A DNA stretch of 58,348 bases. It comes from a virus. Both the position numbers and the translations under genes were made by a program. Under the pieces are notes generated by a model. The model was not told where the DNA came from and searched no databases. It was given only the letters and a program-made list of their open reading frames with translations. How positions within the stretch are numbered: position 1 is the stretch's first letter; each line of letters opens with the position of its first letter. Shown here piece by piece: positions 1 through 58,348 of this stretch. The DNA is taken from IMG/VR virus record IMGVR_UViG_3300047554_000702, positions 1-58,348 of that record. One strand, given 5' to 3'.

Positions 1-104
1 CCCTACGGCACCTGCCGAGCCCGCAGGATCGATCACGCTCGCCTGCCCTACGGCACCTGCCGAGCCCGCAGGATCGATCACGCTCGCCTGCCCTACGGCA
101 ACTG
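1..104. repeat. Terminal 45-bp tandem repeat, left copy array
   Basis: Two full 45-bp units (1-45, 46-90) are followed by a 14-bp partial third unit whose last part reads GGCAACTG. Each unit contains the dyad CCTGC-N7-GCAGG followed directly by the palindrome GATCGATC. The same unit occurs at 58262-58348, so the window ends are redundant. If the molecule is circular or end-joined, the true array holds at least four units. Possible roles are a packaging, resolution or protein-binding site; none can be chosen from sequence alone. Confidence 0.9.
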
Positions 105-233
105 GCAATCTAAGCCCCTTCGCGATGCGTGAAATGGCAGCTATTGCGACGCAATCGCAGAACAGAAACAGAACGACGCAACAAAATTACGCCTACATTT
201 GTAGATGTTGCGCTCAACGACCCGAAAATTGCT

Positions 234-338
234 TCAGGGGGGAAGCAATGCCACTCAGGGGGGAAGCAATGCCACTCAGGGGGGAAGCAATGCCACTCAG
301 GGGGGAAGCAATGCCACTCAGGGGGGAAGCAATGCCGC
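234..338 (+). repeat. Five 21-bp tandem repeats with Shine-Dalgarno/ATG-like core
   Basis: Five head-to-tail 21-bp units start at 234, 255, 276, 297 and 318. All share the core AGGGGGGAAGCAATG; the last unit ends GCCGC instead of GCCAC. The core looks like a ribosome binding site followed by ATG, yet the ATGs lead only into the repeats. Because 21 is a multiple of three, frames through the array stay open and would encode repeated RGEAMPL or GGKQCHS peptides, which I do not regard as genes. Iteron or regulatory repeat is the likelier reading. Confidence 0.85.
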
Positions 339-340
339 AA

Positions 341-369
341 TTGACGCAATGCAATTCGTGTGGTAAGTT
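341..369 (+). promoter_or_regulatory. Candidate promoter of the left plus-strand operon
   Basis: TTGACG at 341-346, a 17-bp spacer and TAAGTT at 364-369. The predicted start near 376 leaves a short leader carrying AGGAG at 384-388 before the GTG at 399. The -10 coincides with the recurrent GGTAAGTTTT motif (362-371) seen at other intergenic sites of this genome. The -35 is good and the -10 is weak. Confidence 0.45.
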
Positions 370-398
370 TTCTTCAATTGAACAGGAGTGATTCGCAC

Positions 399-917
399 GT
401 GACCCAAGCAAATCTCATCACCAAATTCAACGCCTCGATCGTCCTAGACGTGCGCCGCGCTCGTGACACTTGGTGCGTCTATGAGCACCAGGTCGTCATG
501 CAACCAGGTGAACCACCCGAAACGATATTCATCGGCGCGTGCCGTGTGATCGATGTGTACGATATGGTTGATGCTCGATCGAACAGCGAATGGCAGAACA
601 TCTTTGCCAACGGTGGACAGGTGCTCATCAATATCATCGGCACGACGTTGAACCGTGTCGATGCAATGCGCACTGCGTCGGAAATGACCAAAACCGCACC
701 GGTTATCCCGCGCTGCAACCTTCTCGGACACAACCTGCGCAGTCAGCGTCGCCCGATCCTATGTCTGAACAACAACGTCCGATATGAAACACAGCTGCAC
801 GCATCGGCAGATCTTGGGATACACGCCAGTTCGATCAGCCGACACATGCGCGGTCAAGCGAGCCATGCCCAGGGCTACAAATTCATCTACGCTGTCGATC
901 GGAAGGACGAGGCATGA
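399..917 (+). CDS. Phage protein with C-terminal HTH module of the NUMOD type
   Basis: 172 aa from the GTG at 399, chosen because AGGAG lies at 384-388; an upstream ATG at 360 has no such site and lies before the predicted transcript start. The last 45 residues run from a hydrophobic ILCLNNN strand through a YETQLHASADLGIHASSISRH helix pair to YKFIYA. This is the pattern of the small DNA-binding module found in homing endonucleases and stand-alone phage proteins. The N-terminal part has no recognisable domain or nuclease motif. First gene of the left operon; its stop overlaps the next start (ATGA). A DNA-binding role is inference. Confidence 0.75.
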   Translation: MTQANLITKFNASIVLDVRRARDTWCVYEHQVVMQPGEPPETIFIGACRVIDVYDMVDARSNSEWQNIFANGGQVLINIIGTTLNRVDAMRTASEMTKTAPVIPRCNLLGHNLRSQRRPILCLNNNVRYETQLHASADLGIHASSISRHMRGQASHAQGYKFIYAVDRKDEA

Positions 918-1222
918 CCACCCGCGAAGAACTCAAGGCACTGGCGGAGACTGTGCAGAAGCTGACGGGGCCGTGCCACGCAACCGATTGTGCGATTGAG
1001 CACATTGTTTGCCCGCGCTGGACTGGCGAGGGCGCTCCAAAGCCATACACCGCCTCACTCGACGCGGCCATGTCGCTGGCTGACGGTGGACGGGTTGTCG
1101 AGATATTGCTGAACGCGGTCAATGCGAACGGCCACGAACATGGATGGGTAGAAGCCTTGCCCCGCTACGTCACAGCCGCCGCCCTTCTCGCCCGCGCCGA
1201 ACAGATGGGAGAGGGGGCATGA
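914..1222 (+). CDS. Hypothetical phage protein, ABA-sandwich-like
   Basis: 102 aa, translationally coupled to the preceding gene by ATGA at 914-917. The central stretch (PYTASLDAAMSLADGG) and the end (LPRYVTAAALLARAEQ) resemble a common small family of proteobacterial phage and prophage proteins with a phage ABA sandwich domain. Several Cys and His residues near the N-terminus (CHATDCAIEHIVC) could bind a metal. Function unknown. Confidence 0.7.
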   Translation: MTTREELKALAETVQKLTGPCHATDCAIEHIVCPRWTGEGAPKPYTASLDAAMSLADGGRVVEILLNAVNANGHEHGWVEALPRYVTAAALLARAEQMGEGA

Positions 1223-1740
1223 GCGGGCGCGTTATCGAAGGCTATGCCGCCATCTTCAACATCCCCGACAAAGTGAACGACACTATTTTGCCGGGCGCGT
1301 TCAAGCGGACTTTGGGAGAAAGGAAGCCTGACTTTCGGCTTGATCATTTCGGCGGTTGCGCCGGTGAGATTATTGAGGCCCGCGAAGATGAAGAAGGGCT
1401 TTTCGTTAAAGCCCGACTTGATCGAGACGTGGGCGACATTGACGGCCTTAGCATTGGGTTTGTTGCTCAACGCACAAAGCGCGGCAAAAACTGGCGCAAA
1501 CTTTATGACGTTGATCTGATTGAAGTTAGCGTTTGCGCCGATCCCATCCATCCGCTTGCTCGTTTCAGGGACGCGCCCTCAATTGAACAAGACGACTTCG
1601 CGCCCCGTGATGCTGTGAAGGCGCTGGCGTGGGTAATCCTCGGGATTGTCGCTGGTTCCTACGCCCTTGCAGCGTGGGCATTGGCGGGATGGCCGAGCGT
1701 CTGGGCCTTTGCTGTGGAGGCGTTCCCATGCGCCTCGTGA
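1219..1740 (+). CDS. HK97-type prohead protease domain with C-terminal membrane segment
   Basis: 173 aa starting at the coupled ATG 1219. Residues 5-115 follow the peptidase U35 (HK97 prohead protease) pattern: IEGYAAIF at the start, PGAFKRTL, a DHFGG segment supplying the expected catalytic His, DIDGLSIGF supplying the expected Ser, and VDLIEVSVCADP near the end. After about residue 125 comes a hydrophobic stretch (AVKALAWVILGIVAGSY and onward) predicted to span the membrane, which is not part of the normal family architecture. The gene sits about 43 kb from the coat gene, on the other strand and among accessory genes. The coat protein here is P22-like, a type that usually needs no such protease. 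It may be a captured or repurposed protease. Confidence 0.8.
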   Translation: MSGRVIEGYAAIFNIPDKVNDTILPGAFKRTLGERKPDFRLDHFGGCAGEIIEAREDEEGLFVKARLDRDVGDIDGLSIGFVAQRTKRGKNWRKLYDVDLIEVSVCADPIHPLARFRDAPSIEQDDFAPRDAVKALAWVILGIVAGSYALAAWALAGWPSVWAFAVEAFPCAS

Positions 1741-1826
1741 CAGCCCTGCAATGCGTGACGGGCGGCGTCCTGATGCTGTTCCCGATATTCCTGCCGATGC
1801 TGGCGATGATTCTGAAGGAGATTTGA
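1728..1826 (+). CDS. Small membrane peptide
   Basis: 32 aa, overlapping the end of the protease gene in another frame. GGAGG at 1716-1720 sits 7 bp before the ATG. The peptide is almost entirely one hydrophobic helix (VTGGVLMLFPIFLPMLAMIL) with a short charged end (KEI). Its stop is next to the next gene's ribosome binding site. Function unknown. Confidence 0.5.
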   Translation: MRLVTALQCVTGGVLMLFPIFLPMLAMILKEI

Positions 1827-1827
1827 T

Positions 1828-2292
1828 GTGAGAGGTTTTGCTTCAATTGGCCTGCATTGCCCGAAAACAGGGCACAACGTAGGAGCCGTTTTACGGGCCG
1901 CTCAATGCTATGGCGCAGCGGCGGTGGTAATCAGCGGCGAACGGGTCAACCGCACGCACATCAAGGCCGCGACCAATACCCTGCAATCCCACCGGCACAT
2001 TCCTGTGCTGCGTGGTGATCTGCGCGAGCTAGTGCCTTATGGTGCGGTGCCCGTCGCGGTCGATCTTGTCGAAGGCGCGGAAAGCCTGATTGACTTTGAG
2101 CATCCGCATTCGGCGTTTTACGTGTTCGGGCCTGAAGATGGAACGCTTGGCAAAGCTACGCTTGATTGGTGCCCTCGTCGCGTGATGGTACCTACTGCGT
2201 TTTGCATGAACCTTGCCGCTACCGTCAACGTCATTCTCTATGACCGCCTTGCCAAACAGCACCGGCGGGTTGCCGAAAGGATCGCAGCATGA
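1828..2292 (+). CDS. SpoU/TrmH-family RNA 2'-O-methyltransferase
   Basis: 154 aa from GTG 1828 with AAGGAG at 1815-1820. All three SpoU motifs are visible: NVGAVLRAAQCYGA near residues 17-30, VFGPEDGTLGK near 99-109, and MVPTAFCMNLAATVNVILYDRL near 120-141. These build the SAM-binding trefoil knot of tRNA and rRNA ribose methylases. No extra substrate-recognition domain is present, so it resembles the compact TrmL type, and the substrate cannot be named. It may keep tRNAs functional during infection. Coupled to the next gene by ATGA. Confidence 0.85.
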   Translation: MRGFASIGLHCPKTGHNVGAVLRAAQCYGAAAVVISGERVNRTHIKAATNTLQSHRHIPVLRGDLRELVPYGAVPVAVDLVEGAESLIDFEHPHSAFYVFGPEDGTLGKATLDWCPRRVMVPTAFCMNLAATVNVILYDRLAKQHRRVAERIAA

Positions 2293-2990
2293 CCCACCCC
2301 GCCAGCGAACTGGACGCGGAAATCCAGAAGACCGAAGCCCGCCTCGCCGAATTGCAGGCCCAGCGGGAGGCGTTGGCAGTTGACCCGTTGCTGATTGAGG
2401 CGCGGGAGTTTGCTGCAAAGGCTTGCGAGGTTGAACAATTGTTTGGCACCGCAAAAGACATTCGTTCCGGGGGATTTGATTGCCTCCCGAGCGTTCAATC
2501 TGCCCTCGCAGCCCTTCGCAGCCGCACGGCCCTCGCCCCGCGCCCGGAGGTTGATGAGGGGTGGGTTGACGATGTGGCAAAGCGGTGCGCCGAGAATGCT
2601 GCCGCAGCTACCGGCAATCATCCCTTGAGCAATGCGGCTGCTGTTGCGTTCAATGCGCGCACCCTCGCCATCCGCGAGACCCTCACCCGCGCGCCGGGGA
2701 TAAGCTGGCCGGGGGGAAGGCCGCAAGAACACTGGACGGTTGTAGGCGCAATAAAAAGCGCAAGAGCCTTGATCGAGGCCGGTAACGACCTTTGTTTTGC
2801 TGCTGAAACTTCGGGCGGCACAGCGGGGCGTGACGCAGCCTTGTACGCAGCAATCGCGCAATGGGCAGCAGAGCGCGACAAACAAAAGCAGGTGCTGCGC
2901 ATCATTGAACTTGAAGGTGACAGTCCAGAGATAGGGGCAGGTTCGCCTGACCATCCTCTGCGCGAACACATGACGGGAGCCGCGTCATGA
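2289..2990 (+). CDS. Hypothetical protein with N-terminal coiled coil
   Basis: 233 aa. Residues 5-35 form a clear heptad-rich helix (ELDAEIQKTEARLAELQAQREAL). The remainder is Ala-rich and mostly helical, with no motif I recognise. It is coupled by ATGA on both sides within the left operon. Similar coiled-coil starters occur in many small phage accessory proteins; no function assigned. Confidence 0.7.
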   Translation: MTHPASELDAEIQKTEARLAELQAQREALAVDPLLIEAREFAAKACEVEQLFGTAKDIRSGGFDCLPSVQSALAALRSRTALAPRPEVDEGWVDDVAKRCAENAAAATGNHPLSNAAAVAFNARTLAIRETLTRAPGISWPGGRPQEHWTVVGAIKSARALIEAGNDLCFAAETSGGTAGRDAALYAAIAQWAAERDKQKQVLRIIELEGDSPEIGAGSPDHPLREHMTGAAS

Positions 2991-3352
2991 GCGCGCCCGA
3001 GCAGGTGCAGGTGAGCCGAGCGATTGAACTTTGGTTCTTCCGCGACATCAGCGACGAACAGCGCCGTGCCTTAATCGGTCTAACCTTGGGGGAAGCTGTG
3101 GCTGGCGAAGCGACAAACCATTCATGGCAGCGGCTTTGCTTGAAACGCATCCTACGCCACACCACGCAATCCGACCTGCTGGCGGCGATGCGGGAGGCGG
3201 CTGAGGCACTTAAGCCGTTTGCCTTTGCCGCAGCGCACGCACCCAAGATTGGTAAAAAGCCACACGACTTTGTGTTGACCAGCGAGTTCGACGCAGCCTC
3301 AGCAGCCCTCGCCAAGCTGACCGCCGCGATTGACCAGATGGGAGGCGGGTGA
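2987..3352 (+). CDS. Hypothetical protein
   Basis: 121 aa, coupled to the preceding gene (ATGA at 2987). The second half (LLAAMREAAEALKPFAFAAAHAP...ALAKLTAAIDQM) is the repeated helical pattern common in small alphaproteobacterial prophage proteins. No catalytic or metal motif seen. Coupled to the following small membrane gene. Confidence 0.65.
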   Translation: MSAPEQVQVSRAIELWFFRDISDEQRRALIGLTLGEAVAGEATNHSWQRLCLKRILRHTTQSDLLAAMREAAEALKPFAFAAAHAPKIGKKPHDFVLTSEFDAASAALAKLTAAIDQMGGG

Positions 3353-3459
3353 TGCGGATCATAGTCAAGAAACTCACGCGAGAATTTTGGGACGGCTTCT
3401 TGAGCGGGTGGGCGGCGGCATTTCTGATTGCCTGCTTGATTGTGGGGCTGATCCCCTAA
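3352..3459 (+). CDS. Small single-pass membrane protein
   Basis: 35 aa, coupled to the preceding stop (TGATG at 3350-3354). An N-terminal basic segment (MRIIVKKLTREFW) is followed by one hydrophobic helix (GWAAAFLIACLIVGLIP). Function unknown; membrane location is predicted. Confidence 0.55.
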   Translation: MRIIVKKLTREFWDGFLSGWAAAFLIACLIVGLIP

Positions 3460-3499
3460 CCCCCGCGCACGAACCCGGTGCGCTGATATGGAGAATGTG

Positions 3500-3658
3500 A
3501 TGAACGAACATTGGAAGACATACGCCGCTGACTTCAACGCAATGACCGATGCGGAGATTGAGGCCGAAACCGAACGCGTGCAATCTGAAGTCAATGAACT
3601 CGAAGATTGGCTCGAAGCCGTCGCGTCATGGGAAGCCGCCGGGAAGCCGCGCGCATGA
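3500..3658 (+). CDS. Small acidic helical protein
   Basis: 52 aa from ATG 3500 with GGAG at 3490-3493. Highly charged and helical (DAEIEAETERVQSEVNELEDWLEAV), probably a coiled coil. The same translation-start context (ATATGGAGAA-GTGATG) recurs before the gene at 3801, suggesting local duplication of the initiation region. Function unknown. Confidence 0.6.
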   Translation: MNEHWKTYAADFNAMTDAEIEAETERVQSEVNELEDWLEAVASWEAAGKPRA

Positions 3659-3801
3659 CCGCCCGCTATCAGACCAGCCGCCCGGATCAGTGGACGTGTC
3701 CGCGCCCTACGCCTGATCCGCGCAAGTATGGCGCGATTATGCCTATGGAACAGCCCCGCCTCGGCCTGCTGCGTCGGGTGTTCGGGATATGGAGAACGTG
3801 A
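3655..3801 (+). CDS. Small basic protein
   Basis: 48 aa, coupled by ATGA to the preceding gene. The sequence contains CPRPTPDPRKYG and IMPME, a conserved-looking pattern for tiny phage proteins, and ends with a basic amphipathic segment (RLGLLRRVFGIW). Function unknown. Confidence 0.5.
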   Translation: MTARYQTSRPDQWTCPRPTPDPRKYGAIMPMEQPRLGLLRRVFGIWRT

Positions 3802-4247
3802 TGGAAGAAGAACTTAAGGCGCTACTAGAAAAGGCGCGCAATCACAAGATGACACCCGGTGAACTGTTCGAGCAGCGCGTTTCATTCGTTTACAGTGCGT
3901 GCGGCGAAGGCGAGAGCAAGGAAAGCGTTCGCGCGCTATTGGCGGAAACTTACGGCGACCCGGCTGCATATGAAGCAGAGATCACCTCCCTTCGCGCCGA
4001 GATCGCCAGCCGTGACGCGGCACTGGTGAAGGCGCGGGAGGAACTGACAGAATGCGTGACCTCGCTGGATCGCCTCCAAAGCAATTCCGAAAAGCTACTT
4101 GTCGAAGCGCGTAGAGCGCGGGCTGATGCGTTGGAGGAAGCGGCGGTTGCTGGTTACATTGCCTGCGCTGAAACACGCCATGTTAGGCTAGGGGATAGAG
4201 TTGCCACCGCCATCCGCGCCCTCGCAACGCAGGGGGATGGGGCATGA
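3801..4247 (+). CDS. Hypothetical coiled-coil protein
   Basis: 148 aa. ATG 3801 is preferred over an in-frame ATG at 3789 because GGAG at 3791-3794 is placed correctly for the later start. A central coiled coil (about residues 55-105) is followed by a C-terminal segment DALEEAAVAGYIACAETRH that recurs in alphaproteobacterial phage proteins. Coupled to the next gene. Function unknown. Confidence 0.7.
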   Translation: MEEELKALLEKARNHKMTPGELFEQRVSFVYSACGEGESKESVRALLAETYGDPAAYEAEITSLRAEIASRDAALVKAREELTECVTSLDRLQSNSEKLLVEARRARADALEEAAVAGYIACAETRHVRLGDRVATAIRALATQGDGA

Positions 4248-4528
4248 CGAATAGCATCGTCACCCGCGAACAAGTGATCGCCAAGATGCAGTTCTGGGCG
4301 GATCGCATAAACGAACAGAATGAATATGGTGCGCTCCATATCCTCATCGCGGACGGGAATTGCGATGATGAAAGCCGTGAATTTTGCCGCACCCGGCACA
4401 CCATAACCGCCGACGAAACAGCGTTTCTTGACGGGATCGAAGCCGACTTGACCGAAGAAGCCATTTTCGGAGCATGGGCGCTGGCACAGTATCCGAATAC
4501 CCAAGTTGCAACACAGCCCGAACCCTGA
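4244..4528 (+). CDS. Hypothetical protein
   Basis: 94 aa, acidic, starting at the coupled ATG 4244. It contains three Cys/His-bearing segments (NCDDESREFCRTRHTI), but the spacing does not match a known zinc site. Last convincingly coupled gene of the left plus-strand operon. Confidence 0.65.
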   Translation: MTNSIVTREQVIAKMQFWADRINEQNEYGALHILIADGNCDDESREFCRTRHTITADETAFLDGIEADLTEEAIFGAWALAQYPNTQVATQPEP

Positions 4529-4540
4529 TAAACCCGCCGC

Positions 4541-4786
4541 ATGTCAACAGCGCGCATCATTTCTGACATGCAGCAATCGAAGCAGGTTGTGCATATCGTG
4601 TCGGCCCGGACTGCTCGATCGCTCGTAAAGCGAGGGCTGGTTCGGGCCACTGTGATTCAACCTGCACCGATCGAAGGTGTTGCTGTCAACCTGACCGTGC
4701 TCGGCAAGTCGTACCGCGCTAAGAGCGCAACGTCCGAACAATTGCCCGCGCCTCAGCCGCAGACAGAGTCAGATCCCCCGGCTTGA
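4541..4786 (+). CDS. Hypothetical small protein, weakly supported
   Basis: 81 aa. No clear ribosome binding site. The first two thirds look protein-like (VVHIVSARTARSLVKRGLVRATVI). The last 20 residues are Pro/Gln-rich and lie opposite the end of a minus-strand gene (4719-4862), with which it overlaps by 68 bp tail to tail. One of the two may be wrong in the overlap. Confidence 0.45.
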   Translation: MSTARIISDMQQSKQVVHIVSARTARSLVKRGLVRATVIQPAPIEGVAVNLTVLGKSYRAKSATSEQLPAPQPQTESDPPA

Positions 4787-4862
4787 CCTTCGGGTTTGCA
4801 GGGGTTGCCTTGCGCTCGATCTTGCGCGCCAATGCTTCACGTTTCTGCTTGGGGCTACTCAT
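4719..4862 (-). CDS. Small basic protein downstream of primase
   Basis: 47 aa from the ATG at 4862, overlapping the end of the primase-helicase gene by 8 bp. Lys/Arg-rich N-terminus (MSSPKQKREALARKIERK), then a short helical end (LSAAEARAIVRTL). It is probably co-translated with the primase. It may bind nucleic acid because of its charge, but nothing specific is seen. Confidence 0.55.
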   Translation of the reverse strand: MSSPKQKREALARKIERKATPANPKVKPGDLTLSAAEARAIVRTLRS

Positions 4863-7179
4863 ATCCTTGATCCGTTCCGTACGTGCTGACATCTGCGACA
4901 GCTGCGCGCGAGTATAGCACCCCGCAAAGCGCAACGTCTTCCTGAAAATACGGCCTTAGTTGGCGACCGATCTCACGATAACCCATGCCTTCGAGCACGG
5001 CCCGGACGGCATGAGGCGGTACATTCCCGCGAACAACTTGCCGGTCGCGCAGATGCTTCATTGCTGCCAACTCGGACACCCATCCGGAGCGGAAGCCGGT
5101 GGCACCCGTCTCGACCGCTTCCTGGATGGCACGCTCGATCGGTGAGCGGCTGATTGCCACAGCCTCTGCCCAACTGGTCGTCCGAGGCGCGCGCATGGGT
5201 ATCGCGCCTTTGCCGATCGGATAATTGTGCAAGTAGTGCGAGATGTATTTGTGCCCGTCAGCTTCCAACCAACTGAACAAGCGCTTCATATAATCATCGT
5301 TCATGCCGAGCGCGAACAACATTTCCTCGGTCTGGATCGGGCTAAAGAACATCGCGTAGCGTCGCCCGTTTTTCGACACAGGTACCGCGTCTTTGTAGTT
5401 GGTGAAGAAACCCCAATTCGCAGGGTTGTCTTCCATCTGCTGATCGACACCCTTGGCCTGCACTTCGATCAACTTTTCGGAGATCAGCGGCTTGAGCACT
5501 TCGACCAGGTGACGCTTTTCATCGACGCGTATCTCGTCGGCCAGAATAAACACCTTGTTGCGCATCCACCCGTTGAACTTGCCGCCGCTGTCGCCCAACT
5601 GCTGCGCGTCCGGGAAGTGGACATACGGCAGTCCGATCGCCTGTGTCATAGCGTGCTTGATCACACCTTTGCCGATACCCTCAGCTGATTGGATCACCGG
5701 AGCCCATGGTATCTTGTAACCAGGATAACGAACCACGTGCGCCATCCAGTCGAGCAGGATGCGCAGATCGTTTTCATCGGGAATGATCAGGCGAAGGTGG
5801 TTCAAAAACGGGCTGACATCGCCCTGCAGCATCTCGATCTGTGGTCGGACGTAGGTGTTCACACCTTTACGACCCAGCACATCGGTTACGATCTCACCCG
5901 GCTCTCTGTCTGGCATGAATCGCAGGTGATCGACCTTTGGTACTGCCCATTGTGTCGATCGTGTAGCAGCGCGCCACGGTTCGTCGGTTGTCTTGCCGTC
6001 CGCTGTGATGATGAATTTCTTACCCGCGTAATGCGAACCGTTGAACTTGGTCGAGTCGTAAAGCTGACCGTTGGGTAGCAGCATCTTGCCCAGCGAACCG
6101 ACGAACACGCACCCCTTGAACCATTGCGCGCATTCGAGGTGGGTTAGCATCTCACCCCTGCAATCCAGTTCAGGCGGCTCGGTCTGACCCGCTGGCATGG
6201 GTGGTACACCCCCTGCGACCGGCGCAAGCGGCTGCGGTGACACACCCTCGCCGAATGCGACCACGGCCCGCAGGGACGGCACACGGCGTACCAGCGACGG
6301 CCAGCCCAACTCGGTACGGCGCAGGCTGTTCCACTGCTTGATGTTCTCGCCGATGTCGTTGCGCGTGTAGCGCGCGCACCAATTGGACCACATCGACACG
6401 AGGGTGGCTTCGTCGGTCAACGTCCAGCCCGCCTGCTTGATGGCAGCTGTCACAGCGATCCATTCGCCGCGATCGAGGTCGTTGGGGTCCATGAGATCCA
6501 GCGCACGCTTTAGCCATGCCAGCGACGGCGCGGCTTGGGCAGGGTCACCAAGTTCATGTCGCTCACCCGCACCACCTTCGAGCACCGTCACATGCGCTAC
6601 AGACGCTTCGAGTGCATCAACCGTGAGGGGTTGACCGTAACCGGGCAGCGCGTGGCAGGTGACCAAGTGACCAACCCCATACTTGTGATTGAGCGTGCCA
6701 GGGAGCCGCATGACGCGCGCTGCGTCGATCACGGCCTTGTCACCGTTGTAGGTCTGTCTGAGCCGCCGCTGAAGCCCTGAGAAGCGTTCCAGATCGGACG
6801 GGTAGTGCGTGACCGGCCAATAGACGTGATACTTGCCGGGGCTGCTCAGAACGGCAAACGAGGGCGGCGGCAGGTGCCGACCCGCTGCCTCGTATTGCTG
6901 CTGTGCATCAATGGCGTCGAGATCGATATAATGCGCGCGGATCATCGCCACGTTTTCGAGAGCCCGACCCACCCCGTCCAGAGCAGCGGGGGTCATGAAA
7001 ATGCCGTAGCCATGCTCGTTGTAGCCCTTGATCCACGGCCAGAGGCTGTGCAGGGTGCCGCGATTCGCATGGCCGGGGACGGATTTATCAGTGTCGTGAA
7101 GGGCGCGCAGATCGAGCGGTGTCGTGGCCGGATCGCAGCCGAGCGCTTGGACGAATGCTGTGGCGAGGTCGATGTTCAC
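4855..7179 (-). CDS. Bifunctional primase-polymerase/helicase
   Basis: 774 aa from GTG 7179. The N-terminal half is a prim-pol (AEP) domain: YIDLDAID at 84-91 carries the metal-binding DxD, SSPGKYHVYW at 112-121 supplies the HxxY-type motif, and ARVMRLPGTLNHK at 154-166 the conserved RLPGT. Residues about 220-300 match a PriCT-2 type linker. The C-terminal half is a D5/SF3-like helicase with Walker A SAEGIGKG at 498-505 and Walker B VFILADE at 543-549. This architecture makes primers and unwinds DNA in many phages and plasmids. It is third in a minus-strand operon, coupled (GTGA) to the GIY-YIG gene. Confidence 0.92.
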   Translation of the reverse strand: MNIDLATAFVQALGCDPATTPLDLRALHDTDKSVPGHANRGTLHSLWPWIKGYNEHGYGIFMTPAALDGVGRALENVAMIRAHYIDLDAIDAQQQYEAAGRHLPPPSFAVLSSPGKYHVYWPVTHYPSDLERFSGLQRRLRQTYNGDKAVIDAARVMRLPGTLNHKYGVGHLVTCHALPGYGQPLTVDALEASVAHVTVLEGGAGERHELGDPAQAAPSLAWLKRALDLMDPNDLDRGEWIAVTAAIKQAGWTLTDEATLVSMWSNWCARYTRNDIGENIKQWNSLRRTELGWPSLVRRVPSLRAVVAFGEGVSPQPLAPVAGGVPPMPAGQTEPPELDCRGEMLTHLECAQWFKGCVFVGSLGKMLLPNGQLYDSTKFNGSHYAGKKFIITADGKTTDEPWRAATRSTQWAVPKVDHLRFMPDREPGEIVTDVLGRKGVNTYVRPQIEMLQGDVSPFLNHLRLIIPDENDLRILLDWMAHVVRYPGYKIPWAPVIQSAEGIGKGVIKHAMTQAIGLPYVHFPDAQQLGDSGGKFNGWMRNKVFILADEIRVDEKRHLVEVLKPLISEKLIEVQAKGVDQQMEDNPANWGFFTNYKDAVPVSKNGRRYAMFFSPIQTEEMLFALGMNDDYMKRLFSWLEADGHKYISHYLHNYPIGKGAIPMRAPRTTSWAEAVAISRSPIERAIQEAVETGATGFRSGWVSELAAMKHLRDRQVVRGNVPPHAVRAVLEGMGYREIGRQLRPYFQEDVALCGVLYSRAAVADVSTYGTDQGYE

Positions 7180-7568
7180 TTTGAACCGCGATTGTACATG
7201 GTGTTCATCAAAGGTTTCTCGACTCGAATCGCTTCGCGTTCTGCTTCGATTGCTGCCGCTCTATTCGGTAGCGTCTCAATCGTAACAACGGCTATGTGTT
7301 GAAACCAAGGCGAGTGGATAGCGTGATCAACTAAGCGACGCCAAGCAGAATAAGAAAGACCAATGTACAGAAGGCGACCCTCTTTATCGTAATGACGATA
7401 CAATTGTGTCGGATCACTGTGACACTTGTTATTTCTGTGCCCAGCGTATCGCTTCTGCTTTTTTTGAAACTCAATGATGCAGGCTTTGCATCTAGGGAGT
7501 TCTTTTCGGTGAGTTTCATTGACCTTGCAATCACGACACATGCGGGGTGAATTCAACCACATCTTCAT
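7176..7568 (-). CDS. GIY-YIG family protein with zinc-ribbon N-terminus
   Basis: 130 aa. The N-terminus has CRDC and CKAC pairs about 16 residues apart, a probable zinc ribbon. From residue 57 comes a GIY-YIG fold: LYRHYDKEGRLLYIG, then SAWRRLVDHA with the Arg helix, and a final EREAIRVEKPLMN with the expected Glu and Asn. The first tyrosine motif is degenerate (LYRHY). It could be a homing endonuclease or a domesticated nuclease; small GIY-YIG genes of this kind are common beside phage replication genes. Coupled to both neighbours. Confidence 0.75.
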   Translation of the reverse strand: MKMWLNSPRMCRDCKVNETHRKELPRCKACIIEFQKKQKRYAGHRNNKCHSDPTQLYRHYDKEGRLLYIGLSYSAWRRLVDHAIHSPWFQHIAVVTIETLPNRAAAIEAEREAIRVEKPLMNTMYNRGSK

Positions 7569-7765
7569 GGTGTCGATTCTCCCACAAAACCCTCAACATC
7601 GATACGCCGCCACACGGGCGGTTCAATTCCAGCAATCGGTGAAACCGGACACACACCTTCTTTAACCCATTTTCTCAGGGTCTTAGGGTCTATTCCGAGG
7701 GCTCTTGCTGTTTCACCGCCGTTCATCAGCGGTTTGAGGGTTTTATCGGGCATTTGGATGTGCAT
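7565..7765 (-). CDS. Excisionase/MerR-like HTH protein
   Basis: 66 aa from ATG 7765; a longer frame to 7849 exists but would run over the divergent plus-strand start. The core NGGETARALGIDPKTLRKWVKEG is a winged-helix HTH of the MerR/excisionase type, followed by a wing-like segment ending WRRIDVEGFV. First gene of the primase operon and next to a repeated AAATTTCC site, so autoregulation is plausible. No integrase is present, so a transcriptional role is more likely than excision. Confidence 0.7.
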   Translation of the reverse strand: MHIQMPDKTLKPLMNGGETARALGIDPKTLRKWVKEGVCPVSPIAGIEPPVWRRIDVEGFVGESTP

Positions 7766-7791
7766 AATGAAGTCGCTCGCGGCTGACAACC

Positions 7792-7812
7792 CAAAATTTC
7801 CAGAAATTTCCC
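7792..7812. promoter_or_regulatory. Repeated AAATTTCC site in a divergent control region
   Basis: Two AAATTTCC units 10 bp apart (one helical turn) lie between the divergent starts at 7765 (minus) and 7848 (plus). Each contains the palindrome GAAATTTC or part of it. The site immediately abuts TTGACC at 7813-7818, a possible -35 for the plus strand whose -10 is poor. It could be the operator of the adjacent HTH protein. Confidence 0.35.
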
Positions 7813-7847
7813 TTGACCCGAATCGGACGGGTGTGACAGGAGAACTC

Positions 7848-8012
7848 ATGAGCAAACACGATTATGCGCTTCACGATGCGATCAGTGGCAAAGGTAATGA
7901 GATCGCGAGGCGTAAAAGATGGTGGATGCAGAAACTGATTGGCCCGCAGCGTCGCAAGTACGCACGAATGTTGATGGGTTTGCCACCTGTGAGGAATACA
8001 TGCAATGACTGA
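7848..8012 (+). CDS. Small basic protein
   Basis: 54 aa from ATG 7848, with AGGAG at 7838-7842. Strongly basic middle (ARRKRWWMQKLIGPQRRKYARM). First gene of the plus-strand block 7848-10129; its end overlaps the exonuclease start by 8 bp. Function unknown; nucleic-acid binding is possible. Confidence 0.6.
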   Translation: MSKHDYALHDAISGKGNEIARRKRWWMQKLIGPQRRKYARMLMGLPPVRNTCND

Positions 8013-8661
8013 CACCGTACACGTGATGCTCGACCTTGAAACTTGGGGCACCGAACCAGGTTGTGACATTCGCTCGATTGGCGCATGTGTGTTTGATCCG
8101 GTGTTGGGTTGGGTTGGTGCGCCGGGGCAGTTCGACCCGGAGCGCATCGAATTTTTCTACATCGCAACAGACAATCCACGTGGGTATTGGGGCAACGGCA
8201 GCAGCCGGGACAGGTTTTTCGTCACTGGCAAGGCGACCGACCGGCTGCGTTATCCGCTGACCCGCGATCCGGCTACCGCGCAACGGTGGTCCGAGCAGTC
8301 GGCTGAAGCACAGGCTGCGTTCGAGAACCCGGTCGATTTGCGGATCGCTTTGAGCCGCTTCAGCGTGTGGTTGGCTGACGTTTGCCCGGACGTCACCGCT
8401 TTGCGCCTCTGGTCACACGGTTCAGCGTTCGATCCGCCCATCCTCGCCGCAGCGTACAAGGCGGTCGATTTGCCCGTCCCGTGGCATTACCGAGCACCGC
8501 GCGACACCCGCACCGCGTTCGACATGGCGGGGATCGAGGACCACTCGGCATGGCTGGAGCAGACGCCGGGGCCGCTCGGTGTGTCACATCACGCTCTGGA
8601 TGATGCGATCTGTCAGGCGCGTGCGGTTGCAGCGGCTTACCAGCTTGTGACGCATGACTGA
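8005..8661 (+). CDS. DEDDh 3'-5' exonuclease, Rv2179c-like
   Basis: 218 aa. Exo I motif MLDLETWG (residues 8-15) supplies Asp and Glu, Exo II lies in LWSHGSAFDPPIL with Asp, and Exo III is HHALDDAICQA with the His and final Asp. This matches the RNase-T-fold family, typified by the Rv2179c-type exonuclease frequent in phages. It probably trims DNA or RNA 3' ends during replication or repair. The 3' end overlaps the next small gene by 8 bp. Confidence 0.88.
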   Translation: MTDTVHVMLDLETWGTEPGCDIRSIGACVFDPVLGWVGAPGQFDPERIEFFYIATDNPRGYWGNGSSRDRFFVTGKATDRLRYPLTRDPATAQRWSEQSAEAQAAFENPVDLRIALSRFSVWLADVCPDVTALRLWSHGSAFDPPILAAAYKAVDLPVPWHYRAPRDTRTAFDMAGIEDHSAWLEQTPGPLGVSHHALDDAICQARAVAAAYQLVTHD

Positions 8662-8764
8662 TGCTATGCACGGGATGCTCGCAATGATCCGTGATACCCC
8701 TCACCATGTCGAAACACCGATGATGATCAACCAGCTTTTCGCTGATCTGGGGCGCTACGAATGA
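8654..8764 (+). CDS. Very small Met-rich protein
   Basis: 36 aa, beginning inside the exonuclease stop region and ending on the next start (ATGA at 8761-8764). Unusual for six Met among 36 residues. Gene order and both overlaps support translation, but no function can be inferred. Confidence 0.45.
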   Translation: MTDAMHGMLAMIRDTPHHVETPMMINQLFADLGRYE

Positions 8765-9012
8765 ACCCCATCCCGATCCGTCCCTGCACGCGCCGCATGA
8801 CCAGCCCGACCGGCATGGAGGACGAGTGTGGCACGCTGGAAATCTCCGATGTGAAAGACCCGATATGGGGCAACATGATGCAGTCTGCGTGGATGCCGAA
8901 CGATGAGGAACGCTCCGCTATTGCATCAGGTGCCCCGATTATCCTGAGCATTGTCGGGACTGGTCATCCGGTCGTATCGGTGTTCGTCGGAGAGATGACT
9001 AATGGGCGCTAA
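8761..9012 (+). CDS. Hypothetical protein
   Basis: 83 aa. The sequence MTSPTGMEDECGTLEISD... and the later APIILSIVGTGHPVVSVFVGE suggest a small beta-rich fold. It overlaps the next gene by 11 bp. Function unknown. Confidence 0.65.
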   Translation: MNPIPIRPCTRRMTSPTGMEDECGTLEISDVKDPIWGNMMQSAWMPNDEERSAIASGAPIILSIVGTGHPVVSVFVGEMTNGR

Positions 9013-9289
9013 ATCTCTCACGATCGAGCAGGAGAACCTAGTGCTCGACTGGCATCGTGCCGGGTGCAGCGCACGATCGATTGCGGATCATCTTGGTGTC
9101 GGTCGCACTTCGGTCGAACGCTGCATTCGTAACGGTGCCGCCATCATGACGCCGACCGATGAGGTAGCAGAACTGATGTCGCAGGGTCTGAGTTTTGCGC
9201 AGATCGCCGCACAACTTAACATGACGCTCGATGCGGTAAAATCAGCATTCAAGCGGATCAAACGGGCGCTTGGCCCACAAGCACGATAG
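9002..9289 (+). CDS. Small double helix-turn-helix protein
   Basis: 95 aa with two HTH-like repeats: residues 12-42 (VLDWHRAGCSARSIADHLGV...VERCIRNG) and 52-88 (VAELMSQGLSFAQIAAQLNM...KSAFKRIKR). Both resemble sigma region 4 or LuxR-type helices. It probably binds DNA and could be a phage transcription regulator; the target is unknown. Starts inside the preceding gene. Confidence 0.7.
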   Translation: MGAKSLTIEQENLVLDWHRAGCSARSIADHLGVGRTSVERCIRNGAAIMTPTDEVAELMSQGLSFAQIAAQLNMTLDAVKSAFKRIKRALGPQAR

Positions 9290-9296
9290 GTGACGA

Positions 9297-9548
9297 ATGG
9301 TACGAAAGATTGACGCATTTCAGGACGGCAAAGGTGTGCTTCATACCTGCGCAGCAGACGCACATCGCGCGGATCTGTCCGCATGGTTTCACGCAACCGG
9401 TGTGATGAACGAAGCGGCTGCAGCGGCTCTTGCGAAAGCACTGGTGGACGATCGGGCCAAGATGTTCGAGTTGGTCAGCATGATGGAAACGCTGGCGCGG
9501 GACGTACCGGCTGAGACAGTCGATCTCAGAGCGCAAGGTGCAGCATGA
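9297..9548 (+). CDS. Hypothetical protein
   Basis: 83 aa, mostly helical, with an N-terminal segment containing a His/Cys pair (LHTCAADAH) and a long Ala-rich helix (MNEAAAAALAKALVDDRAKMFELVSMM). No domain recognised. Coupled to the next gene by ATGA. Confidence 0.65.
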   Translation: MVRKIDAFQDGKGVLHTCAADAHRADLSAWFHATGVMNEAAAAALAKALVDDRAKMFELVSMMETLARDVPAETVDLRAQGAA

Positions 9549-9703
9549 GCACTAAGGTAGCATACATCCGCAATCGCGCTGAAAAGCTGCGCGCCGCTGC
9601 ATCGGCAGTCATGGACCCTGATGTGCGGTCGGATTACACGTCCGGTGCGCGCTATCTGGAACTGGTTGCTGACGAGATCGACGCCGGAATGCATGAGTCA
9701 TGA
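9545..9703 (+). CDS. Small helical protein
   Basis: 52 aa, coupled to both neighbours (ATGA at 9545 and 9700). Helical and amphipathic (AYIRNRAEKLRAAASAVMD...SGARYLELVADEIDA). Function unknown. Confidence 0.6.
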   Translation: MSTKVAYIRNRAEKLRAAASAVMDPDVRSDYTSGARYLELVADEIDAGMHES

Positions 9704-9969
9704 GATACCGTGCTCAAGGCAAGCAGGTGTTCCAAGACGATCGGCATTTCGCGGATGCAGCGGGTGAGATCGAGGCCATGATGATCGTCAACGCGCTGCG
9801 GGCTTTGGATGAGCGTGATGTTGACACGCCTCGCATCGGCAACGTCGTTCGGAATGCAGTCATGCAGCGAAGGTGTGTCGGTCGGCGCGAAGGTGACGAA
9901 GATGCCTACTCGTGCGGCAGGCGTGTCACTGCGGGCGCTCGCGTCGGATGCGCCGACTGTGGCCGCTGA
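9700..9969 (+). CDS. Hypothetical protein with Cys-rich tail
   Basis: 89 aa from the coupled ATG. The first 45 residues (QVFQDDRHFADAAGEIEAMMIVNALRALDERD) look like a normal phage protein. The rest becomes Arg- and Cys-rich and overlaps the next gene in another frame by 68 bp. Either the genes truly overlap or the tail reflects an old frameshift. Confidence 0.5.
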   Translation: MRYRAQGKQVFQDDRHFADAAGEIEAMMIVNALRALDERDVDTPRIGNVVRNAVMQRRCVGRREGDEDAYSCGRRVTAGARVGCADCGR

Positions 9970-10129
9970 TCTGTTTCACGCCCCGGTGTATCAGTTGACT
10001 ACATCGAGCGGTGGCTGGCAGGTGCTACTCTGTGACGGTTATCCGGTGGCGCAGGGGTCACGCAGCACGTGCGAGCGGCACCCGGTCTACGCAGCCATCC
10101 AAGCGCGGCGGGCCGCTTCATCGAAGTGA
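9902..10129 (+). CDS. Hypothetical small protein
   Basis: 75 aa from ATG 9902, preceded by AAGG at 9890-9893. The second half (VYQLTTSSGGWQVLLCDGYPVAQGSR...HPVYAAIQARRA) reads as a small beta hairpin plus helix. Its last 43 bp overlap the 3' end of the minus-strand TetR-like gene. Function unknown. Confidence 0.5.
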   Translation: MPTRAAGVSLRALASDAPTVAADLFHAPVYQLTTSSGGWQVLLCDGYPVAQGSRSTCERHPVYAAIQARRAASSK

Positions 10130-10383
10130 GCCACAACCGGATCACCTGAGACAAGCAGCGACTGGATGACCATCTTGTCCCCGCGCTCCACCGCTGCGAT
10201 CTTCACTTGCTGTCTCAGGTCGTCGATCCCGTCGAAGTGGAACAGGACGCCTGCATGGGACAGGTTGATGCGCTTGCCGATCCCGCGCGCCGTCACAGCC
10301 CCGGCACCACCCTCATGCCAGAGGTCGATGCCCGCCTGGATCATTTTGGCTTTCTGCCGTTCGCCGTGCATATACTTGCCCAT
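10087..10383 (-). CDS. TetR-like DNA-binding protein without effector domain
   Basis: 98 aa. Residues 10-58 follow the N-terminal TetR HTH: KMIQAGIDLWHEGGAGAVTARGIGKRI, then LSHAGVLFHFDGIDDLRQQV (compare the usual S-x-G-x-LY-x-HF-x-x-K-x-x-L). The protein ends soon after, lacking the large ligand-binding domain of true TetR regulators. It may act as a constitutive DNA binder. Last gene of the minus block 10087-13942. Confidence 0.65.
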   Translation of the reverse strand: MGKYMHGERQKAKMIQAGIDLWHEGGAGAVTARGIGKRINLSHAGVLFHFDGIDDLRQQVKIAAVERGDKMVIQSLLVSGDPVVAHFDEAARRAWMAA

Positions 10384-10398
10384 GTCGCGGTAATGCCT

Positions 10399-10605
10399 TC
10401 AAACCTTGCCGGGTGTCAAGTCATACAGGTCGTCAAGCCGCACCAACCGAGCGGCGGCACGAGGCGTGAGTGCGTCCGGTACGACTTCAATGACCCATCC
10501 GCGCCGCCCTTTTACCGCAGCCTCTGCGGCTGACCGGCGCAGGTGCGCGGAGCGAAAGTGATCACATTGATCTCTGACGATGAATGCGGCACCATAGTCG
10601 CTCAC
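10399..10605 (-). CDS. Hypothetical small basic protein
   Basis: 68 aa from GTG 10605, which overlaps the VRR-NUC stop (GTGA). Sequence includes FIVRDQCDHFRSAHLRRSAAEAAVKGRRGWVIEVVP, Arg-rich with His and Cys. Function unknown; coupling suggests a link to the nuclease. Confidence 0.6.
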   Translation of the reverse strand: MSDYGAAFIVRDQCDHFRSAHLRRSAAEAAVKGRRGWVIEVVPDALTPRAAARLVRLDDLYDLTPGKV

Positions 10606-10988
10606 AACCGCACCAGTCCTGCTACCTGCGCCGGATCGGTCACGAACCCGCCGATGCCGCCGACGCTGCGCACCAGTTCGATGAACCGTAGCTGGGCTTG
10701 AGCGCGCTTGTCGCCGGGGGTCATGTGCCAATCGGAGTGCTTGCATTCCACGGCGGTGAAGACGCCGACAGTCTTACCCACCATGTCCTGTGTGATCGTC
10801 ACAGGCGTGACACCGATCAAGTCGCTGCTTTTGATGCGCGCATTGAGTTGCGCCGAATCGTTGCACAAACCGTAGCGAATGATCCGACCCGTCTTGTCCT
10901 CGCAGGCACCGACGTTGTTACGCCAAACTAAAGCACCGAAGCGTGCCAGTTCTAGTTGCACGCGCTGTTGGACTGCTGATTCAAGCAT
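10602..10988 (-). CDS. VRR-NUC domain nuclease
   Basis: 128 aa. Matches the VRR-NUC branch of PD-(D/E)XK nucleases: GACEDKTGRIIRYGL at the start, SDLIGVTPV with the catalytic Asp, FTAVECKHSDW carrying the E-x-K, then RAQAQLRFIELVRSVGG and GFVTDP at the end. Stand-alone phage VRR-NUC proteins are structure-selective nucleases and often lie beside helicases, as here. Coupled to both neighbours. Confidence 0.88.
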   Translation of the reverse strand: MLESAVQQRVQLELARFGALVWRNNVGACEDKTGRIIRYGLCNDSAQLNARIKSSDLIGVTPVTITQDMVGKTVGVFTAVECKHSDWHMTPGDKRAQAQLRFIELVRSVGGIGGFVTDPAQVAGLVRL

Positions 10989-11272
10989 TACACCTTACCC
11001 TCGAAATCTAACGGTCGAAACAGCGGTCGCGTCCAGTCGCGTTCGGCCCGCACCGTGGTAAAACCCCGTTCGATCATGACACCTTGGATGTAGCCCAGCC
11101 ATCTCGACATTTTAGCGACCGGAAGACCGTCTCTACAACCGAACATCAGATCAAGCGTGAAATCCCAAATATCTTTGTGATCACCAGAAACTGTCATGTT
11201 ATGTAGCAGCATGTCATGGTATCTTTCGGCGCATTTGTGTATTGCACCGCGATACTTGTCGTCATGTGTCAT
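10988..11272 (-). CDS. Hypothetical protein between helicase and nuclease
   Basis: 94 aa from ATG 11272, which overlaps the helicase stop. Contains HKCAERYHDMLLHNM and SRWLGYIQGVMIERG, a pattern I associate with small unnamed phage proteins next to VRR-NUC genes. Function unknown. Confidence 0.65.
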   Translation of the reverse strand: MTHDDKYRGAIHKCAERYHDMLLHNMTVSGDHKDIWDFTLDLMFGCRDGLPVAKMSRWLGYIQGVMIERGFTTVRAERDWTRPLFRPLDFEGKV

Positions 11273-12909
11273 CTGTACCAACCCTCCACCTTCTCAGCCA
11301 ACCCATCCATTTCAGCCCGCGATCCACCCATGACACTCAGCACGTCTGCACCGACTGTCAAATAGAACCGACGCATGATCGTAGCGTCCGTATCGCCCGC
11401 AGCGCGCCGGATGCCCGCCCACTGCTCGATCGCCCTGGTAAGGCGCTGTTGGGCCGCGTGGCGCTCGATGGCACGGTTCTTGGCACCCGCCGCCGCGACC
11501 GGCCCTGCAGCGAACTCCACGCGCGCCGCAACGTCACCGGGCGCTTCGAGCGTCATCTGTGCGCGCAGCTGGGCCAATGTCTCGCGATCGAGCAGCATGA
11601 GATCCCCGTCCACCTGCTCAATGCTCCGTGCGCCACCTTCCGGCACAGGTGGAGCCTCACCGCAATAGGGACAGGCTGGCAGGCAGCGCTCATACGGGCG
11701 GCTGCACGATCGGCAGGCGGTCAGGGGTATGTCGTCTGGATCAAGTTCACGCTTGGCTCGCTTTTCGCGCCGGTCGAGCGACCAGAGATGCTGCTTGTCA
11801 GGGAAGCCGTGGCGCTTCCAATTGCTCACATGATCAATGACCAGACCATATGGCTTACCGTCCAGAGGGCGCAGAGCACGGCCAAACTGTTGCAGATACA
11901 CAGCGAGAGAAGCAGTCGGTCGTGCCATAATAACGACTTCCACCGCTGGAACGTCAAAGCCCTCACCGAACAGATCGACATTAACAAGCATTGTAAGACG
12001 ACCGTCACGAAAACGTCGAATATAGTCATTTCGCACCTCATTTGGGGTTTTGGCACTGACAGCCGCAGCAGCAATACCTGCTTCGTTAAAACGGTGTGCC
12101 ATTTCATTCGCTGTCTCAACGTCGGTAGCGAAACAGATGCCGCGCTTGCCCGGTGCGCGGCGTTGGTACTCAATGACCACATCCCCCACGATGTGCGAGC
12201 GCTTCGATGCTTCACGCATCCGCTTGCTCGACCAGTCACCGGACGGGGCAAGTTGGTCATCGTCGATCTGGAAGTCGCTCTCAGGCACTGCGATTTCATA
12301 CTCACACAACGCACCCATGTCGATCAGATCGCGCATTGATGGGCCAAGGATCATGTCCTGGAACACACCGTCATGATGCTCGCCGAGACCCATGCCGTCC
12401 GCACGGCGCGGGGTTGCCGTCACGCCGAGCCCGTAGGCGTTGGTGAACATGCGGACTGCCTTGCCCCATTTATTCGCGCGCAGGACGTGGTGCGCTTCGT
12501 CGATCGTCCAGCGCTGGATCTGCGCGGCCCACGCTTGCAATTCTGCTTCACGCGCTACGAGCGTATCGACGCTGACCACACTACACCGTGCGTCGGGGTT
12601 GATGAACGATCGACCGAACTCACGACGGTGCTCGGCTGTGATCTGAGCGACGGACTGCTTGCTGGCGATAATGCGATGCGGAATGCCGCGCCGCGCGACA
12701 TGGAGTGACATTTGCCCCACGAGTTCATTACGGTGCGCAATGACACACTCGGACAGCCCCTGTTGATGGCCGTCGAGAATGATCTGAGATACGATGACGG
12801 ACTTGCCACCACCCGTGGGCAGCACGGCGAGTACGTTACGATTGCCCGCTTGGTACGATTGGTACGTGCGTGCGATCAGATCGGTCTGGTAGGGGCGTAG
12901 TTGGATCAC
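11269..12909 (-). CDS. DEAD/H-box superfamily 2 helicase
   Basis: 546 aa from GTG 12909 (GTGA overlap with the preceding stop). Q-like start LRPYQ, Walker A LPTGGGKS at 30-37, DEAH at 137-140, TATPRR at 164-169, motif V NVDLFGEGFDVP around 310-320 and motif VI QQFGRALRP near 340-348. A four-or-five-Cys cluster (C399, C402, C409, C413, C416) is a zinc finger. This architecture is found in phage replication or repair helicases of the RecG/UvrB-like SF2 group. It probably acts with the VRR-NUC nuclease encoded downstream. Confidence 0.92.
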   Translation of the reverse strand: MIQLRPYQTDLIARTYQSYQAGNRNVLAVLPTGGGKSVIVSQIILDGHQQGLSECVIAHRNELVGQMSLHVARRGIPHRIIASKQSVAQITAEHRREFGRSFINPDARCSVVSVDTLVAREAELQAWAAQIQRWTIDEAHHVLRANKWGKAVRMFTNAYGLGVTATPRRADGMGLGEHHDGVFQDMILGPSMRDLIDMGALCEYEIAVPESDFQIDDDQLAPSGDWSSKRMREASKRSHIVGDVVIEYQRRAPGKRGICFATDVETANEMAHRFNEAGIAAAAVSAKTPNEVRNDYIRRFRDGRLTMLVNVDLFGEGFDVPAVEVVIMARPTASLAVYLQQFGRALRPLDGKPYGLVIDHVSNWKRHGFPDKQHLWSLDRREKRAKRELDPDDIPLTACRSCSRPYERCLPACPYCGEAPPVPEGGARSIEQVDGDLMLLDRETLAQLRAQMTLEAPGDVAARVEFAAGPVAAAGAKNRAIERHAAQQRLTRAIEQWAGIRRAAGDTDATIMRRFYLTVGADVLSVMGGSRAEMDGLAEKVEGWYR

Positions 12910-13340
12910 AACCGCGACACCACCCAAATTTCCCAATACCCGCACGACCCGACCTGTTTGATCGAGGTCGGCACCCATGCCGGATCATGAACCACTGCAC
13001 CACCCTTGCAGACCACGACATGATCTCCACCGGTCTGCGGTTGCCCCGGTCGCGCCGTGCTGCCGAACAGCAGCCATGTCGTATCGGGGTTCTCGGCGTT
13101 CATCCAGTGCATCACTGCTTCAAGCGGCTCATCTGGCACACCGAATGCAGTGACGGTATAACCAAAGCGATTGAGCCATTCGCGCGCAGCGGTACGGCTT
13201 TGTGAGCCACTGACACCATTGTCGGCAAAGTGCGGCACAAGTTCGCTGTCGAGATTCATGATCGTAGCGATGCAGGCGCGCAGACAGTCACCGTAGGACG
13301 TGGGTGGCTCATGACGCGTTCGGCACATTACTGGTTTCAC
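12906..13340 (-). CDS. Papain-like (C39-like) cysteine peptidase fold protein
   Basis: 144 aa from GTG 13340. SYGDCLRACIATIM near residue 15 carries the predicted nucleophilic Cys, and GGDHVVVCKGGAVVHDP near 110-126 the His and Asp. This pattern is typical of small phage proteins of the papain-like fold found beside replication genes. Substrate unknown; peptidase activity is inferred from the residues only. Coupled to both neighbours through GTGA overlaps. Confidence 0.65.
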   Translation of the reverse strand: MKPVMCRTRHEPPTSYGDCLRACIATIMNLDSELVPHFADNGVSGSQSRTAAREWLNRFGYTVTAFGVPDEPLEAVMHWMNAENPDTTWLLFGSTARPGQPQTGGDHVVVCKGGAVVHDPAWVPTSIKQVGSCGYWEIWVVSRL

Positions 13341-13942
13341 CGGCACCACCCCGGCACACTCGCAGCGACATGCGAACGCCCGTCCGTCACGCTCGGTCTG
13401 AAGAAAGCGACCCAATACGGCGAATCCGAATCACGTACACAGGTAGGTCGATTGCGCGGATCGAGGTGCTGTTCCAGCGTGACCACACCGGACGGCGCGG
13501 CGCGCAGCAGATCAACCAGCGAAGGGAGCGCCAGCGTCATGTGTCCGGTTGTTGTTTCGAGCGGTGTGCGGCACGGCTCCATGATCCGTTCGCGCCAATG
13601 GTCAAAGTCGCTCGGCACGGTCGGCCAATACCCGATATTCTCAGACACGGAGAAGCCGAGCGTCGTTACAGCTGTGGTATAGCGAAGCGCATCGACCGGC
13701 GTAAAATTGACGACGCTGTTGAATTGAGCCTCAGTGCGACATTGCTCGATAAACGCAGCATCGGCGCGAATGTAATAGATGCCTTGGAACGACTCGACTT
13801 CTTCGATCACCAGGTAGTTGCGGTCGCTCGCCATGATCATGCCGTTTTCGAGTCTGAAGCACTTGAATGCTTCGTCCACATCACTGTCTGGCGGACTGAG
13901 CACGTGGGACAGTCGGGCGATTGTGTCGCAGGGGATTTTCAT
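13337..13942 (-). CDS. Hypothetical protein, first gene of helicase operon
   Basis: 201 aa from ATG 13942. The segment FRLENGMIMASDRNYLVIEEVE is reminiscent of a sliding-clamp repeat strand, and later beta-rich segments (GHMTLALP, GVVTLEQHL, YWVAFFRP) fit an all-beta protein. This is suggestive only. It begins just downstream of a divergent promoter region. Confidence 0.6.
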   Translation of the reverse strand: MKIPCDTIARLSHVLSPPDSDVDEAFKCFRLENGMIMASDRNYLVIEEVESFQGIYYIRADAAFIEQCRTEAQFNSVVNFTPVDALRYTTAVTTLGFSVSENIGYWPTVPSDFDHWRERIMEPCRTPLETTTGHMTLALPSLVDLLRAAPSGVVTLEQHLDPRNRPTCVRDSDSPYWVAFFRPSVTDGRSHVAASVPGWCR

Positions 13943-13972
13943 GCTGTGGGGCGCTCCATGGCTATAAACCTT

Positions 13973-14020
13973 CCACTATGTAACTTTTCCGTTGCGGTCA
14001 ACCCGAATCGTGTGTATCCG
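13973..14020. promoter_or_regulatory. Divergent promoter region
   Basis: Minus strand: TTGACC at 14001-13996, a 17-bp spacer and TAGTGG at 13978-13973, with an AAAAGTTACA element in the spacer related to the recurrent AAAACTTACC motif. Plus strand: TTGCGG at 13992-13997, 17 bp, then TATCCG at 14015-14020. The region separates the helicase operon (minus) from the polymerase operon (plus). The boxes are imperfect; assignment rests mostly on gene layout. Confidence 0.4.
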
Positions 14021-14048
14021 GTCATCAGAAACAACGGAGACTCAGCAC

Positions 14049-14918
14049 ATGAAGTTCAGTTTGACAATCACAGGATCAGCGGCGGCGTTGGCGGCTGCGA
14101 TGCGCGTCGTGGAAGACATTGACGGGTTCAAGGGTGGTGTCGGTGTTGGCTATGACTACAACCCGTCCGGGCTTGATACGGCTGCGACGGGAAACTCGCC
14201 GAGCGAACCGACGGTGACCCCTTCCATCAACACTGGTGCTGGTATTCCGCAACCGATGCCCGACCCGTCCGCAGCGAATGGGGTTGCATCGACGCCGACT
14301 GTCCCGATGCCCACCATGTCGCCCGTCTCGACTACCACCCCCAGTGGCCCGACTGGCGAGGGTGAACCGAGCGACGGCACCGGTCTGGACGCAGAAGGTC
14401 TGCCGTGGGATGCACGCATTCACTCATCGACCAAGACGAAGACCGCGAAGGGTCTTTGGACGGCGGTGCGCAACGGACCGAAGGGTGCAGAATTGGCAGC
14501 GATCAAGGCTCAACTGCGTGGTGCGCCTCAGCAACCCGTGCCGATGCCCGCAGTCAGCGAGCCGGTTGTGGTTGCACCCGTTCCGATGCCCGCAGTCAGC
14601 GAGCCGGTTGCAGCAATGCCGACACCGGCACCCGTTCCCATGCCGATCCCGATGCCCGCAGTCAGCGAGCCGCTGCCGGTCGCAGCAATGCCGACACCTG
14701 CACCTGCTGCACCCGTCGAGCCGGTTGCTGTGACCCAGGAATGGGACTTTGCAAAGTTGATGGGTGTCATCGGTCCCAAGATCGGCACAACGATCAGCAC
14801 TGAATATCTGGTCGGCGTGTGCCAGAAGTATGGCATTGCGGCAGTGACTGACACCGCGACCAAGCCGGAAGTGATTCCGCAATTGATCGCACAGTTCCAA
14901 GCGGACGGGGTGTGGTGA
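14049..14918 (+). CDS. Proline-rich phage protein with conserved GLPWDARIHSS segment
   Basis: 289 aa from ATG 14049 with GGAG at 14036-14039. Three parts: an N-terminal 45 residues; a Pro/Thr/Ser-rich linker; and a middle segment DAEGLPWDARIHSSTKTKTA near 115-134 that is widespread in phage proteins of unknown role. Next comes a tract of near-repeats of PVPMPAVSEPV, and finally a globular C-terminal domain (KLMGVIGPKIG...AQFQADGVW). First gene of the replication operon, so a role in DNA metabolism is likely but unproved. Confidence 0.75.
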   Translation: MKFSLTITGSAAALAAAMRVVEDIDGFKGGVGVGYDYNPSGLDTAATGNSPSEPTVTPSINTGAGIPQPMPDPSAANGVASTPTVPMPTMSPVSTTTPSGPTGEGEPSDGTGLDAEGLPWDARIHSSTKTKTAKGLWTAVRNGPKGAELAAIKAQLRGAPQQPVPMPAVSEPVVVAPVPMPAVSEPVAAMPTPAPVPMPIPMPAVSEPLPVAAMPTPAPAAPVEPVAVTQEWDFAKLMGVIGPKIGTTISTEYLVGVCQKYGIAAVTDTATKPEVIPQLIAQFQADGVW

Positions 14919-14919
14919 T

Positions 14920-15504
14920 ATGACACGACTTACAAAGAGCCATCATGAGAAGATGGCAAAGGCTCTGGTGTTACATGCCTTTGCCGATCGTGCCAATGAA
15001 GTAATCGCTGAAAGCATTGATTTATTCTACGCGCTACACGAGCGAGAGCACTCGGCTAACGTTCGCAAGCACATGGACGCGATACTCGCTGTGAAGCCAC
15101 ACGCTTTCGAATGCGACAACAACTTCAACGTGAACCTCACCGGAAATCGTTTCAGTGTCGGGTCGCGTAGGATCAGTGACTACTGGCGGGCAGAAGCCAG
15201 TAGCCGTCCGGTGCTACATGGCGTCGATATGTATCCCGGTATTGGGATCAGTGCGGACGATGCGTTGCATGATCGCCTGTTGGCATTCTTCGACTCTGAA
15301 GCGCAACTCAAAGCCGACGCTCAGAAGGCACACGGTGAAGCACTCGCAACGCTGTCGCAGTTCAGGACTGTGAAGTCGCTGCGAGATTCGTGGCCCGAAG
15401 TGCTGTCCGTTGTCGAAAACCTGTTGCCCGAGGACAATCTGCTACTCCCGGTCGTCCAAGTTAAGCACCTTAACGACCGTTTCGGTCTTCCGGCTACTGT
15501 ATGA
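14920..15504 (+). CDS. Nmad5-like protein (nucleotide modification associated domain 5)
   Basis: 194 aa. Starts MTRLTKSHHEKMAKALVLHAF, contains an ILAVKPHAF...NFNVNLTGN central part, and ends with LSQFRTVKSLRDSWPEV. This head-to-tail pattern fits the Nmad5 family, defined by association with phage DNA base modification genes. No base-modifying enzyme (thymidylate-synthase-like, TET/JBP, glycosyltransferase) is recognised in this genome, so its partner is unclear. The family assignment is from memory of its pattern, without a search. Confidence 0.6.
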   Translation: MTRLTKSHHEKMAKALVLHAFADRANEVIAESIDLFYALHEREHSANVRKHMDAILAVKPHAFECDNNFNVNLTGNRFSVGSRRISDYWRAEASSRPVLHGVDMYPGIGISADDALHDRLLAFFDSEAQLKADAQKAHGEALATLSQFRTVKSLRDSWPEVLSVVENLLPEDNLLLPVVQVKHLNDRFGLPATV

Positions 15505-16610
15505 TCACGACAACCGCGACAGAACTGCCGCGTGTCATGCGGTGCATGGGCTCATTGTCTATGCCCGCAGCGATACCGGGCGGCGGTGACACGACCCAGC
15601 GCGACGAAGGGAATGCCGCACACTGGCTCGCGGAACAGATGTTCAACGGCGCACAGGTCGGGGCTGGCTCAGTCGCTCCAAACGGCTATGTCGTCACTGA
15701 TGACATGGTGGAGCACGTGAGCAACTATGTCAGCGCGCTGGACTGCGGCGAGATGGAAGTCGATACGTCTTACAGCGGCGCATCATGGGAAGTGCGGGGT
15801 CGGGCGGATCATTTGTCGTGGCGTTCGCAATGGGACGGTCAGATCAGACCCGGCAATGTCTGCAACGCTCAAAGCCTGCTCACCATCGACGACTTCAAAT
15901 ACGGGTGGCGTCCGGTCAGCCCGGTGCGCAATTTTACCCTAATGAGCCACGCAATCGGTTGGATCATCCGGACGCAGCAAAGACCTGATCGGATCACCTT
16001 TCGCATCCATCAGCCGCGACCGTATCATCCCGACGGGCCGCTGCGGGAGTGGTCGTGCAGCTTTGAGGAACTGATGGGCTATTACAGTCAGATCGACGCA
16101 AGGCTGTCCAATCCGACCGACGAACTGGTGACCGGGCTCGACCAATGCGCCAAGTGTCACGCGCTTGCCATTTGTCCCGCTGCTCGCACTGCCAGCATGA
16201 ACGCGATCGACGCTGCAGACGTGGTGTTCACGGACGACTTGCCGAAGCCCGTGCTGACCGCACAGATGGAGACGCTGCGGCAGGCAGTCACGATGATCGA
16301 AGCGCGCCGGGATGCGATCGAGGAACTTATCACGCACCGGATCAAGTCGGGTGAGGTGTTCGACGGGTATCTGCTCGAACGGTCGTATGGTCAGCGTCGC
16401 TGGAAACCCGGCTTGGGCGGCGCAGCACTGTCCGCATTGGCCGGTGTGGATCTGCGCAAGGACGGACTGGTCACGCCAGCTGAAGCAGAGCGCCGTGGTG
16501 TGTCAAAGGCGGCGGTTGCGGCACTGACTGACAGACCGCTGCTCGATCCGAAGTTGAAAGCTGTTGACGTTGACGCGCGTGCGCGTTCGGTGTTTGGAGA
16601 AGGCGGATGA
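15501..16610 (+). CDS. DUF2800-type RecB-like (PD-(D/E)XK) nuclease
   Basis: 369 aa, coupled by ATGA. N-terminal RDEGNAAHWLAEQMF supplies the conserved Glu/His region, VRGRADHLSW and LTIDDFKYGW the catalytic Asp and D-x-K, and CAKCHALAICPAA a Cys cluster like the iron-sulfur knuckle of Cas4/RecB-type nucleases. DUF2800 proteins are encoded in phage replication clusters together with an ssDNA-binding DUF2815-like protein, exactly the pair seen here (18081-19094). Confidence 0.85.
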   Translation: MITTTATELPRVMRCMGSLSMPAAIPGGGDTTQRDEGNAAHWLAEQMFNGAQVGAGSVAPNGYVVTDDMVEHVSNYVSALDCGEMEVDTSYSGASWEVRGRADHLSWRSQWDGQIRPGNVCNAQSLLTIDDFKYGWRPVSPVRNFTLMSHAIGWIIRTQQRPDRITFRIHQPRPYHPDGPLREWSCSFEELMGYYSQIDARLSNPTDELVTGLDQCAKCHALAICPAARTASMNAIDAADVVFTDDLPKPVLTAQMETLRQAVTMIEARRDAIEELITHRIKSGEVFDGYLLERSYGQRRWKPGLGGAALSALAGVDLRKDGLVTPAEAERRGVSKAAVAALTDRPLLDPKLKAVDVDARARSVFGEGG

Positions 16611-17473
16611 GTGTTCATACGCGCTGGCATAAATTCCTTGAAGCTTATGAGAGCCAACGTATCGGTGCTCCCACAACAGAGGTGGCCCAAGACACACTGG
16701 ACGCGATCAAGCAATCTGTGGTTTGGACTGTTGATGATCCTGCGGTTTTCATTCTACCTGTTGATCTTTCGACAGATAAAAGAGACGGTCTTGATTATTA
16801 CCTCGACGAGAAAGAACCCGAACAATACCGCTTGTTGGCTGACAACAAAGCGATCCAACTTCCCTTCGATCAATTTGTTGTTGAGCAACATCTTAGTAAC
16901 AGTGAAACACACATTGTCTGTGTAAGAAAAGCGGGTGAGAAAGTCGAAACCTGTGCTTTCAGGTATTTTGTCAATGAGTCTTCGTACTTTTGGGAGTGTT
17001 CAACCAACGGTCCGCATCACATAAGTCTTCATGGCGGTGAAATTTTATGTGGCCCAAGTCTTATTGATCACCTTGTTCAAGACATGGGGATATCACGATT
17101 GCAGGCAACCAGTGCCACCAATGCCGGTCAGGCGTTGCTGAAGAAACTGCTTTTGTTGATGGCCACAAAAGGCATGGTGCAGCAGCGCATCGACGCACCC
17201 AAAGCACTCAACGACAAGCGGGTAAAAAAGGGCAAGCCTCGCATCCCTAACGTGATCTACATGCGTCCCGGTCACTACTATGATCGGGCTGGAAATAGGC
17301 ACGACTATGACGAGCGCAAACCTGTAGCGATTCACTGGCGGCGTGGGCACATTCGCAATGTTTGGTGCGGCACAAGTGACAATCGCCGCAGAGAACCACG
17401 CTACATTCAGCCGTGCTTGGTGAACTACGATGGTGGTGACGTGCCGGAACACAAAGTGAGGGTTTTGCAGTGA
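16607..17473 (+). CDS. Hypothetical phage protein with C-terminal HWRRGHIR motif
   Basis: 288 aa. The last 70 residues (PVAIHWRRGHIRNVWCGTS...RYIQPCLVNYDGG) match a motif I know from several unnamed phage and plasmid proteins. N-terminal part unassigned. Lower GC and looser codon use than neighbours over 16610-17100 hint at separate origin. Coupled to both neighbours. Confidence 0.7.
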   Translation: MSVHTRWHKFLEAYESQRIGAPTTEVAQDTLDAIKQSVVWTVDDPAVFILPVDLSTDKRDGLDYYLDEKEPEQYRLLADNKAIQLPFDQFVVEQHLSNSETHIVCVRKAGEKVETCAFRYFVNESSYFWECSTNGPHHISLHGGEILCGPSLIDHLVQDMGISRLQATSATNAGQALLKKLLLLMATKGMVQQRIDAPKALNDKRVKKGKPRIPNVIYMRPGHYYDRAGNRHDYDERKPVAIHWRRGHIRNVWCGTSDNRRREPRYIQPCLVNYDGGDVPEHKVRVLQ

Positions 17474-17874
17474 ACCACTATCGAAACATCATGATCGCTG
17501 CCACGAACGCATGTCTTGAGAACGGCCTTAGTCTGGACCCGTCGAACGATCCTCTGCCACCAGCATACGGTCATGCACCGAAAGGTAATGACTTTAAGTG
17601 TATGATGTTCGGTGAACCAGCCTCGGTTTCATATGAATACCACGGATGGGACGAAGTGCTGGTAAGACTCAAGTGGTCGCTTAGTGACAACAAGCATGGG
17701 TGCAGGTTGATCCTAGCAGCATGGCTGGAACGTAGGACTGGTGCTTGGCTGCAAGGAAACGGAGCCAGTTACATCGGTCGTGATTACGTCGGTCAGGGTG
17801 TGGTATCACTTCTGAAGTCGTTTCCGCTGGTTGAGCCGAATGGTTATCTCGCCACCGGTAAGTTTTATTGCTAA
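17470..17874 (+). CDS. Hypothetical protein
   Basis: 134 aa from GTG/ATG-coupled start at 17470. Residues 55-100 (VSYEYHGWDEVLVRLKWSLSD...LAAWLERRTGAWL) suggest a mixed alpha/beta fold. An exact GGTAAGTTTT motif (17857-17866) lies in its last codons, possibly by chance. Function unknown. Confidence 0.65.
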   Translation: MNHYRNIMIAATNACLENGLSLDPSNDPLPPAYGHAPKGNDFKCMMFGEPASVSYEYHGWDEVLVRLKWSLSDNKHGCRLILAAWLERRTGAWLQGNGASYIGRDYVGQGVVSLLKSFPLVEPNGYLATGKFYC

Positions 17875-17886
17875 AGGACCAACAAC

Positions 17887-18081
17887 ATGAAGATTAAAGC
17901 AATCGTTACCGCCGTCGAACTCGATAAATCTTCGCAGCATTGGGGTCGAACTAAGGTCTCAGTCCAAGATTTCTACGGTGCATTTCTCGGGACTTTTGAG
18001 GATGATCGTCATCACCCCGAGTTCAAAATCGGACAGTCAGTCACAATCACCATCACCCCCGTTACACAGGAGCAAAACTAA
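17887..18081 (+). CDS. Small beta-barrel-like protein
   Basis: 64 aa from ATG 17887 with AAGGA about 8 bp upstream. Alternating strands (MKIKAIVTAVEL...TKVSVQDFYGAFLG...QSVTITITPV) suggest an OB-like or SH3-like barrel. Its TAA overlaps the start of the ssDNA-binding protein gene (TAATG), suggesting a related role. Confidence 0.65.
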   Translation: MKIKAIVTAVELDKSSQHWGRTKVSVQDFYGAFLGTFEDDRHHPEFKIGQSVTITITPVTQEQN

Positions 18082-19094
18082 TGCACACCACCCTACTACC
18101 CCTAACCGCCGCAGCCTATATGAGCGGCGATCCTGGCACGACCATCAAGCTGCCGGTCGGTCGAATCGTGTGGGGCCACCCGTGCAAGTCGCGGCCCGCG
18201 ACCGACAACAACAATCAGCCCAAGCTGGACAAGGACGGCAAGCAGATGATGGAAGTGTCCTTCGGGCTCGCCATCCCCGAAGCCGAGTTCCATGCGCAGG
18301 TGTGGCCGCACATGGCGGCTGAGATCAGCAAGGGCTTTCCGAGCGGTATCCCCGGCAACTTCAGCTACAAGATGACGCAGCCGCATGAAATCGACAACAA
18401 AGGCAAGCCCTATGCCGAGCGTGAGGGCTATGCCGGTCATGTCGTCCTTGCCGTCTCGACCGTGCTCGAAGCCCCGCCCGTGTTTCAGTGGAACGGGACG
18501 CAGTGGCAGCAGATGCAATCCGAAGCGATCAAGTGCGGCGACTACGTGCAGGCCGAAATCAACTTCAAGGTGAACGTGCCGACCAAGCCGACGCACACCC
18601 CTTCGATCTATGTCAACCCGCGCCAGCTTGCGTTCGTTGGTTATGGCACCGAAATCAAGTCGGGCATCCAGGCCGATCCGAATGCGACATTCGGTGCTGG
18701 TCCTGCCGCTCTGCCACCCGGTGCAAGCGCAACACCTGTGGGTGGTACGCCGAATGTCGGTATGCCCGGTGCTCCGGGTGCCGGAATGCCGGGAAACCCG
18801 GCTACGCCTGCGACGATGCCCGGTGCCCCGTCCGCGTTGCCGGTCGCAGCGGCTTCCCCACCTCCTGCAACACCTGCGATCCCCGCAGGCCCGCAGCGCC
18901 CGCTCGACCCGACCCATATCCATGACAACGGCAACGGGACGGAGCAGTGGTTCGTGAACGGCGCTTGGGACGGTGGCGCTCACCCTGTGCCGGGTGTGGC
19001 ACCTGCTGCACCGGCACTGCCGCCGCCCGCGACCGGGTTTGTGGCACAGGCTGCGGGTATGCCCGGTATGCCGGGTGCGATGCCCCCGCGATAA
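18081..19094 (+). CDS. Phage ssDNA-binding protein, DUF2815-like
   Basis: 337 aa. Residues 20-200 form the conserved domain: GRIVWGHPCKSRPA, then FGLAIPEAEFHAQVW, KGFPSGIPGNFSYK, AGHVVLAVSTVLEAPP and NPRQLAFVGYG. This is the pattern of phage OB-fold ssDNA-binding proteins of the DUF2815 type. After residue 205 the protein is a long Gly/Pro/Ala/Met linker (repeated MPGAPGAGMPG-like runs), interrupted by HIHDNGNGTEQWFVNGAWDGG. A flexible tail is usual for SSBs, though this one is long and not acidic. Confidence 0.85.
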   Translation: MHTTLLPLTAAAYMSGDPGTTIKLPVGRIVWGHPCKSRPATDNNNQPKLDKDGKQMMEVSFGLAIPEAEFHAQVWPHMAAEISKGFPSGIPGNFSYKMTQPHEIDNKGKPYAEREGYAGHVVLAVSTVLEAPPVFQWNGTQWQQMQSEAIKCGDYVQAEINFKVNVPTKPTHTPSIYVNPRQLAFVGYGTEIKSGIQADPNATFGAGPAALPPGASATPVGGTPNVGMPGAPGAGMPGNPATPATMPGAPSALPVAAASPPPATPAIPAGPQRPLDPTHIHDNGNGTEQWFVNGAWDGGAHPVPGVAPAAPALPPPATGFVAQAAGMPGMPGAMPPR

Positions 19095-19188
19095 TCAGGG
19101 TGTGTGCCAGCGGTGCGGTGCCGGTCCTCGTGACATCTGCCGCGCCGCTGGTGACCACACACCCTATTTCGACTGTATCCCGTTTTGA
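19075..19188 (+). CDS. Possible tiny zinc-knuckle protein
   Basis: 37 aa if the GTG at 19075 is used, overlapping the SSB end. Contains CQRCGAGPRDIC followed by a His and a last Cys (GDHTPYFDCIPF), a pattern of small zinc-binding phage proteins. No clear ribosome binding site; it fills an otherwise gene-free 100 bp. Confidence 0.4.
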   Translation: MRCPRDNQGVCQRCGAGPRDICRAAGDHTPYFDCIPF

Positions 19189-19196
19189 GGTGGTAA

Positions 19197-19427
19197 ATGG
19201 CGCACAATTTTGTGCTTGGAGATTTGGTTCGCTATGGTCACGGTCCGACCTCTCTCATGCGGCTGACATGCATCAGCGGTGACAGGTGTTACGGGCGCGC
19301 CTTTCACAGCACAGGCACCTGCACCAATCGAGATATTTCGGATTGCAAGCACGCATCTGATGAAGATCGTGTTCGTTGGTCTGAAGCGCACGATCAGAGC
19401 GATCAATGGATTAGAGGGAAGTGGTAA
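19197..19427 (+). CDS. Hypothetical protein
   Basis: 76 aa from ATG 19197 with GAGG at 19187-19190. Begins MAHNFVLGDLVRYGHGP, consistent with a small beta barrel, and has four Cys spread through CISGDRCYGRAF...TCTNRDISDC. Function unknown. Confidence 0.6.
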   Translation: MAHNFVLGDLVRYGHGPTSLMRLTCISGDRCYGRAFHSTGTCTNRDISDCKHASDEDRVRWSEAHDQSDQWIRGKW

Positions 19428-19428
19428 G

Positions 19429-19788
19429 ATGAGCGTTACAGGTGAACACGCGACAATGGTCGCAACACTGGTCAAGTCCGGTGCGGCTATTCTCGAACAA
19501 CTCGACCCGGCCAAGGTCGATGCGATGCACGCAGCGATCGGGATTGCAGGTGAAGCGGGTGAACTGCTCGACGGCGTGAAGAAACATGTGATCTACAACA
19601 AGCCGCTCGACCGTGAGAACCTGATCGAAGAACTCGGTGATCTTGAGTTTTACATGGAGCAACTGCGCCAAAACATCGGTGTGACGCGCGAGGAAACGCT
19701 GGTTGCAAACATGAAAAAGCTGGCCGTCCGCTACAACGGAATGCGCTACAGCGATCAAGCGGCTCAGGATCGCGCTGACAAACAGTGA
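19429..19788 (+). CDS. MazG-like nucleoside triphosphate pyrophosphohydrolase
   Basis: 119 aa from ATG 19429. Contains the MazG metal-binding signatures GEAGELLDGVKKHV (residues 40-53) and EELGDLEFYMEQL (66-78). The family hydrolyses NTPs or (p)ppGpp to monophosphates. Phage copies are thought to tune host stress nucleotides or clean the nucleotide pool. An in-frame upstream extension to 19279 is rejected because it overlaps the preceding gene and lacks family similarity. Confidence 0.88.
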   Translation: MSVTGEHATMVATLVKSGAAILEQLDPAKVDAMHAAIGIAGEAGELLDGVKKHVIYNKPLDRENLIEELGDLEFYMEQLRQNIGVTREETLVANMKKLAVRYNGMRYSDQAAQDRADKQ

Positions 19789-19937
19789 CCAAAGAACACC
19801 TCGCACACTTTGTGGCGGCCTGCCTCGAATGTGATGCGAGGTGTCGCAGTCGTAATGCTCGTGCATGGGCGCATCATCACGCGCGGCACCACAAGCACCG
19901 CGTCGAATTGCAACTCGGATGGGAGGTTAAACCGTGA
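19785..19937 (+). CDS. Small His/Cys-rich protein
   Basis: 50 aa from GTG 19785, overlapping the MazG stop and ending on the next GTG (GTGA twice). Sequence features CLECDARCRSR and WAHHHARHHKHR, suggesting metal or nucleic-acid binding. Function unknown. Confidence 0.55.
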   Translation: MTKEHLAHFVAACLECDARCRSRNARAWAHHHARHHKHRVELQLGWEVKP

Positions 19938-20179
19938 AACAGTCCAAGATCGACAGCTTCATGGAAGCGCTGGTCAATGTAGCCATCGGCTTCGGGATCA
20001 ACTTCGCGGCCAACATGCTCATCCTACCGTGGTATTTCGGCATTCCGGCAGATGCGGGCAGCTTTGCCGTGCTCGGCGCAATTTTCACGGTGATCAGCAT
20101 CGCACGATCGTATGTCATCCGTCGCGCTTTCAACGGTCAGACGGTGTGGGACGCTATCAAGGGGCGTGTGCGAGGGTGA
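19934..20179 (+). CDS. Small two-helix membrane protein, DUF7220-like
   Basis: 81 aa from GTG 19934. Starts MKQSKIDSFMEALVNVAIGFGINF, has a second hydrophobic segment FAVLGAIFTVISIARSYVIRR, and a basic C-terminus. The pattern SxxEALxNVAIGF and SIARSYVIRR is that of a widespread phage membrane family (DUF7220). Two transmembrane helices are predicted; role unknown. Confidence 0.75.
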   Translation: MKQSKIDSFMEALVNVAIGFGINFAANMLILPWYFGIPADAGSFAVLGAIFTVISIARSYVIRRAFNGQTVWDAIKGRVRG

Positions 20180-20349
20180 CAGACCCGCGCGGTCAGTGTG
20201 TCGGTAAAACCCGCTTCGTGTCAGGCACCGAAGCACATCGAGCGCTGCGCAAACGAAACAATAAGTACAGACGTTACGCCAAGGCGAGCGTGTATCACTG
20301 CGCCGAGTGCGGCGGGTTTCACATTGGACACAGGAATGATTTGAGATGA
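20176..20349 (+). CDS. Small zinc-finger-like protein
   Basis: 57 aa from GTG 20176 (GTGA overlap). The basic middle RALRKRNNKYRRYAK is followed by YHCAECGGFHIGH, a CxxC...H...H type zinc knuckle repeatedly seen in small phage proteins next to polymerase genes. Probably binds nucleic acid. Coupled to the DNA polymerase by ATGA. Confidence 0.65.
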   Translation: MTDPRGQCVGKTRFVSGTEAHRALRKRNNKYRRYAKASVYHCAECGGFHIGHRNDLR

Positions 20350-22400
20350 TCGACCTCTCCACCGCGATCGTTTACGATGAGGAATGCCTGCCGAACGTCT
20401 GGACGATCTGCATGGAGCCGCTGTTCGGCGAGCAAGTGGACATCTACGAGATTAGCGAGTTTCGTGACGATCGCGCACAACTAATGCAGCGGCTCAATTG
20501 GATACAGCAGAACCAGATCGCGATGATCGGCTTCAACAACGAAGGCTACGACTATCCGCTGCTGCACCTGCTGTTCAACAATCCGAACACCACATACCGG
20601 CAATTGCACGCCAAGTCGCAGGAGATCATAACCAGCGGTTATGGTGACAACCGGTGGGCGCACACTATCTGGCCGCGTGATCGGTTCGCGCCGCAGATTG
20701 ATCTATACAAACTACATCACTTTGATAACAAGGCGAAGGTGACCAGCCTCAAAGCGCTACAGTTTGCGATGCGAGCGGACACCGTGGTTGAGTCGTCAAT
20801 ACCGTTCGACCGTGACGTTGAGCCGCACGAAGTTGACAGCGACCTGATACCCTACAACAAGCACGACGTGAAAGAGACGAAGCGGTTTGCGCTTTTCAGT
20901 CTGGACGCGATCAACTTCCGTATTGGTCTGGTGCAGCAGTTCGGGATCGAATGCCTGTCTTGGAATGACACAAAGATCGGCGAGAAAATGCTCGAACAGC
21001 GTCTCGGTGAAGACGTATGCTACGAGTGGGTCACACCGCAATACTCGGACGGTGCCGGTCGCCCCCGCAAGCAACGCAGACAAACCGTCCGAAGCAAGGT
21101 TGCACTGCGCGACATCATTTTTCCTTACGTGCAGTTTCAGAATCCTGAGTTTCAACGCGTTCACCGGTTCATGCTGGACCAAGTGCTCACACCCGACGAA
21201 CTTGACGGTGAAGACAGCACGGCGATCAAAACCAAGGGTGTATTCACCAATCTGCACGCTCATGTCGGCGGGCTGACGTTCCACTTCGGGACGGGTGGCG
21301 TCCATGCCAGCGTTGAGGCGCAGCGCTTCCATGCGACCGACGAATGGCTCATCAGAGACATCGACGTGGCGTCGCTGTACCCGTCCTTAGCGATCGTCAA
21401 CCGGCTCGCCCCGGAGCACTTGGGTCAGGCGTTCGTTGCCGAGTATGCCAAGATCCCTGCCGAGCGCAAAGAGCACGCCAAGGGCACCTACATGAACGCG
21501 GCGCTCAAGCTGGCTGCGAACGGTGCATGGGGCAAGTCGAACAGCCCCTACAGTGTGTTCTACGACCCTCAGTACGCGATGCAGATACCGATCAACGGTC
21601 AGTTGCTCATCTGTATGTTGGTCGAGTGGTTGCTGACGGTGCCGACCGTGGGTCTGGTGCAGTGTAATACTGACGGCGTGACCTATCGCATCCACCGTGA
21701 CCACCTATCCGCCGCGCAGCAGATCGAACGGCAGTGGCAGGATTACACGCATTTGGTGCTTGAGGACGCCTCTTATCGGTCGATGTGGATTCGGGACGTG
21801 AACAACTATGTCGCGCTCGATACCAAAGGCAACCTGAAGCAGAAGGGTGCGTATTGGCACCCCGATCCGCTCGATTATGCCGGGTCAATCTCGACCGCTT
21901 CGCCGCCCAGCTGGCACAAGGATCACTCGAACATTGTGAGCGTGCGCGCCGCAGTCCTCGCAATGGTCCACGGCATCGATCCCGAAGTCATCATCCGCGC
22001 GCACACTGACCCGTTCGACTTCATGTTGCGCTGTAAAGTGGGTCGCTCTGACACGCTCCTGCTCGGCGACAAGCAAGTGCAGCGCGTGTTTCGCTACTAT
22101 GTGGCTCGGAGCGGTCAGCCGCTGGTCAAGGTGTCCCCGCCGGTCGCAGGCGGCGTCGTAGGGCAGTGGAAGCGCGCTCAGGGTGTGACGAAGGCCGAGT
22201 ATGACCGCGTGATGCTTGAGACGGGTGGTGAGTGGGACGAAAGGGTCTGCACAAAGAATCGCAGCAAGTATGACGAGCGCCGCACCTCGATCGAGCAGGG
22301 ATGGCATGTCGCGGACTGCTGCGATGCTGCGATGTTTGATTGGTCGAATGTGAACTACGACTACTACATCGCTGAAGCGCGGAAACTGGTTATTGCTTGA
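20346..22400 (+). CDS. Family B-type DNA polymerase with 3'-5' exonuclease domain
   Basis: 684 aa. Exonuclease motifs lie in the N-terminal third: YDEE (10-13), IGFNNEGYDYP (61-71) and YNKHDVKET (170-178). Polymerase motif A is DIDVASLYPS (338-347), motif B KLAANGAWGKSNS (388-400) and motif C CNTDGVTYR (440-448), where TDG replaces the classical DTD. The protein is the replicative polymerase of this phage and last in the plus-strand operon 14049-22400. The region before motif A (about 240-330) is long and unassigned. Confidence 0.92.
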   Translation: MIDLSTAIVYDEECLPNVWTICMEPLFGEQVDIYEISEFRDDRAQLMQRLNWIQQNQIAMIGFNNEGYDYPLLHLLFNNPNTTYRQLHAKSQEIITSGYGDNRWAHTIWPRDRFAPQIDLYKLHHFDNKAKVTSLKALQFAMRADTVVESSIPFDRDVEPHEVDSDLIPYNKHDVKETKRFALFSLDAINFRIGLVQQFGIECLSWNDTKIGEKMLEQRLGEDVCYEWVTPQYSDGAGRPRKQRRQTVRSKVALRDIIFPYVQFQNPEFQRVHRFMLDQVLTPDELDGEDSTAIKTKGVFTNLHAHVGGLTFHFGTGGVHASVEAQRFHATDEWLIRDIDVASLYPSLAIVNRLAPEHLGQAFVAEYAKIPAERKEHAKGTYMNAALKLAANGAWGKSNSPYSVFYDPQYAMQIPINGQLLICMLVEWLLTVPTVGLVQCNTDGVTYRIHRDHLSAAQQIERQWQDYTHLVLEDASYRSMWIRDVNNYVALDTKGNLKQKGAYWHPDPLDYAGSISTASPPSWHKDHSNIVSVRAAVLAMVHGIDPEVIIRAHTDPFDFMLRCKVGRSDTLLLGDKQVQRVFRYYVARSGQPLVKVSPPVAGGVVGQWKRAQGVTKAEYDRVMLETGGEWDERVCTKNRSKYDERRTSIEQGWHVADCCDAAMFDWSNVNYDYYIAEARKLVIA

Positions 22401-22435
22401 CACCAGCGCTCGGAGTGGTAGGTATTGATTCGGCC

Positions 22436-22532
22436 TGCAAGCCTTGGCTCGGGAAAGCCAGAGGTGGGCACCGATCGGGACGGGTCACTGAACCTTGCGG
22501 TTGCAGTCCGATCTTCCGGTGCTCACCTCACC
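22436..22532. other. Structured element between convergent genes
   Basis: Two adjacent foldable parts lie between the polymerase stop (22400) and the convergent kinase stop (22523). First, CCT-TGGCT pairs with AGCCA-g-AGG around a CGGGAA loop. Second, AGGTGGGCACC (near 22462) pairs with GGTGCTCACCT (near 22519-22529); inside it GATCGG-g-AC pairs with GTCCGATC, and an AACC/GGTT hairpin lies at the tip. There is no T-run on either strand, so it is not a standard rho-independent terminator. It may still stop or stabilise both convergent transcripts, or be a small RNA. Confidence 0.5.
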
Positions 22533-23020
22533 CAACCCATGGCCCGCATCCACCCATCCAACTGAGCATAAGTCTCAACTAGTGATCCGTTGTTGTCGAT
22601 CATGATCATCTGGTCCGATCGGAACGGGATGGTCAGGCTCGGATCGTTCGGTAGACCGCGCGCGGTCGCATCGACCCACATAACCGCGTCGAACAGCGAT
22701 CGAGCCGCCAAGTACTCTCGGTCGGTCCTCATGCCCACATAGCAGTCAGACACCGCCAGAACCGCCCGTGCGAGCCGCGCAGGATCGTCACCATTGTATT
22801 CGGCGATGATGTCGCGCCACAGGCACCGATGGTTCACCCGGTCTTCGTAGCACGCGTCCAGGCTGTCGTAGACAAGCCCGTGATCCACTAGCGCCGGTCG
22901 GATGACTGTCTCGGCCAGAAACAGGCTGGACGACACGAACGACACCCCGTGCCGGTCGCGTAGGTATTCGGCCACCGTGTCCTTTCCGTGCCGACCGTGA
23001 CCCAGGATGAGCAGTTTCAC
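22523..23020 (-). CDS. Deoxynucleoside monophosphate kinase-like P-loop protein
   Basis: 165 aa from GTG 23020. Walker A is GHGRHGKDT at residues 7-15, followed by CYEDRVNHRCLWRD and YVGMRTDREY, then VMWVDATARGLP and MIMIDNNGSL. This matches phage dNMP kinase-like/adenylate kinase-like proteins that supply dNTP precursors. Coupled (GTGA) to the metallophosphoesterase gene upstream. Confidence 0.8.
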   Translation of the reverse strand: MKLLILGHGRHGKDTVAEYLRDRHGVSFVSSSLFLAETVIRPALVDHGLVYDSLDACYEDRVNHRCLWRDIIAEYNGDDPARLARAVLAVSDCYVGMRTDREYLAARSLFDAVMWVDATARGLPNDPSLTIPFRSDQMIMIDNNGSLVETYAQLDGWMRAMGWVR

Positions 23021-24276
23021 GCTCGCACCCGTGATTCATAGAGCGAGCCTTCACCGGGTGCTCCAACCATGATCTGACGACGCGTGGTGATACCGCGCTC
23101 CGGGTGGAAGTGCAGCAACCATTGGACAGGTGGTGAGGGCTTCGCACGCAGCCGCAGCCGCGCGTACTCCGAGAACCCCGGCAGGCATCCATTACCGAAA
23201 CCGTACTCCGTCTCGACCGCGACGTGGAAGTGGCCGGTGAGGACGCAATCGACTGGCTTACCGGCCTGCAGGTACGTCTCGGCCAGCTTCCTGTGACCCT
23301 TGCTGATCGGAGCGACCGCGCCAATGTAGCCCTGACCACCGCCCGTCCCCATCATGTCGCCATGGGTCAGCAGCACGTTCCAACCGGCCACCTTGAAATA
23401 TGCGTCGTTCTCTTTGGGAATGAGGAAAGTCACATTCGGATCGTCGGCGAATATCATTTCGAGGTGCCACGAGATCACGCTGTCGAAGCTGGTTTCGACG
23501 TATTTCTTGTGACGCGGCTTGGCCGTCGTCCGGTCATGATTACCTGGCACACGCACGACAACGATCGGGCAACCCAACTCGCGCCGCAGCGTCTCGATGC
23601 CCCAGCGCACATTTGCGCAATAGTCGCGCACGGCAGGGATGCTGGACAGGTCATTGGTCTCGGCGAGTTCTTCGTGGATCGAGCCGCTGATGCTGTCGCC
23701 GCCCATGCAGTAATAGAAAACGGGCGGTGCAGCGGCGCTGTGGGGCGGCAGGCAGCACTTAATGGTTGCTTCGATCAACCGTCGATAGCGTGCAGCTGCG
23801 ACATGCCGGTCATAGCGGTTCAACCCACCCATTTCCTCAAGATCGATCACCTCGCCCCACTGCTCGTCGCTCTGGAACAGCAGTGGCACTTCGGCGTGCG
23901 GGTCGGTCGAGGACGGGTTTATGACGTGAGACGCGGGATCAATGGGTTTACCGAGCCCGAAAACAGCCGAGCGCAGATCCTCTGCGGCATTGAGTTCTCG
24001 GTCGGCGCGGGAGAGTTCGGTCTTGAGACGCGCAATGTCGTCCTTATAGCGCCGCTCCTGCCGTGCTGCGAGAGGTTCTTCGGGTGGTCGCGGCTGTGAA
24101 ACACTGAGAGCGACAGCCGGTGCGGTTCGTTTCCAATCCGGCAATCTGTTGTACCATTCACGCAGTGTTTCGCGCCTGACTTTCAGTTCGGTCGAAGCGG
24201 CAATTAGATCACCGTTGTGTTTTTGAATGACCGCCAAACGCTCTGCGATCTGCTCGTCAGTAAAAGGCGCACCCAT
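23017..24276 (-). CDS. Calcineurin-like metallophosphoesterase with N-terminal HTH
   Basis: 419 aa. Metal-site motifs are visible: GGDSISG near 190, PGNHDR near 244, LLTHGDMMG near 305, and LTGHFHVA near 345. The first 50 residues (EQIAERLAVIQKHNGDLIAASTELKVRRETLREWYNRL) are a Fis/transposase-like HTH, followed by a coiled coil (about 70-95). Similar large phage phosphoesterases are common and of uncertain substrate; nuclease or phosphatase activity is possible. Placed between lysis genes and the kinase. Confidence 0.88.
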   Translation of the reverse strand: MGAPFTDEQIAERLAVIQKHNGDLIAASTELKVRRETLREWYNRLPDWKRTAPAVALSVSQPRPPEEPLAARQERRYKDDIARLKTELSRADRELNAAEDLRSAVFGLGKPIDPASHVINPSSTDPHAEVPLLFQSDEQWGEVIDLEEMGGLNRYDRHVAAARYRRLIEATIKCCLPPHSAAAPPVFYYCMGGDSISGSIHEELAETNDLSSIPAVRDYCANVRWGIETLRRELGCPIVVVRVPGNHDRTTAKPRHKKYVETSFDSVISWHLEMIFADDPNVTFLIPKENDAYFKVAGWNVLLTHGDMMGTGGGQGYIGAVAPISKGHRKLAETYLQAGKPVDCVLTGHFHVAVETEYGFGNGCLPGFSEYARLRLRAKPSPPVQWLLHFHPERGITTRRQIMVGAPGEGSLYESRVRA

Positions 24277-24279
24277 GTG

Positions 24280-24504
24280 TTACTCCTGTGCCGCTTGCTT
24301 AGCTGCGCACTCGGCGTAGAGCGCGATCAAAATACGCTCCCACTCCGAGCGAGCCGGATCAATCAGCGGGACTGGTGGCTTTGGTAGCAGGGGACACGAC
24401 GCTGACAGGTTGCCCGGTCGCGGCGGCGTTTGCGTCTCTGACCGCAGCGTCGAGCACGCTGACAACAGCAGCAGGAGCAGCACACTCGGTAGGAACTTGG
24501 ACAT
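24280..24504 (-). CDS. Rz1: Outer-membrane spanin, Rz1-like lipoprotein
   Basis: 74 aa from ATG 24504, nested out of frame in the 3' part of the Rz-like gene and extending beyond it. Signal peptide with lipobox: MSKFLPSVLLLLLLSAC, Cys at 17. The mature part is Pro-rich (QTPPRPGN...LPKPPVPLIDP), as in o-spanins. It works with the i-spanin to fuse inner and outer membranes at lysis, supporting a Gram-negative host. Confidence 0.82.
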   Translation of the reverse strand: MSKFLPSVLLLLLLSACSTLRSETQTPPRPGNLSASCPLLPKPPVPLIDPARSEWERILIALYAECAAKQAAQE

Positions 24505-24751
24505 TGCGGTAAATCTCCCGGATCGTCTCGCGGTCGGTGCGCTCGCTGGCACGGATGCCTTGTGCGATCAGTTCGTATTGAAGGGACTGGTCTGCGAGTG
24601 CTTCAGTGAGCGCGGTGTATTGCTCGAACGTCTTTTGTTCGGTTTCGAGTGCGTCGCTGTCGGCTTTCCAGTCGCGGACAGTCCAGCCACCGAGCGCACC
24701 CGCCAACAGCAAGCCCGCACCGCCTGCGCCGTATATCCAGAGCGGGATCAT
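24359..24751 (-). CDS. Rz: Inner-membrane spanin, Rz-like
   Basis: 130 aa. One N-terminal transmembrane helix (IPLWIYGAGGAGLLLAGALGGW) is followed by a periplasmic coiled coil (DALETEQKTFEQYTALTEALADQSLQYEL) and a C-terminal region with an ECAAP Cys. Topology and overlap with the Rz1-like gene fit a two-component spanin. Overlaps the holin candidate by 4 bp. Confidence 0.8.
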   Translation of the reverse strand: MIPLWIYGAGGAGLLLAGALGGWTVRDWKADSDALETEQKTFEQYTALTEALADQSLQYELIAQGIRASERTDRETIREIYRNVQVPTECAAPAAVVSVLDAAVRDANAAATGQPVSVVSPATKATSPAD

Positions 24752-25023
24752 GTGTCGTCTCCCTTGTGCCGGTCATCTAGTTCAGCACCGTCACGGCTTA
24801 CCCGTGCCAGCATCCGGCGACCGAGAACCCATGTGAAGCCGCCGATCACCATGAACAGTTGAACATGCGCCGCGATGGCAAGCCAGAAGGTTTCCTTGAC
24901 CTGATCGCGCAGATGCCAAAGCCCCCACGCGATGAATCCCGTGAACACAAGCGAGGCACCAAACATAGCCAGAAATGACCATGCACGCCGTCCGTCCGGT
25001 GTGAGCATTGACGGCGGGATCAT
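24748..25023 (-). CDS. Holin candidate
   Basis: 91 aa with two predicted membrane helices (SFLAMFGASLVFTGFIAWGL and FWLAIAAHVQLFMVIGGFTW) and a charged C-terminus. It lies between endolysin and spanins, coupled to both, the usual holin position. Assignment is positional plus topology; no family signature seen. Confidence 0.65.
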   Translation of the reverse strand: MIPPSMLTPDGRRAWSFLAMFGASLVFTGFIAWGLWHLRDQVKETFWLAIAAHVQLFMVIGGFTWVLGRRMLARVSRDGAELDDRHKGDDT

Positions 25024-25772
25024 TCCCAGCCTCCCGCGATCAGTGCAGCCTGAAAGTCCATCGCTTCAAGCGCGATCTTGCCCGCCTTGTCCATCCCGTT
25101 GATGATGCGCCGTGCCTGTGTGAACTGCGTCAGTGTGGCGGGCCCGTCCTCAGGCAAGAATGTCACAAAACCACGCTCGGTGAACCATGCGCCGATCATA
25201 CCTTCGCGCATGATTTTGGCCGCAATATCGGGCTGCATTGCAAGATCAGGGTTGCCGATCAAATCGACACCCAACTTGACGGACGCCTTCGCATAATTGC
25301 GCCGTCCGGTCAGCTGGACATAGCCGCGACCGGCAAACAGCGCACCGTCCCCGATGACCGTGTTACCGAGATCCTTGGCGACATGCGGGCGCTGACCGGT
25401 TCGGTCGTACATCCGCATGAAATAGCGCTTGGCTGCTGCGGCGGAGAGCCAGTTAGCCTCTTTGACCGGCTGCATGGTTTGGTTTGTCTCATGCCAAGCC
25501 GTCGCCAACGCATAGGCGACCCAACTGATCGGAAGGCCGACCATCGCGGCAAGGATCGCATTGGTTCCGGCGACCTGACCGGTGGACTTGTGACGCAGAT
25601 CGCCGCCCCGTAGCGCCGCATAGAACGCTTCGGGCTCGGCCAGCCCCTGCTTGATCTGAGGTTCGGGAATGACAGGGGCACTGCGCAGCGCTTCATCGAC
25701 CGCCGCATCAATCCGTTCCTGCGGGGTCGGACGGGGGTCTTTGTTGAAACGCTTGAGCAGATTCCCGATCAT
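25020..25772 (-). CDS. Endolysin, GH19 chitinase-like
   Basis: 250 aa from ATG 25772; a GTG one codon upstream is also possible. The catalytic segment YALATAWHETNQTMQPVKE supplies the first acidic residue, followed by the GH19 core FAGRGYVQLTGRRNYAKAS and LIGNPDLAMQPDIAAKIM. GH19 endolysins cleave peptidoglycan glycan strands. There is no signal peptide, so release needs a holin. The first 60 residues are a charged, probably helical extension. Confidence 0.9.
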   Translation of the reverse strand: MIGNLLKRFNKDPRPTPQERIDAAVDEALRSAPVIPEPQIKQGLAEPEAFYAALRGGDLRHKSTGQVAGTNAILAAMVGLPISWVAYALATAWHETNQTMQPVKEANWLSAAAAKRYFMRMYDRTGQRPHVAKDLGNTVIGDGALFAGRGYVQLTGRRNYAKASVKLGVDLIGNPDLAMQPDIAAKIMREGMIGAWFTERGFVTFLPEDGPATLTQFTQARRIINGMDKAGKIALEAMDFQAALIAGGWE

Positions 25773-26002
25773 CACCTGGCCCCCTTGTCCTGCTTGCCAT
25801 CCAACTTGCTCTCGATTCGGATCAGAGCGGCACGGATTTCGCCCATCGCATCACGGTGATCCGCTTTGGTCACATACTTCTCTGGCATCGTGCGGATGTC
25901 ACTGTCCAACTGATCGAGGGTCTTGGTGATCCGACCAATCACCCAGCCACCGAGGACGCCTGCGATTGCCATCGCGATGTTGAAAGCGGTCTGCCAATCC
26001 AT
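25772..26002 (-). CDS. Small membrane-anchored coiled-coil protein of the lysis cassette
   Basis: 76 aa. One N-terminal transmembrane helix (AFNIAMAIAGVLGGWVIGRI) is followed by a helical tail (LDQLDSDIRTMPEKYVTKADHRDAMGEIRAALIRIESKLDG). This type commonly precedes phage endolysins and may be a second holin or an antiholin. First gene of the lysis operon; promoter candidate at 26042-26070. Confidence 0.7.
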   Translation of the reverse strand: MDWQTAFNIAMAIAGVLGGWVIGRITKTLDQLDSDIRTMPEKYVTKADHRDAMGEIRAALIRIESKLDGKQDKGAR

Positions 26003-26041
26003 TGTTGCGACACCTGAAAAAGAGTTGGTTTATGGTGTCAG

Positions 26042-26070
26042 TTAATGACGGTGTTCGAGGTGCAAGTCAA
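26042..26070 (-). promoter_or_regulatory. Candidate lysis-operon promoter
   Basis: TTGACT at 26070-26065, a 17-bp spacer, then CATTAA at 26047-26042. It lies in the 73-bp gap between the tail gene (ending 26076) and the first lysis gene, leaving a leader of about 35 nt. Good -35, modest -10. Confidence 0.4.
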
Positions 26071-26075
26071 TCGGC

Positions 26076-28052
26076 TTAGGCGTCGAGGATGTTGGCGGGT
26101 CGCCAGACGGGGAGAACTGTGATCGTGCTGTCCTGACCACCGCCGAACAGATCGGCGACAGGGCCACGGACACGCGCGGGATGGCTGGCAACACCGCCAA
26201 TCGTGTAGGCCGCATCGGACAGAATGAAGTTGCCCGAACCGTCGATCACGCTGCTCTCATTCGCTGCCCAATCGATATAGGTGTCGGGCCAAAAAGCCGC
26301 CGCCGTGATCGAACCAGCAGGTGCCGCTTCGGAGCCAGGGAAGAACCCGTTCGGGATTTGGCTTGCCAGATAGTTGGGGGTGCAATCGCTGAAATTGACC
26401 GCGCTGTTGACGCTGGTGAAGGTCGTGCCAGTGCCGGTGTATGGCAGGTTCGCGCCGTTCAACCGGGCATTGCGAAGGCCAAGTTCCCAATCCATCGCCA
26501 GCAGCAAGGTGAACTCGACACCGGCTTGAATGACCGGCCCGCCCTGCACAAGGCTGCGCGACGTGGCATTGAGGACAAGCGTGTTGGCAGCATCGCGGGC
26601 GTTCAGCGTCACCCGGCCATCGGTTCCGACGCGCACGAAGATCGTGTCAGTCGAAGTCCCGCGTGCGATGTTCAAAAGCACTCGGTTGGCGGCGAGGCTG
26701 TCAATGCGGCCCCGGAACATGAACGAGAACTTCTTGGACGCGGCCACCTGCACCGAAGTGCGCGGGCCACGAATTGCAATTGGAGTGTTCCACGTCATCG
26801 GCGTAGGCACGCGAGCGCCGGAAGCGCCCATGACCATGACGCGCACAATCTCGGTGCGCTGGTAAATGCCCTTGACCACCGTGATGTAGAGCCGCTTTTC
26901 GCCCGGCGTTACAGGGACACCGGCGGTCTTTGTGATTGTCAGCGTGCCATAGCCGTTTGCATCCGGCCCGCCTGCCGTGACCGTGAAAGCCCCCTCAGGA
27001 TCGCCAAGGGCCACCGTGGCGCTATCGGCAACACCGCGCATCCGAACAACGCCAATCGTTGCCCCGTCCGCTACGTTGGATGTGGTGCGGAACCTGACAC
27101 CCGCCGGGATGAACGGTGCGGCGCCCTGTCGCCCTAAGAACCAATCTCGTGCAACCCGCGCCATGCCAAACTGACGGCCCCGCGAGTTGGGGTGAACCTT
27201 GTCGCTTTGAATGGTGGAGCCGGTGCCGTTCGCGCCGACCTTTTGGAACAATGCATAATCGCTGGATGAAGCATTGCGGGTAAGCGGGTCGCCTTCGTCG
27301 TGCAGCAACGTAAGCGGATTTTCGATCACGATGTCAGCCGACGAGCGCGCCAAGGTCAAACCGCTGGCATTGCCGAGCAACCCGAGCGGCGTTTCGTTCC
27401 ACTGCCGTAGTGTGGCTTCAAAGCCGGTTTCCAGCCCGTACCAGTCAATCATGTGCTGGCGAGCGTCAACGATGTCCGCCGAGTAGGGTTGCGCTTGTGC
27501 GCGCTCTTTCCAATGCGTGTAGTCCGCATTCGGAAAGCCCGCCGTTCCCGACCACGGATCGGACGGGGAAGCGACCAATAGCAGGAGAGTCTCAGCGCCG
27601 CCGGTTTGCTGTGCGCGGATCGCCTCGAAGTCGTCAAAGACTGCATCTGTGCGCCAGAAATCAAAGCGCGGGGTCGTCCATGTGACCTCGCCGCCGACGG
27701 GATCGGTCAGCACCAGATCCTCGGCCTTGTCGCCCGCAGTCCAGTTGGCGTTCAGGAACGTGAGCGCCTGCGCCATGTTGCTGCCAGCACCGGCCTGATA
27801 GTTAGTGCCGACACCAAAAGTCGCGCCGGGGTCAATCTCGGCTTGGATTGCGTCATTCGTGCTTAGGGATGAGCCAACGCTTGCCGACAGCGAATTGCCC
27901 GCCGTGTTGATCGTGCGGTCAGGCTCCCACGGCGGCGCGGTGTTAGCCTCACGCAAGGCTTGCGCGGACGCCCATTCGCTTGCGGTTACCGCCGAGCGCG
28001 CACCAAAAACAGACGATGAGAATCCGATCAGAGGCGATTGAAAACTACGCAT
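26076..28052 (-). CDS. Tail protein with SGNH-hydrolase-like domain
   Basis: 658 aa from ATG 28052. Residues 45-310 resemble an SGNH/GDSL esterase: NTAGNSLSAS would be the block with the nucleophilic Ser, and SDKVHPNSRGRQ the Asp-x-x-His block. The C-terminal 230 residues are beta-rich and look like a concanavalin/LamG sandwich (FSFMFRGRIDSL...FTLLLAMDWELG). Such combinations occur in phage receptor-binding or capsule-deacetylating proteins. Last gene of the tail block. Confidence 0.65.
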   Translation of the reverse strand: MRSFQSPLIGFSSSVFGARSAVTASEWASAQALREANTAPPWEPDRTINTAGNSLSASVGSSLSTNDAIQAEIDPGATFGVGTNYQAGAGSNMAQALTFLNANWTAGDKAEDLVLTDPVGGEVTWTTPRFDFWRTDAVFDDFEAIRAQQTGGAETLLLLVASPSDPWSGTAGFPNADYTHWKERAQAQPYSADIVDARQHMIDWYGLETGFEATLRQWNETPLGLLGNASGLTLARSSADIVIENPLTLLHDEGDPLTRNASSSDYALFQKVGANGTGSTIQSDKVHPNSRGRQFGMARVARDWFLGRQGAAPFIPAGVRFRTTSNVADGATIGVVRMRGVADSATVALGDPEGAFTVTAGGPDANGYGTLTITKTAGVPVTPGEKRLYITVVKGIYQRTEIVRVMVMGASGARVPTPMTWNTPIAIRGPRTSVQVAASKKFSFMFRGRIDSLAANRVLLNIARGTSTDTIFVRVGTDGRVTLNARDAANTLVLNATSRSLVQGGPVIQAGVEFTLLLAMDWELGLRNARLNGANLPYTGTGTTFTSVNSAVNFSDCTPNYLASQIPNGFFPGSEAAPAGSITAAAFWPDTYIDWAANESSVIDGSGNFILSDAAYTIGGVASHPARVRGPVADLFGGGQDSTITVLPVWRPANILDA

Positions 28053-28326
28053 GGCTGACAAACAGTGTAGTCGTCAGATTGTCAACGCGAGCCCACACAC
28101 GATTTGCACCGGATACGCCGGGGAATATCTCAGAAAGCGACCGATTGGCTTCGCCCTGACCGGGTTGGTAAACCAAGCCAGCGTCGTCGGTCGGTGAGGT
28201 CGTACCGCTGGTCGCCTGGATGATGACGGCCCGACCACCTGTGTTCTGGAAAGTGATCTCGGTAACATCGGCATTGGTGATTTGCTCCCAATCCAGACTG
28301 ACCTCTTGATCGGTATTCTTGGGCAT
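28045..28326 (-). CDS. Small tail-associated protein
   Basis: 93 aa. Beta-rich (TEITFQNTGGRAVIIQATSGTTSP...GLVYQPGQGE...NRVWARVDNLTTTLFVSHA). Small proteins of this look are encoded next to tail fibres and may decorate or link fibre proteins. It overlaps the next gene by 8 bp. Confidence 0.65.
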   Translation of the reverse strand: MPKNTDQEVSLDWEQITNADVTEITFQNTGGRAVIIQATSGTTSPTDDAGLVYQPGQGEANRSLSEIFPGVSGANRVWARVDNLTTTLFVSHA

Positions 28327-28357
28327 GGTGCAGATCCTTTCGCTTTCGTGTCATCGG

Positions 28358-28387
28358 TTCATATCATTCATGTGGTCGCTGGGTCAA
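28358..28387 (-). promoter_or_regulatory. Candidate promoter for the distal tail genes
   Basis: TTGACC at 28387-28382, 18 bp, then TATGAA at 28363-28358, upstream of the start at 28326. The gap from 28327 to 28383 contains no gene. It may give extra transcription of the receptor-binding genes. Confidence 0.35.
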
Positions 28388-28452
28388 ACACCCCTCTCAG
28401 CCTGATCGGCGCTGATATATTCCCATACCTGCGTGACCTCGGCGAAGGTCAC
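28384..28452 (-). CDS. Putative 22-residue peptide
   Basis: 22 aa from GTG 28452, overlapping the stop of the 37-aa gene (GTGA). The peptide VTFAEVTQVWEYISADQAER is amphipathic. Supported only by its stop/start coupling, which is the rule in this genome. Confidence 0.3.
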   Translation of the reverse strand: MTFAEVTQVWEYISADQAERGV

Positions 28453-28562
28453 ACCTTAATCTCCACGCACACGCGGCCATTTTCGCGCCACACGACCCAT
28501 TGGCCGGGCGCACAGATGCGTGCACCGTCTTTGCTGCCGAGTTCCTTGACCGCCTGTTCCAT
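28449..28562 (-). CDS. Small protein downstream of tailspike
   Basis: 37 aa from ATG 28562, directly coupled to the tailspike stop (TGATG). Reads as a compact beta protein (GARICAPGQWVVWRENGRVCVEIKV). Function unknown. Confidence 0.5.
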   Translation of the reverse strand: MEQAVKELGSKDGARICAPGQWVVWRENGRVCVEIKV

Positions 28563-30187
28563 CACCACGTATCCACCGTGGTCAAGGTAGCCGCAGCCCC
28601 CGGCCCGCTTGCGTTGTTGCCCGACTTTTGAAGCGTGATCGTGCCCGTAGTGCTGTCCTGCCGCAGGATGAAGCCGTAGCCATTATCGAGATGCTCCCAA
28701 CGGTTATCGACCAGATCGAACACAAGCCGCGCGGCAAAGACCGGGGTTGAGTTAGACAAGGTAATATCACCGCCGACGAACATGCGCGAAGTCGTGTCGA
28801 GCAACGTACCCGTACCAAAGCTGACAACGCCGTAATTCTCTTGCGACTGCGCCCCGCTCAGGTTGAACACTTCCAGGCTGCCACGGCTGAAGGTTGCCGT
28901 CGCACCAGCATCCGCCACCAGCGACACAAGCCCGCGAACCCTGAAGGCCCCGGTGTGCTGCGAGGTATAGGCGCGGCGGTAGGTGTTGCCCGATGCCGCA
29001 GCCCGAACCGTGGCTTGCAGGTTGACTTGAATATTGGCCGTCGCCGCATCAATCACGATTGCGTCAAAGGTGTTGTTGGTTTCGCGACCCGCAGCGCTGA
29101 CACAGACAGAGCCGGTTACAGAACCGCCCGAAATGACCATGCCGCTTTCCGCATTGTCATGAAGCTGCGCGCCCAGCACGATTTCGCCCGCCGTTTCGGT
29201 AACGACAAGCCCGAACCGCCCAGCGCCATCCGACTTCAAGGCAGGGGCGATGATCCCACCAGACCCGAGGTAATACGTGATGCCCGAACCGTTGTTCGGC
29301 TGATCGGCATCACGGAGCGTGTTGGAAAAGGCGCACGGCCCAATCGAGCATTCCGCGCCGCCCGCAAAGTCCACGATCAGGCCGTTGTAGTTGTCCTTGC
29401 CGGTGACGCTTTCGATGACCCCATCCGAAGCCGTGAGGATATTGACCACCCCACCCTTGCGGCCCAACTCGCCGAAAGCGGTGTAGTTCTGCACCCCGAT
29501 ACCGCAACCTTCGCCATAGATGGCCCGGAGACGCCAGTTCTTCGGTTCGCCCACGGTCTGCGTTGCGTTGAGAGGAGAACCCGCTGCTCCTGTGCCAGTG
29601 ACGGTGAACGACCCAACACCCACGCCGTTGACCCAAGTGTTCAGCAACACGCCCGTAAAGTCAAATTCGTCCCCGCCGAGCATCACCCCGTCACCGAAAG
29701 CAATCGCCACCTGATTTGCCACGACAGGGCCAGCAACACCCGAAGCGTTGTGATCCCACTTGATACCCCAGGAGCGGAACCTAGCGCCCGTCACGCGAAT
29801 AATCGGGACGACATAGCCGCGCGCCGTGTGGTCGCTGCGGATCGTCGCGCCCGAACCAAACATGATGCGGTCGTTTGCGGTAATCAGGAAGGTCGAGGTC
29901 ACGCGGTACACGTTCTCCAACCCACCGAAGTCCACCGACCTACCAGTCGCCAGCGCCGCGTTGATCGCCGCCGTGTCGTCCGCCACACCGTCAGCGACTG
30001 CGCCGAAGTCCTTGGGGCTTACCGTGTCGCGCAGCTTGGCTTGAACCGTGCGGCCTACCGCTCCTGTGCCGGATTGGGTGAAACTGACGTTCTCGGCTAC
30101 AGTTTCATCGAGTTGCAAAACAGTAGTGTCACCGACAGAAACATTGATGGGCGTACCATCCTGTACGGTTACATTGATATTCGCCAT
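28562..30187 (-). CDS. Tailspike/tail fibre with pectate-lyase-like beta-helix
   Basis: 541 aa. N-terminal residues 1-45 are a probable attachment segment. KDFGAVADGVADDTAAINAAL near 58-78 is the hallmark opening of Pectate_lyase_3 tailspike domains. The following 350 residues have the short repetitive strands and Asn/Gly turns of a right-handed beta-helix. Such spikes often cleave capsule or lipopolysaccharide; catalytic residues cannot be assigned. Probably the host-range protein, with the SGNH-like protein at 26076. Confidence 0.82.
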   Translation of the reverse strand: MANINVTVQDGTPINVSVGDTTVLQLDETVAENVSFTQSGTGAVGRTVQAKLRDTVSPKDFGAVADGVADDTAAINAALATGRSVDFGGLENVYRVTSTFLITANDRIMFGSGATIRSDHTARGYVVPIIRVTGARFRSWGIKWDHNASGVAGPVVANQVAIAFGDGVMLGGDEFDFTGVLLNTWVNGVGVGSFTVTGTGAAGSPLNATQTVGEPKNWRLRAIYGEGCGIGVQNYTAFGELGRKGGVVNILTASDGVIESVTGKDNYNGLIVDFAGGAECSIGPCAFSNTLRDADQPNNGSGITYYLGSGGIIAPALKSDGAGRFGLVVTETAGEIVLGAQLHDNAESGMVISGGSVTGSVCVSAAGRETNNTFDAIVIDAATANIQVNLQATVRAAASGNTYRRAYTSQHTGAFRVRGLVSLVADAGATATFSRGSLEVFNLSGAQSQENYGVVSFGTGTLLDTTSRMFVGGDITLSNSTPVFAARLVFDLVDNRWEHLDNGYGFILRQDSTTGTITLQKSGNNASGPGAAATLTTVDTW

Positions 30188-30594
30188 TACGCGATCTCCG
30201 TCACAAAACCAGAAACAGGGAAAAGCCCGGCAGCAATGCGCTGGGGCGAACCGCCGCTAAGGGTCAGCAGCAAATCATAGACGAATACAGCCACTCCGTA
30301 CCCGTCCGCATCAGCAGGAAGTGAACCAGTCGAATTGACGCCAGAACCCGCAGCAAGACTAAACGCCCAAGTAGTCACTTCGTCCGCAAAAATGGGTGTG
30401 CCAACGCTAAAAACAGCAAGTTCGCTAGGGGCATCGGGCGCGACTTTCACACTACCCACAAGGGTGGCGTCGGTGACATCGCCGGGGTAGGTCAGAGTAT
30501 GCGTGATAGATAGCCCGCGAACACACGGTGGTAGGTCAGCACGCCTACCACCCAAAGTGTTCAGCCACTCACTATGTCGATTGGTGGAGTACAT
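30187..30594 (-). CDS. Tail protein linked to the spike
   Basis: 135 aa. Beta-rich, with LSITHTLTYPGDVTDATLVGSVKVAPDAP near the start, ending GLFPVSGFVTEIA. Located between the tail tip and the spike, with a 1-bp overlap to the spike gene. Adapter or chaperone role is inferred from position. Confidence 0.6.
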   Translation of the reverse strand: MYSTNRHSEWLNTLGGRRADLPPCVRGLSITHTLTYPGDVTDATLVGSVKVAPDAPSELAVFSVGTPIFADEVTTWAFSLAAGSGVNSTGSLPADADGYGVAVFVYDLLLTLSGGSPQRIAAGLFPVSGFVTEIA

Positions 30595-30601
30595 CGCTCA
30601 C

Positions 30602-32425
30602 CTACTGCAGAACAGGATCAGGACCGCTCCAACCCGGTGGGGGGTTGGTTGGCGGCGGGAAGTCTACACCATCGCTAGTGAAAGCGTAACCCACAATCAC
30701 ATAGCGCGAACTTTCTAGTTCGATCGGCATTGTGCCGCTATCGAAAATGTATTCCTCATCGACCAGATCCCAAAAAATCGCGTACCGCGTCAACTGCATG
30801 AGCCCGGTCTGCATGATGGCCGGGAAACTGATGACGCGCCCGTCATCAAGCGTCCCGGTGAATGCAACGATGTCGATCTGGCCGTCACCCGGCTCGATCG
30901 GAAACTGTGGGTCAAAGATGCGGATCGAGTAAGCGCCACGCGGATTCTGCACCTCTGCAGCCAATTCGTCGCGCTCCTGAGAGGTCTGACCAATGGCGGG
31001 CGTGGGTGGTGCGACACCCGTGCGACCCAAGCAGAAGTCATGCTTTTCAGGTGTTTCGGTCATCAACTCGAACGTCACCTTCATCGTCACCGGGTCGATG
31101 TTGCGACTCAGAATGATCACGTCATGGTCCAGACCAAGTTCGTCCCAAGTGATGTGCAGACATTCACCGGGACGATAGTGGCGCAAGCGCGGTTTACACA
31201 CGACAGTTATGGGGCTGATCTCGCGACTATCAAACAAACGATACGCAGCAAGCTGTGCCGCCTGATCGACGTTCTTCACGAAGTTGAACGGCCACACGTC
31301 ACGCTTTTCTTCACCGTCGTCGGCCAGAAATACGCTGTTTACCACCGGCTCGGCATCGATCAATTCCCAATCATGATCGGGACTGCGATACTGTGGGACG
31401 ACGGTGTTGAGACGATCACGATACGGCTGCATCGTTACAACCGACATCTCATCGTCCGTTACAAGGTCGTCGATCGTGATCGTGTCGAGCGGCACTTTCG
31501 GTGCTGAATACTTGAAGGTCAGCACGCCACCGGGGACAGGTTCTGCACCGCCCGCGTAGCAGATTTCCTTGAGGTTCTGCCAACGATCACCCGGTTCAAA
31601 GATCACACCAAAGATGGTCCAATCGTTCGCGTCGCACACATTGGCCCATGCGGCGACAACATTCCAGTCGATGCCGTCAGCAGGCATACCGATACCGAAC
31701 ACACGATTGCCTGCTTGGTATCGACCATACGCATATGTGCCAGCGTGCAGCGCCGGATTTTCGGACCAGGTGTAGGTGCTTTCGTTACCCAAACGATGCG
31801 ATCCGCTACCACCCGGAAACGTGCTGTCCAAGCGCGGATCATAGACCTTCGCCCAACGACCATAGGCTGCGATGGGATCGATGCCGTTGGCGAACCGCCT
31901 GCCGTCACGATCGAACAAGAACGACCATCCGATAGCAGCCAAACCGGACAGCTTGTAATCAGTCCCCCATCCCGGCGTGCCCGACCATTGCGGGGACAGT
32001 GCCGTGGCTTCAGGCACCGCACCAAGCTGTGTGTCTGTGAACAGGAAGCCTGTGTACCAGCTGGTGACCGGCTGAAAGTTCACGTAAGGCGTGATGCTGT
32101 CGATCGGGCCGAGCGAATAGACAACCGCGATGAAGCGATAGGGGTTCGGCACCTTTTTGAGTGTCGGCCCGTATGCGACATCGTAGCGCATGACGCCACC
32201 CAACAAACCCTCTCCCATCCCGTATGGTGTCGGAGGGTTTGGATCTATGATTATCCTGGTTACCGACCCTCGCGCCGGTGGGGGTTTGGTCAGGGCTTGC
32301 GCACCGATGTTGGCAACGAGCGCCACAGTGGCCGCAATTGCTGCGACCAACGGGTTACCGAGCACCGTGGCAACGACAGCGACTGCGCCTGCAATTTTAC
32401 CGACAACGCGGAGTGCCTTAGCCAT
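30602..32425 (-). CDS. Tail tip/central tail protein (gpJ-like position)
   Basis: 607 aa from ATG 32425. The N-terminal 45 residues are hydrophobic (GKIAGAVAVVATVLGNPLVAAIAATVALVANIG), as in many gpJ-type tail-tip proteins. The middle contains SLGPIDSITPYVNFQ and ISPITVVCKPRLRHYRPGECLHI, typical of baseplate hub-like domains. Follows the NlpC-like gene as in lambda K-I-J order. It should form the tail tip that carries the spike. Confidence 0.75.
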   Translation of the reverse strand: MAKALRVVGKIAGAVAVVATVLGNPLVAAIAATVALVANIGAQALTKPPPARGSVTRIIIDPNPPTPYGMGEGLLGGVMRYDVAYGPTLKKVPNPYRFIAVVYSLGPIDSITPYVNFQPVTSWYTGFLFTDTQLGAVPEATALSPQWSGTPGWGTDYKLSGLAAIGWSFLFDRDGRRFANGIDPIAAYGRWAKVYDPRLDSTFPGGSGSHRLGNESTYTWSENPALHAGTYAYGRYQAGNRVFGIGMPADGIDWNVVAAWANVCDANDWTIFGVIFEPGDRWQNLKEICYAGGAEPVPGGVLTFKYSAPKVPLDTITIDDLVTDDEMSVVTMQPYRDRLNTVVPQYRSPDHDWELIDAEPVVNSVFLADDGEEKRDVWPFNFVKNVDQAAQLAAYRLFDSREISPITVVCKPRLRHYRPGECLHITWDELGLDHDVIILSRNIDPVTMKVTFELMTETPEKHDFCLGRTGVAPPTPAIGQTSQERDELAAEVQNPRGAYSIRIFDPQFPIEPGDGQIDIVAFTGTLDDGRVISFPAIMQTGLMQLTRYAIFWDLVDEEYIFDSGTMPIELESSRYVIVGYAFTSDGVDFPPPTNPPPGWSGPDPVLQ

Positions 32426-32844
32426 CAGACTTTCCAAGCCGCTTCGAGTTCACCCAGCCCGACATCGAGCAAGACGAGATCGGGTTCGTCTTCGCGCCAC
32501 CCAAACACTTTGAGCGGCCCCGCGCAAATGAAAATCGCATCGAGCCCGCCAGCACCCTTAATAAGCGCCAGATCACCCAGCATCATGAATGCGGCACCAG
32601 GACGGCGTTCAAGCAGTGAATCGAGCATGTCAGACACACTGTCCCACCCGTGCTCGCGCATCGCCCGTGCCGCACCGAGCGCGGTGTCGAACTCAGGAAT
32701 GGGTGGAAGATCGTAGCCCAACTCGACAAGATGCGACCGCGCGAGGTGGACGCAGGTGGCTGGTTGCGTCCAGTCGAACGTTACACCGCGCCATGCGTCG
32801 AGAGTGCGCTTTGTTGCGTCTCTGCGTTTGATCAACTGGTTCAT
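32425..32844 (-). CDS. NlpC/P60-like tail protein, DUF6950 type
   Basis: 139 aa. TCVHLARSHLVELGY supplies a candidate catalytic Cys, and the segment AAFMMLGDLALIKGAGGLDAIFICAG resembles the second half of the DUF6950/NlpC-like phage family. Proteins at this position (lambda gpK-like) help assemble the tail tip or digest cell wall on entry. No second His motif is obvious, so activity is uncertain. Confidence 0.75.
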   Translation of the reverse strand: MNQLIKRRDATKRTLDAWRGVTFDWTQPATCVHLARSHLVELGYDLPPIPEFDTALGAARAMREHGWDSVSDMLDSLLERRPGAAFMMLGDLALIKGAGGLDAIFICAGPLKVFGWREDEPDLVLLDVGLGELEAAWKV

Positions 32845-33455
32845 CTGCGATTCACGATCTGATTAATGATGCTGCTGCCGAAACCACTCGCACTACCACT
32901 GCCGCCGCTGGCACGAACGCTAGGTGGTGCTTCAGTCCCCCAAGCCACAGGTCGCCCCAAACCGGTCGCGTTGTCATGTCCACGCTCACCGGGGAAATTG
33001 GACTTGTGCCAGGTCGGGTTCATCGTGTTACCGATATTACGCTCGAACAGTCGTTCGGCCAGCGACACAATCGAAGCGGTCAACTGCTTGCTGCCTGTGC
33101 CGACACTGAGGATTGTCTGGTCTAGTTGGCCGTCAAACTCGGTGTTACCGCTGCTGATGACACCTGTGTCGGCGTCATATTCAGCAATGATAATTCGAGC
33201 GCGTGATGTCTGATTTCCGGGCTGCGATATTTCAGACGCTGCGGTTGTGTCGGGTGGCAAAAGTGTTACGACCACGGCAGGCACGATGTCACCCACGCTT
33301 TCGGCCATGGTCTGCAGTCTGCCGATCGTGCCGAAAACATCATCGTCGCTGCGATATGTCTCACCTTCATAGATAAAAAAACCACCGTCGCAAAACCGCA
33401 GCGTGCGGTCAGGCAACTCGATTTTCATCAGTCCGGTGAGAGCGATGCGGTTCAT
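32841..33455 (-). CDS. Minor tail protein
   Basis: 204 aa. Beta-rich N-terminus (IELPDRTLRFCDGGFFIYEGETYRSDD) and a C-terminal Gly/Ser-rich end (GGSGSASGFGSSI). In the lambda gpL/M-like position between tape measure and tail tip. No specific family recognised. Confidence 0.65.
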   Translation of the reverse strand: MNRIALTGLMKIELPDRTLRFCDGGFFIYEGETYRSDDDVFGTIGRLQTMAESVGDIVPAVVVTLLPPDTTAASEISQPGNQTSRARIIIAEYDADTGVISSGNTEFDGQLDQTILSVGTGSKQLTASIVSLAERLFERNIGNTMNPTWHKSNFPGERGHDNATGLGRPVAWGTEAPPSVRASGGSGSASGFGSSIINQIVNRR

Positions 33456-34039
33456 TTGTATTCTTCGATCGTGATAGCAAGGGGTGTTTGACGCTGGTCT
33501 TCGAACGCGTAGGAGAACGTCTCGCCGAGCAATTCGCCTTGAATGAAGGGACGTGCGATCTCGACACGGTTACCGTCAGCAAACGGTGCTCGCAAAGGTG
33601 GCTCGATCTCAATCGTCGCTTCACCCGCTGTGCTTGCCCGCACCGTCTCAAAAACCGAATGAAGATATGCGGTGCCGTCTGCTTCGACCACTGTGATCCA
33701 GAAGTCCTCGCGGATGACATAGCCGGGTGTGATGTTTCGGACGGCAAGAGTCGATCCGCTCTGACCCGCACCATCGACAACCGGCGCACCTGCCCCGGCC
33801 TGTGGCACCGGCAGCAACAGGTCGATCTGGACGCCTTGCCGTTTGCCGCGCTTGAGACGCGATGTGAAGCGTTGTGTGGTGCCGGGGCGCATGACCTCGC
33901 GCGGCCAAGACAGGGTGATCCTGTGCCGCCCACCTGGGCGCTCCACGCGCAGAGATGCTGCGCCGCGCTGCGTGAACCCGAAGTCCAGCACTTCGACTGT
34001 CATTCGGTTCGGGCGCGGGTCAGATGGCAACTCGATCAT
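33452..34039 (-). CDS. Minor tail protein (distal tail-like)
   Basis: 195 aa, directly downstream of the tape measure gene and overlapping it by 4 bp. Strands such as HRITLSWPREVMRPG and REDFWITVVEADGTAYLHSVFE fit a distal tail/ring protein. Function from position. Confidence 0.65.
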   Translation of the reverse strand: MIELPSDPRPNRMTVEVLDFGFTQRGAASLRVERPGGRHRITLSWPREVMRPGTTQRFTSRLKRGKRQGVQIDLLLPVPQAGAGAPVVDGAGQSGSTLAVRNITPGYVIREDFWITVVEADGTAYLHSVFETVRASTAGEATIEIEPPLRAPFADGNRVEIARPFIQGELLGETFSYAFEDQRQTPLAITIEEYK

Positions 34040-36705
34040 CGACTGCTCAACCTTCTGCTGTTCGTAAACGCCGTCTCACGCGAACTAATCACAGATCCGG
34101 CGCGAGCGATCGTGGGCGCACTGGCATCGATGCGGTCGTCCACGTAAGCGTCGAAGCGCTCATCGTCAGTGACAATGCGGACGGTGACCATCTGCGGCTC
34201 CATGGCCTGCACCTGCACACCCAGCGAGCCGTCCGGGCCGCGCTTGAGCGGCATGACAGCTTCCGGCCCAGCTTCACCCATGACGCCGAACTTGCCGCCG
34301 TTGGCAAACTTGAACATCGTCGGGTTGCTGAACACACCGTTGGTGAACGCCCCACCCTTGGCGAACTTCTGCACCCCACCGTCGAACGCCCCACCCTTGG
34401 CGAAGATGTCGGGGTTGGCTGCGATCGTCGAGTTTGCATCATCGAGCAGACTTGCCTGTGGTGATGCGCCGCCGAACGCACTCAAGATAGCGTTGAACGC
34501 CTGATCAGCAGCGAAGTCGAGCAAGCGGTCAATGATGCTGTTCACTACGTTGAGGACGGCGTTACCAAACGCCTGCCACGCACTTTGGCCCTGTTGCAGA
34601 TTGCCGATCAAATCACCGAAGAAACTGCGGAGCGTCTGCCGCGAGATGTCCATCAGTTCCTGCTGCTCGGTCACTTCCTCGTTGACCATTGAATACGCGC
34701 GGGCTTGTTCACCGATCGCAGCAACCTGCGCGGGGCTCAACTCGATACCTTGGCGAATGGCGTCGTTGAGCAACTGCGACTCGATGCGATACGCAGTGAG
34801 CGCAGCACCAGTCAAACCCCACTCACCGCGTTGTCGCATCAATGCATCAGTCTGCACAGCCAAGTCAGCGGTCAGGTTGGCAACGAACTCTGCACCACGG
34901 TTCGCCTCAGCGCCCTGTGCCAGCACCAGCGCCTGATCGCCGAGAGTGGCGACATACGCGCGCATCGCATCATCCATGTTGTTCACGTCGATGATGCCGC
35001 GCGACACTGCGTCATTGAACAAGCGCTGACGTTGTGCGTTGTATTCGAGTTCAAGACCAGACAGACCAATCAAATCTGCCTGATCGGACAGTGCTTGCTT
35101 CTGCTCATTGAAGGCATTGGTCATCTCGCGGATTTCCACCGCGATTTCTGACTGGCTGATCGCACCGGCCAGCAACATCAATTCGTTCTTCTGATCGGCG
35201 GTCAGCTTGATATTCTGTTCCGCAGCCTGTGCAAGCAAGTCCTGCTCGTTGCGAAACTTGCGTGCTGCAAACTCGGACATGCCGAGCGCCTTCGCCTCGT
35301 TGACCAATTCAGCCACACGAGCACGTGCCTTCATTGTCAGGTCTTCGTATGCTTCAGCCTGCTTCTCCGCTTCGGTTTGACCGGTGCTACCGCGAGCCGC
35401 CTTCTCGGTCTTACCTTCAGCAGCTTCAGGTGCGAAAGCGTTGCGCAGGAAACCAGCGCCGCGTGACGCAGCGTTACGGACGAAATTGACGCCCTCACCG
35501 ACGAAATCTCGACCGGGATCGGTGTTGATCTGCGCGCCGCTGAAATCGACCTGACCAACCTTAACGTCGAAACCGAGCGCACCGCTTACACTGTTGAAGA
35601 TCGACACGATACCGTTCGCGGCAGACTGAGCGCGTTGAATTACCGCGTTAAAGGCGATGGCGAAAAAACGAATGATGGCATTTGCGACGTTCTTTACGGT
35701 CGCAAGAATGTCAGTGAATACACCACCAAACGTGTCATTCAGCACGATCATCGCACCGATGACAAGACCGATGGCGAGAACAACGGCGGCGAAAGGGTTA
35801 GCGATTGCAAACGCAATCATCGCGGCAGTGGCCGTTTTAATTGCTCCAACCAAAGCAACACCGATGCTGGCGGTCGTGCTTGCAATTAGAGCGAGCAGTC
35901 GTGGTGCAAAAGCAATCGCTAGAACCACACCGAGATAAGCGGCAGCAAGTGCAACTTCCTCAAGCACGTCTGCGAGTGCGAGACTCAGCGTACGGGCCAG
36001 CGCCATCCAGTCCACTGCCTGCAAGCCCGCTGCAGCCAGACCAACCAGCCCGACAGTCAGAATAGTGGTCAGCGTGAACAACTCCCGGAACCCGGCAAAG
36101 AGGTTGCCGATACCACCGGCCATCGCGGACGAAAGTTGAGTGCCCTGCTGCAGAGCGATCAACAGCGGGTCCATGCCACCGGCTGCGGTGACGCCGATGT
36201 CCTGGAACTGCGCTGCAATGTTGCCCGGTGTGGACTGCAGTCGGTTGATGTTGTCGTTGGCGGCTGCACCGAGACGGTTGAGGCTGCTGGTTGCACCCGC
36301 CGCCGCAGCCGGAACACCCGCCAAGGATGCCTTGTACGCCTCAACGTGCGCGTCGGCCTGCTGAAACGTCGTTCCGACACGTGCCGTGGTCGCCACAAGG
36401 TTTGCGAGCGGCGCGGCTGCACCGGCTGCGGCGCGACCCACGGTGCCCATGGCTGTCCCTGAAGCCAGCGCGGCTTTGCTGAGGCGATCCGTACCCATGG
36501 CCGCGCCAGATGCTGCGGCACTGAAGGACTTAATACCTGCTGCAGCACCGCCCGATCCGGCAGTGATGCCCGCAGCCGCTTTGTTGAACCGGTCAGTCGC
36601 CTGCTCGGCGCGCTTGGCTGCGGGGACCAGCTTTTCGAGGTCGGCGCGGGCGTTCTTGAGGGCGGACGTATCGGCACTGAAGCCCAAGCGTGCAATATCG
36701 GTCAT
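34036..36705 (-). CDS. Tail tape measure protein
   Basis: 889 aa, the longest gene. N-terminus LGFSADTSALKNARADLEKLVPAAKRAEQATDRFNKAA is the classical start. Hydrophobic segments between about residues 205 and 335 (LGVVLAIAFAPRLLALIAS, ALVGAIKTATAAMIAFAIA, FAAVVLAIGLVIGAMIVL) are membrane-spanning, followed by long helical coils. The C-terminus carries repeated GGAF(D/T)(G/N)GV and KFA(K/N)GG units. It sets tail length; by the usual proportionality of about 0.15 nm per residue the tail should be near 130 nm. Overlaps the chaperone stop. Confidence 0.93.
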   Translation of the reverse strand: MTDIARLGFSADTSALKNARADLEKLVPAAKRAEQATDRFNKAAAGITAGSGGAAAGIKSFSAAASGAAMGTDRLSKAALASGTAMGTVGRAAAGAAAPLANLVATTARVGTTFQQADAHVEAYKASLAGVPAAAAGATSSLNRLGAAANDNINRLQSTPGNIAAQFQDIGVTAAGGMDPLLIALQQGTQLSSAMAGGIGNLFAGFRELFTLTTILTVGLVGLAAAGLQAVDWMALARTLSLALADVLEEVALAAAYLGVVLAIAFAPRLLALIASTTASIGVALVGAIKTATAAMIAFAIANPFAAVVLAIGLVIGAMIVLNDTFGGVFTDILATVKNVANAIIRFFAIAFNAVIQRAQSAANGIVSIFNSVSGALGFDVKVGQVDFSGAQINTDPGRDFVGEGVNFVRNAASRGAGFLRNAFAPEAAEGKTEKAARGSTGQTEAEKQAEAYEDLTMKARARVAELVNEAKALGMSEFAARKFRNEQDLLAQAAEQNIKLTADQKNELMLLAGAISQSEIAVEIREMTNAFNEQKQALSDQADLIGLSGLELEYNAQRQRLFNDAVSRGIIDVNNMDDAMRAYVATLGDQALVLAQGAEANRGAEFVANLTADLAVQTDALMRQRGEWGLTGAALTAYRIESQLLNDAIRQGIELSPAQVAAIGEQARAYSMVNEEVTEQQELMDISRQTLRSFFGDLIGNLQQGQSAWQAFGNAVLNVVNSIIDRLLDFAADQAFNAILSAFGGASPQASLLDDANSTIAANPDIFAKGGAFDGGVQKFAKGGAFTNGVFSNPTMFKFANGGKFGVMGEAGPEAVMPLKRGPDGSLGVQVQAMEPQMVTVRIVTDDERFDAYVDDRIDASAPTIARAGSVISSRETAFTNSRRLSSR

Positions 36706-37121
36706 TTGCTACGCTTCCCTTTCTTGCCGATCTCGTCCTGATGAGCGAGCCTCTTGTCCTCCAATTCTTTACCCATTTCGACGCAGAAAGCAACGTCCAT
36801 AGCCCAAAGGATGCGCTGCTCCCACTCGTGGATAATCTCGCCGGTCAACATGCGCCAAGCGAGCCATTCGGACGGTGGGATGGGATGACAAACGCCGTCG
36901 CGTATCCGACCAACACGAGCAGCTATGTCACTGTACCAATCCCACAGGTGATCGCCGCCGCCCGGTATGTCGAGTGGTGGAGCGTCTTGGTTGAAGCGAG
37001 GGTATGCCTCGCGGCGGGTGAGCATTTCTCGCTGTCCACCCTCGACTTCGAATTTACGCCAGGGCGTGTCGTAGCGGACGTAGACGGTGATCGCCTCGAC
37101 CAGATCCGCTTCTAACTGTCG
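36702..37121 (-). CDS. Tail assembly chaperone, frameshift (T-like) extension
   Basis: 139 residues reached by a -1 frameshift at 37127-37121, continuing from the G-like protein to give about 277 aa in total. An internal ATG at 37025 also exists (107 aa) but lacks a good ribosome binding site. The sequence (LTRREAYPRFNQDAPPLDIPGGGDHLWDWY...EWLAWRMLTGEII) matches phage tail chaperones encoded just before the tape measure gene. The fused form recruits the tape measure protein, as gpGT does in lambda. Confidence 0.82.
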   Translation of the reverse strand, partial: RQLEADLVEAITVYVRYDTPWRKFEVEGGQREMLTRREAYPRFNQDAPPLDIPGGGDHLWDWYSDIAARVGRIRDGVCHPIPPSEWLAWRMLTGEIIHEWEQRILWAMDVAFCVEMGKELEDKRLAHQDEIGKKGKRSK

Positions 37122-37534
37122 AAAAAACTCTTGGTTTCTCCGATAGCCTCGGAAATCTGCTCACCGATCCATCCGAGTTCACTGACGAGCGCGATGAAAT
37201 TCTTTTGGTTGTAATCCGGCTGCTCACCCTTGAATGCGGGCATGGCTTCAGCGTCGTAGCCCTCATCGCCTTCGCTGCCGGTCGGGTTGTACCATTCCCA
37301 GCCCAGCGTGCCGCCGAACATCAGATTGTGTGCGTTGCGCTCGATTTCGTCAGCCTTGAACGCCTTACCCTTCGACTGCAGCTTGAGACTCTCGTCGGTG
37401 ATCTGGCGCTTGATGCGCTTCAGCCGGTCGTCTTCGAGCGACATGACGCGGACGCGCAGACCGATCGGTTGGCCGGTCGCCGGTCCCACGATCTCAATGG
37501 TGCGGTCGGTCGGCTTGAGTGCAGTCAGTTCCAT
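37112..37534 (-). CDS. Tail assembly chaperone (G-like)
   Basis: 140 aa from ATG 37534 with TTGGAG 7 bp upstream. Contains IEIVGPATGQPIGLRVRVMSLED near the start and ends EQISEAIGETKSFFDS then TAG. The codons for SFF lie in the slippery heptamer. It sits between tail tube and tape measure, as expected for gpG-type chaperones. Confidence 0.85.
   Translation of the reverse strand: MELTALKPTDRTIEIVGPATGQPIGLRVRVMSLEDDRLKRIKRQITDESLKLQSKGKAFKADEIERNAHNLMFGGTLGWEWYNPTGSEGDEGYDAEAMPAFKGEQPDYNQKNFIALVSELGWIGEQISEAIGETKSFFDS
37121..37127 (-). promoter_or_regulatory. -1 ribosomal frameshift site TTTTTTC
   Basis: In the G-like frame the codons read AGT-TTT-TTC, giving the heptamer T-TTT-TTC, a canonical X-XXY-YYZ site, 9 nt before the zero-frame stop. 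Shifting back one base continues without a stop for 139 codons into the T-like frame. Efficiency or a stimulatory structure cannot be judged here. Confidence 0.85.
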
Positions 37535-37549
37535 GTGTTGCTCCAACAG

Positions 37550-37582
37550 AAAAGGGTGCCGACACAAATGCGCCGACACCCT
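37550..37582 (-). terminator. Weak terminator or attenuator after the tail tube gene
   Basis: Minus strand AGGGTG (37582-37577) can pair with CACCCT (37558-37553), followed by TTTT. The stem is only 6 bp with an 18-nt loop. It lies between the abundant tail tube gene and the chaperone genes, where partial termination would make sense. Confidence 0.35.
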
Positions 37583-37604
37583 CAAACTGTCAAGGTGGTA
37601 AGTG

Positions 37605-38135
37605 TTACGGTGCAGCGACCGGATCAACCTTGATCTGCTTCTGCACCAGACCCAGCGTGAAGATTTCGAGGTCGAAGTCTTCGTTGCGACCGTTGGGCTC
37701 GCGAGGACCGGCCACCAAGCCACGGTTGTACCGAATGGTCGGGGTGCTGGCCGGATCGCTGTCGGGAACGTCGGTGCCCTCGATCTTGAAGGCGTAGTAG
37801 AAATTGGTACCCGCAGCTGTACGCAGAATGTCCTGACCGGCATCGGACGGATCGCGGGCCACTTCGATTTCCGGCGATCCGGCGTCGGTCAGACCCTTCG
37901 CCTTCTGCACCACTTCATCATCCCACGTGTCGTAGTTGAGGATGTTGGTGCTGTCGCCGGTTTCACCGACTGAGCCAACGCCGCCGACGAGAACCCAGGT
38001 CAGCGCAGCATAGGCCGCTGCGTTGAGGTCGGTCGGCTGCGGCGTCGAGCAAACGTACAGCTTGCTCCCGGCGTTGGTGTTGAAATAGGCGGTGCCGACC
38101 AGTGCGATCGGCGCGGCGAGGATGGTGGTTTTCAT
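37605..38135 (-). CDS. Major tail tube protein
   Basis: 176 aa. MKTTILAAPIALVGTAYFNTNAGSKLYVCSTPQP begins the protein, followed by ATTACK-like beta segments (YYAFKIEGTDVP...TPTIRYNRGLVAG). Position between head-tail connectors and chaperones and size support a gpV-like tube subunit. Followed by a weak terminator. Confidence 0.75.
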   Translation of the reverse strand: MKTTILAAPIALVGTAYFNTNAGSKLYVCSTPQPTDLNAAAYAALTWVLVGGVGSVGETGDSTNILNYDTWDDEVVQKAKGLTDAGSPEIEVARDPSDAGQDILRTAAGTNFYYAFKIEGTDVPDSDPASTPTIRYNRGLVAGPREPNGRNEDFDLEIFTLGLVQKQIKVDPVAAP

Positions 38136-38209
38136 GGCTCAAGCCCCTTTACGATACGACTGGTTCGTGTCCGCGCAGATTTGGCACAATCGGAGCGGGT
38201 TGGCAAGAC

Positions 38210-38959
38210 CTACGGCGCAACCTGATACCATGCCGTCGCGCGCCAGATGACGTTCGTGGTCGCAGGGCAAACAACCGTCACAGCGGTGTTCTGCGCGTTC
38301 GCCATCAGCGGGAAAGCGAAGTCCTCGACAACCTCTTGCACCGATACACCTTGCGCCAAGGCTTCCGCACCGACGCTGAAGGCAATCGAGCCGGGGAGGT
38401 TCGTGGTCGTGATAGTCACCGGCGTTGCAGCAGCGGTCAGCGTAGCAGCGGCAAAGCGGCGAATGCGCAGCGCCGTGATGTATTGGCGAAGGCCAGCACC
38501 GGGAGCGGGAAGGGTCAGCGTCACCGCCGCGCCAGATGCCCCAACAGCCGTTGCAGCGAGAGGTGATACGCCCGAACCGAAGAACTCATTCAAAACAGCG
38601 TTGCTGACACTCAAAGTCGCCGCCGCGCTGCCGCTGGTAAAGGTGATGCACCGCGCCCGGATGCGATTGAAGCCCGCGCAATTCGCCACATAAGCGGTCT
38701 GCGTTGAAGCTGCCGTGACAATAAGGAATTGCCCGCCAAGGATCGGGCGCAACGGAATGAGTATCCAATTCGTGCCGTCAACCGTGCCCGCCAATTCTAC
38801 AGTAAGGTTGAACGTCCCGCGCAAATCGAGCGCAACCGTGCTGGCACCGTCACAATCGACAAACACCTCTGCGTTGGCTGCGGCAAGGTTGCCAGTAGCG
38901 AACAGGTTTTCGCGCGGGTGCAGCGTCCCGGCTTCAAGGTCTTTGGACAGCTTTGCCAT
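38210..38959 (-). CDS. Structural protein, possible tail or head decoration
   Basis: 249 aa from ATG 38959. Beta- and Ala/Thr-rich throughout (VALDLRGTFNLTVELAGTVDG, AAVTLTLPAPGAGLRQYITALRIRRFAAATL). It is the third of three linked genes (38210-40346) inserted between the tail terminator and tube genes. Probably displayed on the virion; no specific domain assigned. Confidence 0.6.
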   Translation of the reverse strand: MAKLSKDLEAGTLHPRENLFATGNLAAANAEVFVDCDGASTVALDLRGTFNLTVELAGTVDGTNWILIPLRPILGGQFLIVTAASTQTAYVANCAGFNRIRARCITFTSGSAAATLSVSNAVLNEFFGSGVSPLAATAVGASGAAVTLTLPAPGAGLRQYITALRIRRFAAATLTAAATPVTITTTNLPGSIAFSVGAEALAQGVSVQEVVEDFAFPLMANAQNTAVTVVCPATTNVIWRATAWYQVAP

Positions 38960-39768
38960 TACAGGGCACTCCAATTGAGCCGGATCGATCCAGCGTGAGG
39001 GGTTGCGAATGATGCGATGACGGTAATTTCATCCGTTCCGGGTGTAGCAGAAACGCTTAAAAGGTCGATAAGGTCAGTCGCGTTTTCGTCACTGTCAGAG
39101 TGCGGCGCAAGGCCAATCATCACGACATTCGTCGGGGTCACGCCCCTAGCGGTCAAGGTGGCTTCAGCGCTGATTGAATTGTTCGGGACGGGGAGAGAGA
39201 CTTGGCCTGCTAGGCCACCGCTTCCCGTGTCGCCCTTAGCCCCGCCCAGCTTGGCGAAAAACAAGTCCGGCGCGTGGTCACCCTGTGTAATGACGTTAAC
39301 CGCCGTTCCCATCGAATGACGCGCCTGCGCCTTAATCACCGTACCAGCCGCGAAAAACCTTTGCGTGGCAGGATGCAACGAGTCCAGTGCACCCGCTGGC
39401 ACGGTTTGAATATCGGACGCCACTTCATTACCGTTGGCCGTGATGCGCGCCTCTGCTGTCACATCAATGAGAAACCCAGCCCCATCAAACGTGATTTCAG
39501 CGCCGATTTCGTAATACCCATCCTCGGTAATTGTTACGGTCGCGCCGCTCGTCCAGTACGTCCCACCTTGCTGATAGTCAGCCGTGTCCCAAGCAATGTC
39601 AGTCCAAGCCGTGCCAGAGGGGATGCTTTGGTTAGTCGAGCGCCGAATGCGCGTGGCTACGACGCTTGTGGCACCCCCACCGCCAAGCGCGGCCACCTCA
39701 GCAGCGGTCGCCTTGTGCAGCACACCGCCGCGCTCCACCATCAGTAGATCCGTGCCGGTGACAGCCAT
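38959..39768 (-). CDS. Virion appendage protein with C1q-like and collagen-like parts
   Basis: 269 aa. N-terminus MAVTGTDLLMVERGGVLHKA is paralogous to that of the next gene upstream (MAVQGSDSFMISRGGALYKV). Residues about 45-165 form a C1q/TNF-like jelly roll (SIPSGTAWTDIAWDT...GYYEIGAEITF). A short GAKGDTGSGG collagen-like link precedes a C-terminal beta domain. Probably a trimeric surface protein. Confidence 0.6.
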   Translation of the reverse strand: MAVTGTDLLMVERGGVLHKATAAEVAALGGGGATSVVATRIRRSTNQSIPSGTAWTDIAWDTADYQQGGTYWTSGATVTITEDGYYEIGAEITFDGAGFLIDVTAEARITANGNEVASDIQTVPAGALDSLHPATQRFFAAGTVIKAQARHSMGTAVNVITQGDHAPDLFFAKLGGAKGDTGSGGLAGQVSLPVPNNSISAEATLTARGVTPTNVVMIGLAPHSDSDENATDLIDLLSVSATPGTDEITVIASFATPHAGSIRLNWSAL

Positions 39769-40346
39769 TACGGGGCGCTCGTCAGATTGGCGATACTGAA
39801 GCCGAGTTGCTGCCCGGAAAGGGTGAGCGGGTTAGTGCTCGCGCTACCACCGAGCGTCACAGCAGCGTGTGAAGCGGTGCGGATGGCGTCGAGATCAGTC
39901 GCGCCGGTGACAGTCAGGAAACCCAACTTGTTGAACTGAGCCGGAACCATCAAGCCTGCGTTTGTGCCGTCCGCAGCCGGAATGGTCGCGTCAGTGCCTG
40001 TGCTGCTGGTCACGACACCGTTTGTTGCGCCGGGTGAATACGAGAGATTCGCTCCACCCACAACAACATCCAGACCCTCTTGCTCGGCGGTCTTTGTCCA
40101 TGAAGAACCGCGCCAAACATAGATTGCCCAACCGCTGCCGACAGTCGCATCACCAGTCGCATCGACAACGAACACACGATCACCAACCGAAACATTGGTC
40201 AGTGCGTTGCGCGCGGTGATGTTCACCACCTCAAACTGTGTGGTGCCGATTTGAGTTTCCATGTAGGACAGGATGTCGCTGGCGAGCACCTTGTAAAGTG
40301 CACCGCCCCGCGAAATCATGAAACTGTCTGAACCTTGCACTGCCAT
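39768..40346 (-). CDS. Virion appendage protein, paralogous N-terminus
   Basis: 192 aa. Starts with the same attachment-like module as the gene downstream (MAV-x-G-[ST]-D...RGGxLxK). Then comes a beta-rich part (ARNALTNVSVGDRVFVVDATGDATVGSGWAIYVW) common in phage fibre proteins, and a repeat-like C-terminus. Likely fibre or decoration protein. Confidence 0.6.
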   Translation of the reverse strand: MAVQGSDSFMISRGGALYKVLASDILSYMETQIGTTQFEVVNITARNALTNVSVGDRVFVVDATGDATVGSGWAIYVWRGSSWTKTAEQEGLDVVVGGANLSYSPGATNGVVTSSTGTDATIPAADGTNAGLMVPAQFNKLGFLTVTGATDLDAIRTASHAAVTLGGSASTNPLTLSGQQLGFSIANLTSAP

Positions 40347-40348
40347 TG

Positions 40349-40918
40349 TTATGCCCCTGGTGCTGCTGGTAGTTCTTCGATGTTCACATGAATCCGACCA
40401 CCGGTCATGTCCAAACCGTCGCTTGTATCACCCGCAACCGGTGCGATGACCGGCAGATTGCTTCCACCGATCGTTTCAGCGCTGGTCGTCTGCACGCGAT
40501 ACGACTGATACAAGATAGAAACCGGCAACAGGACTTCATTGCCCTGCTCGATCACACCGGTCGGATCGGGAGTGCCATAAATCTGCACGCCGTTCAACAG
40601 TTGACCGTTCCAGAAGAACGCGCAGATCGAGGCCAGAGCAGCGACCGGAGCATAAATCCCGCCTCCATCGTTCGGCCAATGCAGCACGAGACGCAGGATG
40701 CCACGGTGGTTCTTCTCGTTGCCCCGGAAATCACCGATACGGTTGTTCGGGAGCCATACGAGTTCAAGGTACTTCTGGTCAGCGGGCGGCGTGAATGCAG
40801 CACCGTTTGTGCTACCGACCAACAGGTACTTGATCGGCAAACTCGGCACGGTGCTGTCAGCCACGGCGGCAGTGACGGCCTGCTGCAGAGCAGAGATAAT
40901 CTCAGTCTCGTTAACCAT
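40349..40918 (-). CDS. Tail terminator/completion protein, DUF4128-like
   Basis: 189 aa. ISALQQAVTAAV at the start, then YLELVWLPNN, HRGILRLVLHWPNDGG and LASICAFFWNG follow the gpU-like tail terminator pattern (DUF4128). It caps the tail tube before head joining. Directly downstream of the HK97-gp10-like gene, in canonical connector order. Confidence 0.78.
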   Translation of the reverse strand: MVNETEIISALQQAVTAAVADSTVPSLPIKYLLVGSTNGAAFTPPADQKYLELVWLPNNRIGDFRGNEKNHRGILRLVLHWPNDGGGIYAPVAALASICAFFWNGQLLNGVQIYGTPDPTGVIEQGNEVLLPVSILYQSYRVQTTSAETIGGSNLPVIAPVAGDTSDGLDMTGGRIHVNIEELPAAPGA

Positions 40919-41352
40919 CAGGTGCCTCGGAAGCGCTCAGAGTTGATCGTGACGTAGTTCTGCCAGTTTTGGATCGCTGTGTCCATGAATCCGTCGTAGA
41001 CCTCGCGCACTTCTGCGTATGCCGCCGTCCATCCCCAAAAGAACGTCTCGCCGATCTGAAGATCGAGCAGGACGGCATTGAGAGCGGTGCCGTCGTATGT
41101 GTCGAGCGCGCCCGTGTACTGACCAGTAGGTGCGCCTGCTGGCTTCTGATTCGGGCCGCTGGGGACGCTGCCGATCGCGGCGCGGCCCGACGCCCGCAAG
41201 AATCCGGTATCGACACGCATCCGGCCACCTTTGCCGGTCGGGGTCTGCATGTCTTCAACCATGTCGCGCACACTGTTGCGAACGACCGCCAGCAGACGCG
41301 CATCGGACTTGGCGACGAAATCGGCAATGTCAGCTGAAAGCGTCTGTTTCAT
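40918..41352 (-). CDS. Head-tail connector, HK97 gp10-like
   Basis: 144 aa from ATG 41352 (TGATG overlap). RNSVRDMVEDMQTP...RMRVDTGFLRASGRAAIG and the end FFWGWTAAYAEVREVYDGFMDTAIQNWQ match HK97-gp10-type neck proteins. The position confirms it. Confidence 0.82.
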   Translation of the reverse strand: MKQTLSADIADFVAKSDARLLAVVRNSVRDMVEDMQTPTGKGGRMRVDTGFLRASGRAAIGSVPSGPNQKPAGAPTGQYTGALDTYDGTALNAVLLDLQIGETFFWGWTAAYAEVREVYDGFMDTAIQNWQNYVTINSERFRGT

Positions 41353-42374
41353 CACGCCACCCCATGAGCAAAGTCGATCACATAGCGAACCCGGCACCGG
41401 CACAGCACGACCTCGCGCGGTGGAGCACCGAGCGAGGTGTCGTGCGGGTGCATCATCCTTGCACCCGTCACAGGCGACACGAACGGCTCGTCGATGCCCA
41501 CCCGTTGCCCGTCCATCTCAGCGTGAGAATGGCGCACGCGGCTGTCCCCGGCGCTGTCCCACACCTTCTCTGCGGCAGCGAGCGGCAGATCGGACTGCAG
41601 GAGCGCTTGCCTGGTCGCCTCAAACTCGCTGCGATTGAGTGCAGCGAGCGCTTCGCTTCGACCGATTGTTTCACCGCGATGCTTGAGTGCATTGTCCTCA
41701 TAGCGCGTGATAAGCCGTTCGACCGTTTCGAGCGGTAGAGGTCTGTTTTCCTCGATCGCCTTGCGCACCACGCTGTCGAACCGCTTGTCCCGCAGACCCA
41801 TGTCGAAATAGCCCGGATCGAGCGTGAGCAGCTTCTGACGCGCGCTCTGAGCCCATCCGATTTGGCCGGTCGTCAAACCGACCGCACCGCCTTCACGCCG
41901 CCCGGTTTCGCGATTGACACGGCCAACCAGATCCAGCGCAATGTTTCGAGGGTTGCGACCTTCTGCCAGACCGCGCTGAAGTGATGTTCGGACGGATTGA
42001 CGCACGTCTTCGCCGATCTCGGTCACAAGTCCGCTCGACCGCTCTTGCAGCCACGCTTCCGCTTCCCTGTCTCGCACGTTGAATCGCATCACGGTTCTAA
42101 CTCCGTCGCGTGCAGTAGCATATTTCGGTAGACCCGCGATTAACGCCAAACCGCCCGCTTCAAAGGTCTGTAGCATTGCAACATAGTAGCCGCTGAATAC
42201 AGCCGGGTTGTAACCGAGAGCACGCAGCACACCCTGTTCGTCACCGCGTTCGATCATGCGGATCAATTCGGCCAATATCGCACTGTCGCGAATTTCACGC
42301 AGACCGTTGAGAATAGCGTCGCGCACAATCGGCGCGAACTTCTCAAGCAGTTCTCTGAGTTGCTTTTCGGTCAT
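41352..42374 (-). CDS. Minor head protein, SPP1 gp7/Mu gpF-like
   Basis: 340 aa. The C-terminal domain carries WDSAGDSRVRHSHAEMDGQRV, FVSPVTGARMMHPHDTSLGAP and EVVLCRCRVRYVI, the signature of the phage Mu gpF/SPP1 gp7 head morphogenesis family. The long N-terminal part is helical. It normally lies near the portal gene, but here portal and coat genes are about 3-5 kb away. Coupled to the next connector. Confidence 0.88.
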   Translation of the reverse strand: MTEKQLRELLEKFAPIVRDAILNGLREIRDSAILAELIRMIERGDEQGVLRALGYNPAVFSGYYVAMLQTFEAGGLALIAGLPKYATARDGVRTVMRFNVRDREAEAWLQERSSGLVTEIGEDVRQSVRTSLQRGLAEGRNPRNIALDLVGRVNRETGRREGGAVGLTTGQIGWAQSARQKLLTLDPGYFDMGLRDKRFDSVVRKAIEENRPLPLETVERLITRYEDNALKHRGETIGRSEALAALNRSEFEATRQALLQSDLPLAAAEKVWDSAGDSRVRHSHAEMDGQRVGIDEPFVSPVTGARMMHPHDTSLGAPPREVVLCRCRVRYVIDFAHGVA

Positions 42375-42375
42375 G

Positions 42376-42741
42376 CTACTTCCTGACCATCACAGTCCAA
42401 CTGACGGGGTTGCCCGCAGCGGGTCGAGCCATGATCATAGTAATCTTATGGTCCACACCGTCGATGCGGACGATGTGACCGAGTACCGGTACAGGTGATA
42501 CACCATCGTTCGGAATGCTCAACTGCTTGTCGGTGACGAGCACATTGGTTCCGTCCACGTATTTCGTGCTGACCGGTCGAGCCGTGGCATTGAGCGCGAC
42601 AGGTGTACCCGGCGCGGACGTAGATGGTAGATCAGGCCGTGCGCCGGGTGTGACATTGATCGGCACATACCGCACATCGCCCTGCTTGAACTCAGCGTGC
42701 AACTCGCTCGAAACCTGTCGCAGATCATCATATATCGACAT
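42376..42741 (-). CDS. Head-tail adaptor (head closure-like)
   Basis: 121 aa. Strands such as VRYVPINVTPGARPD and VPVLGHIVRIDGVDHKITMIMARP fit the small beta-barrel head closure/adaptor proteins (gpFII-like). Located just downstream of the DnaT-like connector in gene order, interrupted by the divergent gene at 42812. Overlaps no neighbour but lies 2 bp from the next gene. Confidence 0.65.
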   Translation of the reverse strand: MSIYDDLRQVSSELHAEFKQGDVRYVPINVTPGARPDLPSTSAPGTPVALNATARPVSTKYVDGTNVLVTDKQLSIPNDGVSPVPVLGHIVRIDGVDHKITMIMARPAAGNPVSWTVMVRK

Positions 42742-42746
42742 AGAAC

Positions 42747-42774
42747 TTGACCACCCTGTAAGTTATGCTATTAG
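42747..42774 (+). promoter_or_regulatory. Promoter of the isolated plus-strand gene
   Basis: TTGACC at 42747-42752, 16 bp, TATTAG at 42769-42774. The predicted start is near 42781, followed by AGGAG at 42800-42804 and the GTG at 42812. A CTGTAAGTTAT element, related to the recurrent GGTAAGTTTT motif, lies in the spacer. Confidence 0.6.
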
Positions 42775-42811
42775 CGATTCGTCACACACCAACTCAGACA
42801 GGAGAAACATC

Positions 42812-43150
42812 GTGGCGAACACCGAACCGATCGTGATGGTCGGCGACATTGACATTGCACTTCCCCCGAAGCCGTCGCGCGGCGGCACCGGCAAGACCAA
42901 GTATCCGTTCGACAGCCTTGAGGTCGGCAAGTTCTTCTCGCTGAAGAACAAGACGCGACGTGCAATGGCTGGCCCGGTCGGGCTTGCAAACAAGCGCTTC
43001 CGTGACGTGCTCAAGAACGAAGCCGGTGAAACCGTCAGCACCAAGCAGAACCGTGAATTTTACGCGGCCGATGTTGATGCTGAACTGGCGAAGTCGCTCA
43101 AGGGTACGCCGCACGAAGGTGCGATTACCCTCGTCATTCGCAGCGTGTAA
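42812..43150 (+). CDS. Isolated plus-strand gene within the head block, DUF7303-like
   Basis: 112 aa from GTG 42812. Core KYPFDSLEVGKFFSL...TRRAMAGPVGLANKRF resembles small phage proteins of the DUF7303 type, whose function is unknown. It is the only plus-strand gene between 22400 and 55186 and has its own promoter, ribosome binding site and strong terminator (43183-43222). The signals suggest a separately timed, abundant product such as a regulator. Confidence 0.8.
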   Translation: MANTEPIVMVGDIDIALPPKPSRGGTGKTKYPFDSLEVGKFFSLKNKTRRAMAGPVGLANKRFRDVLKNEAGETVSTKQNREFYAADVDAELAKSLKGTPHEGAITLVIRSV

Positions 43151-43182
43151 TCCCCCCCTTCTCTCAACGCACGCTGCGCACT

Positions 43183-43222
43183 GCCCCCGCGCTCGCTTCG
43201 GCTGAGTTGCGGGGGCTTTTTT
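43183..43222 (+). terminator. Strong rho-independent terminator
   Basis: GCCCCCGC (43183-43190) pairs with GCGGGGGC (43209-43216), followed by six T (43217-43222). The loop contains a smaller GC-rich fold. It ends the 42812 transcript. The last T bases overlap the stop codon of the convergent connector gene. Confidence 0.92.
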
Positions 43223-43718
43223 ATCCACGGACGATGCCGCTCGAAATGGACGAAACGCCGCCGTTGCCTTCCATGATCGGCGCGAGAATTTGTCCGATGA
43301 TCGGAAACTGAGCCTGTACCTGCTGTGCGCTCAGATTGAGGTATTCAGCGCTCACCGAGCCCTCGATCGAAACCCGCTTGTATCGCGGCGGCGTGTAATC
43401 GGTCTGCAGCACCGCAGGGTTTTGTAGGTGGCGCAGTGCAGCTTCGTATGTCGCTTGCTCGATCTCGACCGGCACAGTCTCTGAACTGACAGGGTATCCT
43501 TCGCGGTCCTGCACCCAGCTGCGCGGCCAGTCGCGGATCTGCTGCTGCCGGTCGCCGACCTTGTATCCAGGCCAACGATAGCCAAAAGCCCCGTCCAGCC
43601 ATTCAGACGCGACGAGCAGAGCCACGTTGACCTCTGAGTCGGTGTAATCGCTGGCGTCTCGACCGCGCGCCGTGTGGTACGCCTGAAACGCCGCCGCTGT
43701 GCCGTAAAATTCGGTCAC
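43221..43718 (-). CDS. Head-tail connector, DnaT-like/gp6-like
   Basis: 165 aa from GTG 43718 with GGAG 6 bp upstream. Contains YHTARGRDASDYTDSEVNVALLVASEWLDG and GYRWPGYKVGDRQQQIRDWPR, the pattern of the DnaT-like connector family at the head-tail joint. Next in line after the coat-region gene at 43788. Confidence 0.8.
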   Translation of the reverse strand: MTEFYGTAAAFQAYHTARGRDASDYTDSEVNVALLVASEWLDGAFGYRWPGYKVGDRQQQIRDWPRSWVQDREGYPVSSETVPVEIEQATYEAALRHLQNPAVLQTDYTPPRYKRVSIEGSVSAEYLNLSAQQVQAQFPIIGQILAPIMEGNGGVSSISSGIVRG

Positions 43719-43732
43719 CTGTCACTCCATCG

Positions 43733-43761
43733 AAAAAGGGCGGCAGGATCGCCCGCCGCCC
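43733..43761 (-). terminator. Rho-independent terminator (minus strand)
   Basis: On the minus strand GGGCGGC (43761-43755) pairs with GCCGCCC (43744-43738), then five T (43737-43733). It stands between the gene at 43788-44150 and the connector at 43718. It probably gives partial termination that lowers expression of connector genes. Confidence 0.8.
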
Positions 43762-43787
43762 CTCATATCACGCTGTCTGCGCAGGCG

Positions 43788-44150
43788 CTAGGCTTGCTTG
43801 GCGGTGATCTCAGCCAGCGCCGCCTTGGCCTTTGCTTCGGTCTGATAACCATCGACCACGATGCCGAGTGCTTCAGCCGCTTCACCGTCGATCTTCGCAC
43901 CGAGTTCGTTCACGATGAAGAACTTGGCACCGGACTTCATCACGAGCAGCTTTTGCGCCGGGGCCGGATCGGGGTTGGTCGCCGCAGGGTCTGCCGGAAC
44001 CGGATCGGGTTCGACGGCATCGTAAAGCGCCATCGTTTCCGGGTCGAAATCTTCCTCGTTGATGCGGACGGGGCCGTTCTCGGTTTTGATCGTGACGGTC
44101 GGCAGGATGCCGCTGGAATATGCCAGCGCGGTCAGTGCAATGAGTTTCAT
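43788..44150 (-). CDS. Small head-associated protein
   Basis: 120 aa from ATG 44150. Begins MKLIALTALAYSSGILPTVTI, a short hydrophobic motif shared with the portal and scaffold N-termini. Then comes an acidic stretch, a Pro/Ala linker (PVPADPAATNPDPAP), and a C-terminal IVNELGAKIDGEAAEALGIVVDGY. Followed by a terminator, which suggests a stoichiometric virion protein such as a decoration or joining protein. No family recognised. Confidence 0.65.
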   Translation of the reverse strand: MKLIALTALAYSSGILPTVTIKTENGPVRINEEDFDPETMALYDAVEPDPVPADPAATNPDPAPAQKLLVMKSGAKFFIVNELGAKIDGEAAEALGIVVDGYQTEAKAKAALAEITAKQA

Positions 44151-44216
44151 GTGCGGTCCTCGTGTTGATGAGGTGAAAACCTTACCACACAAAAAACAAC
44201 CCCGCCACCCTTTCGA

Positions 44217-44894
44217 TCAGCCAGCGGCAACTGCTCGCTCGACGTCCCAACCTCTTTCTAGAATACGCTTGCGCAGCTTTTTCTCGGGGATGCCCGTTCT
44301 CTGCCCCAACTGTTTCATTGTGTGCATCGCGCCTTCGTATTCAACACGACGTTCGATGCGTCTTGGTATCATCGACTTTTTTGTAATGTAAGGTTCGTCG
44401 GCGGGTATGCCGCGCTCCTGCTTCATTCTAGCCAGACGAGTATCGCGCGCTATCTTCATGCGTTCATGTGGTCCCATGATGTCCTCAGTGAGTGCCCGCT
44501 CTACACTCCACCCTTTGATCTGTAGTCTAGTGTGCAGAGTACCCGCGTTGATTCCTATTTCTTCGGCCCAAGTCGATATGTTCTGAGTTTTTCCGTTGAA
44601 CTCGATCATTACTGACGACCGTCTATTTTGATGATTTTGCTTGGCCGTGACCCATCTTACGTTGTCAGGTGTATAGTCACCGTTGTTGTTGATCCGATCT
44701 AAGTGAGCACCATCGAAATAACCACCGGGTAGTTGTCGAGTGTAAGTGTAAGGATCGTGCCAATCATCACACACCTTAATGCCACGACCCCCGTAGTTCT
44801 TGAAGGTGGAGCATTCAGGGTTGTAACAACGATCCATCATGTTTTGCCAGCGACGAACGAATGGCTTGATGCGCGTCCAAGTTTCAAAATCCAT
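44217..44894 (-). CDS. HNH homing endonuclease-like protein
   Basis: 225 aa from ATG 44894. MMDRCYNPECSTFKNYGGRGIKVCDDW followed by HLDRINNNGDYTPDNVRWVTAKQN is a typical phage HNH endonuclease (H-N-N). The C-terminal half contains two similar DNA-binding modules: STWAEEIGINAGTLHTRLQIKGWSVERAL and MKQLGQRTGIPEKKLRKRILERGWDVERAV. It sits right behind the coat gene terminator, a free-standing mobile gene beside an essential gene. Confidence 0.9.
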   Translation of the reverse strand: MDFETWTRIKPFVRRWQNMMDRCYNPECSTFKNYGGRGIKVCDDWHDPYTYTRQLPGGYFDGAHLDRINNNGDYTPDNVRWVTAKQNHQNRRSSVMIEFNGKTQNISTWAEEIGINAGTLHTRLQIKGWSVERALTEDIMGPHERMKIARDTRLARMKQERGIPADEPYITKKSMIPRRIERRVEYEGAMHTMKQLGQRTGIPEKKLRKRILERGWDVERAVAAG

Positions 44895-44898
44895 AGAT

Positions 44899-44933
44899 AA
44901 GGCCACCTTGCTAATTGGTAGCAAGGTGGCCTT
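44899..44933 (-). terminator. Perfect 14-bp hairpin after the coat protein gene
   Basis: AAGGCCACCTTGCT (44899-44912) and its exact complement (44920-44933) enclose a 7-nt loop. It lies between the coat stop (44968) and the HNH start (44894). T content after the stem is low, so it may act as an mRNA-stabilising end or a processing site as much as a terminator. Confidence 0.7.
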
Positions 44934-44967
44934 AATTCGTTGGGGTGTCAAGGCTTACAAGCCTAAG

Positions 44968-46203
44968 TTACCCAAGCAGAAGGGCGATATGCTCCGTTTT
45001 CGAAGCGTGCGCGCCCCATGCGAGACCAATCTCACCGTACATCATGCGGTAGCCTGGATAGATGGCGAACTCGAAGGTGAGCCCGCTGCGCGGATCGGTC
45101 ACCAGCATCACATCGACCGCGAGATCACCGCTTTCGGGGCGAGCAGGCGGGCGAGCAGCAAGGTGGAGCGCATCCATCGAGAAACCGACACCGGCCACAG
45201 CGTAGCTGTTGGTGACGGTGATCGCGGTAGCCGATGCCGGAATGGCCTGAAGCAGACCCGGAGCGGCCAGAACGATCGTGCCACCACCCGACACATCTGC
45301 GTCGCCAGTCACAACCCGATAACGATTGGGATCGCCCGCGAAGCTGACGAAATCGTTGGCAAGGATCGTGCCGGTGCCTGCCGAAGCGAGCGTGATGGTG
45401 CGTGCGCCGACAGCATAACCGGCGTTGTTGGTGGTAGCGCTGGCTGCGGTGCCCTTGGTGTGCGAGCGCGGCTGACCGGTTTCCTTCACCGAGAAGTTGA
45501 AGATGTCCATCAGTTCACCCTGACGCAGGGTCATCTGATCACCGGCTTCATTCACGCGGGTCAGGTTCTTGGTCGAACGCAGGTTGGCACCAGCGGACGT
45601 GTTGAGCACCAGCGAGCGGCCCGACGCAGGTGCGCCGTTGTCGTCCAGAATCTTGCGGATCTGAGCGATGTCGCCGAGGTGATCGACCGAAGTGCCGAAC
45701 GGTGTGGTGCCTGCGGTGCCGAATGCACGCGATGCAGCGCGAGCCGCAACCGTCGAAACGGTGCTTTCGACCGCGTTGGTCAGAGTGCGCAGCGACTGTG
45801 CAACGATCATCGCCTGTGCCGACTGGTACGACGGACCCGAACCGGCATTGAGCGAACGCTGTTCCTCAGCGACGAAGTTGAACTTCGCAGCCTTGGCATC
45901 AGTGATCGTCATGGTGCCCGTCTCGAACACGTTGTCGAAGTTGCTGGGCGGGGTCATCGCCGGAACGATGTCGCTCAAGGTCTGCGGCGGCGCGATCGGA
46001 TACTGCACGGTCTGGCCGACAGCAGCGGCTTCGACGCCGGGTGCACGCATGACGGACGGGATGTAGCCGACCAGTTCGCGCGAAACCACATCCATTGCGG
46101 TGTAGATGTCGCCGACGATCGCGGTCAGGGTGTTGGCATATGCGGGCATGTGACCGATCATCGGTGCGGTGCGCGCAAGCAGGATCTGCTTCATGTTGGA
46201 CAT
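44968..46203 (-). CDS. Major capsid protein, P22 coat-like
   Basis: 411 aa from ATG 46203, with GAGG six bases upstream. The sequence MSNMKQILLARTAPMIGHM, then PIAPPQTLSDIVPAMTPP, ILDDNGAPASGRSLVLNTSAGANLR, RVNEAGDQMTLRQGELMDIFNFSVKETGQ and NRYRVVTGDADVS follow the P22 gp5-like coat family (HK97 fold with an inserted domain). Own promoter at 46298-46325, hairpin after the gene, and scaffold plus portal upstream. This family assembles around a scaffold, normally without proteolysis. Confidence 0.88.
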   Translation of the reverse strand: MSNMKQILLARTAPMIGHMPAYANTLTAIVGDIYTAMDVVSRELVGYIPSVMRAPGVEAAAVGQTVQYPIAPPQTLSDIVPAMTPPSNFDNVFETGTMTITDAKAAKFNFVAEEQRSLNAGSGPSYQSAQAMIVAQSLRTLTNAVESTVSTVAARAASRAFGTAGTTPFGTSVDHLGDIAQIRKILDDNGAPASGRSLVLNTSAGANLRSTKNLTRVNEAGDQMTLRQGELMDIFNFSVKETGQPRSHTKGTAASATTNNAGYAVGARTITLASAGTGTILANDFVSFAGDPNRYRVVTGDADVSGGGTIVLAAPGLLQAIPASATAITVTNSYAVAGVGFSMDALHLAARPPARPESGDLAVDVMLVTDPRSGLTFEFAIYPGYRMMYGEIGLAWGAHASKTEHIALLLG

Positions 46204-46297
46204 GATGAACCTCATGGTTGAAGATGTGGGGGTTTCGCCCGTTCATCTCGAACTGCGGCTCAAGGTGCGATCATCTCGATCTGCCACGCTCATGCAC

Positions 46298-46325
46298 GTT
46301 ACACGTGTGGTGTGTTGTTAGTCAA
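46298..46325 (-). promoter_or_regulatory. Promoter of the major capsid gene
   Basis: TTGACT at 46325-46320, 16 bp, TGTAAC at 46303-46298, directly behind the tmRNA terminator. It gives a leader of about 85-90 nt before the coat start. The independent promoter fits the need for abundant coat protein. Confidence 0.6.
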
Positions 46326-46329
46326 CAGC

Positions 46330-46356
46330 AAAAGGGCGCACCTTTCGATGCGCCCT
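46330..46356 (-). terminator. Terminator of the tmRNA gene
   Basis: AGGGCGCA (46356-46349 on the minus strand) pairs with TGCGCCCT (46340-46333), 8-nt loop, followed by TTTT. It separates the tmRNA transcript from the coat promoter. Confidence 0.82.
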
Positions 46357-46826
46357 CCCAGCGTGCCAACGCTTAACTCTCGGGGGGGGGGCTGGCACCT
46401 CCCCTTCCCTCACAGTGAATGCCAGACACCGTTCGGAGTACCTGTGAAACTCTGTGGCCCGTCCTGTTTCCCGGTGGAGCCGTACCGATGTTTCGTGCCG
46501 TTAGGCGGCGAGACGATGTGCCATTGCTGGCTCGTTGTCGTTGACAGTTAAGTCTTCTGTGCCGTTGCGGTGGCCCAAGCCGGATCGCGCTCAATTTCGC
46601 TCCACACCGTCGATCCTAGTTCACGCCCATCAACTGCACCGGACAGCAACGCCTATCCGTTCTGTTCAGCGTATCACTCGGTCATAACCTCACGGGCCGA
46701 GCCGGTGCAAATGGTGGACGTGGCGGGTACTGCCCCCGCGTCCGGTGTTTCCCTACGTTGATCGAGTTACGATCATCGACAGACTATATGTCCTCAATGC
46801 GTCCCTGCGGTCTGCCAGCGCCGCAT
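46357..46826 (-). ncRNA. ssrA: Circularly permuted (two-piece type) tmRNA
   Basis: Reading the minus strand, the acceptor half comes first: GTAGGGAAACACCGGACG (up to 46738), a T-arm GCGGG-GGCAGTA-CCCGC (46739-46723), CACGTCC (46722-46716), A and CCA ending at 46712. After an 83-nt intervening loop the other half starts with GGGCGTG (46628-46622), which pairs over all 7 bp with CACGTCC (one G-U). It continues AAC-TAGGATCGACGG (46618-46607), the tmRNA 5' signature. The tag frame GTC-AAC-GAC-AAC... (46545-46501) encodes VNDNEPAMAHRLAA, then TAA. GAG-c-GCGATC (46592-46583) can pair with GATCGT-aa-CTC (46774-46764) as helix P2. Exact ends, pseudoknots and a C10 run near 46382-46391 remain unresolved. 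Confidence 0.93.
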
Positions 46827-46832
46827 TCGAAT

Positions 46833-46861
46833 CACCTAGAACAAGTGGTAAGTTTTGTCAA
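46833..46861 (-). promoter_or_regulatory. tmRNA promoter with recurrent CTTACC element
   Basis: TTGACA at 46861-46856, 17 bp, TAGGTG at 46838-46833. The spacer holds AAAACTTACC (complement of GGTAAGTTTT at 46847-46856). Transcription should begin near 46826, just upstream of the acceptor half. Confidence 0.6.
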
Positions 46862-46950
46862 GCCCTGTTACAACAATGCACCGGAAGCGGTGACGAGACA
46901 CTTCCGGTGCATTGGATCGACTGGTCAGCTTGGCCCTGACCAGGATACTC

Positions 46951-47760
46951 TTACACGATCTGCAGTTCGCCCTTGGCGACACGCTGTCCGATGATCGCCT
47001 TGTCGTGTTGACCCAGCTTGTCGAAGTCGGCGCGCGTCATGACCTTGCCGTTGCCGCGATTGCCGCCACCGCCGCCCGATCCTGTGCCGCTCTGTGTCGG
47101 TGCGAGCAGCAACTTGTCCTTGTCGGGGCGCTCGTTGATGAACATCTCGATTGCCTCATCGACCGAAGCGATTTCACCCTTGCCGTTGTAGACCGTTTCG
47201 CCATTGGGTCGGACTGGTACGAGTTGACCGTCTTCGATCTTGAAGTTGTTTTGAAACGCGGCTTCAACGAAGTCACGGGGTACAGCGAGGCGTTCGTTGA
47301 GGAAGGTCGAAGAACTGAAAGCGCTCTTGCGCAGCAAGTCGTTTGCCCGCTGTTCGGCTGCAGTCAGCTTCTCGCTCATTTCCTTGATCTGAGGTTCGTA
47401 CTGACCGACAATGCTGGTCTTGATCTTCTCGATCTCGCCTTTGTTCACCAGATCGTCAAGGTTGATGTCCTTGGTCTTCTCGATCGCGGCACGCGCTGCT
47501 TCAGGATCAAGATCACCGAACTTTGCCAGCTTCGCCTTTGCCTCGGTGAGTTCGGTGCGCCGTGCGGCGCTCTCGGCATTGATACGTTGCACGTAGCCGG
47601 GTGCAATCGAAGTTTCCTTGCCTGCATCGTCAAGCATGATCGGGTTGCCGCTGGAATCGGTGACGAGTGCACCACTGTCATCGGTCTTCCATCCCGCCTT
47701 GTTTTCGTAAGCAACGGCGTTGAGCGCCGTGGTCAGCAGCATGATTTTTTGCAGTCGCAT
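46951..47760 (-). CDS. Scaffold protein, DUF6651-like
   Basis: 269 aa with AGAGGA six bases before ATG 47760. Central helical part (about 60-150: AESAARRTELTEAKAKLAKFGDL... and KEMSEKLTAAEQRANDLLRKSA) and a C-terminal Gly-rich linker followed by a short basic helix (VMTRADFDKLGQHDKAIIGQRV). These are the features of phage scaffold proteins encoded between portal and coat genes. Starts MRLQKIMLLTTALNAVAYENKAG, a motif echoed in the portal N-terminus. Confidence 0.82.
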   Translation of the reverse strand: MRLQKIMLLTTALNAVAYENKAGWKTDDSGALVTDSSGNPIMLDDAGKETSIAPGYVQRINAESAARRTELTEAKAKLAKFGDLDPEAARAAIEKTKDINLDDLVNKGEIEKIKTSIVGQYEPQIKEMSEKLTAAEQRANDLLRKSAFSSSTFLNERLAVPRDFVEAAFQNNFKIEDGQLVPVRPNGETVYNGKGEIASVDEAIEMFINERPDKDKLLLAPTQSGTGSGGGGGNRGNGKVMTRADFDKLGQHDKAIIGQRVAKGELQIV

Positions 47761-47788
47761 CGGATTTCCTCTTTTGACGTGTGAGCCA

Positions 47789-47818
47789 CACCTACCATGC
47801 GGTAAGTGTGTCAGTCAA
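47789..47818 (-). promoter_or_regulatory. Candidate scaffold promoter with CTTACC element
   Basis: TTGACT at 47818-47813, an 18-bp spacer with CACACTTACC, and TAGGTG at 47794-47789. It overlaps the last codons of the portal gene. The -10 hexamer is the same as that of the tmRNA promoter. Confidence 0.45.
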
Positions 47819-49337
47819 CCGTGTCTGCGCCATCACTCGGCACATCTTCGAGCAGACGCTCACGCTCACGCTCAATGGTGAAATTGCTCGACAGGACGCC
47901 TCGACGCAGCAATTCCTCGCAATACGTCTCATGGCTGATGTCGCGCCGCTCACGAGCCTTGTCCAGAGCGTCCAAGTCTTCGCCTTCCATCCAGTCGTCG
48001 AACTCGGCGAACACATGAACTGTCGGGTCGTAATCGACAGCCATCCACTTCGCGGTCAGCAGCAAAGCGTTCTCAAGCGTGTTGGACAGCATGAGAGCCC
48101 ATGCCTTGACCGCGCTCTTGGCCTTGCCAGCTGCGACCGCTGCCGTGATGACGGTGATGTTGCTGCTCGACGCGGTGAGCGGCTGACGACCGAGTTCGCG
48201 CAACCGTCGCTCCGTCGATTCGATCCGCGCCTCAAGGAACTTCAGGCTCTCAGCGTTCGGCTCAACGTAGCCCCAACTACCAGCTGGCCCACCGTCAGGG
48301 CGCGGCGGTGACCAAAGCACCCGGTTCGGGCCGACCGCGACCTTTGTCTCAGGTTTGCCGTCGCGGCCCTGCGGAGGCATGATGCCGTTCGCGGCCAGCA
48401 TGGGGTAGGCGGTCAAGTTGCAGGCGTATTCGAGCCCGCTTTCCTGCTTGAACATCTGGATCTGCAACTCGACAGCCGCGCGCATCGGCGGGTCGAACCG
48501 CCACTGACGACCCTCGCGCCGCCCTGTGTAGAACGACACGAGGGGGATTTCACCGATCGAAATGTTGCCGCTGTCCACCTGCACGTATTCGCGCTCTTTG
48601 GTGTTCTTTTGCCAGAGCCGCCATTCGACCACAGTAACCAGATTGCCGCGCTCGTCGAACGAATCGAACCGCTCGATCTCGCGAATGTGATCCGGTTCAC
48701 CTGGTTCGAGGATTTTGGCATAGGTCAGCACTTCGTCGCTGCCGACCATCTTGGAGCGGACGGCAAGCATGTTCCGACCGAGAATGTGCGTCCAATAAGG
48801 GCGCAGACCCATGGTTCGCGCCTGCTCCATGGTGACGGGTGTTTCCGGCCCCTTGGCGTAGTCAACCATGATCCAATCGATGGCATGGTTGATGCCGTTG
48901 AAAAACGTCTGCGACGCAAAAACCGTCAGATTGTTGCCTGAGCCGTCCACGTTGTACACGAAATCCTTGATCGGGTCCGGGACGGGTGGTGCGTCAGCGT
49001 TCTCATCTGAAACCAGCATCACAGGCTGCTCGAACGGCTTACCAGCCAAGGATTCGGCGATGTCGCGATACACGTTCGTCATAACTGCGGACTGGCAGCG
49101 GAATTTGTAGTCCTCGTCTTCCTCACTGCGGAAGCGCGGCAGAAAGTCGCTGGCACGCAGCTTCATGCCCTCAATGCCATCGAGCACCGCGTCCACGTTG
49201 TCCCAATAGGTCAGCATGTAGGCGCTGTCCGGGTCGCGCTTCTCCATCACGTCGATCGCGACCCCCGCGCGCTCCGTGGGCGGCTGAGAGGCGTAGGCGA
49301 TGGCCGTCAAGCTGACGAGACTGGTGCGCTGGGTCAT
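47811..49337 (-). CDS. Portal protein, DUF4055 family
   Basis: 508 aa. KRDPDSAYMLTYWDNVDAVLDGIEGMK near the start, YWTHILGRNMLAVRSKMV, FDSFDERGNLVTVVEWRLW, IPLVSFYTGRREG and the helical end SSNITVITAAVAAGKAKSAVKAWALMLSNTLENAL match DUF4055 phage portals. It forms the dodecameric DNA entry ring. A 38-bp gap separates it from the homing endonuclease gene upstream. Confidence 0.9.
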   Translation of the reverse strand: MTQRTSLVSLTAIAYASQPPTERAGVAIDVMEKRDPDSAYMLTYWDNVDAVLDGIEGMKLRASDFLPRFRSEEDEDYKFRCQSAVMTNVYRDIAESLAGKPFEQPVMLVSDENADAPPVPDPIKDFVYNVDGSGNNLTVFASQTFFNGINHAIDWIMVDYAKGPETPVTMEQARTMGLRPYWTHILGRNMLAVRSKMVGSDEVLTYAKILEPGEPDHIREIERFDSFDERGNLVTVVEWRLWQKNTKEREYVQVDSGNISIGEIPLVSFYTGRREGRQWRFDPPMRAAVELQIQMFKQESGLEYACNLTAYPMLAANGIMPPQGRDGKPETKVAVGPNRVLWSPPRPDGGPAGSWGYVEPNAESLKFLEARIESTERRLRELGRQPLTASSSNITVITAAVAAGKAKSAVKAWALMLSNTLENALLLTAKWMAVDYDPTVHVFAEFDDWMEGEDLDALDKARERRDISHETYCEELLRRGVLSSNFTIERERERLLEDVPSDGADTVD

Positions 49338-49375
49338 TGCACCGGTTTATCAGGCTGCACGGGGTGTTGCAAGTA

Positions 49376-50083
49376 TCACCCCCAAGCGATCCAATTAATC
49401 CGTTCCAGTGCTTCTAGCGCTAAATCTCTGCCTGCGTGTCGCTGACGGATTCGCTCTGCGTGTGTCGCTCGCCTCTCCGGCGTCCAAGAAGCGCGCATAG
49501 ACTCAATTCGTGTGCGTCGGTGATCTTGATCTCTCCATATCTTTTGATTGATGTGCGAAACTTGATCACGCTCACCGTTTGCCCACTGTTTTCGCATTGC
49601 CTGACTTCGCTTCTTGCGCTCTTCAGCGGTCCAGACAATGTTGTTGGTGCCCTTTTTACCCGCACTTATCGCAGCCGCGTGAGCTTCAGACTTAGGTCGG
49701 CGCATCTTAAATCTTGTTTTATCACTGACTTTTCTACCGATCAAAGCGTCGGAAATCTTCTTTTTGGTGTGTTCCGACAGAGGGTTTCCGGTGTTTTCTG
49801 CGGTAAGTCTGCTGTTAAGTAGAATATCACCGTTGATGATTGTTTGGTCTATCCACCATTGTTCTCGTTGCATCAACTCAGAAGCACCGCAGTATTCTAC
49901 GACTGTGAAAATCATTTTATCGCCGTACTTTCGCCACGCCCTGTTCAATGCTTCACAGTGATGCCGCCCGTGCCGCATATCACTAAAGTGCCGGACTTTC
50001 CGGCGATTCAAACGAATCGAAGAGCCCACGTATACCGAACCACTCGGTGCAGTAATGAAATATATCCCTGAATTAGCCGCCAT
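49376..50083 (-). CDS. GIY-YIG homing endonuclease with NUMOD-type modules
   Basis: 235 aa. Catalytic domain at residues 5-90: GIYFITAPSGSVYVGSS, the RLNRRKVRHF helix with Arg, and EQWWIDQT with the Glu. The C-terminal part contains GNPLSEHTKKKISDALIGRK and further charged NUMOD3-like repeats (SEAHAAAISAGKKG, RSQAMRKQWANG), as in T4 Seg enzymes. It overlaps the large terminase 3' end by 11 bp and interrupts the usual terminase-portal junction. A mobile intruder in the late operon. Confidence 0.92.
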   Translation of the reverse strand: MAANSGIYFITAPSGSVYVGSSIRLNRRKVRHFSDMRHGRHHCEALNRAWRKYGDKMIFTVVEYCGASELMQREQWWIDQTIINGDILLNSRLTAENTGNPLSEHTKKKISDALIGRKVSDKTRFKMRRPKSEAHAAAISAGKKGTNNIVWTAEERKKRSQAMRKQWANGERDQVSHINQKIWRDQDHRRTRIESMRASWTPERRATHAERIRQRHAGRDLALEALERINWIAWG

Positions 50084-51782
50084 ACGACCCGATCATAACC
50101 TCGCTGCCCTGTCGCGGTGCAGGGAAGTAGCACTGTACAACAGCATCCGCAATATTAGGGCTGCGAGCACCATTGGGTTTTTTATCCACGAGCATGCGAA
50201 GTGACGACGCGCTGCGAATACTGGTTGGCTGGGCCAACTCTTTCATCACTTGGTGTAGCGCCGGGATGTCACTGGCGATGCTTATCAACTCGTGACCCTC
50301 GTACAACTCACCCTGCGTCCGAGCACGCCACGTCTTGTAGAACCGGTTGCGGACGGACCACCACGCCTGCGCCTTGAAGTTGTGATAGAAATCGCGATTG
50401 AGAGGGCTGTTGTCGTCGCCCGGAATGACGCGCTCGAACTGCCGCTGCACCGCGCCGCCCGCGTTCCACGGAGTTAGCACGAACTCGTCGAAATCCACGG
50501 CACCCGACTCAACCAGCCGGTTGTACTCACTCTTGACCGCCGACCCGACACCGATGCTGTCGTACTGGATCTCGATGCCGCGCAGGTTGCGGTCGCGCAG
50601 ATCGCCGAGCATGTTCCGACACGCGACGCCTGGATCGCGCTCGCCCCAATCACGTGCATGGCGTAGGACGTAACCCTGCCGGATCGCTATGGCGTTCTTG
50701 TCCATACCTTCGTCGGCAACGTCGAGCCCCGCCATCCACTGCGTGCTGTCGGCGATTGCGGCCAGCGCCGGGATGTAAAGGTGCGCGTCAATGGCAGCAG
50801 TGATCCACTCGTAGGAGATGATCGTGTTCTCGACAGCGGCTGAATAGTTGCGATCGACTTCCTGTGCGAAGACGTGCTGCATCCCTTCACGCTCAGCCTT
50901 TGCCTTGCGCTGATCGTACCACTCCTGTGTCTTCTCAGGATGGTCACGCCAATCCATGATGAAGACGCGCGGTGTGCCTTTGGGGATCGAGACACCCGGT
51001 TGCCATATCTCACCCGACTCACGCCGACGATGGAACACATTGCCGAGCCCGTTCACGCTCGAAATATCGACTTGGACGTTGGTGTTGTCACCAAGTGCAG
51101 CTTCGATCAGTTCGGGTCGTTCGTAGTGCGCCGCTTCGTCCTTGAAGTAGATCGCCTTACGACCACCGCGACCGATGTTGTCACCGCTTTCACCTGCAAT
51201 GATTGCACCGTTCTCGGTGTTGATGATCTTCATCAGCGCAGTGTTCCAGAGAGGTCGGAACTCCGGTGGCAAGCGTCGAATTATCTGTCGCATCTTCTCG
51301 AAGATACTGTCGGCATCACCTAGCTTGTCCACCAAGTCCTGCTTGCGTGAACCCCAACCGATTGCGTCCTGTGAGATGTATCGCAGTCGCCAGACGCAGT
51401 AAGCACAGGCGAGCCACGTGGCACCCATGTCGCGCGCCTTCTCGATCAGACCGCTTTCATCCGTTTTGCGCAAATCCTCGAAGAAGTCGATCAGTGCCGC
51501 TTGCCGTGCGAAGAACACGAACGGCATCCACTTGTTCGTCTGTTTGCGGGGGTTGTAGGTGTCGCACCAGTCCTGTATGAACTGCGCAGGCCGTGTCGCA
51601 TAGTATGTGTGAGCCTCGCGCAGCAGTGTGCGATCTGATCGCAGTGATGTGAGTGTTTGCATCCGCCAAGCGTAGACTCGTCGATAATCAGGGGGCCATT
51701 GGTCGTGTGTCAGCGCGCGAGGACGCCAAGGTTTGACGACTTGCTCGGTTTGTGCGTTCGGTGGATTGAACAGGTCGATCAC
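50073..51782 (-). CDS. terL: Terminase large subunit
   Basis: 569 aa from GTG 51782. ATPase: EKARDMGATW at 114-123 (a Walker A variant, as in many terminases) and IYFKDEAAH at 211-219 (Walker B with the catalytic Glu). Nuclease: GLDVADEGMDKN at 352-363, with further acidic residues later, including NIADAVVQC near the C-terminus. It packages DNA together with the small subunit and portal. Confidence 0.93.
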   Translation of the reverse strand: MIDLFNPPNAQTEQVVKPWRPRALTHDQWPPDYRRVYAWRMQTLTSLRSDRTLLREAHTYYATRPAQFIQDWCDTYNPRKQTNKWMPFVFFARQAALIDFFEDLRKTDESGLIEKARDMGATWLACAYCVWRLRYISQDAIGWGSRKQDLVDKLGDADSIFEKMRQIIRRLPPEFRPLWNTALMKIINTENGAIIAGESGDNIGRGGRKAIYFKDEAAHYERPELIEAALGDNTNVQVDISSVNGLGNVFHRRRESGEIWQPGVSIPKGTPRVFIMDWRDHPEKTQEWYDQRKAKAEREGMQHVFAQEVDRNYSAAVENTIISYEWITAAIDAHLYIPALAAIADSTQWMAGLDVADEGMDKNAIAIRQGYVLRHARDWGERDPGVACRNMLGDLRDRNLRGIEIQYDSIGVGSAVKSEYNRLVESGAVDFDEFVLTPWNAGGAVQRQFERVIPGDDNSPLNRDFYHNFKAQAWWSVRNRFYKTWRARTQGELYEGHELISIASDIPALHQVMKELAQPTSIRSASSLRMLVDKKPNGARSPNIADAVVQCYFPAPRQGSEVMIGSYGG

Positions 51783-52198
51783 GGTCGCACCAGAAAATCC
51801 ACCCCGCCACCGCTGTAAATGTCGCGCTGAGACGCAATGTGAACCGCATCAACAGGTGATGCACCGGCCAGCATGGCACCGTATGCAACCGCACCCCCTG
51901 ATCCAAGTGCGGCAGGTGTCTCGTGCTCGAAGAACCGACCTGTGTCGTTGTAGCAGAACACTTTGCCGTCGGTGGTGAGAACCAATGCTTCGCTTTTCTC
52001 CCACATTTGCAGTGGTTCCGAGCGATCGGAATTATACCACGCTAGGAACGCTCCGAGGTCGAACGCGCTGCCAGCGACACCAATGATGTCACCGTTGGTC
52101 GCCCTTGCAATCTTGCGCGTGTTGCAGTGGATCAGTCCATCACCTGTAACACGTCGATCTGCGGCCATCGTCCGACCGTCTGTCACCACCGTACTCAT
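51779..52198 (-). CDS. Ntn-hydrolase (proteasome beta/HslV-like) protein
   Basis: 139 aa. STVVTDGRTMAADRRVTG at the N-terminus resembles the Thr/Ser-nucleophile start of HslV-like hydrolases. GDIIGVAGSAFDLGAFLAWY and ALGSGGAVAYGAMLAGASPVDAVHIASQRD are the conserved Gly-rich core and helix of the family. The nucleophile would be Ser2 or Thr3 depending on N-terminal trimming. It is encoded between small and large terminase with 4-bp overlaps on both sides. Role unknown; protein processing during head assembly is conceivable. Confidence 0.82.
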   Translation of the reverse strand: MSTVVTDGRTMAADRRVTGDGLIHCNTRKIARATNGDIIGVAGSAFDLGAFLAWYNSDRSEPLQMWEKSEALVLTTDGKVFCYNDTGRFFEHETPAALGSGGAVAYGAMLAGASPVDAVHIASQRDIYSGGGVDFLVRP

Positions 52199-52827
52199 TC
52201 ATCGTCTCCGATAAGTCGGGCATATGCTTCACCTGCTTCAGTTGCGCTGACGCTTTCGGTGATGAGGGGCATTTCCTGTGCTGCACGTTCGGCGCGGCGG
52301 GACGTGCTGTCGCCCGTGTCGAGCCCCATGTATGCGGCCCACATCTTGAGTGCGGCGATTTTGTCGTGCGCCTGGATGCGGATCTTGACACGCTCACCAC
52401 CGCGTCCCTCGACATAATCCACGTCGATTTGCTTGATTGCACCGGATTTGCCGTCGCTTTGCAGCCGCACCATGTCGATGCTGGGTCGTCCGAAGTCGTC
52501 AATCGTCATGTAGTCGGTGATGTCGAACGTGCCGATCCCGACAATTTCGCTCAGATACGACTGCGGATTGACCTCGTCTGCATCGGCACGCTGCAGCACG
52601 CGCTCGGCAATTGCGGCCTGTACAAGCGGTCGATCGAGCCAGCCGTGATGATCGTTCCGGCGCACACTGTCGGGCAGTGCATGACTGAGCATCAAACGAA
52701 TCGACTGATTCGCCTGTCGCGCTGCCTCTGCCAGTCCATCAACCAGCCGATCGACAAACCGTCGTTCCGCTGCTGAAATTTGACCGTAGGCAGATCGGAA
52801 CATTGTCATAGGTGCTACCGCGTTCAT
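52195..52827 (-). CDS. terS: Terminase small subunit
   Basis: 210 aa. Starts NAVAPMTMFRSAYGQISAAERRFVDRLVDGL, includes a helical DNA-binding part (RPLVQAAIAERVLQRA), then the conserved YLSEIVGIGTFDITDYM and IRIQAHDKIAALKMWAAYMGL typical of Terminase_2/small terminase proteins. An alternative start is the internal ATG at 52809. The promoter at 52836-52863 would make the mRNA almost leaderless. Confidence 0.85.
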   Translation of the reverse strand: MNAVAPMTMFRSAYGQISAAERRFVDRLVDGLAEAARQANQSIRLMLSHALPDSVRRNDHHGWLDRPLVQAAIAERVLQRADADEVNPQSYLSEIVGIGTFDITDYMTIDDFGRPSIDMVRLQSDGKSGAIKQIDVDYVEGRGGERVKIRIQAHDKIAALKMWAAYMGLDTGDSTSRRAERAAQEMPLITESVSATEAGEAYARLIGDDE

Positions 52828-52835
52828 TGTGCGGC

Positions 52836-52863
52836 ATTATGACGATCATGGGTTGGGGGTCAA
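52836..52863 (-). promoter_or_regulatory. Late promoter upstream of terminase genes
   Basis: TTGACC at 52863-52858, 16 bp, CATAAT at 52841-52836; the best -10 match in the window. The start of transcription should be near 52829, two bases before the ATG at 52827, so initiation may be leaderless or use the ATG at 52809. Confidence 0.65.
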
Positions 52864-53226
52864 GGTATACCGCGCACCGGCCTGACGACCTTTGCCTTCA
52901 TTGGTGTTGCGGACGGCGTATCCCAGCTTGCGCAGCGCCTGTACGTCGCTGACCACTGTGTGCCAAGGCCACGGTGGTCCTGCGCCTTCGCGGACTGTGC
53001 CAGAGCGCAGCATATCGAGCAACACGGCACGTCGCGCTGTAGCCGGTGGGATCGAAGCGGGCCGGGGTGGGATATACGGTTGCTTGACTGGTCCGTGCCT
53101 GACGGGTGGGTCGGACGGCAGGGGTATGTCGGTCGTTGCGCTCAGGATCTCACGCAGCAGCCGGTGCGCCCCGATGCTGTAGGGCAGGGACAGGGCGTGG
53201 GTCACTGTGTCGCGGTTGGGGGTCAT
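52846..53226 (-). CDS. Winged-helix-like regulatory protein candidate
   Basis: 126 aa. A Pro-rich middle (PLPSDPPVRHGPVKQPYIPPRPASIPPA) is followed by a probable wHTH: ARRAVLLDMLRSGTVREGAG...HTVVSDVQALRKLGYAVRNTN with a basic wing end. Last gene of the regulatory operon before the terminase promoter, which overlaps its 3' end. Might control late transcription; inference only. Confidence 0.55.
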   Translation of the reverse strand: MTPNRDTVTHALSLPYSIGAHRLLREILSATTDIPLPSDPPVRHGPVKQPYIPPRPASIPPATARRAVLLDMLRSGTVREGAGPPWPWHTVVSDVQALRKLGYAVRNTNEGKGRQAGARYTLTPNP

Positions 53227-53852
53227 CCCACTGCATCCTTTATCATCTTATACCCCTTGTCTGGTGGGTGCCTTTGCAGCAAGTTAATCACTGTGCTGTG
53301 ATCCTTGCGCCCGATCAGACGTGCAACTGTGCCGAGCGCAACACCGCGCTCTCGCAAAACACGTGCGACAGCTGCGCGCGCCCGAACCGCAGGAGCGTAG
53401 CGGGTCACTCCGAACACCATGCGCGGTGTGACGCGGTAATGTGGTGCAACGAGCCGCACCATCTCTCGCGCACCCATGTAGCCATCCGGTACATAATCCG
53501 GTGCATCTGCTGCGTATTTGTACCCGAACCACTCGTAAGCGCATCGGACGGTTTCCTCACTTAGACACAGGGCTCGTGCGGTTGTCTTGATCGGCGCTCC
53601 GGTCTGCCATGCTGCTTGTAAGTCGGCCTGATGCGGCCAGCGTTGTCTGACCGGGACGGGTGTGGCGCGGCTGGGTGTGTGACCCCGGCGCATTCCGTTC
53701 GGTAGCCGCAAGCGCAGCTTTTCACAGCGCGCAGACACTGCATCGGGTGTGCGATTGCCGAGCCGGTGCGCGATCTCAAGTGCGGACAGACCAAGCGTAC
53801 AACGCATGTGTGTCAATTGCTCGATTTCATCGTCTGTCCATGGTCGGTTCAC
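53223..53852 (-). CDS. DNA-binding protein with DnaA domain IV-like C-terminus
   Basis: 209 aa from GTG 53852. Residues 1-45 are a Myb/SANT-like or homeodomain-like HTH (TDDEIEQLTHMRCTLGLSALEIAHRLGN), then a second HTH (IKTTARALCLSEETVRCAYEWFG). The last 75 residues (VAPHYRVTPRMVFGVTRYAPAVRARAAVARVLRERGVALGTVARLIGRKDHSTVINLLQRH) copy the DnaA domain IV layout, including the RKDHSTV signature that contacts DnaA boxes. It lacks the AAA+ domain, so it could bind origin DnaA boxes or compete with host DnaA. Encoded next to the suspected origin. Confidence 0.82.
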   Translation of the reverse strand: MNRPWTDDEIEQLTHMRCTLGLSALEIAHRLGNRTPDAVSARCEKLRLRLPNGMRRGHTPSRATPVPVRQRWPHQADLQAAWQTGAPIKTTARALCLSEETVRCAYEWFGYKYAADAPDYVPDGYMGAREMVRLVAPHYRVTPRMVFGVTRYAPAVRARAAVARVLRERGVALGTVARLIGRKDHSTVINLLQRHPPDKGYKMIKDAVG

Positions 53853-53926
53853 GTATCGTCTCCGGTCAGCCAATCGCCGATGTGACGCGGTATTCGAGTC
53901 GTAATGGGTTTACCGGTTATCTTCAC
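53849..53926 (-). CDS. 25-residue peptide coupled to the DnaA-like gene
   Basis: 25 aa (VKITGKPITTRIPRHIGDWL then TGDDT) from GTG 53926. Both ends are GTGA overlaps, with the preceding stop and with the DnaA-like GTG start, so it likely serves translational coupling even if the peptide has no role. Confidence 0.5.
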   Translation of the reverse strand: MKITGKPITTRIPRHIGDWLTGDDT

Positions 53927-54264
53927 CGTCCCATCTCCTGTGCCAGATCGGTGATTGCTCGGTACACCCGTGCGTCGTTCATGGTGCGCAGCGGCCAGAG
54001 CCGTCCGACCAGTCGAAGCAACAGTACGCACGCTGCCCTGCGCAACTCACCAATCAGTGTGTCACGTGTGGGTGGTGACCGCAGCATTACCGTGGCTGGC
54101 TGTATCGCTCGCTGCAGAGCCTGTTGCGGTGTGTTATCGACCCAGCAGGTGACACGCTTGTCGCGCTCGTCGAATCCTTCGCACCTCCATGCGTTAGGGA
54201 CGGGTTTACCTGCATCGACCGCTTCGGGGTGCATCTCAATCGTGTATCGAATGGTGCGGGTCAT
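53923..54264 (-). CDS. Hypothetical protein
   Basis: 113 aa. Starts MTRTIRYTIEMHPE, suggesting a short strand pair, then NAWRCEGFDERDKRVTCWVD. The rest is helical with basic residues and Cys. No domain recognised. Coupled to both neighbours. Confidence 0.6.
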   Translation of the reverse strand: MTRTIRYTIEMHPEAVDAGKPVPNAWRCEGFDERDKRVTCWVDNTPQQALQRAIQPATVMLRSPPTRDTLIGELRRAACVLLLRLVGRLWPLRTMNDARVYRAITDLAQEMGR

Positions 54265-54416
54265 GCTTCACCTCTCAGTTTTTCGCCGCGCAGGGCCGAC
54301 TGCACGTCGTTTCGGTGATCCCATGCGCCAGCGAGAACTTCGCGAGCGAACACGATGTGTCCGTCGGCCTTCGCGAGATTTGCTACACGACTGCGCGCCT
54401 GCTCGATTGGTGTCAC
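54261..54416 (-). CDS. Small protein, first gene of the DnaA-like operon
   Basis: 51 aa from GTG 54416 with AGGAG at 54429-54425 (8-bp spacing). Helical and charged (IEQARSRVANLAKADGHIVFAREVLAGAW). Its stop overlaps the next start (ATGA). Function unknown. Confidence 0.6.
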   Translation of the reverse strand: MTPIEQARSRVANLAKADGHIVFAREVLAGAWDHRNDVQSALRGEKLRGEA

Positions 54417-54444
54417 TCTACGATCTCCTGTGTCTGTGAGTCGA

Positions 54445-54472
54445 TCCCTACCACACGGTAAGTTTTATTCAA
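54445..54472 (-). promoter_or_regulatory. Candidate promoter of the DnaA-like operon with CTTACC element
   Basis: TTGAAT at 54472-54467, 16 bp, TAGGGA at 54450-54445, with AAAACTTACC in the spacer (complement of GGTAAGTTTT at 54457-54466). It gives a short leader with AGGAG before GTG 54416. The hexamers are weak; the shared spacer element is the stronger clue. Confidence 0.45.
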
Positions 54473-55120
54473 CCGAAAAATGTGCGGGGTGCCGGTGCGG
54501 ATTTCGAGGGGGTATACCCATTCTGACCAACCGGTTAGTTTTTGATTTTCGGTTCGTGTGGAAAATTTGTGTGGCGGTCATTCGCAACAATATTACGGGG
54601 TGGGGGGGGGGTCCACGCAACAATATTGCGCAAACCGGCCAACTCATTGATTTTGTTAGGGTTTATCGTGTGGCCTGTGGCGCGCCGATAATTATCGCTG
54701 ATCCACGTGCACCGGTCGCGCCAGGTCGAGCATCGTCACAGGTCGAGCGTCGCCGATGATTATCGGCCAAACGTCACGCGATTAACGTCATTGCGCAATC
54801 TTTTCACATTCGGCACGAAAACCGCAATGTAGCGATTGCGCAATAAGTTGCCACAGGAAATGTTGCGATTGCGTTTAATGCTCATTGTGGGGACTGTTTA
54901 ATGTGTAATTGAGAAACAACATTCTAAACGGGGACATAAACGGTTTACTTTGCAATCTGACAATCGCAACTATGACAAACCCACAAGCAACAAACGAACC
55001 ACATGAACCATGGCGACGCAACTTTAGCATAGAATTGCGTTTTCGCACAGAAAACAAAATCCGCAATGTGAAAAGATTGCGCAATCACGTCAGGGCAAAC
55101 CATAATTATCGATATTTCAC
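54473..55120. other. Non-coding repeat-rich control region, origin candidate
   Basis: About 650 bp without a convincing gene between divergent operons. It contains four TTGCGCAA palindromes (54626, 54791, 54836, 55077), three CCGCAATGT...ATTGCGCAAT units (two direct, one inverted), and three related palindromes (CGATAATTATCG at 54686, CCGATGATTATCGG at 54753, CATAATTATCG at 55101). There is also a G10 run (54602-54611) and an AT-rich stretch (about 54860-55060). A replication origin or major regulatory switch fits; the adjacent DnaA-domain protein supports the first. Confidence 0.6.
54789..55086. repeat. Long inverted repeat flanking 250 bp
   Basis: The 25 bp at 54789-54813, reverse complemented, match the 26 bp at 55061-55086 except for one inserted base and the final base. 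The core is AATGTGAAAAGATTGCGCAA. A shorter direct relative lies at 54822-54844. The arms are 247 bp apart and enclose the AT-rich stretch. Confidence 0.85.
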
Positions 55121-55149
55121 TTGATAAACGTCATGATTTAGCGAATAAC
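55121..55149 (+). promoter_or_regulatory. Promoter of the right plus-strand operon
   Basis: TTGATA at 55121-55126, 17 bp, AATAAC at 55144-55149, with one of the ATAATTATCG palindromes just upstream (55101-55111). It leaves a leader of about 30 nt with GGAG before the ATG at 55186. Confidence 0.5.
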
Positions 55150-55185
55150 AGTCCTACGGCGAATCACCGCCCTGGAGCGTAACAC

Positions 55186-55482
55186 ATGGCCCACCTGCTA
55201 GAAGTTAGACCACATGGCGCAAATTCCACTTTGGGCGCGCTTCCCGCAAATTCTTTGCGCGAAGCTGAGAACTTGCATCGCATTTTCGGGGGCTCAATTG
55301 TGAGCCCTTCCACGGGTATCGATTACACACCTTACACCGGCCCACTGTATAATCGTCATGGCCGCGAATATGCCGACGCTATCGCCCGCGCAGCTGATGC
55401 GCGCCGTCCGTTGAGCACGGCCTCAATTGCAGCACAGCAATCCGCTGCTTGGCAGATCCACGGCGCAAGGGCGGCACTGTGA
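55186..55482 (+). CDS. Hypothetical protein, first gene of right operon
   Basis: 98 aa with GGAG 8 bp before the ATG. The C-terminal half (GREYADAIARAADARRPLSTASIAAQQSAAWQIHGARAA) is helical. No domain recognised. Ends in a GTGA overlap with the next gene. Confidence 0.65.
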   Translation: MAHLLEVRPHGANSTLGALPANSLREAENLHRIFGGSIVSPSTGIDYTPYTGPLYNRHGREYADAIARAADARRPLSTASIAAQQSAAWQIHGARAAL

Positions 55483-55676
55483 AACGCGTCACACTGGCAC
55501 TAGCCGCGCTCGCAACGCTTGCGCTGCAGGTCACACATGGCCCGCGCCTGATAGGCTATCACTGCAGCGACGCGCCTAGCATCGCCGGGATCACATACAC
55601 CGGACCGCGCCTGGCACGCGAGGAATCGGATTTTATCGGCACATGCGCTGAGATAGCGCCAATTTTTGGAGAGTAA
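55479..55676 (+). CDS. Small exported or membrane protein
   Basis: 65 aa from GTG 55479. N-terminal signal-like helix (KRVTLALAALATLALQVTHG), then a short domain with two Cys (GYHCSDAP, IGTCAEIAP) that could form a disulfide. Probably secreted to the periplasm. Function unknown. Confidence 0.6.
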   Translation: MKRVTLALAALATLALQVTHGPRLIGYHCSDAPSIAGITYTGPRLAREESDFIGTCAEIAPIFGE

Positions 55677-55680
55677 CCAT

Positions 55681-55989
55681 ATGGCTTACACAGTGACGAC
55701 ATTTGACGATAGCGCGGACGGGATGGAGCGCTTGCGCAATCAATCCGAATTTATCTTGCTGGCATATCCCGCAAGCGATTCAACGCCTGACGACGTGCTG
55801 CAGCAATTCATTGACGACATCCAATCGTGTGACCGATTCGACGGTTTCGACTATGACGCGGCGCGCGCTGCAGTGAATGAATGGTACGACTCGGACATGC
55901 TCGCACGCGTCCTGCAGTCGACCGAATGGCCCGATGACGACGAGTCAGAATGGTGGCCCACATTTCGCCTTTATGTTGAATCGGAGTAA
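55681..55989 (+). CDS. Acidic hypothetical protein
   Basis: 102 aa from ATG 55681, preceded by GGAGAG. Very acidic (DDSADGMERL, DDVLQQFIDDIQSCDRFDGFDYD, EWPDDDESEWW). Charge like this is seen in DNA-mimic inhibitors of host DNA-binding proteins, but nothing else supports that role. Confidence 0.65.
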   Translation: MAYTVTTFDDSADGMERLRNQSEFILLAYPASDSTPDDVLQQFIDDIQSCDRFDGFDYDAARAAVNEWYDSDMLARVLQSTEWPDDDESEWWPTFRLYVESE

Positions 55990-55995
55990 CCGCAC

Positions 55996-56535
55996 ATGAC
56001 ACAGATATTCAGCACGGGATTCGGTCCATACACCTTCCCCGGCGACACAATCACCGCAGAGCGCGACGGGTTCACCATTACCGCCACTGTGCACGCTGAC
56101 TCGCACCACGGCGCACCATGGGAAGAATGCGACGGGCACGGACCTGTCAGTGACTGGCGCAATTATAACTACAGAGGATATTACAATAAGCGCCCTGGTG
56201 AATTACTCCTATGCGAGGATCACGGGCGCGCACGCTTCTATGACTTCAAAGAGGCTTGCCGCATCGCATTGCGTGACGGTTGGGGATTCTTGCCGCATCC
56301 CCTGACAATTGAGCGCGATACACCAAGCAATGGTGATTACACGGCTTGCGGTGGTTGGGCGCGTGCTGGCGATTTTTCGGCTTACGATCCGCAAAATTTC
56401 AATCGCGCTGAATTCACGCGCTGTAATTGGTCAAAAGACTGGCACGGTTCACACTGTGACACCTATTTTTCAGGTGTGTTAGTTAGTTTAGCAAGTGACG
56501 GTGAATCCGTAACCGTAGGGAGATTCTATTCGTGA
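55996..56535 (+). CDS. Hypothetical protein
   Basis: 179 aa. Tyr/Trp/Asp-rich, with PWEECDGHGPVSDWRN near 35-50 and LLLCEDHGRARFYDFKEACRIA near 70-91. This pattern recurs in unnamed phage and plasmid proteins. No catalytic motif. Coupled to the next gene by GTGA. Confidence 0.65.
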   Translation: MTQIFSTGFGPYTFPGDTITAERDGFTITATVHADSHHGAPWEECDGHGPVSDWRNYNYRGYYNKRPGELLLCEDHGRARFYDFKEACRIALRDGWGFLPHPLTIERDTPSNGDYTACGGWARAGDFSAYDPQNFNRAEFTRCNWSKDWHGSHCDTYFSGVLVSLASDGESVTVGRFYS

Positions 56536-56747
56536 CACTAATCGCAAAAGCCCTCGCATCACCCTACACCGCCATGACGTTTCGCACCCTGGCACGTCAC
56601 CGCGACTCAGCGCGCGGATTAGACACAACTGCAGCATTGCGATTGCTGAAGCGCAATGTTAGAGATGTATCACCGCACGCGAGTCGCGCGTTGCAATGGA
56701 GCATTGCGCGACAAATGCTTGCACACTGGCAGGAGAGTAACACATGA
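56532..56747 (+). CDS. Small basic helical protein
   Basis: 71 aa from GTG 56532, rich in Arg and Ala (TLARHRDSARGLDTTAALRLLKRN). Helical, possibly nucleic-acid binding. Coupled to both neighbours. Confidence 0.55.
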   Translation: MTLIAKALASPYTAMTFRTLARHRDSARGLDTTAALRLLKRNVRDVSPHASRALQWSIARQMLAHWQESNT

Positions 56748-56986
56748 CAAGCACATATATAGGCACACTTCGCAATGTGGAGCGCTTGCCTAGCAGTCGA
56801 AACGGCAACCCGCGTTATGCTGCATTGATTGTCACAGACTCGGGTGCAATCCTTCAGGTCCGGACTGCAGTCGACTCGTCACTCGGTTACAGTTTCACTA
56901 ATCACCGTGAAGGTTCGCGCGTTAGAGTCACTGTATCACTGCAGCGCGGCTATTGGGTCATTCAGCATATGGAGCAAGCGGCATGA
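56744..56986 (+). CDS. Small beta-barrel-like protein
   Basis: 80 aa. Alternating strands (YIGTLRNVERLPSSRNGNPRYAALIV, AILQVRTAV, SRVRVTVSLQRGYWVIQHM) suggest an OB-like fold. The ATG overlaps the preceding stop. Function unknown. Confidence 0.6.
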   Translation: MTSTYIGTLRNVERLPSSRNGNPRYAALIVTDSGAILQVRTAVDSSLGYSFTNHREGSRVRVTVSLQRGYWVIQHMEQAA

Positions 56987-57098
56987 AACCACACTAAGCG
57001 ATAAAGAGCGCGAACGTATATGCGCTCAATGGTTCGACATGCTGGCAATGCATCTCACGCGCGCATGGCGCAAACAGGGTCTGTACCCTGAAATTTAG
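56987..57098 (+). other. Open frame lacking a start codon
   Basis: A reading frame ending at 57098 translates to a plausible helical peptide (TLSDKERERICAQWFDML and AMHLTRAWRKQGLYPEI), but the only ATGs lie near its end. It may be a decayed gene or use a non-standard start. The remaining 67 bp to the next gene contain only GGAGAG before the ATG at 57166. Confidence 0.3.
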
Positions 57099-57165
57099 TG
57101 TCACCCGCGTTGCGGTATGGTCAGAGCGTGCCGCAATCGGTTAACATTGAAATGGAGAGTAACCT

Positions 57166-57810
57166 ATGACAAACGACACTCAGACTCGCACCGCATCAAT
57201 CCCCTTCAGCGGCTTTTACGAATCGTCGCATGATGCGGCACTAGATCAAGCGCTTGAACAAATGTTCAGCGACGACTCAGGGTGCGAGCGCACGCCTAGC
57301 TATGACATTGCCAGCGATGCAATCGACTGGCGCGCCGCACACCTTGCCTATGCGCAAGAATACGCCAAGAATCTCGCACTTGAGACTGAATCAACTTGGC
57401 AATTTGCTAAGTTGGATTCACCGCGCTTCTATAACTATCGCACTAATGAAATTGACGTAACGCTGAGCCTGTCCGAATTGCAGCGCATGCGCGACTATGT
57501 TGCAGCTGAGCACGAGTCGGCATGGCTTGAATTGTGCCGCGACCGACTCACCGCGCGTGACGGATTCATTCCGTTCTATGACAGCAATCCTTACACATGG
57601 GGCACGCTTGACACTTGGGAATCGCCGCAACTGTCCCTGCTAGTCGAATGCTACGTAGTGGCGAAACTCGGCGAGACTGAATCAGATGTGCAATGGTGGC
57701 TCAATTATGAATGTGTTGAAGATTGCAACGGTGACATCACTAGGTGCATTGAAAGCGCGATTCCGCAAGCCGCATGGGACAAAATTAACGCAATGGAGAA
57801 CGTGGCATGA
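57166..57810 (+). CDS. Conserved-looking hypothetical protein
   Basis: 214 aa with GGAGAG upstream. The opening ASIPFSGFYESSHDAALDQALEQMFSDD is a pattern I have seen in plasmid and phage proteins of unknown function. The protein is acidic with many aromatic residues (PFYDSNPYTWGTLDTWES). Acidic host-takeover or antirestriction-type proteins can look like this, but no assignment is justified. Confidence 0.65.
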   Translation: MTNDTQTRTASIPFSGFYESSHDAALDQALEQMFSDDSGCERTPSYDIASDAIDWRAAHLAYAQEYAKNLALETESTWQFAKLDSPRFYNYRTNEIDVTLSLSELQRMRDYVAAEHESAWLELCRDRLTARDGFIPFYDSNPYTWGTLDTWESPQLSLLVECYVVAKLGETESDVQWWLNYECVEDCNGDITRCIESAIPQAAWDKINAMENVA

Positions 57811-57998
57811 GTCGCCGCGCAGATCGTGAAGGCGTCCCGCGCATTCGTTATCTAGATTGGCCGCAACCAGCGCATTGCAGTCTGGCCAAGCGTGACGGGT
57901 TAGGCGCGTTTCGCAGATGTGGCATGTTTGACGCGTGTCGCGCCTATCTGAGAGACTTGCGAGCGTATCGCTTGCGCCACACGGAGCAACAGGCATGA
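57807..57998 (+). CDS. Small basic protein
   Basis: 63 aa, ATGA-coupled on both sides. Arg-rich with Cys and His (MSRRADREGVPRIRYLDW, RCGMFDACRAYLRDLRAYRLRH). Possibly nucleic-acid binding. Confidence 0.55.
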   Translation: MSRRADREGVPRIRYLDWPQPAHCSLAKRDGLGAFRRCGMFDACRAYLRDLRAYRLRHTEQQA

Positions 57999-58150
57999 CA
58001 CATTGGACACAAGCGGAACGCGATCTAGCAATTAGTGGCCGGGTATACTTTCGGTACATCTGCGAACCGGATATGCGCCGCAAGGTTTGTCGCGATCTTG
58101 ACAGCGTAAAAAGCGGTCACGGCGCACTTGTTTTCGACTGGCCAGACTAA
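57995..58150 (+). CDS. Small protein, last gene of right operon
   Basis: 51 aa from the coupled ATG 57995. MTHWTQAERDLAISGRVYFRY then a charged middle with two Cys. Followed by a C12 run (58151-58162) and a strong terminator. Function unknown. Confidence 0.55.
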   Translation: MTHWTQAERDLAISGRVYFRYICEPDMRRKVCRDLDSVKSGHGALVFDWPD

Positions 58151-58183
58151 CCCCCCCCCCCCTACATATCCGCGCCGAGTAAC

Positions 58184-58221
58184 TAGCGCCGCGTCCTATA
58201 CGGATTGCGGCGCTATTTTTT
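58184..58221 (+). terminator. Strong rho-independent terminator of the right operon
   Basis: TAGCGCCGC (58184-58192) pairs perfectly with GCGGCGCTA (58207-58215), 14-nt loop, followed by six T. It isolates the right operon from the terminal repeats and the left operon. The preceding 33 bp hold a C12 run. Confidence 0.93.
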
Positions 58222-58261
58222 CAGCATGGAGCACGTGTAACAGCATGAACCATTAGCGCCG

Positions 58262-58348
58262 CCCTACGGCACCTGCCGAGCCCGCAGGATCGATCACGCT
58301 CGCCTGCCCTACGGCAACTGCCGAGCCCGCAGGATCGATCACGCTCGC
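58262..58348. repeat. Terminal 45-bp tandem repeat, right copy array
   Basis: One full 45-bp unit (58262-58306) and 42 bp of a second. The 87 bp equal positions 1-87 except for one base (A at the 11th position of the last unit, C at the left). The unit boundary at the end lacks CTG, so simple circular joining would not give a perfect unit. This points to terminal redundancy or assembly collapse. Confidence 0.9.

What the first reader, a model, noticed from the sequence alone, without database searches (positions are those of the whole stretch)
54417..55185. Candidate replication origin: iterated TTGCGCAA sites, inverted repeats and palindromes next to a DnaA-like gene
A 770-bp gene-free divergent region contains four TTGCGCAA palindromes, three CCGCAATGT/ATTGCGCAAT units (one inverted) forming a near-perfect 25-bp inverted repeat 247 bp apart, an AT-rich core and three CGATAATTATCG-like palindromes. 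The gene downstream of the leftward promoter encodes a protein with a DnaA domain IV. This density of organised repeats is unmatched elsewhere in the window.
Basis: partly seen in the sequence, partly recalled or inferred. Interest (0 to 1): 0.75.

Follow-up and report, generated by a model that had tools for sequence, protein, structure and literature searches.

The report
Phage replication origin with initiator-specific repeats
A gene-free stretch of a bacterial virus genome carries clustered copies of a short DNA word around an easily melted core, and comparison with related viruses suggests it is where the virus starts copying its DNA, probably recognised by the tail end of the virus's own primase-helicase rather than by the DnaA-like protein encoded nearby.

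Summary
Window 54417-55185 has four TTGCGCAA, a 26-nt inverted repeat (25/26, 254 nt between arms; higher-scoring than any in 60 shuffled genomes) and the lowest-GC 300 bp of the 58-kb genome. The two relatives with the syntenic region (L005, L007) show that the conserved unit is the 6-mer ATTGCG (11/9/9 copies, about 1 expected each), not TTGCGCAA (4/2/0).

Most likely it is the replication origin. The phage encodes a primase-helicase with a probable C-terminal winged helix (4855-7179, minus). In 7 of 18 relatives of that protein, a 7-mer iterated in both orientations lies within 700 bp 3' of its gene (37 of 3,614 other windows), often around AT-rich DNA, in the order primase - array - TerS - TerL. 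The word differs between lineages; in the clearest comparison it follows the primase C-terminus (W/L005 same word, 77%; W/L010 different, 48%), and it does not follow TerS. The anatomy resembles SaPI/PICI and P4 origins.

In the window itself the sites are mixed in orientation, so an operator role is not excluded. Nothing was measured in the laboratory.

The parts
54417..55185 (.). Divergent noncoding region as a whole: proposed origin plus control sites
   Evidence: syntenic counterparts in L005 and L007
54457..54481 (.). Conserved block GGTAAGTTTTATTCAACCGAAAAAT near the first leftward gene (probable promoter/operator of the leftward operon)
   Evidence: Near-identical in L005 and L007
54557..54565 (-). 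Single DnaA-box match TTTTCCACA
   Evidence: matches to the consensus are not in excess in the window
54583..54597 (.). Palindrome CGCAACAATATTACG, first of a pair
   Evidence: D7; pair conserved in L005 and L007
54616..54630 (.). Palindrome CGCAACAATATTGCG, second of the pair, 33 bp after the first with a poly-G run between
54686..54697 (.). Palindrome CGATAATTATCG (related copies at 54754-54765 and 55100-55111)
   Evidence: CGATNATTATCG absent from the L005 and L007 counterparts
54785..54810 (+). Left arm of the 26-nt inverted repeat
54790..54873 (.). First cluster of ATTGCG/CGCAAT sites (starts at 54790, 54794, 54823, 54835, 54839, 54868; mixed orientation)
   Evidence: enrichment
54874..55033 (.). 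AT-rich core between the two clusters (60-bp windows with GC 0.35-0.48): proposed melting site
55034..55085 (.). Second cluster of ATTGCG/CGCAAT sites (starts at 55034, 55062, 55076, 55080; mixed orientation)
55065..55090 (-). Right arm of the 26-nt inverted repeat
4855..7179 (-). Primase-helicase (774 aa): RepB_primase, PriCT_2 and DUF5906 matches; proposed initiator that binds the ATTGCG sites
4858..5142 (-). C-terminal part of the primase-helicase (about residues 680-774), predicted winged-helix-like; proposed DNA-reading domain

Best explanation
The region is the phage's replication origin, of the iteron type used by self-loading initiator helicases. Two clusters of ATTGCG/CGCAAT sites flank the most AT-rich stretch of the genome. 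The phage's own primase-helicase (4855-7179, minus) is proposed to bind the sites through its C-terminal winged helix, assemble helicase rings beside the core, melt it and prime both strands. The adjoining palindrome pair and GGTAAGTTTT block are probably control sites of the divergent operons. Shown here: the sites, the inverted repeat, the AT-rich core, their recurrence in two syntenic relatives, and comparable arrays beside primase genes in other relatives. Inferred: binding, melting and origin activity.
For: ATTGCG is the most or second most enriched 6-mer in the counterpart regions of three phages (11/9/9 copies, about 1 expected each). Lowest-GC 300 bp of the genome lies here, and in P106B and X2_24 the lowest-GC window lies in a gap between early genes upstream of TerS. 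The inverted repeat exceeds 60 shuffles; L005 has a 41-nt perfect one. Relatives carry other iterated words upstream of TerL. Within 700 bp 3' of the primase gene, 7 of 18 loci have a word iterated in both orientations, against 37 of 3,614 other windows (seen in the sequences and positions). Gene order primase - TerS - TerL holds wherever both terminase genes were detected. Primase C-terminus: W/L005, same word, 77% (core 74%); W/L010, different word, 48% (core 65%). TerS does not follow the word. SaPI Rep recognises iterons downstream of its gene by its C-terminal domain (PMC7581432).
Against: In the window the sites within each cluster are mixed in orientation, not two clean opposed sets. 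The array is about 8 kb from the primase gene, counted round the circle. L007 has no long inverted repeat. GC3 skew gives no support. The 7-of-18 figure is not a formal test: about ten windows per locus count as near, and some background windows are the same hot spots shifted. The winged helix is a prediction with no significant fold match. No binding or replication data exist.
Confidence: 0.6

Rival explanations
1. A multi-operator control hub: a dimeric phage or host regulator binds the dyads and palindromes to switch the divergent early and late operons; the AT-rich DNA is promoter DNA and replication starts elsewhere.
For: The region lies between divergent operons. Sites form dyads such as GATTGCGCAATC. 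The CGCAACAWTATTRCG pair recurs near TerS of phages with unrelated terminases. CGCAA is also in excess in the rightward early genes beyond synonymous-codon shuffling (16 seen, 8.3 expected).
Against: It does not explain why comparable arrays of other words sit directly 3' of primase genes. The promoter scan found no more sites than in shuffles. Both roles may be true.
Confidence: 0.25
2. A packaging start (pac) site bound by the terminase small subunit.
For: The array lies upstream of TerS here and in relatives; TerS of W and L010 is only 37% identical, and their words differ.
Against: L317 and L319 share the word ACTTCAC although their TerS are only 35% identical, no more alike than non-sharers. 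In L044 the array is 12 bp after the primase frame and about 4 kb from TerS. No TerS or TerL match was found within 10 kb 3' of the L312 primase, which has an array.
Confidence: 0.08
3. An origin bound by the neighbouring DnaA domain IV protein.
For: The domain match is real and the gene is about 0.6 kb away. One DnaA-box match lies in the region.
Against: Gene not found in L005 or L007, which have the region; PF08299 in none of eight related records. DnaA-box matches are not in excess in the window.
Confidence: 0.04
4. An invertible DNA switch, with the 26-nt repeats as recombination sites around a promoter.
For: Arm length and spacing are in the range of known inversion switches (general knowledge, not tested here).
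Against: No PF00589 or PF00239 match in the window or L005 genome; L007 has no comparable repeat.
Confidence: 0.01

Closest known systems
SaPI/PICI replication origin with its Rep initiator helicase (PMC6092414, PMC7581432)
   Same: Iterated short sites beside AT-rich DNA; initiator with a helicase domain and a C-terminal DNA-binding domain; in several relatives the array is directly downstream of the initiator gene.
   Different: Full-size phage, not a satellite. In the window the array is about 8 kb from the initiator gene and the sites are mixed in orientation.
Phage P4 alpha protein and its origin (as described in PMC4234260)
   Same: One protein with primase and helicase parts and a winged helix that binds origin repeats.
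   Different: P4 alpha has a bacterial (Toprim) primase; the window's protein has an archaeo-eukaryotic-type RepB_primase. No P4 structure was among the Foldseek hits shown.
pRN1 and Bordetella phage BIP-1/BPP-1 replication proteins (PMC4234260)
   Same: Archaeo-eukaryotic-type primase, PriCT_2 (in the Bordetella phages), helicase and winged helix in one protein, with the proposed origin 3' of the gene.
   Different: A stem-loop rather than iterons was proposed as the origin there.
Nitratiruptor phage NrS-1 polymerase (my reading of the PDB entries named only 'Primase', 6k9c/6lrb)
   Same: Profile match over the helicase part (E 1.3e-4).
   Different: Identification from memory; no origin comparison was made.
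Rhizobium phages vB_RglS_P106B and RHph_X2_24
   Same: Closest isolates by TerL (58%); primase-helicase 49-50% identical; lowest-GC window in a gap between early genes upstream of TerS.
   Different: No ATTGCG array; other repeated words, and inverted repeats at noise level.

Membership tests
SaPI/PICI-type iteron origin | Iterated short sites in excess of chance | tested here: met
   ATTGCG 11 copies, 1.18 expected
SaPI/PICI-type iteron origin | Two iteron sets flanking an AT-rich region | tested here: inconclusive
   Two clusters flank the lowest-GC stretch, but sites within each are mixed in orientation; cleaner in L044, L317 and L324
SaPI/PICI-type iteron origin | Located directly 3' of the initiator gene | tested here: not met
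   About 8 kb from the primase gene in the window; met in several relatives
SaPI/PICI-type iteron origin | Initiator C-terminal domain binds the iterons | not testable with these tools
   Indirect only: C-terminal identity against word sharing
SaPI/PICI-type iteron origin | Supports autonomous replication with its initiator | not testable with these tools
   Needs a plasmid test
Winged-helix initiator (P4 alpha-like) | C-terminal winged helix | tested here: inconclusive
   AlphaFold2 model with winged-helix element order, mean pLDDT 83; no Foldseek hit at E <= 0.001
   One exact consensus match in the region; fewer matches in the window than in shuffles
Terminase pac site | Site sequence follows TerS | tested here: not met
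   L317 and L319 share a word with TerS 35% identical
Terminase pac site | Virion DNA ends map to the site | not testable with these tools
   No reads available
Invertible switch | Site-specific recombinase in the genome | tested here: not met

The most novel reading that the evidence does not exclude
[quoted passage not shown] each lineage has its own iteron word, matched to the winged-helix tail of its primase-helicase, and opposed iterons account for the stem-loop origins proposed for such proteins.
Probability: 0.4. Interest if true: 0.65.

Novelty: new variant of a known kind. Interest (0 to 1): 0.5.

Why it matters
Replication origins are unknown for most tailed phages. If this is right, the origin of this phage group can be located from sequence alone, its recognition word read off and its initiator named. 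It would connect full-size phages with PICI, P4 and pRN1 replicons, and make initiator-origin specificity testable by exchanging one short domain on a laboratory plasmid.

Tried and rejected
Nucleotide searches of the phage collection with the region and with 25 kb of the window: no match. Relatives of the 216-aa DnaA-like protein in viral contigs: none confirmed. Pattern scan for GTAAGTTTTNNTCAANNGAA: 32 stretches; apart from the L005 and L007 contigs none looked related. L127, found through a small early gene, has no such repeats in its first kilobase and no TerL match in its record. Scan of bacterial genomes for paired GCAAYAWTRTTGC: mostly Bacteroidetes sites of the form TGCAACATTGTTGCA, which by context I take to be metal-regulator boxes; uninformative for the phage. 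GC3 skew: no support for an origin. Solved-structure search with the C-terminal domain alone: weak ribosomal S3 hits only; Foldseek: nothing significant. L007's primase is not on its contig; L304 from the same sample has complementary gene content and a 77% identical C-terminus, but that they are one phage is inference. L076's hot spot is a coding repeat. Phage BLAST with the palindrome pair: chance-level hits.

Full report
What the window is. It is a 58,348-base virus record. Both ends carry the same tandem repeat of about 43 bp, so the genome is probably circular or circularly permuted and nearly complete. TerL places it nearest to Rhizobium phages RHph_X2_24 and vB_RglS_P106B (58%); no record in the phage collection reaches 60%. 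Structural genes run leftward from TerS (52195-52827) and TerL (50073-51782); small genes run rightward from 55186.

Checking the observation. The features are present. Four TTGCGCAA lie in the region and three elsewhere; with local composition kept, 4 are seen against 0.06 expected. The inverted repeat has 26-nt arms (25/26) with 254 nt between; its score of 23.5 exceeds the best in each of 60 shuffled genomes (maximum 20.0). The lowest-GC 300-bp window of the genome is here (0.39). Corrections: CCGCAATGT occurs exactly only twice in the region; only one CGATAATTATCG-like palindrome is perfect; the DnaA-like gene is not immediately adjacent and its Pfam score equals the cut-off. By single-motif enrichment alone the region is one of several top places.

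What is conserved. L005 (TerL 81%) and L007 (76%) have syntenic counterparts. Three elements recur: a block like GGTAAGTTTTATTCAACCGAAAAAT at the leftward end; a pair of CGCAACAWTATTRCG-like palindromes, 31-33 bp apart start to start, around a poly-G run; and an array of ATTGCG/CGCAAT, the most or second most enriched 6-mer in each region (11, 9 and 9 copies, about 1 expected). TTGCGCAA as such is not conserved (4, 2, 0), nor is CGATNATTATCG. L005 has a 41-nt perfect inverted repeat with 210 nt between arms; L007 has no comparable one.

The DnaA-like gene. Its protein has a GcrA-like N-terminal match just below that family's cut-off and a DnaA_C match at its C-terminus. A homologue of its C-terminal part is in L004. 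It was not found in L005 or L007, and PF08299 was found in none of the records of L005, L010, L013, L015, L017, L319, L320 and L322. A conserved site and a usually missing partner do not make a good pair.

The same place in other phages. A 7-mer scan of terminase relatives found iterated words of other sequence upstream of TerL, several in noncoding gaps: L046 GTTAAGA (12 copies), L010 ATACAAC (7), L075 GTTAACA, and L044 ATCGCCC three times, about 60 bp of AT-rich DNA, then four times inverted. The L044 array starts 12 bp after an 825-aa frame that matches the window's primase. In P106B and X2_24 the lowest-GC window of the genome (0.24 and 0.35) lies in a gap between early genes upstream of TerS; the inverted repeats there are at noise level genome-wide.

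The likely partner. The 774-aa protein at 4855-7179 (minus) has RepB_primase, PriCT_2 and DUF5906 matches. A search with an alignment of six homologues gave 79 loci. In 7 of 18 loci tested, a word iterated in both orientations lies within 700 bp 3' of the primase gene, against 37 of 3,614 other windows. About ten windows per locus count as near, and some background windows are the same hot spots shifted, so this is suggestive and not a formal test. The DNA itself shows opposed sets around AT-rich DNA in L317 (ACTTCAC) and L324 (ACTTCATC) and, less cleanly, in L312, L316, L325 and L329. The order primase - TerS - TerL holds wherever both terminase genes were detected.

Which protein reads the word. 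W and L005 share ATTGCG; their primase C-termini are 77% identical, cores 74%. W and L010 have different words; 48% and 65%. That contrast fits a C-terminal reader. L317, L319 and L324 share ACTTCA words with C-termini 45-55% and cores 55-76% identical, which neither adds to nor removes support. TerS does not follow the word: L317 and L319 TerS are 35% identical, no more than non-sharers. An AlphaFold2 model of the last 135 residues (mean pLDDT 83) has the element order of a winged helix. Foldseek gave no significant match, though many of the noise-level hits are winged-helix proteins.

Comparison with known systems. SaPI Rep helicases recognise, with their C-terminal domain, iterons directly downstream of their gene (PMC7581432). 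[quoted passage not shown] P4 alpha binds origin repeats by a winged helix, and the pRN1 and Bordetella phage BIP-1 proteins have a similar domain order, with a stem-loop proposed as origin (PMC4234260). By anatomy the phage arrays work like these. The window itself fails one feature (adjacency to the initiator gene) and is inconclusive on another (two clean opposed sets), so it is not filed as a member; it is a variant.

Limits. No binding, melting or replication was measured. GC3 skew does not support an origin here. A control-hub reading is compatible with the same sites, and both roles may be true. The palindrome pair recurs near TerS in phages with unrelated terminases, which points to a regulator for that element at least.

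Noticed in passing
46453-46855 (-): A permuted, alphaproteobacterial-type tmRNA gene (RF01849, 97.5 bits, cut-off 50) between the major head protein and an upstream gene; the tag frame reads about NDNEPAMAHRLAA then stop (my reading of the alignment). Not found by ARAGORN, nor in the relatives' loci searched. It suggests an alphaproteobacterial host.
   Followed up: partly
1-110 and 58260-58348: The same tandem repeat of about 43 bp (CCCTACGGCA...CACGCTCGC) at both ends, so the record is probably a circular or circularly permuted genome cut inside a repeat array.
   Followed up: partly
236-330: Five tandem copies of a roughly 20-bp unit (CAGGGGGGAAGCAATGCCACT) at the start of the rightward genes.
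   Followed up: no
54583-54630; L084, L086, L087, L089, L130, L131, L135, L145: Clusters of GCAAYAWTRTTGC palindromes occur in noncoding DNA, often upstream of TerS, in phages with unrelated terminases; some also carry repeated CCCCCCATAC. The binding protein is unknown.
   Followed up: partly
54602-54611 and 58150-58161: Homopolymer G and C runs of 10-12 bases; the first lies between the conserved palindromes and its G-rich character is kept in L005 and L007.
   Followed up: no
55186-58000: CGCAA is in excess in the rightward early genes beyond synonymous-codon shuffling (16 seen, 8.3 expected, sd 2.2).
   Followed up: partly
361-381 and 54458-54478: The element GTAAGTTTTNTTCAANNGAA occurs twice, once near the start of the 360-917 gene and once at the left end of the divergent region.
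   Followed up: no
51779-52198 (-): A small protein between TerS and TerL matches the proteasome-subunit family (PF00227, above its cut-off); a homologue is at the same place in L010.
   Followed up: no
L010:2014-2088 (-): A type II hammerhead ribozyme match in a related phage (43 bits, cut-off 37).
   Followed up: no
L005:3850-4070: A long tandem array with an 18-bp period (CTCGATCTGCTCAGGCTG) inside the counterpart of the candidate origin region.
   Followed up: no
L084:9150-9430: A long inverted repeat and repeated GTCCCTGAT words beside a primase gene and a transcription-antiterminator-like gene: another candidate origin.
   Followed up: partly
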